Origin: a virus
Length of the DNA stretch: 28,788 bases
Direction: 5' to 3' (one strand)
Virus record (IMG/VR): IMGVR_UViG_3300042731_006448
Location: 1-28,788 of that record
Below the pieces are notes generated by a model. It saw only the letters and a program-made list of their open reading frames with translations, was not told the origin of the DNA and made no database searches. The first letter of the stretch is position 1. Each line of letters begins with the position of its first letter. Shown here one piece after another: positions 1 to 28,788 of this stretch. The translations under genes and the position numbers were made by a program.

Positions 1-232
1 TCTTGGCAAGCTCTTTTCGAACGCAGGCAAGGGCGTCCCTGAGTTCGCGCCTTGCATCCTTCAGCTTGTAGCGAACGCGCCGTGGCTTCTTGCCATCAAC
101 CCGCAGAGCACGCCACACCTTCAGATATTCGATCGCAAGTGAGGCTGCTGATACGGCCTTATTGATGTCCTCGGATACGGCGTAACGTGCACGCAGCGTG
201 CTAAGGTCGTCGTTGAGCTTACGGTGAGCCAT
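1..232 (-). CDS. Partial CDS, small charged helical protein of unknown function
   Basis: The reading frame is open from an ATG at 232 to the left edge of the window, so only the first 77 codons are visible. The start is supported by an AAGGCGG Shine-Dalgarno-like sequence about 8 nt upstream; another ATG at 239 is in a different frame and stops after six codons. The visible part is rich in Arg, Lys, Leu and Ala and looks all-helical, with no recognisable motif or cysteines. It follows the zinc-ribbon gene ending at 273 by 40 nt in the same orientation and is probably the next gene of the leftward operon. No function is proposed. Confidence 0.6.
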   Translation of the reverse strand, partial: MAHRKLNDDLSTLRARYAVSEDINKAVSAASLAIEYLKVWRALRVDGKKPRRVRYKLKDARRELRDALACVRKELAK

Positions 233-272
233 CAGCCATCCGCCTTCCGGCTTGAAGATCGATCGGAAGCCT

Positions 273-464
273 CTAGCCATCCAATCGCTTCATCGTCCAG
301 TTAGCAGCCTTGCCACAGCTTGGACAGAAGACGTTCTTATGGAACGCCTTCGGCGGTGCTTCCCCACACTCGCCACAGACAACGACGTAACGAGCATCAT
401 GAGGTGGCGGAGCTTGACACGGCGGTCGACCGGACCTCACTTCGTTGGCTTGCTTTGCATTCAT
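273..464 (-). CDS. Small zinc-ribbon protein
   Basis: A 63-residue protein with two CxxC knuckles (about residues 30-33 and 47-50) separated by 13 residues, the layout of a zinc ribbon. The second knuckle reads CPSC. The ATG at 464 is preferred over an in-frame start at 488 because GGGAGG lies 9 nt upstream of it. With this start it overlaps the end of the preceding gene by 68 bp, longer than usual for this operon, so one of the two boundaries may be imperfect. Zinc-ribbon miniproteins are common in phage early regions and often bind nucleic acid or a host polymerase, but no specific role can be deduced. Confidence 0.6.
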   Translation of the reverse strand: MNAKQANEVRSGRPPCQAPPPHDARYVVVCGECGEAPPKAFHKNVFCPSCGKAANWTMKRLDG

Positions 465-723
465 TGCAGTATGCCTCCCAAAGCTCACGCTTGATTTCGT
501 GCATCACGCCAAGCACCGTCCCACGTCGCTTGTAGCGATGCCGACACTTCTGCTGTCCCTTGCGTTCGTGTTCCGCACGCAGAGTTGCGTGCACCTGTTG
601 AAAGAACGTGCGGCCGTACCCGGTGCGGAACTCCCGATAGCGGCAAGCCCGTTCGCATCCGTCGCACCGAACATGACGCCAGAAGTGGACGTCACGAGAT
701 TGCTTGCGGGTTCTTCTTGCCAC
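397..723 (-). CDS. Small basic Cys-containing protein
   Basis: About 108 residues from a GTG at 723; an in-frame ATG at 777 would add 18 residues but overlap the upstream gene by 86 bp and has no clear Shine-Dalgarno. Neither start has a convincing ribosome site, so the N-terminus is uncertain. The protein is strongly basic and contains a CxxC near the N-terminus, a nearby third Cys, a lone Cys mid-protein and a CxxC near the C-terminus, so a bound zinc is plausible. A nucleic-acid-binding role is a guess from charge and cysteines. It lies between the possible Sm-like gene and the zinc-ribbon gene in the same orientation. Confidence 0.5.
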   Translation of the reverse strand: MARRTRKQSRDVHFWRHVRCDGCERACRYREFRTGYGRTFFQQVHATLRAEHERKGQQKCRHRYKRRGTVLGVMHEIKRELWEAYCNECKASQRSEVRSTAVSSSATS

Positions 724-958
724 TGCGAGCGAGTTCAAGCGTCTTGATGGAAGTCCAGGGAATGCCGTCTGCGTCATCCAGTTCGAAGCGGATCGCGCTT
801 GGGTAGTCGAACGGCTTTCCGAGCACCATCACCGTGGACATCTCAATGCCCATGACGACGCCTTCCCGATAGTGACCGTCGAACGTCTCGATTCGCACGC
901 GCCTTCCTCGAAGCGGCTTCAGGTTGATCAGCCACACGAGCTTTGCGAGCAACCCCAT
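692..958 (-). CDS. Small protein with a possible Sm-like (LSm) beta-barrel
   Basis: An 88-residue protein. The ATG at 958 has AAGGGAGG about 9 nt upstream, which fixes the start although it overlaps the end of the methyltransferase gene by 31 bp. Residues about 17-75 show alternating hydrophobic strands beginning with an RRVRIETFDG segment, then a central GIE turn and a WTSIKTLEL strand. This is reminiscent of Sm/LSm or other small RNA-binding barrels, where the first strands carry the pattern of a modified-nucleotide-binding loop. The resemblance is by eye only. The alternative is an unrelated small beta-barrel. Confidence 0.55.
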   Translation of the reverse strand: MGLLAKLVWLINLKPLRGRRVRIETFDGHYREGVVMGIEMSTVMVLGKPFDYPSAIRFELDDADGIPWTSIKTLELARSGKKNPQAIS

Positions 959-2055
959 GTTCCTTGCCTCCCTTCACCTTCCCCCTTGCGTTTGAGTTTA
1001 CGTTGTTTCGCGCAATCTATTCTAACAGCTTCAACATTGGGTTTGCGTATGCCAGACAATCGACGCAATCGTTCGCGATCCGCGGCAATCCGACGTTTTG
1101 CCATCTTGATGTAGCTTTTACTCAGATCAAATCCAATACCACATCGAAGCAAACGTCTAGCAACAACTACTGCTGTTCCGCTTCCGACAAATGGGTCGAG
1201 AACGATGCCGCCAACCGGACACCCCGCTTTGATGCAAAACTCAACAAGCGTTTCGGGCATGACAGCAAAATGTGCACCTGGGAATGGCTGCGTGGTAATG
1301 GACCAGACCGAACGGCGATTACGTCTCCGGCCATCACCCCAATCCGTTCCGTCTCTTTCACCGCGATCCGGACCGAACATTGGTCGAGGGTGGACAGCTT
1401 GCGCACCAGGATCCTTTTTGCTATGGCGACCCCACGTCAAAGGATCTGATGATAGCGGTTCGCTGATCGCATCCGCATCGTAGTAGTACCGATTACGCTT
1501 GCTCAACAGGAACAGGTATTCATGCGCCTTGGTGCAGCGGTCGCGCACGCTCTCCGGCATCGGGTTAGGCTTGTGCCAGATGATGTCTTGCCGCAGCCAC
1601 CACCCGTCCGCGCGGAGGGCGAAGGCAAGGAGCCACGGGATGCCGACGAGGTCCTTGTGCTTTACACCTTGATCCCTTAGCGCGTACCGAAGATCGCGCT
1701 TCCTGTAGCCGCATGCCCCGTCGGGCCCCGTAGCCCCACCACGGCGTCGGCCATCCAGGCCCTCCCCGTCCTTGCTAGAGCCCGCGTTGTTGTAGCTGTC
1801 CCCGATGTTCAGCCAGAGAGTCCCATCCTCCCGCAGCACCCGCCGCACTTCACGGAAGACGCCAACCATCCGCGCGACGTACTCCTCCGGGGTGCGTTCG
1901 AGCCCGAGTTGCCCATCCACGCCGTAGTCGCGGAGGCCCCAATACGGTGGCGACGTGACGCAGCAGTGAACGCAGCAGTCCGGAAGTTGTTGGAGCGCAT
2001 CAAGACAATCTGCGCGATGAACGCGATCAAGCTTGTAAGGACCGAGACGGGTCAC
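928..2055 (-). CDS. DNA N4-cytosine/N6-adenine methyltransferase, beta class
   Basis: This is a 375-residue S-adenosylmethionine-dependent DNA methyltransferase. The catalytic motif IV TSPPYW is near the N-terminus (residues 34-39) and the cofactor motif DPFVGSGT is late (287-294). That order defines beta-class amino-methyltransferases, which make N4-methylcytosine or N6-methyladenine; the SPPY form is common in both. A HFAVMPETL segment just before the cofactor motif is typical of the family. Translation starts at a GTG that overlaps the TGA of the upstream gene as GTGA, suggesting coupling. No restriction endonuclease is adjacent, so it is most likely a solitary phage methyltransferase protecting its DNA or marking sites. 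The target sequence cannot be inferred. Confidence 0.9.
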   Translation of the reverse strand: MTRLGPYKLDRVHRADCLDALQQLPDCCVHCCVTSPPYWGLRDYGVDGQLGLERTPEEYVARMVGVFREVRRVLREDGTLWLNIGDSYNNAGSSKDGEGLDGRRRGGATGPDGACGYRKRDLRYALRDQGVKHKDLVGIPWLLAFALRADGWWLRQDIIWHKPNPMPESVRDRCTKAHEYLFLLSKRNRYYYDADAISEPLSSDPLTWGRHSKKDPGAQAVHPRPMFGPDRGERDGTDWGDGRRRNRRSVWSITTQPFPGAHFAVMPETLVEFCIKAGCPVGGIVLDPFVGSGTAVVVARRLLRCGIGFDLSKSYIKMAKRRIAADRERLRRLSGIRKPNVEAVRIDCAKQRKLKRKGEGEGRQGTWGCSQSSCG

Positions 2056-2588
2056 CGATTCACCTTACGTACAAGCTTGCGCCGCTTCTTGTCAAGCTTG
2101 CGCAGCCTGTGTTTGGTCGATCGCTCGACCCGGACGAGATCAACATCAACTCTCCGGATGCCCGTGAGCTTTTGCAGACGTGCTCGCCTTGCCTCTTCGG
2201 CTCGTTCCCGCCAACGCTCCGTTTCGATCCGCCACTGTTGTTCTTCCCGCATGACAAGCAGTTGCTTGAACTGCCGATACTCCAGATCGATGCGCTTGCG
2301 TGCCCTCTTGCCGTATGCCTTGCGCCAACTCGTGAACCGCGTCGGTCTCGGGGGAAGCCTGCCCGTGCGAAGCACCTCGACGACGAGGCAGCGGTATCCG
2401 TCCCGGTTCCGAACTTCACCGGACCGATCGCAACGGACCCTGCCTCCGTAGTTGACATGCACCACCTTGATCTTGCGAAGCAGCTTCCTTGCGCGTTTGT
2501 ATTCGCGCACCCGGGCCGTCTGCTTCTCAGTCAAGCTCCCTGTTGCTATGCTCCGCTTTGCCAGCAGGGCTAGCTTCGTCACCGACAT
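2052..2588 (-). CDS. Basic, coiled-coil-like protein of unknown function
   Basis: About 178 residues from the ATG at 2588, ending in a long Arg/Lys/Glu-rich helical segment and a very basic C-terminus. I see no enzymatic motif. The start is ambiguous: an in-frame ATG at 2717 has a much better Shine-Dalgarno (TGGAGG, 6 nt upstream) but would overlap the previous gene out of frame by 191 bp, whereas the 2588 start overlaps by 62 bp with only a weak GGAAA upstream. The stop overlaps the methyltransferase GTG start. The charge pattern suggests nucleic-acid or protein scaffolding, but this is inference only. Confidence 0.6.
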   Translation of the reverse strand: MSVTKLALLAKRSIATGSLTEKQTARVREYKRARKLLRKIKVVHVNYGGRVRCDRSGEVRNRDGYRCLVVEVLRTGRLPPRPTRFTSWRKAYGKRARKRIDLEYRQFKQLLVMREEQQWRIETERWRERAEEARRARLQKLTGIRRVDVDLVRVERSTKHRLRKLDKKRRKLVRKVNR

Positions 2589-3099
2589 TTTCCGAACCGG
2601 CAGCGGCAGGAGATACCTTGCCAGTATCTTCGGCTTGCTTGGCGTGTTCGTAGCAGAGATCTTCGCCACGGCAGCAACACGCTTCGCTGTCTTCTTCCCC
2701 CTGCTCTTCCTCTCCATTCCGCGCCTCCAATCGCTTGAGTTCATCCATGAGGTACGAAAGGCGCTCGTTCAGCGACGACAGACGCTCGCCCGATGGGGCC
2801 AACGTCGTGGTTGCGTGCTCAAGGACAACGGACATACCTTTCAGCATGCCTCGTCGTCGTAGCGATTCCATCTTGGCTGGATCCGTCTCGTAGACGAGGA
2901 TCTTCATGCCTTCGATGTATCCAAGGACAACGCAGGCGGTGTGATGCGCAGCACCCAGGCGCGCAGCGAAATCGCCAACCAGCTTGGTCCGCGCCGCAGT
3001 TCCTTGAGCAGGCAGCTTGTCCGGTAGTGATAGGTAACCCAACAAATCATCGAGCACTTTGCTCAGCTTGGCTGCGCTAGCTCGTCTACCCTTCTTCAT
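2527..3099 (-). CDS. Hypothetical protein with acidic C-terminal tail
   Basis: A 190-residue protein with an N-terminal helical part (residues about 1-75) and a predicted coiled-coil-like stretch around 100-125. An acidic tail follows, containing a CCC cluster near residue 140 and more Glu and Ala. The ATG at 3099 has an AGGATC-type ribosome site about 8 nt upstream and overlaps the end of the preceding gene by 14 bp. I do not recognise the family. The consecutive cysteines and a further Cys eight residues later could bind metal or form disulfides. It is co-transcribed with DNA modification and repair genes. Confidence 0.6.
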   Translation of the reverse strand: MKKGRRASAAKLSKVLDDLLGYLSLPDKLPAQGTAARTKLVGDFAARLGAAHHTACVVLGYIEGMKILVYETDPAKMESLRRRGMLKGMSVVLEHATTTLAPSGERLSSLNERLSYLMDELKRLEARNGEEEQGEEDSEACCCRGEDLCYEHAKQAEDTGKVSPAAAGSENVGDEASPAGKAEHSNRELD

Positions 3100-3457
3100 T
3101 TCTGATCCTGCCTTTGCCTTGCTGCGTGACCAGCGCTCCCCGCTCCAGTTCTCCCCCTCTCGGTGTCCGGTTCAGGAAGTTGGCGACCGCGTACAGCTTC
3201 GATAGCGTGTCGTCGCTGGTGATCGGTTTCAGGTGCGAGCCGGGCAGTCTGATCCGGCGAAGCTTGAACTTGCCGAAGCCGCAGAACTCGACCTTCGCCA
3301 ACCTCCTGCCGCACGACACGACAAGCCCCGGCCACATGAACCACCACCGTCCGCGGTACTCCTCCGCGTCCGTGATGACGAACGAGCCGCGCGATAGGGC
3401 CTGCCCGTTGGCATCCCGTAACGCATCGGCATGGGCGTTGCGCTTCCACGTCTCCAC
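3086..3457 (-). CDS. Hypothetical protein, probable small beta-rich fold
   Basis: A 123-residue protein starting at GTG 3457, eight nt after the TAG stop of the upstream gene. There is no Shine-Dalgarno. The stop-to-start junction is nearly identical to that in front of dnaE (see findings). The sequence has alternating aromatic and charged segments (a WWFMWPGL stretch around residue 38) consistent with a small beta-barrel such as an SH3- or KOW-like fold, then a basic tail. No known family is recognised. Confidence 0.6.
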   Translation of the reverse strand: METWKRNAHADALRDANGQALSRGSFVITDAEEYRGRWWFMWPGLVVSCGRRLAKVEFCGFGKFKLRRIRLPGSHLKPITSDDTLSKLYAVANFLNRTPRGGELERGALVTQQGKGRIRNEEG

Positions 3458-3465
3458 GCTTCAGA

Positions 3466-3942
3466 CTAGACGTTGGGCTTGCTAGACGATCGTTTGGCAG
3501 GAGAAGCAGGCGGCACGCGCATACGCAGCTTGCTATCCCAGAACAAGCTTGCTATTCGCTCACCGAACATCTTGTGCAGCTTGGACTTGTGGACCAACAA
3601 CGGTCCTTCGGAAAACCTAATAGGCAGGAAGAGGTGGTTGCGATCTACCATGCTCTTGTTCCCGTCGGAGAATGCAACCTGCACTTCAAGCCCGTAGTCG
3701 TTCACAACCTCGACGTGGGTTTCTCCGTTGTCCCTCTTGTACCGAAGCTTCGTTCCCGGTTCGAGCTTTTCCGGAAGAGCCGCCTCCAACGTCATCGACC
3801 GCCGTCCATCGAGGATGCGGTTTCCCATGACGACAACGTAGTCTTTCGGGTTGCCGATCTTCAGTCCCTTCTCTCGCGCAATCACCGCACACGGATGTTG
3901 GTTTTGCTTCTTGTTTGCCTTGGTCCTCTTGATCTTCCTCAT
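3466..3942 (-). CDS. Hypothetical basic protein
   Basis: A 158-residue protein with a Lys-rich N-terminus (residues 1-15) and a Ser/Lys-rich C-terminus flanking a central part with repeated beta-strand-like segments (about 30-110). The ATG at 3942 overlaps the TGA of the glycosylase gene as ATGA, indicating translational coupling. No catalytic motif is visible. The central segment resembles small beta-barrel nucleic-acid-binding proteins in its pattern only; function unknown. Confidence 0.65.
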   Translation of the reverse strand: MRKIKRTKANKKQNQHPCAVIAREKGLKIGNPKDYVVVMGNRILDGRRSMTLEAALPEKLEPGTKLRYKRDNGETHVEVVNDYGLEVQVAFSDGNKSMVDRNHLFLPIRFSEGPLLVHKSKLHKMFGERIASLFWDSKLRMRVPPASPAKRSSSKPNV

Positions 3943-4511
3943 GCGTCGCTCGCTTCCTTCAAAGCCATCTTCAGATCCTTGACCAGCAACGGGAAGTTCG
4001 GTCCGTTGATGCCGCCGGTTCGATCGACGTGCGAAGGGTGGAACGTGGGAATGCCAATCAACGTCTTGCCGCCTCTCTCGAACTCGTGCAGTATACCGCG
4101 CGTCCTAGTGATGTGTCGCGCGCTAAGCAGATACAACGCAGCAGTACCGCCAAGAGGAACGACGACACGCAGGTTCCGCATTGCCCGAATGATGGAGTTC
4201 AACCTTGGTTCGCACGCCTTGACTTCTTCCTGTGTCGGAACGCGATTGCCCGGTGGCCAGCAGCCGACTAGGTTAGCGATGTAGCGTGCACCTTTGATAC
4301 CGGACGCAATGAGCGCCGCTTGAAGCAACCTGCCAGCCTTGCCGATGAACGGAAGTCCAACTACATCCTCGTCACGCCCCGGCCCCTCTCCAACGAACAG
4401 AATGCGGGTGATTGGATCTCCGCGTCCGTGAACGTAGTTGTCTCGTGTCTTCCACAGTCCGCAGCGCTTGCACTTGCGCCATTGCCGCCGGACTTGGGTC
4501 ATGGTCGTCAT
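3939..4511 (-). CDS. Family 4/5-type uracil-DNA glycosylase, iron-sulfur type
   Basis: A 190-residue enzyme that removes uracil from DNA. The active-site block GEGPGRDEDVVGLPFIGKAG (residues 41-60) matches the GExPGxxEDxxGxPFxGxAG signature of thermophile-type UDGs. The second conserved block includes PPGNR (86-90), and the HPS motif of the DNA-binding loop is at 158-160. Four cysteines (14, 17, 84, 100) sit where this family coordinates a 4Fe-4S cluster. The length is normal for family 4. The start ATG overlaps the upstream TGA as ATGA, with GAGGAG about 10 nt ahead. It probably repairs deaminated cytosine or misincorporated dUMP during phage replication. Confidence 0.92.
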   Translation of the reverse strand: MTTMTQVRRQWRKCKRCGLWKTRDNYVHGRGDPITRILFVGEGPGRDEDVVGLPFIGKAGRLLQAALIASGIKGARYIANLVGCWPPGNRVPTQEEVKACEPRLNSIIRAMRNLRVVVPLGGTAALYLLSARHITRTRGILHEFERGGKTLIGIPTFHPSHVDRTGGINGPNFPLLVKDLKMALKEASDA

Positions 4512-4792
4512 TCGCCGCTTCTCCTCAGCCGATCAACCAGCTTTTCTGTTTCAGGATCGTCGCCTATCTCGTTGAACGTCTGACTGGTCGGCATCGTACC
4601 GGAGCCGCGCTTGATGTTGCGGTCACGTTGCTCTTGCCGTATCTTGATCATCTGAAGGCGCAGATCATCGAAGTTGGCACACAGTTCGTAGTACCGCCTT
4701 CGCCAGAAGCAATCAGCACAGACTCGCGGAGGCGCGGTTGGATGTTTCGCGCGGTGCTTCGGATTCTCTCCCACCGATTCCCTCCACCCCAT
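4508..4792 (-). CDS. Small hypothetical protein with CxxC
   Basis: A 94-residue protein whose ATG at 4792 shares a base with the TGA of the upstream exonuclease gene (TGATG). The frame stays open further upstream, but that part is out-of-frame shadow of the exonuclease, so the restart at the junction is preferred. There is a CxxC at residues 25-28 and a further Cys at 38, followed by a helical, charged half. It sits exactly between the flap exonuclease and the uracil glycosylase, which suggests an accessory role in DNA repair, but nothing in the sequence identifies it. Confidence 0.65.
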   Translation of the reverse strand: MGWRESVGENPKHRAKHPTAPPRVCADCFWRRRYYELCANFDDLRLQMIKIRQEQRDRNIKRGSGTMPTSQTFNEIGDDPETEKLVDRLRRSGE

Positions 4793-5721
4793 CACCGTCC
4801 AAAGCAACCCAATGATCGCAGTTGTCGGAACCTCCCGGATTCCAGAAACGAACGGAACCGCAATCCCATCAACATGTGAGTAAGCTGCTTGCGTGTTGCC
4901 GATTCCGTGTAGTCGAACTTCACCTTGACGCTGTGAATGCGGGATAGCTCGTACCACAACGCCAACTCTCGTTTCGCGTGCGATAGCTCGATAGCATCGG
5001 CAAGCCGCTTGCTGACTATGCTTCGACTGAACGGAACCAACGTTCCCAGAGCCAGCTTGCCGCAGCGTTCCGCTTCCTTGACGATCTTCAACGCCGTCTT
5101 CTCTCCGACGCCACGCACACCCGGAATGCCGTCTCCGGTGTCTCCGGCAAGGGCCTTCGTGTAGAGGTAGCCGGTTGGCGTTACGCCGTAGCGCTGAAGC
5201 AGGACTCTTGGCGTGATGATCTCGATGTCGCCGTGTGGTATCGGCCGGACGATGGACACGTTCTTGCCGATGCACTGGTACAGATCGCGGTCGCCCGTGA
5301 AGATGGCAACCTTGCCCTTGCGGGACCAGCGATCAGCCAACGTGCCCATCACGTCATCTGCTTCCCAGCCCGGAGCGTGTGCCTGCGGTACGCCCAACGC
5401 AACAAGCAGCTTCCTGAGAACCTTCTGCTGCTTCGCGATTGACTCTATCAGGTGGAGGCGATCCAGTGGCACAAGATCGTCTCTACGTTGTTTGTACGCC
5501 CTGAACATCGTGCGGCGCTTCAGCTTGCCGCCTTCCCAACAGACGACCACGATGCCCTTCTTCTCAAGCTGCTGTTGCCTGATGCGGGATAGCACGTTCA
5601 GGAAACCGTATACCGCTCCCGTGTGTTGACGCTCTCCGTCAACCATGATCCACAGGTCGCGGAACGCATCGGCGCTGCGCCAGAGAAGATGCTTGCCGTC
5701 CACTAGCAACACGTCGAACAT
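4792..5721 (-). CDS. 5'-3' exonuclease / flap endonuclease
   Basis: A 309-residue member of the FEN family related to T5 D15 exonuclease and the N-terminal domain of DNA polymerase I. It removes RNA primers and 5' flaps at the replication fork. Metal-binding residues are visible: D8 (VDGKH), E120/D122/D123 (WEADD), D144/D146 (TGDRD) and D194/D197 (GDTGD). These are followed by the helix-hairpin-helix IPGVRGVGEKTA at 199-210 that binds duplex DNA. The usual second acidic residue appears to be Glu63 (WEGGK) instead of Asp, a conservative change. No polymerase domain is attached, as expected for a phage with a separate DnaE. It begins 4 nt after the RuvC-like gene. Confidence 0.92.
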   Translation of the reverse strand: MFDVLLVDGKHLLWRSADAFRDLWIMVDGERQHTGAVYGFLNVLSRIRQQQLEKKGIVVVCWEGGKLKRRTMFRAYKQRRDDLVPLDRLHLIESIAKQQKVLRKLLVALGVPQAHAPGWEADDVMGTLADRWSRKGKVAIFTGDRDLYQCIGKNVSIVRPIPHGDIEIITPRVLLQRYGVTPTGYLYTKALAGDTGDGIPGVRGVGEKTALKIVKEAERCGKLALGTLVPFSRSIVSKRLADAIELSHAKRELALWYELSRIHSVKVKFDYTESATRKQLTHMLMGLRFRSFLESGRFRQLRSLGCFGR

Positions 5722-5725
5722 CGGT

Positions 5726-6415
5726 TCACCGCATCGTCAGCCAGTCCCGTGCAAGGATGTTGATCGGCTGCTTTTTGGTCACCCGGTTGAACACCCGGAT
5801 GGCATTCTCGTCCAGTTGGTTGAACACGAGCAAGCCTGTTCGCAGCTTCCATTCCGTGGCCACTATGCGGGCAAGCACGTATGCCACGGTGAGATCTTCC
5901 GATGGACGTTGCCCGACTTGGTTTGCGTTGTACTTGCGGAAGTCGACCCCCCACCGCTTGCGAACTGCAACCTCCAGTTCCATTGTCTCCGCTCGACCGT
6001 TCCCCGAGCCGAACAGCTTCACCGACTGCGGATCGTGATATCGCATGAAGCGCTTGCAGAAGACCAGACGCGCAGCACCTCCAACCTCACCGTACTGGTA
6101 GATGCCGAGAGAGCGAGCCGTGTAGGCGTAGTTCTCGATTCCGACGTGGGTGGGGTCCCACTTCTTCCGCAGCCGCAGAAACAGCCGATGCCACCAATAC
6201 AAGCGCCACAGGTCAATGTCGGCCCGATCCATCTTCGGGACCCTGAGACGCAAGCCGCGCACGACACCGCCCACCTTGTTGGCGACGTCGCAAGGCGCTT
6301 TCTTCTCGGTGACGAACAACGCCCGGATGATCTTCATTCGCTTCGCGTCCATTAGCACTAACCCGGCGTGGTTCAGACTCAGATCCATTCCAAGCACGGT
6401 TGCTCGCCCTTTCAT
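5726..6415 (-). CDS. RuvC-like Holliday junction resolvase (RNase H fold)
   Basis: A 229-residue protein with the RuvC arrangement of acidic residues: D11 in the first strand (LGMDLSLNHAG), E94 in the fourth (VGIENYAY), a YGEVGGAARL helix (108-117) and E173/D174 near the C-terminus (PSEDLTVAYVLARI). RuvC enzymes cut four-way recombination intermediates symmetrically. In a phage this resolves branched concatemers before packaging. It is somewhat longer than bacterial RuvC because of an inserted Trp/Arg-rich helical segment at about 68-88. The ATG overlaps the upstream TGA (ATGA). An alternative within the fold would be a structure-specific nuclease with other targets. Confidence 0.85.
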   Translation of the reverse strand: MKGRATVLGMDLSLNHAGLVLMDAKRMKIIRALFVTEKKAPCDVANKVGGVVRGLRLRVPKMDRADIDLWRLYWWHRLFLRLRKKWDPTHVGIENYAYTARSLGIYQYGEVGGAARLVFCKRFMRYHDPQSVKLFGSGNGRAETMELEVAVRKRWGVDFRKYNANQVGQRPSEDLTVAYVLARIVATEWKLRTGLLVFNQLDENAIRVFNRVTKKQPINILARDWLTMR

Positions 6416-6864
6416 CGCGGCACCCCCGGTTCCGTCCCCGCCTTGCGAAGCAGCTTCAAGATCGTCCGGCGATAGACGGATGCAATACTATGAACCAACC
6501 TGTACACGTCCTCTAGTTCCGGTGGAAGTTCGTCGTTTGCCAGTTGGATGACCATCCGTAGGCGATCGTGCCCCCGTTTGCATTCCTTCCATGCCTTGTC
6601 AAGCGCAGCGAGTGCATCGCCATGACGTCTGTTGATTGTAGCGCCGTTATAGAAGGCAAGGTAGATTCGTGCCTGCCCAATGCCACGGTTGACCCGCTTC
6701 CCAACTCCAACCGCGCGAACGATTGCTTTCGCGAAGGCAGCGGCGTTTTCGTCCTTGCTCTTGGAATGGAATAGGGCGACTTGAACGCAACCGTACAACG
6801 CACTCTGCAACGCATCGAGTCGTCGCGCTGTCTTCTCGCCGTATGGCTTGCACTTGTATTTCAT
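6412..6864 (-). CDS. Hypothetical helical protein
   Basis: About 150 residues, starting at the ATG at 6864 that overlaps the upstream TGA as ATGA; an in-frame GTG or ATG further upstream lies inside the previous gene and is less likely. The sequence is all-helical and basic with scattered cysteines (residues 5, 26, 95 approximately) and no catalytic motif that I recognise. It immediately precedes, and is coupled to, the RuvC-like gene (ATGA at 6415-6412), so a role in recombination or junction processing is possible but unproven. Confidence 0.65.
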   Translation of the reverse strand: MKYKCKPYGEKTARRLDALQSALYGCVQVALFHSKSKDENAAAFAKAIVRAVGVGKRVNRGIGQARIYLAFYNGATINRRHGDALAALDKAWKECKRGHDRLRMVIQLANDELPPELEDVYRLVHSIASVYRRTILKLLRKAGTEPGVPR

Positions 6865-7181
6865 TTCACCCCACTTCCCTCGGGCGCGCCATCTTCGGTC
6901 CAAAATGCAACGAAGATCCAGGCCGGGTCTTCTGTTTCATCGATGACCATCACATAGCCAAGCGCAGTTGCAATCCGTGCAATCATCGTGCGGTTGCTCG
7001 CGTGGTAAGTCCCTTCCCACGCCTCCGGTTTCGCCTCTAGGCGCGCCCATAGCTGTCCGCATTCCCACCCACGGGTGAACTCCGGATCGTCCGTATCGAA
7101 CGCAATCAAGCAGGCAAAATCGTCGGCCGTTGTGTGGTTACTTTCCGGTCGGCAACCGAACGGCAAAACCCGCCCAACCAT
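6861..7181 (-). CDS. Hypothetical acidic protein
   Basis: A 106-residue protein. The ATG at 7181 shares a base with the upstream TGA (TGATG) and has GGGGAGGGGAAG just upstream, so the longer in-frame start at 7271 is rejected. The sequence is acidic, rich in Trp and aromatic residues (GWECGQLW about residues 37-44) with alternating helix and strand character. It resembles the many small accessory proteins of phage early regions, but no family is recognised. Confidence 0.65.
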   Translation of the reverse strand: MVGRVLPFGCRPESNHTTADDFACLIAFDTDDPEFTRGWECGQLWARLEAKPEAWEGTYHASNRTMIARIATALGYVMVIDETEDPAWIFVAFWTEDGAPEGSGVK

Positions 7182-7486
7182 CACTTCCCCTCCCCTTTCG
7201 CCACGGCGGCGAGGGCAGCGCGGGCGTCCGCGCGATGCGCGTCTCTCAATCCCTCGCCGACGTCCTCCCACGGAATCTCTCCGTATGGACAGTCCGGTCC
7301 GGCGTCCTCTACCGCTTGCTTCTCCTGGCAGACGTAAAGTGTCTTAGCCACCGCCTCCACCGTCGCCCCGTCCGGCGCGACGACACGACGTGCGAGGGCG
7401 AGGAGGGCGCGCAGATCGCCCCCGCGAACTCCAACATCCAATGCCCTCTCGATCTCGTCCAACCGCTCCGGCGTCAACGCGCTCAT
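7181..7486 (-). CDS. Small GC-rich accessory protein
   Basis: A 101-residue protein. Two ATGs lie at the junction with the previous gene: 7492 forms an ATGA overlap but is too close to the AAGGAGG ribosome site, while 7486 is 8 nt from it and is chosen. The N-terminal TPERLDEIERALD helix is reminiscent of short accessory proteins found in many phages. The Ala-rich sequence and high third-position GC stand out from neighbouring genes, hinting at recent acquisition. Two cysteines (about 53 and 66) are unpaired. No function is proposed. Confidence 0.6.
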   Translation of the reverse strand: MSALTPERLDEIERALDVGVRGGDLRALLALARRVVAPDGATVEAVAKTLYVCQEKQAVEDAGPDCPYGEIPWEDVGEGLRDAHRADARAALAAVAKGEGK

Positions 7487-7488
7487 CG

Positions 7489-10400
7489 TCATGCCCTCCT
7501 TGCTTTGACGGTTGCCCTGCCGTCCTTCTTGGTCACCGTCCATACGCTGTCGAAGTCGTGACCGCCCCGCAATTCCGGATCGTGGCTGATGACCAGAATG
7601 CTGCCCTTGCGGCTTCGCAACTGCGAGAGCAACACCATTACCCGCTGCTTGCCGGTTCCGTCCAATCCGTCCAGAACCTCATCGAGCATCAGCAACAGTA
7701 TGTTCGCGCCTTCCCGCTCCCGAACCAAATCCATCATGCCCAACCCAACCGCAAGCTCTATCTTGCGTTGCTGTCCTCCGCTTGGGTTGGTCTCTCCGCT
7801 CTGCTCGATGTTGGCTGCAATGCTGAACTTGTCGCGCGAAGCACCGCCCTTGGTCATTGACTCCGTATCGATCGCGATCTGGATATCGCCATCGCTGAGA
7901 ACGGCAAGGTGCTCGTTGGCGCATTCGTTCAACCGGGGAGTTGCCGTGTCCATGATCCACGACTGCAAGCCCGTGTTGCCGAAGCCGTCCATCCAGAACC
8001 GCTGCTGTTCCTCCAACAGCCGCAGCGAAGACAGCTCGCTGTCGAGTCTCGCCAACTCCTGCTTTGCTTTCTCTTCCTCCCGATACGCCTTGTCAAGCAA
8101 CTCTTCGAACGGGCTCTCTTCCTCGCGTCTGGTGCGAAGCTGCTTCGTCACTTCCTTGAGGTGCGCCTTCAACCCCACTATCGTTGATTCCCTGGCTTGC
8201 AGCTTCTCAAGCTTGGTTGCCGCCTTCCGCTTCTTGTCTTGCGCTTCCGTCAACTGCTCGAAGGTTGTGTTGAGTTTGTCTTCCGATCGCTCAATGCGGC
8301 GATCGTACTTCTCGTTGATGCGCTCCATCTTCGTTTGGATAGAACGCAATTCCTTCTCAGCGTGGTTGATTGCCGCGTTCACTTCCTTGCGTTTGTTTGC
8401 TCCGGCACCTTTGCTGAGAGCGGAATCGCAGACAGGACACTTCTTGCCCGACAGACTTTCGCTGTCGTTGGTGAGTCGTTCGAGCAAGGTGGAGACACGC
8501 TCCTTGCTTCTCCCCAAATCAGAGAGCAGATTGTCCCGCTGCCTGATGGTCTCGTGACGTTCTTCTCTAAGCTTGTCGTGCAATCTATTGCACTCGTTCT
8601 CGCGCTCATTCGCCTGATCCAGCCTCTTCCGTGCTCCGGAGAGCGACGAGGAATCCGCGGCCGTTTCAGACTCGATTTCGACACGTATTCTGCGAACCTC
8701 CGATTTCAGTTCCTTGATCTTGCTCTTGCGACGCTGCTTCCACTCATCCGCTTGTTTCTCGATATGCTTCGGCTTGCCGCTGTCGAGCAACGCACGATGA
8801 CGGATTGATTCTCTCTCGTATTCCTCGATTGCCTCGACCGTCCCATCGTGCGCCTTCTTCGCCGCAGACCGCGCAACATCGAGGCAGCCCAACCCAAGGA
8901 TGTCGCGAAGGATGCTCTTGCGTGCGGAATCAGACGTCTTGGAATCCGCGAACCGCTTCGCATCGTCCTGCCCGAACAACACTGCATTGCGGAACGTGTC
9001 GAAGTCCATTCCAAGCAGGGTGTTGATTTCGTCTTGCAGTTCTCCGACGCCGCCTGATTGAGTCTTGCCTTCGCGCTTGATCGCCAACAGAGCACTATCC
9101 GCGCGCGTCTTCACCCGGCGAATGACGACAAGCTTGCCGTCGACGCGCAACGTCAACGCGACTCTCGCTTCCTTCGCTCCGCGCCGGATGACGTCGTTGC
9201 CGACCTCGCCATAGATCGTGCGGCCGTACAATACCCACGTCACCGCCTTGAACAGAGTCGTCTTGCCAGCACCGTTGCTGTCCGCTCCCGTCGAGTCTCT
9301 GTTGTTCGCCCGGATCAACACCAACCCAGCATCATCCAACGGCAGCTTCATCGCCTTCTCAATGACCATGAAGTTCCGCACGGACAACATCACAGGTTCG
9401 ATGGTTACCTTGCGTCGGGCAACCGTGCCCGTCTCCTTCAGCGCATCGTCAAGCAACTCATGCCCGATACGCTCCAACTTCTTCGCCCTGAAATGCGGGG
9501 GTAGTTCGATCGCATTGGTCCACACGCTGATAGCCCGATGCAGATCGATTGCCATGCCGCTTCCCAGATCCGCCGCTCTTGCCTTGACCTTCTCGCGCAC
9601 GATCTGCCGCGCAAAGCTGACGTGCCGAAACCGACTGTCGGACAACTTTGGTTTCAGTTCTCCGATGAACCGCTCAATCGCTTGCTTCGCCCCGCGAACG
9701 CGAATGCGCAGATATCCGGTCAACCCTGGCAACGCACGAGTCAGCTTCTTCACCGACCCGTCAGCGAACAGGTCAACGTCAATCGTGGAGAACGGAACCG
9801 CGATCGACTCCGGCACGACGATAGGCTTCGGCTTGATGATCTGCTTGCCATCGTCAATCAACCAAACCTTCTTGCTCTTGCCTACATCATCCCGGAAGTC
9901 AATCGCGTGAGGAGAACCAAGATAACGGCCGTTGATTCCAACCAACCGCTGACTGTTGTGGATATGGCCCGACAGAACCAACCCGAACCCCTTCACGTCG
10001 AACGGTCGCAAGCCATCGCTGAATGTGTGTCCATACTGCTTCGCGCCCGCAAAGACGGCGTGCGTACATAGAACCGATCGCTTGCGATTGCCTTCGTAGC
10101 TACGCAATGCTTGTCGCAGCTTGGAAAGCGGCATGTACGGAAACAGAGCCAAGCGACCAATCTGTTTCGGTTCCGCTGGCACTCGCACGTTGGCGAACGC
10201 CTCCAGCCATTGGTTGGTGAAATGGATGCTGCGAGCGTCGTGACTTTCGTGGTTGCCCGGCAGGACTATCACTTCATCGAACTCGGCAGCAATCTCCCGC
10301 ATCCATTTCAACGCGAACACCAAAGTAACCGCATCAAGCCGGTTGCGATCGAACGAGTCGCCAAGGATCAGCAACCCCCGCGCTCTGTGTTGCTTGCCGA

Positions 10401-10527
10401 CTTTGATCAGGAACTCGCTCAACCGCTCAAGGTCGGACAGCCGATCGCTGACACCGGTATACCAATCAACCTTGCTATAGGGAAGGTTGTTGCTGAAGTG
10501 GGTATCTGCGGTAGCGATCCACCGCAT
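7489..10527 (-). CDS. SbcD-SbcC (Mre11-Rad50) single-chain nuclease-ATPase
   Basis: A 1012-residue protein joining the two normally separate subunits of the DNA end-processing complex (T4 gp47/gp46, bacterial SbcD/SbcC). The metallophosphoesterase nuclease lies at residues 1-340: D8/H10 (TADTH), D57 (LGDSFDR), N92/H93 (LPGNHES), H156 (CTHAVF) and H188/H190 (SGHIH). The Rad50-like ATPase begins near 378 with Walker A GADSNGAGKT (414-423), then a Q-loop at FGQDD. A two-arm coiled coil (about 565-845) carries a CPVC zinc hook at 697-700. The signature NPSGGQ (914-919), Walker B LLLMLDE (944-950) and H982 of the switch loop follow. All key residues seem intact. It probably trims ends and hairpins for RecA-dependent replication. 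Confidence 0.95.
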   Translation of the reverse strand: MRWIATADTHFSNNLPYSKVDWYTGVSDRLSDLERLSEFLIKVGKQHRARGLLILGDSFDRNRLDAVTLVFALKWMREIAAEFDEVIVLPGNHESHDARSIHFTNQWLEAFANVRVPAEPKQIGRLALFPYMPLSKLRQALRSYEGNRKRSVLCTHAVFAGAKQYGHTFSDGLRPFDVKGFGLVLSGHIHNSQRLVGINGRYLGSPHAIDFRDDVGKSKKVWLIDDGKQIIKPKPIVVPESIAVPFSTIDVDLFADGSVKKLTRALPGLTGYLRIRVRGAKQAIERFIGELKPKLSDSRFRHVSFARQIVREKVKARAADLGSGMAIDLHRAISVWTNAIELPPHFRAKKLERIGHELLDDALKETGTVARRKVTIEPVMLSVRNFMVIEKAMKLPLDDAGLVLIRANNRDSTGADSNGAGKTTLFKAVTWVLYGRTIYGEVGNDVIRRGAKEARVALTLRVDGKLVVIRRVKTRADSALLAIKREGKTQSGGVGELQDEINTLLGMDFDTFRNAVLFGQDDAKRFADSKTSDSARKSILRDILGLGCLDVARSAAKKAHDGTVEAIEEYERESIRHRALLDSGKPKHIEKQADEWKQRRKSKIKELKSEVRRIRVEIESETAADSSSLSGARKRLDQANERENECNRLHDKLREERHETIRQRDNLLSDLGRSKERVSTLLERLTNDSESLSGKKCPVCDSALSKGAGANKRKEVNAAINHAEKELRSIQTKMERINEKYDRRIERSEDKLNTTFEQLTEAQDKKRKAATKLEKLQARESTIVGLKAHLKEVTKQLRTRREEESPFEELLDKAYREEEKAKQELARLDSELSSLRLLEEQQRFWMDGFGNTGLQSWIMDTATPRLNECANEHLAVLSDGDIQIAIDTESMTKGGASRDKFSIAANIEQSGETNPSGGQQRKIELAVGLGMMDLVREREGANILLLMLDEVLDGLDGTGKQRVMVLLSQLRSRKGSILVISHDPELRGGHDFDSVWTVTKKDGRATVKARRA

Positions 10528-10530
10528 CGG

Positions 10531-10731
10531 TCACACCATCATTGGAACAGGCGATTCGATCACTTCATACCATTCGTCGCTGCAACATTTGAGTGAGCGA
10601 ACTCTAACATGACCGCCGTTCACCCTGGCAAACAGGATCACTCCGTCGACTTCCAGACAATAGTAACCAGCTTTCAAGTTTTGTTCGCTTGTCCGCGGTA
10701 ACGCTAACAGAATCTTGTTTGCATCGTCCAT
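10531..10731 (-). CDS. Small hypothetical protein
   Basis: A 66-residue protein. The ATG at 10731 is chosen because AAAGGTG lies about 7 nt upstream and it follows the MT-A70 stop at 10743; the frame upstream of it is shadow of that gene. The sequence is beta-rich with an adjacent cysteine pair (CC) near residue 49 and an EWYEV segment, and looks like a small SH3-like or wedge-type fold. It sits between the MT-A70 methyltransferase and the SbcDC fusion. No known family is recognised. Confidence 0.6.
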   Translation of the reverse strand: MDDANKILLALPRTSEQNLKAGYYCLEVDGVILFARVNGGHVRVRSLKCCSDEWYEVIESPVPMMV

Positions 10732-10742
10732 TGCAACACCTT

Positions 10743-11297
10743 TCACAGTTTGGTGAGCCTGCGGATCGACTTGCGCACGTCCTCGCCGTTGCACTCCAAA
10801 CCGACGCAACGCCATCCCTTGCGCTTGCGTCGAGCGAACAACTCCAGACGTGGACCGCGTACCATCGCCTGGAGATCATCTTGCAGCTTCCCCGGTTTCG
10901 AACTGTGTGCAAGCCGCTTGCTCAGAGAGATGTTCAGTCTGTCATGTACGCGGATGATGGGAGAACCACGCTTGCCGATCAGACAAACTTCGGTTGCAGC
11001 CCGGAAAATGCGACCCGTTCCCATTGCGAATCGTCGTGGTGGTCGCTTAGTCAGTTTGCCCCACACCCAAGCCGTCTTGTAGACGAATTCCCAAGCGTGC
11101 ATCAGAACCAGTCCACGAGGGAGCAATGCCCACGGAACCCACAGCGCAAGCAAGCTGTTGTCCGAAGCAAGAAGATTGACGCGCAATGCCTTCAGTTCTT
11201 CGAACGGCATCACGTCGTACTTCTTGTCGGCACCACGCTTGCCGTAGCGATCTTCGAACTCCCAGGGCGGATCTGCCACGATGACGTTGAAACGCAT
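10743..11297 (-). CDS. MT-A70-family N6-adenine methyltransferase
   Basis: A 184-residue protein with the catalytic DPPW motif at residues 9-12 and the downstream MT-A70 features (LALWVPWALL around 50-60; a WVWGK strand near 78). This family transfers a methyl group from S-adenosylmethionine to the N6 of adenine in RNA or DNA; phage and bacterial members mostly act on DNA. The length is normal for the compact phage form. The ATG lies 1 nt beyond the recA TGA, with AGGAAGG about 6 nt upstream inside recA. It is the second amino-methyltransferase in this operon. Its specificity is unknown. Confidence 0.88.
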   Translation of the reverse strand: MRFNVIVADPPWEFEDRYGKRGADKKYDVMPFEELKALRVNLLASDNSLLALWVPWALLPRGLVLMHAWEFVYKTAWVWGKLTKRPPRRFAMGTGRIFRAATEVCLIGKRGSPIIRVHDRLNISLSKRLAHSSKPGKLQDDLQAMVRGPRLELFARRKRKGWRCVGLECNGEDVRKSIRRLTKL

Positions 11298-11298
11298 G

Positions 11299-12339
11299 TC
11301 ACGCCTTCCTGATTGCCTTGCGAATAGCGGAAAGCAGCTTGGGCCGCTTCTTCATCAGTCGCTCGAATGATCGCTGGCTCTGCCACTTCAATCCACCGAA
11401 CGACGACCAAGAGCTTTTGACCTTGACCACCTTCGTCTCTTGCGCCCTCTGCAACGTACACCAAACCCGATCGATGCCACGGTCGAAAACGATCCGCATC
11501 TTGCTTTCTTGGAAGGGTGGGGCGATCTGGTTCTTGATGGTCTGGATTCCGATATCGACACCAATCACCTCAGCAACATCACGCGGAGCCTTGCCCTTGA
11601 ACTCCTTGCGAATCTCCCACAGCTTCTTACCGGACGCGGTTATCTTGCCCGTTGCCCGGAAAGTTACTATGAGGATGCTATAGAACCGAACGGCGTTGCC
11701 TCCTGCAATCGTCGTCGTCAGATTCATCTTGCTTCGAATCTGACTGATCAGCAGGAACGATGCACCGCTGCTCTCGATAACGTCGACGAACTTCGGAAAG
11801 GACTTGCTGAACACCCTTGCCTGCGGCGCCATCAAGTCGTCCTCGTAGTCCGCTTCCTTCTGTGCTTTGGTTGGTGCTGCGTTTGCACTGTCGAGAACGA
11901 TCAGGAACGGCACTGTGGGATCGCTTGCTCTTGCCGCAGCATCGGCAAGACGGAACGCCCGCTCAAGGTGGATCGGTTGCGCGATGATCATCGCATCGGT
12001 ATCGACGCCATTTCGCCTCGCCCAATCGAGATCAAGCTTGCGTTCGGCGTCGATGAACATCACGATTCCACCACGACGCTGGAAGGAAGCGGCAGTGCAC
12101 AACGCGGCAGTTGTCTTGCCGCTCCCCTCCTCTCCGCTGTAGACGAACGAACGTGACCGGGGCACTCCTCTTCCGCAGATGCCGTCAAGGGTATCGATGC
12201 CTGTTCGGATGGTCCGAACGCTATCGAAGTCGTCGATCAGGTTCGAACCGGCAAGCTTCTTGTCTGCCTTCAGCAGGGAGGCAAGCTCCGTCGCGCTGCG
12301 GATCGCCCCCGGTTCCGGCTTGGCGGGTTTCTTCTTCAT
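11299..12339 (-). CDS. recA: RecA-family recombinase
   Basis: A 346-residue strand-exchange ATPase close in length to bacterial RecA. Walker A GEEGSGKT is at 69-76. The IDAER segment (96-100) matches the RecA IDAEHA box, Walker B reads LIVLDSANA, the LLISQIR element matches the NQIR of RecA, and an AGGNAVRFYS segment corresponds to the GGNALKFY loop. Further on, KNQIAPPFQE matches the KNKVAPPF box that closes the core. The C-terminus ends in a Lys/Arg-rich tail unlike the acidic tail of most bacterial RecA. No Shine-Dalgarno is visible before the ATG. It likely drives recombination-dependent replication with the adjacent SSB and mediator candidate. Confidence 0.95.
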   Translation of the reverse strand: MKKKPAKPEPGAIRSATELASLLKADKKLAGSNLIDDFDSVRTIRTGIDTLDGICGRGVPRSRSFVYSGEEGSGKTTAALCTAASFQRRGGIVMFIDAERKLDLDWARRNGVDTDAMIIAQPIHLERAFRLADAAARASDPTVPFLIVLDSANAAPTKAQKEADYEDDLMAPQARVFSKSFPKFVDVIESSGASFLLISQIRSKMNLTTTIAGGNAVRFYSILIVTFRATGKITASGKKLWEIRKEFKGKAPRDVAEVIGVDIGIQTIKNQIAPPFQESKMRIVFDRGIDRVWCTLQRAQETKVVKVKSSWSSFGGLKWQSQRSFERLMKKRPKLLSAIRKAIRKA

Positions 12340-12363
12340 GGTGGAGTGGGTCTAGCTTGTACC

Positions 12364-13677
12364 CTAGCGCTTGCGCTTCTTGCTTGAGCGACGGATGCGA
12401 CGTTCGAGATCCGCCAAGGCTTCCTCATCGTCGTCATCGTCGTCTTGGCTCTTCTTCTTGCGAGGCTGCTCGTCTTCGTCGTCATCGCGACGGGCCTTCT
12501 TGCCACGCTTCTTCTTCTTGGGAGGGGGTTCGTCCTCTTCCTCCTCTTCGTCCTCGTCGTCGTCCTCGTCGTCATCATCACGACGACGCTTGCTCTTCTT
12601 GGTCTTCTTACTCTTCTTGGAAGGAGGCTCTTCGTCCTCTTCCCCCTCCTCTTCGTCTTCGTCTTCATCCTCGTCTTCATCATCGTCGTCATCGTCGCGG
12701 GACTTGGGCTTGCCCTTCTTGCGACGCGGCGGCTCTTCCTCTTCCTCATCGTCGTCTTCGTCCTCGTCATCCTCGGGGCGTTCGGCAGCACTTGCCTTCT
12801 TGCATGCCTTCGCATCATCACAGCGACGGCATTCCTTGGTGTCCTCGTAGTCCACACCAAAGCAAGGCTTGCGCTTGCCCTTCTTGCGCTTCTTGCCCTT
12901 GCCTTCGTCTTCATCGTCGTCGTCAACCTGCATACCGTTCCAGTTGGCTTCCTGGCGAGTCGCATCCTGCGTCATCGTCGCAACCAACCGCAAGAGATCT
13001 CCGGCACCCTCCTCCTTCAGCGCATCACGCAAGGCAAGCCGCTGTTCCTTGGACAACCGAATCGGTTTCTTGAGCGAGGTGGGATCGGGGCTGACGCTGT
13101 ACTTGGTTGACATACCGGTTCCCTCGCGATGCAACATGACAAGCACTGCACTGCGAGGGTTGGTGATGTCGCCAACGTCACCGAACACGGAGCAGATGCC
13201 GTCCCAGACGGTGTATCCGCACATGTACGGCCGAACGCCCTCGTCGAGATCAACCCAAGGCATTGATTGCTTCTTGCGATAGCGTATGGGGATGACGTCC
13301 CAGAGATAGCGAGTCTGCCGCCGGGACTCCTTCTTGACCTCATCCGAAACGTCCTCGTCCTCCAACGCGGGACAGATTCGGCATCCTTTCATGTCGCGCG
13401 TATCGCGCTGCATTGCTTTCAGTCGATCTCGGAAGGCTTCGTTACTAAGAATCGGGTTGGCGTCCTTGTCCAGACACAACGATGCTCCCTTGCCCGATCC
13501 CTGATTCTTCGCCTTGAAGTGGAAGCCTGCTTCGACGTAGGGAAGATCCTCGACTCCAGGCGGTGGCGGGCAGATGTACAAGAGCGTATCACCCGGTTCC
13601 GGAGTGAAGAACTCCGAATCGGTGCGCGAGTGCCGTTCGCGGTCCTTGCCCATCTTCTTCAGGTTCACGTCTCCCAT
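12364..13677 (-). CDS. gp32-like single-stranded DNA-binding protein with acidic/basic tail
   Basis: A 437-residue protein from the ATG at 13677, which shares a base with the upstream TGA (TGATG) and has AAGGAAGG upstream. Residues 1-205 resemble the T4 gp32-like OB-fold core: a FHFKA segment, cysteines at 36, 68, 99 and 102 with H53 as possible zinc ligands, the RYLWDVIPIRY strand, and a GDVGDI segment followed by a VMLHREGTG strand. A second cysteine motif (272, 283, 286, 292) follows. From about residue 300 to 420 the chain alternates blocks of Asp/Glu and Lys/Arg. SSB tails usually recruit replication partners; this one is exceptionally long. The gp32 assignment is by pattern, supported by recA next door. 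Confidence 0.72.
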   Translation of the reverse strand: MGDVNLKKMGKDRERHSRTDSEFFTPEPGDTLLYICPPPPGVEDLPYVEAGFHFKAKNQGSGKGASLCLDKDANPILSNEAFRDRLKAMQRDTRDMKGCRICPALEDEDVSDEVKKESRRQTRYLWDVIPIRYRKKQSMPWVDLDEGVRPYMCGYTVWDGICSVFGDVGDITNPRSAVLVMLHREGTGMSTKYSVSPDPTSLKKPIRLSKEQRLALRDALKEEGAGDLLRLVATMTQDATRQEANWNGMQVDDDDEDEGKGKKRKKGKRKPCFGVDYEDTKECRRCDDAKACKKASAAERPEDDEDEDDDEEEEEPPRRKKGKPKSRDDDDDDEDEDEDEDEEEGEEDEEPPSKKSKKTKKSKRRRDDDDEDDDEDEEEEEDEPPPKKKKRGKKARRDDDEDEQPRKKKSQDDDDDDEEALADLERRIRRSSKKRKR

Positions 13678-14180
13678 CACTTCCTTCCTTTCCTCAGAGC
13701 GTCACGAACACCGTTCTCCCTGCCCTTCTTGTCGGACAAGGGATCAATCTCCCCGGCAACGTCCCGTTCCTTCCTGCTGTCTGCTCGCGCAGTGCGAAGC
13801 AGGTTGATCTTCTCCTCCATCGATCGCACCCAACCGTCAACGGTCTCGACAACCTCACGCAACCGGGCGAGCTTGCGCTTGTACGTGACGATGGTCGGAT
13901 TCGCTTCGACGCTGTTCTTCGCTCGCCATTCGGCAATGCGTTCCTTGCCCTTGCTGCTGGCGATACGCTCCAACTCGGTTGCCTTCCAGTTGTGGTATTC
14001 GGCGTCGAGAAGAGCGACGTTCTTGCGAGCACGAGCGGCAAGCCTCGTGTAGAACATCAATTTGCCTGCACCGAACTTCAGATCGTTGTCGTTGCGACCA
14101 GTGATGTTGAAGTCGGATGGCGTCACCTTGTATTCGACGCCATCGATCGTGACCTTGGTCAACTTGCGTGGCAGTTCCAC
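13677..14180 (-). CDS. Helical protein, candidate UvsY-like recombination mediator
   Basis: A 167-residue protein. The GTG at 14180 lies 4 nt after the HU stop, with AGGGGTG upstream; a start at 14249 would overlap HU. After a short beta-like N-terminus (about 1-30), the chain is almost all helix (45-140) with Lys/Arg/Glu repeats, ending in a basic tail. T4 places its loader UvsY and SSB gp32 together with the RecA-like UvsX system, and the pattern of a small basic helical protein next to SSB and recA fits such a loader. There is no diagnostic motif, so this is inferred from context. Confidence 0.6.
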   Translation of the reverse strand: MELPRKLTKVTIDGVEYKVTPSDFNITGRNDNDLKFGAGKLMFYTRLAARARKNVALLDAEYHNWKATELERIASSKGKERIAEWRAKNSVEANPTIVTYKRKLARLREVVETVDGWVRSMEEKINLLRTARADSRKERDVAGEIDPLSDKKGRENGVRDALRKGRK

Positions 14181-14184
14181 CGGA

Positions 14185-14538
14185 TCACCCCTTGGACTTC
14201 TTGGAATGTGACTTCGCAAGCCGACGTTTCTGTGTTCCGCGAGCTTCACCGGAAAGGTCGGATGGTGAGGGCGGCTTCACGACACGACGGGCAAGCTTGC
14301 TTGGCTTGAACCGCAGGTAGCGATAGCCAGGAATCATCTTCTGGTCAATGCCCTCCATCTTCTTCAGCACTGGCGACTTCACCATGCGCGGTTGTGTCTC
14401 CACCATGAAGAAGACTCCGAAGTTCTTGATCACCACCCGCTCGCCCGCATTGACGTGGGCGATGATGGACTCGAAGATCTCCTGTGCCTCGGAGTCTTTG
14501 ATTCCGGCAACGCGAGCAATATCATGCAATCCGGCCAT
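14185..14538 (-). CDS. HU/IHF-family DNA-bending protein
   Basis: A 117-residue protein whose first 84 residues follow the HU/IHF layout: two N-terminal helices (IARVAGIKDSEAQEIFESII), the GERVVIKNFGVF strand pair near 32-43, a beta-arm region around 50-70, and the closing YLRFKPSKLAR. The arm is shorter than usual and less clear. A basic tail of about 30 residues (85-117, ending KSHSKKSKG) is added, similar to histone-like tails of some HU proteins. AAGGAGG lies 8-9 nt ahead of the ATG. It probably compacts or bends DNA during replication or packaging. It directly follows the dnaE stop. Confidence 0.85.
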   Translation of the reverse strand: MAGLHDIARVAGIKDSEAQEIFESIIAHVNAGERVVIKNFGVFFMVETQPRMVKSPVLKKMEGIDQKMIPGYRYLRFKPSKLARRVVKPPSPSDLSGEARGTQKRRLAKSHSKKSKG

Positions 14539-14564
14539 GCGCTTTCCTCCTTCCCGCTGTGTCC

Positions 14565-17500
14565 CTAGAGACTAGCGTGTGCAGACAGTTTTTCGACTCG
14601 GCAGTCTTCCCGGGCGTCCAAGAAGCAACTGTCGCCTTGTGGCACCAACTGCATACGAACGACATCGCCAACGCCGAACTTCTTTCGATAGCGTTGCCAC
14701 GACGAAGCAAAGCAGAGCGCGTCAAGGTAGTTGCCGTGTGAATCGAGCAGACCGAAGAACGCCATTTCCTCGTTGCGCCGATCCAGCTTCGCGTTCAGAT
14801 GCGTCACCAAGCCAACGACAGTGAACTTCTTCTTTGCTTTCATCGCGATCCGCACGATGTTCGCGGTGCTGTGCTTCTCGACCGGATGCGCTCCAGGCAG
14901 CAACGCTCTGTCGAAAACGCTCAGCGGTTCGCATCCAATCACCTTGCGCCGCAACTCGGCAACGTCAACCATGAAGTGGACGCGAAGCGATTCCCATCCA
15001 CCGCCTTGACGCAATGCAACGTGCGCGGCAATGGGAGTTCCGTTGCCCTTGTCCAAGATCGGTTTGTATTGGTCGAACACTTCCACGTCAACCTTGATCC
15101 GCTTGCCCGCACCGTTGCTTTGCTCGATCTGGATATTGGCGAACATCTCTCCCCAACGGAGACGCTTGCGTTCGTCTTCATCCTTGGGTTCGTCGCTGGG
15201 GTTGTATTCTCCAACCCGCTTGTACCGCACGCCGACGATGACGCCGCAGATGAAGCCATTGCGTTGCTCGAACATATCCGGATCGTCCAGCGCAATCCAT
15301 TTCGGTGTAAGCTTGCTGAGGAACTTGATGTAGGGCTCGATTGGATGCTTGCCTACCGTCAGCGGGCAAACCTCTGCTGCCGTGATGGCTGCCTGCTCCT
15401 TCTTGAAACCCGGTTCGTTTTCGGATTGCCGCAACAACTTCCTTACGCCTGCTTGCCACTCCTTCCGGCCAAGCAACTTCCAGACCTCATCGATGTTCTC
15501 GATGAACCATTTCCGGTTCGGGATGAGCTTGTCTAGCGCACCCGCCTTGACCAGCATCAGCACAACCCGCTTGTTGGCTTTGCGTCTGTCAATCCGCTCC
15601 ATGAAATCGACGAACGACCTGAAGCGCTGTTCGCCTCGGACGGCAAGGATGGAATCGGAAGCAATGGAACCAACCCCCTTGATGTTGGTCAATGAACCAA
15701 CGATGCGATCCTTGACCAACGCGAAGTCCCGCTTCGAGCGGTTGACGTGCGGAGGTCGAAGCTTCACGCCAAGCCGGTTGCATTCCAGCAGGTAGCGGCT
15801 TACCGCCATCTCGTCCTTCTCGCACTGCATCACCGCCAACATGAACTCGTGCGGATAGTGAGCCTTCAACCACATCTCGCGATACGCGATGAGCGCGTAG
15901 GCGGCAGCGTGGGCACGACCAAACGAATAGGCTCCAAACTGCGCCAGTTGGTGCATTACCTTGCTCGCAAGTTTGGGATCGTTACCTAGCTTCTTGGCCC
16001 CCTTCACGAAGCGATCGTGTTCTGCGGCGATCTCCTTCACGCCCTTCGACTTGGCTACCTTCTTCCGAAGCAGATCCGCTTCTCCTGGCTTGAATCCGGC
16101 GAACTCGATGAACACCTTGATGAACTGCTCTTGGTAGATGATCACTCCAAGGGTATCGGCGCAGATGCGGTCGATCGTCGGATGCATCGGGACGATAGCA
16201 GACGGGTCGGCTTTTCGCTTCAGCCACTCGGCAGCAAGACCGCTTCTCGCAGTACCGGGACGATTGAGCGCGTTGAGGGCAACGATGTCCTCGAACGAAT
16301 CGTACTGTACGCCCTTGCTGATGGAGCGGGCGCTTGCCGTATCGAACTGGAAGATTCCCACGAAGGCACCATCGGTGAAGCCTTGCAACGTCTGCTTGTC
16401 ATCCAGCGGAAGCTTGTTCAAGTCAATCTGCTTGCCGTGCCTCTCCATGATTGCCTTGAGGCAGAGCTTGACAACCGTTAGGTTGCGCAGCCCAAGCAAG
16501 TCGATCTTGAGCAAGCCGAACTGTTGGCAGCCCTCCATCTCCAAACCGGTCACCACCGATTGCTCTCCCGCCTTCTGCCTCACCTCCAGCGGGATGACGT
16601 CCTTCAGCGGCACAGGGCTGACGACCACTCCCGCGGCATGCAAACCCAACCCCCGCGCATGACCCTCCAACAGCTTGGCGTGTTCCAAGACCTCCGGATG
16701 TTGCTTGTCGAAGACGCGGCAGACTCCGGACTTCTCGAAGCAGTTCTCTATGATGCGTTCGCTTCCCGGCACGTCGATGATTGCGTTGGCAACAGGATCG
16801 ATGGTCTTGAACGGAATCTCCAGCGCACGACCGATATCACGGATCGCTTGCTTGCCCTTGAGTGTCGTGATGGTCGTGATGTGTGCCGTTCGGCTCTCTC
16901 CGTACTTCTTGCGAAGGTAGCCCAGCACCTCATCCCGTCGTGCGTCCTCGAAGTCCAGATCGATATCAGGCAAATCAGTACGATCCGGATTCAGGAACCT
17001 TTCGAAGAGCAAGCGGTGCTCAACGGGATCCACGTCGGTGATGAACAGGAGGTAGCTGATAAGGCAACCTCCCGCACTGCCTCGACCGGGACCGCATTCG
17101 ATTTCGTTCTTGCGTGCCCAGCGCATGAGATCCCAGACGACAAGGAAGTAACGAACAACGTTCTTGCGCTTGATCTCGTTCAGTTCGTGGTTCAGCCGAT
17201 CAAGATACTCCCGGAGCACCTTCTTGCGAGACAAGCCACGGCGCGTTGATTCGACCTTCACCTTCTCATGCATGTCGCGCTGTTCCCAGCCGACCCAACA
17301 CAAGTGACTCAGGAACTCGAACTCCGTGCCGAATCTCTTCGGAATGCCCGGAGACGGAACCAACGCGGCAAACTTGTCGAACTCCAACTTTGCTTCGCAC
17401 TTCTCCGCGATGTCCAGCGTGGTATCCAACGCACGGCGAATCAGCTTCCGATCCATGCCGTGGTACTTCTCGAAACCCTCCAGCATCTCGGCCCGGCTCT

Positions 17501-18332
17501 TCAACCAGAACTCGGGAACGCTGAACCTGAACCGATCGGGGTTGCTCATCACGTCGTGCGTGCGAACGCAAAGCAACAGTTCGTGGGTAGGTACGTGCTC
17601 CTTTCGAACGTAGTGGCAATCAGCCGTTGCCACCAAGGGAATGCCGAACTTACGATGGAGCATGCCCATCACGGAGTTGACTATACGTTGCTCTGGAAGT
17701 GAGTTGGGCATGACCTCCAAGTAGAAGTCCTCTCCGAACCTCTCACGCAACCACTTGACCAAGCGGATTGCCGTCTTGGGTCTTGCTCGCAGGAACGGAT
17801 CCGCCACCACTCCGGCAACACAACCGCTGAGCACGATCAGCCCATCGCCGTACCGATCCAGCGTTTCAAGATCAACTCTCGGCCGCTTCCAGAATCCTTC
17901 TAGCCAACCGACCGAAGTCAACCGAAACAGGTTCTTCAGTCCATCGTTGTTCTTGGCCAGCACGGTAAGGTGCTGCCTCTGCCTCAGCCCCAGCTTCGAT
18001 TCGCGTTGGAAGATGGCTTCCCGGATTGCACGAGCGCCCTTGTGCTTCACCCGTATCTCTGCCTCTTCGTCCGGTGCCAACCCTCGGGCACGACGATCGC
18101 GACAGAGGTAGAGTTCGACTCCGAAGAGACCTCGGGGCACCCACTTCGTCTTCAGCTTCTTGGCGTTGCTGTGCAGCGCGTAGATTCCGCGCATGCTGCC
18201 GTGTTCGGTGAAAGCGATTGCAGGATGGTCCAACTCGAAGGCACGCTGCAAGAAGTCGCCTTGCCGACCTAGCCCATCAAGCAAGCTGTATTCGGAGTGA
18301 GTGTGTAGATGAACGAAGCGTCGTTTGCCCAC
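14565..18332 (-). CDS. dnaE: DNA polymerase III alpha subunit (C-family, DnaE type)
   Basis: A 1255-residue replicative polymerase. The N-terminal PHP domain (1-260) keeps all nine metal ligands typical of active PHP: H10, H12, D19, H44, E73, H121, C171, D238 and H240. The polymerase core has GPGRGSAGG (414-422), catalytic D456 and D458 (PDIDLD) and D611 (KIDLLGL). A tandem HhH and beta-binding-like region follow, then an OB fold near 1130-1230. The length matches bacterial DnaE1. The start is a GTG, 8 nt after the upstream TAG and with no Shine-Dalgarno. An intact PHP suggests intrinsic 3'-5' proofreading, which would matter since no separate proofreading exonuclease is seen. Confidence 0.97.
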   Translation of the reverse strand: MGKRRFVHLHTHSEYSLLDGLGRQGDFLQRAFELDHPAIAFTEHGSMRGIYALHSNAKKLKTKWVPRGLFGVELYLCRDRRARGLAPDEEAEIRVKHKGARAIREAIFQRESKLGLRQRQHLTVLAKNNDGLKNLFRLTSVGWLEGFWKRPRVDLETLDRYGDGLIVLSGCVAGVVADPFLRARPKTAIRLVKWLRERFGEDFYLEVMPNSLPEQRIVNSVMGMLHRKFGIPLVATADCHYVRKEHVPTHELLLCVRTHDVMSNPDRFRFSVPEFWLKSRAEMLEGFEKYHGMDRKLIRRALDTTLDIAEKCEAKLEFDKFAALVPSPGIPKRFGTEFEFLSHLCWVGWEQRDMHEKVKVESTRRGLSRKKVLREYLDRLNHELNEIKRKNVVRYFLVVWDLMRWARKNEIECGPGRGSAGGCLISYLLFITDVDPVEHRLLFERFLNPDRTDLPDIDLDFEDARRDEVLGYLRKKYGESRTAHITTITTLKGKQAIRDIGRALEIPFKTIDPVANAIIDVPGSERIIENCFEKSGVCRVFDKQHPEVLEHAKLLEGHARGLGLHAAGVVVSPVPLKDVIPLEVRQKAGEQSVVTGLEMEGCQQFGLLKIDLLGLRNLTVVKLCLKAIMERHGKQIDLNKLPLDDKQTLQGFTDGAFVGIFQFDTASARSISKGVQYDSFEDIVALNALNRPGTARSGLAAEWLKRKADPSAIVPMHPTIDRICADTLGVIIYQEQFIKVFIEFAGFKPGEADLLRKKVAKSKGVKEIAAEHDRFVKGAKKLGNDPKLASKVMHQLAQFGAYSFGRAHAAAYALIAYREMWLKAHYPHEFMLAVMQCEKDEMAVSRYLLECNRLGVKLRPPHVNRSKRDFALVKDRIVGSLTNIKGVGSIASDSILAVRGEQRFRSFVDFMERIDRRKANKRVVLMLVKAGALDKLIPNRKWFIENIDEVWKLLGRKEWQAGVRKLLRQSENEPGFKKEQAAITAAEVCPLTVGKHPIEPYIKFLSKLTPKWIALDDPDMFEQRNGFICGVIVGVRYKRVGEYNPSDEPKDEDERKRLRWGEMFANIQIEQSNGAGKRIKVDVEVFDQYKPILDKGNGTPIAAHVALRQGGGWESLRVHFMVDVAELRRKVIGCEPLSVFDRALLPGAHPVEKHSTANIVRIAMKAKKKFTVVGLVTHLNAKLDRRNEEMAFFGLLDSHGNYLDALCFASSWQRYRKKFGVGDVVRMQLVPQGDSCFLDAREDCRVEKLSAHASL

Positions 18333-18340
18333 GCAGGAGA

Positions 18341-18787
18341 CTAGACACCGAAACCAAGTCGCTCAAGAACCTCGCGTGCGATCTCCTTCAGTTCCTCGTC
18401 GAAATCCTCACGCAGGATCCATCGCACATAGCTGCGCGACTCGTAATCCTCCGTTGCCAGTTGCGTCAGAGACTTGCCCTTGTGACGGCCGAACATCAGC
18501 ACGGCATCGCGATCCCCACCGGGAGTGGTGGTCTCGTGCCAACGAGTGGGTGATTCGGACGATGCAGGCTTTGATTCCTTCAGCTTTGCCTTGAAGAACT
18601 CGCTTGCCTCGAACATCTTCATCCTACGTTCCGCGCGAAGCTTCCCAACATCAACCACTCGTCCCGTCTCTTCTTCCTCTTCCTCTGCTTCGTCTTCCTC
18701 TGGTTGTGTCTCGGGTTGTGGTTGCTTGTCGACACCGCTGCCGTACTTCTTGCGGAACTTGGCGCGCAACTCATCGACGGTCGCCAT
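18341..18787 (-). CDS. Small protein with ExoX-C-like C-terminal domain
   Basis: A 148-residue protein. The ATG at 18787 has GGAGAAAGAG just upstream; longer in-frame starts lie inside the previous gene. The N-terminal MATVDELRAKFRKKYG is nearly repeated in the protein encoded at 21924-22520. An acidic linker (about 20-42) follows. Residues about 94-148 (LMFGRHKGKSLTQL...YVRWILRED) match the small domain found at the C-terminus of exonuclease X and in DUF3820 proteins, thought to aid DNA or protein binding. There is no nuclease domain in this protein. It directly precedes dnaE, so a polymerase or fork accessory role is plausible. Confidence 0.7.
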   Translation of the reverse strand: MATVDELRAKFRKKYGSGVDKQPQPETQPEEDEAEEEEEETGRVVDVGKLRAERRMKMFEASEFFKAKLKESKPASSESPTRWHETTTPGGDRDAVLMFGRHKGKSLTQLATEDYESRSYVRWILREDFDEELKEIAREVLERLGFGV

Positions 18788-19904
18788 CGCTCTTTCTCCG
18801 CGGAGGTGGCAACTCGATCGCCTTGGACTTGACCATCTTGGCGAGAACCTTCGCCGCTCTCCGTGCCGTCTTCCGATCACGGATCCCATGCCACTCAACC
18901 GGAGCTTGCTGCGATGACGTTCGACGCAGCGTTGTTCCCCTCACGGCAAGAGCATCATCCCACGTCGAGCGAAAGCCGATATCAATGCACTTGTACCACG
19001 TCTTGAACTTGAGGATCGCAATCCTGCCGTACTTGCCCTTGGATGCGACGTAGATGACAAGGTAGTTGCAGTGCTTGGTTACCCGGTGGACGTAGCAGTC
19101 GCCGGGAAGCGCGAAGGATCTCTTCGGAGCCCACCCATAGCCCAACCGCCCCATCAGCTTTTTCAGACGCAACAGAAACGCCTTGACGACCGGTTCCAGC
19201 ATCTTGAAGCGATCGGGAGAGCGGGTGCGCTTCTTCTTCCTGCCCGGCTTCTTCTTGGTGGTGCTTTGCGTACCGCGCGCAATACCGCTGCCCAGCAAGG
19301 CTTCCGCAGCAGGTGGAGGAATCACATGCAGCTTCGCCCGCTCAATCTCCGCGAGCTTGGAGTGCAGTTCGGTCGGATCCGGCAACGTATCGAGATAGGC
19401 ATCGATGTGCATCTGCTCTTCGAGAAGATGGAGTTTCAGCGCATAGCAGCGGGAACGCCACAAGCAAGGCTCTTCGATGTTGCCGGTCGTGGTGTTCAAT
19501 CCCCCGTCGCACGTCGGACCATGTTCGTGCATGGCAAGGCATTCCGGCAAGCTGTCATCGGACTTGGGCATGGCTGCCTCCTTCTGCGCCTCGAAGTCGA
19601 TCTTGGAGATCCACGGGATTGGGATCGGTTCCTGGCGACCGTCTTCGATCACCACTCCGCTCGACCAATCGCTTTGTCCGATGAGAACCAGCGTCGCAGC
19701 CCACTTCGGCTCTTCGTCGTCCGTGACGAAAGCAACCGTGCCCCACTCGTATTGCTCAAGCTGAATCGTCCGAACGCCATCCGACCAATGGGACGGGAGC
19801 TTGTTGTACCAGCCCTTGATCGGCCACGGCTTCAGGTTGTTGTCGCGCATGGTCTTCGCGACGAAGCGAAGGTCTCTCGCGCGAGTGCTCTCATGCACCG
19901 CCAT
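18771..19904 (-). CDS. Hypothetical protein with Cys/His cluster
   Basis: About 377 residues from an ATG at 19904 with TGGAGGT 7 nt upstream (an earlier in-frame start at 19982 lacks such support). It holds a possible metal site around residues 122-155: a CLAMHEHGPTC segment, then EPCLWRSRC. A Lys/Arg-rich linker (about 215-230) precedes a C-terminal region with conserved-looking aromatic strands (KFKTWYKCIDIGF around residue 315). The cysteine spacing recalls the second motif of the SSB-like protein but is not the same. I do not recognise the family. Transcription follows the sigma-like gene with a 14-bp overlap, so it may act with that factor. Confidence 0.65.
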   Translation of the reverse strand: MAVHESTRARDLRFVAKTMRDNNLKPWPIKGWYNKLPSHWSDGVRTIQLEQYEWGTVAFVTDDEEPKWAATLVLIGQSDWSSGVVIEDGRQEPIPIPWISKIDFEAQKEAAMPKSDDSLPECLAMHEHGPTCDGGLNTTTGNIEEPCLWRSRCYALKLHLLEEQMHIDAYLDTLPDPTELHSKLAEIERAKLHVIPPPAAEALLGSGIARGTQSTTKKKPGRKKKRTRSPDRFKMLEPVVKAFLLRLKKLMGRLGYGWAPKRSFALPGDCYVHRVTKHCNYLVIYVASKGKYGRIAILKFKTWYKCIDIGFRSTWDDALAVRGTTLRRTSSQQAPVEWHGIRDRKTARRAAKVLAKMVKSKAIELPPPRRKSDGDRR

Positions 19905-20568
19905 CGATAGACCTCCAAACATCTTTCGCAAGCTGCGTTGCGCGCTTGATTCTGGCAACAGGAATTCGCAGGTACTCCGCAATCAACTTGTCTGTGACCC
20001 GCGGACTCTTCGGCCGTTGGTTCCTTGCACACACAACGAGATCCGGAGGGGGATTCATCTTGAGTCTGATGATGCGTCGGTCCTTCTCGTTGAGTTGCAG
20101 CAGAACCTTCTCAACCAATGCAACCGATTCATAATACTGCCGCAGAGTCACAACCTCCTCTGCTGGCATCATGGCGAGGATACCAGTGTCAATGAACTCG
20201 GCAAGACGTTGGTAGCGCTCCCGGTTGCTGTTGGTGAACCTGCGTGTTTCCTCGCTGATAGGATCTCGGATACGCGGAGCCCTCTTCAATGCTTTCTGCC
20301 AGTTGACTTCCGCGTGGAGGCCGTGCCGGACAACGACGTCAACCCAGCCACGCAGCTTCTTGCCCCGCTTGCGATCCCAGCGATCAATCGCGTAGATTGC
20401 AAGCAAGCGAGCCTCCTGAAGCAAAGCTTCGAGATCCAACCCGGGCACATGTTTGTACTTATGGACCTTCCGGTAAATCACGTCTTCGAGACGCGGCAAG
20501 AGTCGCTGTGCGCGCCGTTTCGTGCGCTCGCTACAGATCCAGCCTTGGGGGATCGTTCGCGCCCCCAT
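19891..20568 (-). CDS. Sigma-70-like RNA polymerase sigma factor
   Basis: A 225-residue protein with the two-region plan of small sigma factors. Region 2-like helices lie at about residues 24-85 (LEDVIYRKVHKY, then LEALLQEARLLAIYAIDRWD and LRGWVDVVVRHGL). Region 4-like helices lie at about 148-220 (LLQLNEKDRRIIRLKM, then a DKLIAEYLRIPVARIKRATQLA helix-turn-helix) with a loop inserted between them. Such factors direct the host polymerase to phage promoters, typically for late genes. The ATG has only a weak ribosome site. An in-frame 11-codon mini-ORF with a strong one ends 3 nt upstream (see its own entry), so translation may depend on coupling. Confidence 0.78.
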   Translation of the reverse strand: MGARTIPQGWICSERTKRRAQRLLPRLEDVIYRKVHKYKHVPGLDLEALLQEARLLAIYAIDRWDRKRGKKLRGWVDVVVRHGLHAEVNWQKALKRAPRIRDPISEETRRFTNSNRERYQRLAEFIDTGILAMMPAEEVVTLRQYYESVALVEKVLLQLNEKDRRIIRLKMNPPPDLVVCARNQRPKSPRVTDKLIAEYLRIPVARIKRATQLAKDVWRSIDGGA

Positions 20569-20571
20569 GAC

Positions 20572-20607
20572 TTAAAGCCTCAGTGTGGCGTCCAACTTCT
20601 CCGACAT
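20572..20607 (-). CDS. 11-codon mini-ORF upstream of the sigma-like gene
   Basis: ATG at 20607, stop TAA at 20572-20574, encoding MSEKLDATLRL. It has an excellent AAGGAGG Shine-Dalgarno (20614-20620) with 6 nt spacing and is in the same frame as the sigma-like gene, whose ATG follows 3 nt after the stop. Either it is a leader peptide that couples or tunes translation of the sigma factor, or it is the original N-terminus of that gene separated by a nonsense codon. The sequence alone cannot decide. Confidence 0.5.
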   Translation of the reverse strand: MSEKLDATLRL

Positions 20608-20620
20608 TGCCACCCTCCTT

Positions 20621-20682
20621 ACCCCGTCCCCGCACCCAAGCAGGCAGCAAGGCAATGTTGCTGCTTGGGTGCGGAGTGGGGT
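20621..20682 (-). promoter_or_regulatory. Long intercistronic RNA hairpin
   Basis: A strong inverted repeat: CCGCACCCAA (20630-20639) pairs with TTGGGTGCGG (20665-20674), GCAGCAA (20644-20650) pairs with TTGCTGC (20658-20664), and ACCCC/GGGGT (20621-20625/20678-20682) extends the base with small bulges. It lies between the acidic-protein gene and the sigma-like gene. No T tract follows on either strand, so it is not a typical intrinsic terminator. It may stabilise or process the mRNA, or attenuate transcription. Confidence 0.7.
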
Positions 20683-20693
20683 AGGGAAGGGGA

Positions 20694-21902
20694 CTAGAAG
20701 TCCACCTTCAACTGCCGCGCACCGATGCTCACCCACTTGGTGACGATGGCACGCAGCCGCGACGGAATCTTCTTCGCGATGGCAGCCTTGACCTTCGCCC
20801 GATCACCCTTGATGGTCAGATCGAACTTCTTGCCCTGCTTGCCAACGAGCTTCATCGAGACGACACCCTTCTTGTCGCCCTTGGCGACAGTCAGCGTGTG
20901 GTCCTTGCCCGCCAGCTTCATCGTCTGGACGTACTTGCCCTTCTCGACCTTGCCCCACTTGCCAGCCTTCTTGTTCCACGCAGTCGATCGGGGCGAGCCG
21001 CCCTTGACGTTGACCCCGCACATGGCAAGCGCCTTCGCGGAGTTCTTGTAGATCTGCTTGAGGTGCGCGACGAGCTTGGGATCGGCATCGACGGATGCCT
21101 TGGTCTCGCCGTCCTCGTCCTCCCCCTCCTCTTCCTCGTCGTCCCCGCCCTCGTCCTCGTCGGCCTCTTCGTCCTCCCCGTCTTCCTCGTCCTCCTCTTC
21201 GTCTTCCTCGTCGTCGTCCTCTTCCTCCTCCTCCTCCTCTTCCTCGTCCTTCTTCTTGGAAGCAGCCTTGCCCTTCGGCTTGGGCTTGGGCTTGGGCTTG
21301 GGCTTCTCCTCCTCTTCCTCCTCTTCCTCGTCTTCGTCGTCGTCTTCCTCGTCCTCCTCTTCCTCGTCGTCGCCGTCTTCCTCTTCCTCGTCCTCCTCCT
21401 CTTCGTCATCCCCCTCGCTGTCCTCGTCCTCCTCTTCCTCGTCGTCCTCGTCTTCGTCCTCTTCGGACTCCTCCTCTTCCTCGTCCTCCTCTTCGGGTTC
21501 GGGCTTCTTCGCCGTCTTCTGCGTCTTGGTCTTCTTGCTCTTCCCCTTCGCCATGACTTCTTCCTTTCCGTTTGCTCGCGGGTCGCCGCCCGCACTCGAC
21601 GGTTGCTTTAGCAGACCCCGTGCCTGCGCAGCGAACCGCTTGCCCACATGATCGAACCGGAACAGAGGCACGCCTTCCGGAACCTTGCGTGCGATCTGCA
21701 TCAGGGTTGGTTCCTTCTCGAACCTCGCAAGCAGCTTGACCGATCCTTGATGCCGAGCAACGCAGTAGCCGATCGGGCTGAAGCTGCCCTCAAGCGCTGG
21801 CAACCTGTTCGCGACTGCACGAGGCAGTCTGACTTGGGCAAGCAACCAAATGCCGCCACCAACAGGTTCGACGATCGCCAACTGTCGCATCACTCCCCGC
21901 AT
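20694..21902 (-). CDS. Protein with extreme Asp/Glu-rich central region
   Basis: A 402-residue open frame. Residues 1-116 form a globular-looking N-terminal part. Residues 135-199 and 219-267 are almost pure Glu/Asp, separated by a (KP)n block and KKK (200-218). Residues about 270-402 are a basic C-terminal domain. The ATG at 21902 has AGGG upstream, but an in-frame ATG at 21554 (residue 117) has GGAAAGGAAGAA upstream, so a shorter product lacking the N-terminal part is possible. Acidic tracts of this sort occur in histone chaperones and DNA mimics, and a partnership with the HU-like protein or SSB is an inference. No enzyme motif is seen. Confidence 0.65.
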   Translation of the reverse strand: MRGVMRQLAIVEPVGGGIWLLAQVRLPRAVANRLPALEGSFSPIGYCVARHQGSVKLLARFEKEPTLMQIARKVPEGVPLFRFDHVGKRFAAQARGLLKQPSSAGGDPRANGKEEVMAKGKSKKTKTQKTAKKPEPEEEDEEEEESEEDEDEDDEEEEDEDSEGDDEEEEDEEEEDGDDEEEEDEEDDDEDEEEEEEEEKPKPKPKPKPKGKAASKKKDEEEEEEEEEDDDEEDEEEDEEDGEDEEADEDEGGDDEEEEGEDEDGETKASVDADPKLVAHLKQIYKNSAKALAMCGVNVKGGSPRSTAWNKKAGKWGKVEKGKYVQTMKLAGKDHTLTVAKGDKKGVVSMKLVGKQGKKFDLTIKGDRAKVKAAIAKKIPSRLRAIVTKWVSIGARQLKVDF

Positions 21903-21907
21903 CGTCG

Positions 21908-21922
21908 CCCTAGAGTCTAGGG
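21908..21922. repeat. 15-bp perfect palindrome in an intercistronic gap
   Basis: CCCTAGAGTCTAGGG (two 7-bp arms around one base) lies between the stop at 21924 and the ATG at 21902. A related CCCTAGAGACTAG (one mismatch over 13 nt) overlaps the dnaE stop at 14563-14575. It could be a protein-binding site or a short mRNA hairpin. Confidence 0.5.
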
Positions 21923-21923
21923 C

Positions 21924-22520
21924 TTACCCTTGCTCTTGCCACAACGCAACCACGAAGTCAAGCATATACCCATGCAACAGGTACTCTCCGGGCGGCACCT
22001 TGAAGGACTTGAACAGATCTCCTTTCAGCAAGGTCGGGTCCGCTTGACCAGCCTCGTTCACCGGCAGGATCCGGACCATGCCGAACCTCTCTGCCCACAC
22101 CATCAGCCGAACCACCAACCACGTTGCTCCACGCCCCCAGGGAAGTACGAGATCCAACACGGAGTAGAGGCGGTTATGCTTGTCTCGCGCGGGAACCTTG
22201 CTCCACTGGATATCGTGCTTGTCGAAACCAGACGGCAAAGTCATTGACGGGAGCACCCTACCAAAGCGTTTGGTGAAGTGTTTCTCTGCTCCGGCGAGGA
22301 TGCTTGCCTGCCGCCCGTAGCGCCCGAGTTCCTTGTCAACCAACGTGGCGGGGTTGATCGGCACGATTGGCGGAAGGAACTGATCCGGAACAACGGTTGT
22401 CGAGCGCTTGGGAACTCTGCGTTGCTTCAGCTTGATCTTGGCAACCGGCACGCCATCGGAAGCTTCGGCCTTTCCGAACTTCAACCGAAGCTGCTTGCGT
22501 AGCTGATCGACCGTCTTCAT
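21924..22520 (-). CDS. Hypothetical protein sharing an N-terminal TVDxLR motif
   Basis: A 198-residue protein. The ATG at 22520 overlaps the upstream TGA (ATGA); a GTG at 22532 is too close to the GAGGAGGG ribosome site. The first 16 residues, MKTVDQLRKQLRLKFG, match the start of the ExoX-C-like protein at 18341-18787 (identity in the TVD, LR, R, K and G positions). The rest mixes beta and helix with no known motif, including PWGRGATWLVVRL near residue 133. It is coupled to the VWA gene and may be a partner or substrate of that protein. Confidence 0.65.
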   Translation of the reverse strand: MKTVDQLRKQLRLKFGKAEASDGVPVAKIKLKQRRVPKRSTTVVPDQFLPPIVPINPATLVDKELGRYGRQASILAGAEKHFTKRFGRVLPSMTLPSGFDKHDIQWSKVPARDKHNRLYSVLDLVLPWGRGATWLVVRLMVWAERFGMVRILPVNEAGQADPTLLKGDLFKSFKVPPGEYLLHGYMLDFVVALWQEQG

Positions 22521-24391
22521 CGTCTTCCCCACTCCCTCCTCAACAGCATCTTGCTAAGAACCTTGAAAGCTTCCGGAGCCAACTCGTCAAGGTTGCGGAC
22601 ACAGATGTTGTTGGGATAGAACTGCTTCACCGCATCGGTTTGGATGCCGATTCCCACGACCTCCACACCAGCCTTCTCAAGATCGGCAACGACCTCTTTC
22701 AGATGGTTTCCCTCACTGCCCGTCGTGGGACAAAGAGGCTCACCATCAGAGAGCACGATCAAGACGTGACGGGTTGCCTGCTGCTGCATGAGAATGCGAC
22801 CAATCGCAAGCACGGCATCGCCGTCCGCGTTCTCGTACCTGCCGCCACTGTTCAGCAAACGAGTCTTCGTCTTGCTGAACTGCTCGCTGAAGCCCTTGTA
22901 TTGGTGGATCACCATCGCCAGCGATCGGCCGTGGAATTCCACTCCCGGTGTGACGTAAAGGTGTTTATGTTCAACATGACGCCCGATCTTGCCACGGAAG
23001 TGATTGCTGAAGCCGTAGACCCCGAACCGAACACCAAGCGCGTTCAACGTCTCACTGAGAGCAATCGCCGTCTTGCGAGCCGGACCACTACGATTGCCGT
23101 ATGCCATGCTTCCGGACTCATCGATCAAGATACCAACCGCGGGGCGATCAGTGTTACCTTGCTGTTGTTGAGAGAACACCCGCTTGCTCGTTCCGGTCGC
23201 CAATCGATGAAGCGCACCCTGATCGATTCGCCCATGCTCGCAATCCACGACGGTGCGGTTCGCCTTGCTGGCAATCAGGATCGTTTGCAGCTTGCTTCGG
23301 AGTCCGGCAATCGCCTTGCTCACCTCCCGCTTCTCTCCCTGGTAGACGGCGGCATTTCCGTTCGGCGGGATGATGATCTTGTCGTGTGCCACGGCTTCGG
23401 GAGAAGCAACATAGCGATCGTTGGTGATCGCATCGTCCGTCGCCAACCTGCTCACCTCTCCGGAAGCAGCTTCGATCGGATCGCCAACATCGTCCGGATC
23501 ATCCTCGAACAGCTTCTCAAGATCCGCAACTGGCGTTTCCTCGCCGTCTTCTTCCTCAACAACAAGAGTCTCGTCACCTTCCTCTTCGGCTCGTTCGTCA
23601 ATCTCATCCTCTTCGGCTTCAGCACGATCGCCATCGTCAATCGGGTGACCGCTCGGAGAGTTGCCGTTGCCTTCGCCAGCATCCTCGCCACCTCCGCTGC
23701 CAGCAGAAAGCTCTTCTTCCTTGCTCTTCTCTTCCTCCTGCTTCTTCTCCTCTTCGTACACCCGGGCGAACTCTTCCGCGAGAGCCGGAACGCTCTCTTG
23801 CTCCAGACCGGTCATCTGCTTGCGGAAGGATGGAACCAGTCGAGCAAGCGCACGTTCGGATGCCTCGTCGAGAGTCTGGCCCGGTGCGCCGTCCATCGTG
23901 CGGAAGATCAACTCGGACAGCAGACCAGCGAGACCTTTGCGTGGCTTGCGTTCGATGAGCTTGCGGCAGAACTCCCGCACCAATCGCGTGTTCTCGCGTC
24001 GCCCTTCGTAGCGATCGTTCCACTCGATGCGGATGTCTTCGATTGCGTTGCAGACGATCCGATGCTTGCTCCCTACCGGCAACGTCTCTAAGAGATCCTG
24101 AACCGGAATTCCCTTGGCGCGGGCGGCGATGATCTTCGCGTACTCCTCCGCATGCAACGTCTCGTGGTCAAGCATACCTTCGAGGACCATCTTGACGTCA
24201 ACACCAAGATCCTCGATGTTGGCCGGAAGTCGGATCAGCTTTCTCTTGTAGTCGAAGCAACAAGCAGTGCCACGAATCTCAACCCGGATTCCGTGGTCGT
24301 CGGCAAAGGTGCGGGCGATCTTCTCCAACCGGGTAGCCTTCACTCTACCCGTGCCGATCAAGTCGCCCTTCCGTACAATCTCACCGCTCAC
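22517..24391 (-). CDS. CobT-like VWA protein with N-terminal HExxH
   Basis: A 624-residue protein. The C-terminal VWA domain (about 415-620) has the metal-dependent adhesion motif DESGS at 424-428 and a later LSDGEP. Residues 1-200 form a separate domain with a zincin-type HETLH (76-80) and a downstream NAIEDIRIE (115-123) that supplies a Glu, as in CobT/NorD-type VWA proteins. An acidic low-complexity linker (about 210-305) lies between. CobT-type proteins pair with CobS/MoxR AAA+ ATPases to insert metals or remodel partners, and such an ATPase is encoded at 26451-27656. Its exact role in phages is unknown. The start is a GTG with AAAGG 9 nt ahead. Confidence 0.88.
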   Translation of the reverse strand: MSGEIVRKGDLIGTGRVKATRLEKIARTFADDHGIRVEIRGTACCFDYKRKLIRLPANIEDLGVDVKMVLEGMLDHETLHAEEYAKIIAARAKGIPVQDLLETLPVGSKHRIVCNAIEDIRIEWNDRYEGRRENTRLVREFCRKLIERKPRKGLAGLLSELIFRTMDGAPGQTLDEASERALARLVPSFRKQMTGLEQESVPALAEEFARVYEEEKKQEEEKSKEEELSAGSGGGEDAGEGNGNSPSGHPIDDGDRAEAEEDEIDERAEEEGDETLVVEEEDGEETPVADLEKLFEDDPDDVGDPIEAASGEVSRLATDDAITNDRYVASPEAVAHDKIIIPPNGNAAVYQGEKREVSKAIAGLRSKLQTILIASKANRTVVDCEHGRIDQGALHRLATGTSKRVFSQQQQGNTDRPAVGILIDESGSMAYGNRSGPARKTAIALSETLNALGVRFGVYGFSNHFRGKIGRHVEHKHLYVTPGVEFHGRSLAMVIHQYKGFSEQFSKTKTRLLNSGGRYENADGDAVLAIGRILMQQQATRHVLIVLSDGEPLCPTTGSEGNHLKEVVADLEKAGVEVVGIGIQTDAVKQFYPNNICVRNLDELAPEAFKVLSKMLLRREWGRR

Positions 24392-24394
24392 TAC

Positions 24395-24955
24395 TCAAGC
24401 CTTTCTTGTCCGGTTGCTACGTCGCTTGCGCTTGGTTGTTGGTCGCGACAATTCACGACGATGACGCTGGATCGTCCGCTGTCCGGCTTCGGCCACCAAG
24501 GAAAGATTCGCGGATGGCGGGGAGAGATTTGAGGGAACGGAGCACAGCATGAGGTTTTGCCGTTGTACTTGCTCGATGACGCTATAGAGGTCTTCCGCTG
24601 CCGCCCGAAGGTCGCTCGGAATCTCCTCCAACGCTCCCTGGTCCCGCTCTTCCTCGTCGCAGTCTTCGTCCGCAACATCGACCCCCGCTTGCGCCAAGGT
24701 CGCCCACTCCTCCAACGTGGAAACGAAACCATCGATCAGAACCTTCGCAGTCGCGGAATCCCCACGCTCAACAGCCGACTTGAGGTTGTCAATCGCGTAG
24801 GAGTTTGCCGCTGCACCGATCTTGTCCCGGAGATCTACAAGGAAGTTTCGGCCGCGCTTGGCGTGGTTGGCTTTGGCGTTGCCGTCTGCTCCGTCCGCAA
24901 TTCGATCGCAGGTCTCAGCAACCCCTCTCAGCGTCTCTTCGGTTCTCCAATCCAT
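24395..24955 (-). CDS. Hypothetical helical protein
   Basis: A 186-residue protein. The ATG at 24955 has AGAGGAGACGG about 10 nt upstream; the frame remains open further upstream, but that part is shadow of the next cassette. The N-terminal two-thirds are helical (a DLRDKIGAAANSYAIDNL segment, then LEEWATLAQ), followed by an acidic stretch and a basic RPTTKRKRRSNRTRKA C-terminus. No known family is recognised. Its leader contains structured element A. Confidence 0.65.
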   Translation of the reverse strand: MDWRTEETLRGVAETCDRIADGADGNAKANHAKRGRNFLVDLRDKIGAAANSYAIDNLKSAVERGDSATAKVLIDGFVSTLEEWATLAQAGVDVADEDCDEEERDQGALEEIPSDLRAAAEDLYSVIEQVQRQNLMLCSVPSNLSPPSANLSLVAEAGQRTIQRHRRELSRPTTKRKRRSNRTRKA

Positions 24956-24976
24956 CGTCCCGTCTCCTCTCTTCAG

Positions 24977-25015
24977 GCCCCGTCCGGGATGCGAACCCCG
25001 GTTACGCGGCGGGGC
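24977..25015 (-). ncRNA. Structured intercistronic RNA element, copy A
   Basis: A 39-nt two-stem element on the minus-strand transcript. The outer stem is GCCCCG/CGGGGC, with an 8-nt bulge CCGCGTAA. The inner 5-bp stem is CCGGG/CCCGG with loop GTTCGCAT, and one unpaired A separates the stems. It lies between the stop at 25023 and the ATG at 24955. Copy B at 25682-25720 keeps the same architecture with compensatory changes in the inner stem. The loop resembles a tRNA T-loop (GTTCGAAT), but there is no D or anticodon arm, so it is not a tRNA. Function unknown. Confidence 0.65.
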
Positions 25016-25022
25016 GGGTTTG

Positions 25023-25271
25023 CTAGTCGCCCAGCATCCATTCAACCGCGTCGTTGAGTTCCCCGAGCGCCTTGACCGCGGCCTCGTGCTTCTGGCGAAT
25101 CCTGGCCATGGCCTCGGACTCGCCCGTCTCATCCGCGAACATGAAACAGAGATTCCGAAAGCCTCGGCCAAGCGCGACCTCGGCAGTCCCCACCTTGTCA
25201 CGCATCCGAGCCAGGTAGCCAAGTACCCGCTCCCGCTTCCTCGCCAACTCATCAATCGCCTTGTTCGTCAT
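25023..25271 (-). CDS. Small helical hypothetical protein
   Basis: An 82-residue all-helical protein of high GC content, with basic and acidic residues interleaved and one Cys (residue 42). The ATG at 25271 has a perfect AGGAGGTGG about 6 nt upstream. The leader (CAGGAGGTGGcgCGATGAC) is almost identical to that of the cassette starting at 25971. A KAIDELARK segment near residue 4 recalls KAIDRLAAR of that other cassette. No function is proposed; it looks like an independently acquired small phage cassette. Confidence 0.65.
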   Translation of the reverse strand: MTNKAIDELARKRERVLGYLARMRDKVGTAEVALGRGFRNLCFMFADETGESEAMARIRQKHEAAVKALGELNDAVEWMLGD

Positions 25272-25305
25272 CGCGCCACCTCCTGCGGCTCCTGCGCCGC
25301 CTTCG

Positions 25306-25327
25306 GGGCCCGACTGGAGTCGGGCCC
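25306..25327 (-). promoter_or_regulatory. Strong intercistronic hairpin (element C)
   Basis: GGGCCCGAC and GTCGGGCCC form a perfect 9-bp stem around a 4-nt loop, preceded in the transcript by CCCGCCCCGCC as in copies A and B. It lies between the stop at 25352 and the ATG at 25271. There is no T run, so terminator activity is uncertain; it may act like the A and B elements. Confidence 0.6.
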
Positions 25328-25351
25328 ATCGGGCGGGGCGGGTTAGCGGAA

Positions 25352-25645
25352 TCAGACGTGCCAGACCACAACGCCCCGTTCCAGGGCGTCCGCGGCGTGC
25401 TGATCGATTGCGTCATCCCAGCAGTCGCGGCCCTGGTCGTCGCAGAGATCCACGTCGCCCATCTCATCATTCCGCGCGCCGTTGTGCGTGTCCGCAACGC
25501 AATCGACACGGATGTTGACACCACGCGAGTCGAGGATATCTTGGAGGATGCCGCAAAACCGGCGAAGCTCACGGGCGTCACCGTTCCAGTTCTGACCCAT
25601 CATCGCTGCGTCCACCTCGTATCGGCTGATCGTCTCGTTTCCCAT
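25352..25645 (-). CDS. Small acidic hypothetical protein
   Basis: A 97-residue acidic protein with several cysteines (about residues 31, 49, 68 and 75) and a DLCDDQGRDCWDDAIDQHA segment. The ATG at 25645 has GGGGAGGTAAGGAG just upstream. Its leader carries structured element B. The cysteine and aspartate pattern could bind metal, but no family is recognised. It is one of four successive small GC-rich cassettes. Confidence 0.65.
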   Translation of the reverse strand: MGNETISRYEVDAAMMGQNWNGDARELRRFCGILQDILDSRGVNIRVDCVADTHNGARNDEMGDVDLCDDQGRDCWDDAIDQHAADALERGVVVWHV

Positions 25646-25681
25646 CTCCTTACCTCCCCGGCGTCTCGCGCCGTCTATCAG

Positions 25682-25720
25682 GCCCCGTGCCGGTTGCGAA
25701 CCCGGCTTACGCGGCGGGGC
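25682..25720 (-). ncRNA. Structured intercistronic RNA element, copy B
   Basis: Same two-stem layout as copy A: outer stem GCCCCG/CGGGGC, bulge CCGCGTAA, inner stem GCCGG/CCGGC, loop GTTCGCAA and the single unpaired A. The inner stem differs from copy A by paired changes that keep base pairing, which is evidence for a selected RNA structure. It lies between the stop at 25729 and the ATG at 25645. Confidence 0.65.
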
Positions 25721-25728
25721 AATAACAC

Positions 25729-25971
25729 CTAGAGTGACCGGAACTCGGCAGCAGCGGCCGTTGTTTGGATCGCGCGAATCTGCTTTGGCGTAAGAGCAAC
25801 ATCGCGGGGAACGTCCATCGTCAAAACATCAAGCACCGCCATCGCCACGAGTCCACGTCGAAGTGTGCTATCAAGCAACGACCAGCCCTTGCCCCACCTT
25901 GCCGCCAACCGGTCAATCGCCTTAGCCGCCACCGCTTCGAACTCCCTCGTATCTGTCGTTGCCTTCGTCAT
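25729..25971 (-). CDS. Small helical hypothetical protein, first gene of the leftward operon
   Basis: An 80-residue helical protein rich in Ala, Thr and Arg. The ATG at 25971 has AGGAGGTGGGACG immediately upstream, which rejects the longer in-frame start at 26019. The leader is nearly identical to that at 25271. It is the first leftward gene after the AT-rich control region, so it is probably expressed early or strongly. I do not recognise the family. Confidence 0.65.
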   Translation of the reverse strand: MTKATTDTREFEAVAAKAIDRLAARWGKGWSLLDSTLRRGLVAMAVLDVLTMDVPRDVALTPKQIRAIQTTAAAAEFRSL

Positions 25972-26086
25972 CGTCCCACCTCCTGCCCATGTGGTAATGC
26001 GAGGGTCATGCCAAAACAAGCAAGCGCAAAATCACTTGCTTTTATTGCTTTGGACGCTTGATAACGCTGGCAAAGTAAGATTCTGT

Positions 26087-26102
26087 ATGACATTCTTGTC
26101 GT
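26087..26102. promoter_or_regulatory. Operator-like palindrome, copy 1
   Basis: ATGACATTCTTGTCGT: arms ATGACA and TGTCGT around TTCT, imperfect by one base. The same sequence recurs with perfect arms at 26268-26283. Two 16-bp near-identical palindromes 181 bp apart in a divergent promoter region suggest binding sites for a dimeric regulator. Confidence 0.5.
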
Positions 26103-26175
26103 GTCTTGCTTTTTCACACCAACCTTGCTTTTCTCATTTCCTAAGCAATCACTTTGCTTTCGGCTGTTTCTAGCT

Positions 26176-26197
26176 GCTATGATCTGGATGTCATAGC
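26176..26197. promoter_or_regulatory. Palindrome GCTATGA-N8-TCATAGC
   Basis: Perfect 7-bp arms GCTATGA and TCATAGC with an 8-base spacer, placed midway between the two ATGACA palindromes and sharing the ATGA/TCAT half-site. It may be a third, weaker site for the same protein. Confidence 0.45.
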
Positions 26198-26267
26198 AAG
26201 ATGCTTGCTTCACCTTGCTTACCTTGATTCCTAAGCAACAACGCTGTTTTATCTTGCTTCGCTTGCC

Positions 26268-26283
26268 ATGACATTCTTGTCAT
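26268..26283. promoter_or_regulatory. Operator-like palindrome, copy 2
   Basis: ATGACATTCTTGTCAT: perfect 6-bp arms ATGACA and TGTCAT around TTCT, matching copy 1 at 26087-26102 in 15 of 16 bases. It lies about 170 bp upstream of the rightward CobS-like gene. Confidence 0.5.
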
Positions 26284-26450
26284 ACCTTGCTTTTGCTCTG
26301 CCTACCAAGACTTCCACGCCTACCCGCAACCTCCAACGTTATCTTGCCCTTAGCTTACCTTGCTTGCGTTTGCTAGACTCCTGTTAGGTTGGCACGCAAC
26401 CTGCAACGTAACCCGCTGCCTGCAACCAACGCGGGCGGAAGGGAGCGAGG

Positions 26451-27656
26451 ATGCGGAAACGTCGTACCAGAACCAAGGACGTTCACAGCCCGGTCGACGA
26501 CAAGGGCAACCCGAAGATCCAGTGCAAGATCTGCGGCAAGTGGTTCCATCAGCTTGCCAACCATCTGGCCCGCAAACACAACTTGACTGTCGAAGCGTAC
26601 AGACGGGACTATCCGGACGCACCTACGATGTCCGAGTGGGCGAGCAGGAACATGGGCGAGAAGGTATCGGCAGGCAAGACGGGCCACAAGCGCCACAGTA
26701 AGCGCTTCGCCAAGAAGACCAAGAAGCCGAACACCAACTCCATCGACGAAAACATCCTGCCGATCGGCGTCGCTCGCCTGCCCATCCTCGACGTGTCGTC
26801 GCTGGACGAGATCAGCCGTAGCTTCATTCCGAAGCACAACCCCCACTTCCACCTCGACGAGTCGGTTCTTGAAACTCTCGCTCTTGCGATTCAGCACGAT
26901 CGCAACATCATGCTCGTCGGTCCCAACGGCTGCGGCAAAACCAGCCTCGTCGCGGAGCTTGCCTGCCTCGTCAACCAGCCCTTGTGCCGCATCAACTTCA
27001 ACGGCGACACGCGCACGGCCGATATCGTGGGAGAGAAGACGGTCGAGCCGGACGACTCGGGCAGCAACGTCATCGTCTGGAAGGATGGTCTGCTGACGCA
27101 GGCGATGCGCAACGGTTGGTGGTGTCTGCTCGACGAATTGGACTTCTGCGATGCGGCGGTCCTTGCGCGCATCCAATCCGTTCTCGAAGAGGGCCATCCG
27201 CTGACGTTGATGGAGAACAACGGCGAGGTCGTTGCCGCACATGCCAGCTTCCGCATCATCGCGACCGCCAACACCGTCGGCCGTGGCGACGTCACCGGGC
27301 TGCACGCGAGTCGTCGCGTTCTCGACGAAGCGACTCTCGACCGGTTCAGCTACGTGCGGAGGGTTGGCTACCTGCTTCCCGGCGACGAGGCAGAGGTCGT
27401 CTCGAACACCTGCCGCATTCCGGCCGAGCTTGCTCGCAAGATGGTGGACGTGGCAACGAAGATCCGCGCCGGATTCGAGCGGGAGGAGTGCCACTGCACC
27501 CTCAGCACACGCCGCTTGATCTTCTGGGGCGAGGCAATCTCTTCCTTCGGAACCGATCAGGTTCGCCGTGCAGCCAACGAGACTCTGCTTGATCGGCTGG
27601 AGCGGGAGGATCGGGCCTACGTCAAAGCCGTTGTCGATCGCGTGTTCGTTTCCTAG
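26451..27656 (+). CDS. CobS/MoxR-like AAA+ ATPase with N-terminal Ros/MucR-type zinc finger
   Basis: A 401-residue protein, the only rightward gene. Residues 25-43 form a CxxC-x9-H-x4-H finger (CKICG, then LANHLARKHNL), followed by EAYRRDYPDAP, like the Ros/MucR DNA-binding domain. A basic linker (70-95) leads to an AAA+ domain: Walker A GPNGCGKT (157-164), Walker B LLDEL (226-230), sensor IIATANT (269-275) and LDRF near the arginine-finger position. The GRGDVTGLHASRR segment matches the CobS signature. AAGGGAG lies 5 nt before the ATG. CobS-type ATPases work with CobT-type VWA proteins, and one is encoded at 22517-24391. The finger may bring the complex to DNA or repress its own promoter. 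Confidence 0.88.
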   Translation: MRKRRTRTKDVHSPVDDKGNPKIQCKICGKWFHQLANHLARKHNLTVEAYRRDYPDAPTMSEWASRNMGEKVSAGKTGHKRHSKRFAKKTKKPNTNSIDENILPIGVARLPILDVSSLDEISRSFIPKHNPHFHLDESVLETLALAIQHDRNIMLVGPNGCGKTSLVAELACLVNQPLCRINFNGDTRTADIVGEKTVEPDDSGSNVIVWKDGLLTQAMRNGWWCLLDELDFCDAAVLARIQSVLEEGHPLTLMENNGEVVAAHASFRIIATANTVGRGDVTGLHASRRVLDEATLDRFSYVRRVGYLLPGDEAEVVSNTCRIPAELARKMVDVATKIRAGFEREECHCTLSTRRLIFWGEAISSFGTDQVRRAANETLLDRLEREDRAYVKAVVDRVFVS

Positions 27657-27708
27657 CGAAACCCCTCTTCCCATGCCGAACCCCGTCCGAGGCCGCTCCA
27701 GGCGATTC

Positions 27709-28668
27709 TCAGTCCGCGAAAGCAGCTTTTAGGCGTCTTCGCAGCCCGACCATCCGGGCATCACCAACTGACAGCGCACGGGCGACCGTCCTGCGGATGG
27801 TATCGTGTTTGCTCTTTGCCGGATCCTTGTTGCCTGGAAGCAACGCTATCTTCGTGCTCAACAGCTTGGATGCCTGTTCGACTGCATCGCTCGCGGCCTC
27901 CGGATCCAACAGCAGGACGAACGTCTTTCCACGCAGCATGCGAAGCTGATCGCGTTGAGGCTCGTGCAGCGACTTGCCGCAGAGGCCGAGGACAGGCAAT
28001 CCCGCATCGAACGTAACCAACGCATCGAATGGCCCCTCAACCAAGACAACGATGCTCGTGTCGGCATAACACCGTTGCAGCACGTTCCATCCGAACAGCA
28101 ACCGCCCCGCTCCTTCGCCAGCCAGATAGCGAGGCTCACCCGGCAACGTCAACCGGGTCGTGAAGCTGTGCCCGAACGGCGATCGTATCGGCAGCACGAT
28201 TCGGTCGGCATAGTGACCCGTGCGGCAGTAGCCTATGCAAAACTCCTTGATCGCTTGCTTGCTGATTCTGCGCTGTCTGAGGTAGCGAGGTATGCGCCAC
28301 TTGCCTCGCACATAACAAGGCTCGAACTCCGCGGGCAACTCCGTCTCCACCAGAGGCTCATCTTCCGAACGACCCTCCAATCTATCGCGCATGTCGCCTG
28401 CCAACGGCATCACGCGAGGCATCACCTCTGAAGCAAGGATGCGGCATGCCGTCACGAAATCAACCTTCTCGACGTGCATCAGCATCGAGATTGTATCGCC
28501 GCTCGCGTTGCAGCTTCCCGCGAAACAGTGCCACTTGCCGGTTGTCTTGTTGATGTAGCAGTGATCGGCCTTGCCGCACACCCAGCATCGTCCGACAAGC
28601 TCTTTCCTGCCCGATGGCCGGAAGCCCAGACCCACACCGGCAAGGTAGCGCTCGATATCAAGTCTCAC
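27709..28668 (-). CDS. DnaG-type DNA primase
   Basis: A 319-residue primase. The N-terminal zinc-binding domain has C28, C31, C48 and C53 (with H36 nearby). The TOPRIM domain follows, with VLVEGPFDAL around residue 210 and LLLDPEA around 254, containing the acidic metal-binding residues. It is shorter than bacterial DnaG because the C-terminal helicase-binding domain is missing or reduced, as in many phages. The start is a GTG that overlaps the end of the upstream gene by 11 bp. It would supply primers for the DnaE polymerase encoded downstream. It is convergent with the CobS-like gene; the 52-base gap holds no obvious terminator. Confidence 0.9.
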   Translation of the reverse strand: MRLDIERYLAGVGLGFRPSGRKELVGRCWVCGKADHCYINKTTGKWHCFAGSCNASGDTISMLMHVEKVDFVTACRILASEVMPRVMPLAGDMRDRLEGRSEDEPLVETELPAEFEPCYVRGKWRIPRYLRQRRISKQAIKEFCIGYCRTGHYADRIVLPIRSPFGHSFTTRLTLPGEPRYLAGEGAGRLLFGWNVLQRCYADTSIVVLVEGPFDALVTFDAGLPVLGLCGKSLHEPQRDQLRMLRGKTFVLLLDPEAASDAVEQASKLLSTKIALLPGNKDPAKSKHDTIRRTVARALSVGDARMVGLRRRLKAAFAD

Positions 28669-28788
28669 TTCGCTCTTCGTCCTTCTCTGGGGCCGTGTCC
28701 ATGCGCATGCGAGACAGATCGCAGATCATCGGCACGAGGATGCCCTTGGTTCCGCTGCGGCGCTTGCCGATGTAGTAGAACAGCCTTT
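28658..28788 (-). CDS. C-terminal end of a gene cut by the window edge, possibly a helicase
   Basis: The last 42-43 codons of a leftward gene, ending with TGA at 28658-28660 and overlapping the primase start by 11 bp. The visible part includes LFYYIGKRRSGTKGILVPM and an acidic tail. The KRRSG-TKG segment is like the KNRxGxxG stretch near the end of DnaB-family replicative helicases, and a helicase next to a primase is the usual phage arrangement, but the fragment is too short for certainty. Confidence 0.5.
   Translation of the reverse strand, partial: RLFYYIGKRRSGTKGILVPMICDLSRMRMDTAPEKDEERSET

Follow-up and report, generated by a model that had tools for sequence, protein, structure and literature searches.

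A short bulged hairpin, a real and apparently undescribed phage RNA element, occurs in four copies in three dissimilar phage genomes. Two copies (w1 and w2) lie in the window, by which we mean the whole stretch of 28,788 nucleotides analysed here (IMG/VR record IMGVR_UViG_3300042731_006448). The third and fourth lie in the IMG/VR contigs L005 (IMGVR_UViG_3300013105_000005, 76 kb) and L340 (IMGVR_UViG_3300042312_000294, 15 kb). The element is a single bulged hairpin of 35–40 nt, whose core comprises an outer stem of 6–7 bp, a 5′ bulge GCGUAA (plus 1–2 nt), an inner stem of 4–5 bp and an 8-nt loop, GUUCGCA(A/U). Comparison of the copies supports selection for RNA structure and points to a putative RNA signal, recognised by some factor, that would control phage gene expression.

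Results

Two copies of the element in one operon

The original prediction placed two 39-nt copies of a structured RNA at 24977–25015 (w1) and 25682–25720 (w2), and both are present there. The genes around them are encoded on the minus strand, so a plus-strand reading has to be reverse-complemented to give the sense RNA. On that strand w1 reads GCCCCG C CGCGTAA CCGGG GTTCGCAT CCCGG A CGGGGC and w2 reads GCCCCG C CGCGTAA GCCGG GTTCGCAA CCGGC A CGGGGC. The 5′ strand of the w1 outer stem (25010–25015, minus strand) pairs with 24977–24982 and covaries with L005 and L340; it is followed by the 5′ bulge C-CGCGUAA (25002–25009) and by the inner hairpin, CCGGG, loop GUUCGCAU and CCCGG (24984–25001), all on the same strand. 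In w2, also on the minus strand, the corresponding parts are the 5′ strand of the outer stem at 25715–25720, paired with 25682–25687, the bulge C-CGCGUAA at 25707–25714 and the inner hairpin GCCGG, loop GUUCGCAA and CCGGC at 25689–25706.

The copies are spaced 705 nt apart within one operon and are identical at 34 of 39 positions; base composition predicts ∼1e-6 pairs of such similarity in the window. A degenerate core pattern matched twice in the window against 0.08 matches expected, and two matches were obtained in none of 100 shuffles. The inner stem changes from CCGGG/CCCGG to GCCGG/CCGGC, as had been claimed, with two pairs altered on both sides and pairing kept; elsewhere, w1 and w2 differ solely at the final base of the loop, which is U or A. 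Other parts of the predicted structure needed adjustment. The outer stem is indeed shared, but on the sense strand it has 6 bp, the foot pair being a C·A mismatch; GTTCGCA is common to both loops, but the true loop has 8 nt, GUUCGCA(U/A). The 8-nt bulge is identical in w1 and w2 (C-CGCGUAA); its core GCGUAA is common to all four copies.

The folding energy of the window copies is by itself ordinary (z about −1), and the case for the element therefore rests on comparison; when the sense strand is folded alone, the outer stem is slightly shifted in the minimum-energy structure. Either strand can form the stems about equally well, and the sense strand was therefore assigned from the orientation of the genes, which agrees in 4/4 copies. 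Model R1, built from w1 and w2, gives w1 its score of 59.8 bits by construction.

Further copies in IMG/VR

Scanning IMG/VR for an exact pattern in which 17 bases were fixed returned five contigs, among them L005, whose copy reads TAG C CCCCTT CGCGTAA TCGG GTTCGCAA CCGG AAGGGG ATTTAAGGAGCATCAC ATG. It begins one base past a TAG stop codon, is followed by AAGGAG and then ATG, and comes after the first gene past a divergent region with HTH-like genes, as judged by reading. In a looser scan (GTAA and loop), which gave at least 120 matches, L340 was among the matches listed. Its copy, CTCGCCG A GGCGTAA CCAGG GTTCGCAA CCTGG CGGCGAG ... CACGGAGGTGCAG ATG, has stems of 7 + 5 pairs, all Watson–Crick, and sits in the gap ahead of a phage csrA gene, with a ribosome-binding site following; beyond the copy the operon includes genes for CsrA, endonuclease, resolvase and helicase. 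The csrA-like gene directly downstream (L340:13710–13886, minus strand; phrog_9500) has as the best INPHARED relatives of its product the CsrA proteins of Vibrio and Pseudomonas phages, at ∼50% identity.

When CCCC, the bulge and GGGG were fixed and the loop left free, 69 IMG/VR contigs matched and the GUUCGCAA loop occurred in L005 only; with two loop bases freed, L005 was again the sole structured match. Structured matches are expected by chance at ∼0.0014 per pattern match, or ∼0.007 for the five-contig scan. Many matches with covariation in intercistronic gaps would, according to the original prediction, support the element; further copies of this kind exist but are few. Neither of the outcomes that it had named as contrary, an absence of further copies or copies with broken pairing, arose: L005 and L340 keep both stems through differing sequences, which bears out the predicted selection for structure.

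Pattern matches in L002 (no convincing outer stem), in L250 and L277 (inside a coding start) and in L057, L020 and L356 (outer stem absent) were rejected. A hairpin that keeps the CGCGUAA bulge and the stems (outer stem GCCCCGG/CCGGGGC) but has a differing loop, GUACCCAC, was seen at L188:2178–2213 (minus strand) and L210:6447–6482 (plus strand); it lies in the leader, rich in GGTTCGCG repeats, of a gene resembling terminase.

Elsewhere the searches were empty. No Rfam family exceeded its gathering threshold in the window, L340 or L039, and a permissive Rfam search of the region gave chance-level scores only. Among 84,980 prokaryote genomes (species) there were 41 pattern matches, none of them structured. 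Model and pattern searches of ∼700 genomes, which had low sensitivity and no positive control, found nothing. BLAST of the element against INPHARED phages and PLSDB plasmids returned chance-like partial matches only; those in Tetraselmis virus S20 and in Arthrobacter, Azospirillum and Streptomyces plasmids were discarded, none combining the bulge with both stems. The open-access literature, searched with motif letters and topic terms, yielded no description of the element.

At the protein level, blastp of window against L005 proteins at 1e-4 gave no match, and the best phmmer matches between the window and L005 or L340 were chance-sized given hundreds of ORFs; L005 and L340 have one helicase in common (phmmer). 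These comparisons identify no convincing protein common to the window and L005/L340. No relatives were found of the CobT-like protein of the window in IMG/VR, of the w1 gene product in INPHARED, or of the L005 neighbour protein in either collection.

Covariation and fixed bases

The stems of w1, w2, L005 and L340 measure 6 + 5, 6 + 5, 6 + 4 and 7 + 5 bp. In the four-sequence alignment 40 of 42 cells are paired (95.2%) and four pairs are altered on both sides. Fitting of the alignment to the two-copy model somewhat favours structure; the stems of L340 and L005 can be checked by eye. The covariation score is 0.394 against 0.102 in shuffles, a value reached by one of 500 shuffles, and sliding the 3′ strand by one column lowers pairing to ∼60% or below. 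The loop ends in A or U, and the first base of the bulge is C or G; the invariance of bulge and loop is partly by construction, the search patterns having demanded most of their letters. Left free in the scans, and nonetheless in agreement, were the GC before GUAA (L340), both stems (L005 and L340), placement in a gap and orientation.

Placement of the copies and their gene neighbourhoods

All four copies lie in an intercistronic gap in sense orientation, each with a ribosome-binding site and start codon behind it. The spacing between hairpin and start codon is variable, at 16, 21, 36 and about 38 nt, and the downstream genes have no common function, encoding three unknown small proteins and one CsrA. 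All copies appear to be in early or replication operons, with w2 and L005 placed close to where the operon begins.

In the window, all on the minus strand, the gene upstream of w2 (25729–26019) is the first of the leftward operon and its TAG stop lies just ahead of w2; the ribosome-binding site GGAGGT (25652–25657) and ATG (25645) of the gene after w2 follow, that gene (25352–25645) encoding 97 aa with no known domain. The 82-aa gene upstream of w1 (25023–25271) likewise ends in TAG just ahead of the copy, after which come the ribosome-binding site GAGGAG (24964–24969), an ATG at 24955 and a gene for 186 aa with no known domain (24395–24955). Beyond w2 the operon encodes a CobT-like VWA protein, RecA, a DNA polymerase III alpha-type polymerase, uracil-DNA glycosylase and a 5′–3′ exonuclease.

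In all four cases the gene preceding the copy ends in TAG (window 25729–25731 and 25023–25025; L039:16009–16011; L340:14074–14076), and among likely window genes this codon accounts for 9 of 32 stops. At 25291–25342 (minus strand), in the gap between the genes of the two copies, lies another strong hairpin, GGGCCCGACT/AGTCGGGCCC, with a 2-nt loop; this gap and copy w1 have the leader AACCCGCCCCGCC in common. The CobT-like VWA protein (22517–24391, minus strand) is encoded near a MoxR/CbbQ-like AAA ATPase (26451–27656, plus strand), the N-terminus of which also matches a Ros/MucR zinc-finger family. Elsewhere in the window, one 1012-aa reading frame (7489–10527, minus strand) matches both a metallophosphoesterase and an SbcC/Rad50-type ATPase, and two minus-strand genes (12364–13680 and 20694–21902) encode proteins with long acidic, Asp/Glu-rich, Lys-containing repeats; their DNA accounts for low-complexity repeats in the window.

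Discussion

The reading that we favour, tentatively and well short of conviction, is that the hairpin serves several phages, in their early or replication operons, as a recognition element acting in cis on the mRNA, like a translational operator repeated in selected gaps. A recognition site is suggested because the stems vary while the unpaired bases stay fixed, and translational control of the downstream cistron because each copy precedes a ribosome-binding site. The fixed bulge and fixed loop would form one binding surface. Bulge GCG may pair with loop CGC (3 bp), giving a small H-type pseudoknot on the inner stem, a feasible one if UAA and A(A/U) serve as connecting loops; no copy varies at GCG/CGC. 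A trans-acting factor would read this surface, and its binding would alter ribosome access or the folding of the initiation region of the downstream cistron.

The reader would most likely be an RNA-binding component of the host or, failing that, a phage protein that is short and evolves fast. If the copies have a common reader, a component of the host is a better candidate than a protein shared among the phages, because the window and L005/L340 have no convincing protein in common; this argument would fail if the reader were a phage protein of the short, fast-evolving kind. In a stronger form, which we regard as rather doubtful, the element would define a new class of host-factor-dependent signal, a pseudoknotted hairpin of 35–40 nt engaging RNA polymerase, ribosome or RNase without a phage protein; dissimilar phages would have acquired or evolved it in their early operons with conserved host machinery as the target.

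Known phage translational operators include the T4 RegA and gp32 sites and the coat hairpins of RNA phages. Like these, the element is a structured RNA near a ribosome-binding site whose stems present specific unpaired bases, and a structured site next to a ribosome-binding site was found in 4/4 copies; unlike these, it lies upstream of the ribosome-binding site without overlap, is common to dissimilar phages and has a reader that is putative. The repeats of Cluster K mycobacteriophages, the 13-bp SAS GGGATAGGAGCCC and the ESAS with inverted repeats and conserved arms, whose function is unknown (PMC3203893), are similarly repeated just upstream of the start codons of selected phage genes. Our element differs from these in size and sequence. 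In it, unlike ESAS, the arms vary while loop and bulge are fixed, and the 13-bp SAS is absent from the leaders of all four copies.

A role in transcription elongation, in which the nascent hairpin would bind RNA polymerase as put does, or recruit an antitermination factor as nut does, so that early transcription would continue through later terminators, is rather unlikely, though the likeliest of the alternatives. The layout of nutR and putR recurs here: w2 and L005 come directly after the first gene of operons that begin at a divergent region, and the operon of L340 is an early one. RNA polymerase, as a target encoded by the host, would also explain the presence of the element in dissimilar phages, and put, itself an RNA structure that acts in cis close to the promoter of phage early operons, works without a dedicated protein (PMC9378689). 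However, HK022 put RNA is ∼70 nt long with two stem-loops (PMC9378689), as against one bulged hairpin of 35–40 nt here; two of the copies lie 705 nt apart in the same operon; and the lambda nut site, boxA followed by the small boxB hairpin, is not matched, there being by eye no consistent boxA-like sequence ahead of the copies and the loop not being of boxB type.

We consider it unlikely that the hairpin is a site of mRNA processing or stability, at which a host nuclease cuts or a 3′–5′ exonuclease halts, giving neighbouring cistrons different half-lives. All copies do lie in intercistronic gaps, and the window gap between the copies carries another strong hairpin, but a hairpin that acts as a plain barrier does not require bulge and loop to stay the same in unrelated genomes. 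We know of no such pattern of fixed unpaired bases in RNase III sites.

It is improbable that the copies represent a small self-cleaving or ligand-binding RNA. Variable stems that hold fixed unpaired bases, the possible bulge–loop pseudoknot and the leader position would suit a ribozyme or riboswitch; the very small size, the want of a common pathway among the downstream genes and the absence of an Rfam ribozyme or riboswitch match speak against either.

The original prediction likened the element to a tRNA minihelix without D and anticodon arms, and this comparison fails; we give very little credence to an acceptor and T-arm mimic that would be read by an enzyme of tRNAs such as RNase P or RNase Z. 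The likeness lies in two coaxial-capable stems, stacked to a total of 10–12 bp, in the UUCG within the loop and in a 5′ bulge at the point from which D and anticodon arms would branch. A canonical T-loop, however, has 7 nt, closed by a G–C pair, with U54 paired to A58, whereas the loop here has 8 nt with C at position 58; the stems are unequal (6 + 4, 6 + 5 and 7 + 5 bp, not a fixed 7 + 5), the bulge sequence is fixed, and no CCA follows, the 3′ flanks being CTGA, CTGA, ATTT and CTGG. The searches were also empty, ARAGORN reporting no tRNA or tmRNA genes.

Equally remote is chance, that is, a local duplication in the window joined by two coincidental matches among many: the motif is short, many patterns were tried and the looser scan gave at least 120 matches, but against this stand the low expectation of structured matches, the fully Watson–Crick stems of L340, the gap placement and shared orientation of all copies, and the 0/41 structured matches in prokaryotes.

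An intrinsic terminator, a GC-rich hairpin with a T-run behind it, is unlikely, since the T-run is missing (3′ flanks CTGAAGAG, CTGATAGA, ATTTAAGG and CTGGTGTT), and no terminator was called in the window at w1 or w2. Stop-codon read-through was rejected, the extensions being unalike in three genomes and the stop in L340 lying ∼100 nt away, as was CsrA binding, the loop having no GGA.

To our knowledge, structured RNA elements common to dissimilar dsDNA phages are uncommon, and most indicate a general mechanism (antitermination, processing or translational control). The element described here is short and shows covariation and a clear consensus. Should its reader be a host factor, the element would represent a general route by which phages command host gene expression, and a portable regulatory part.
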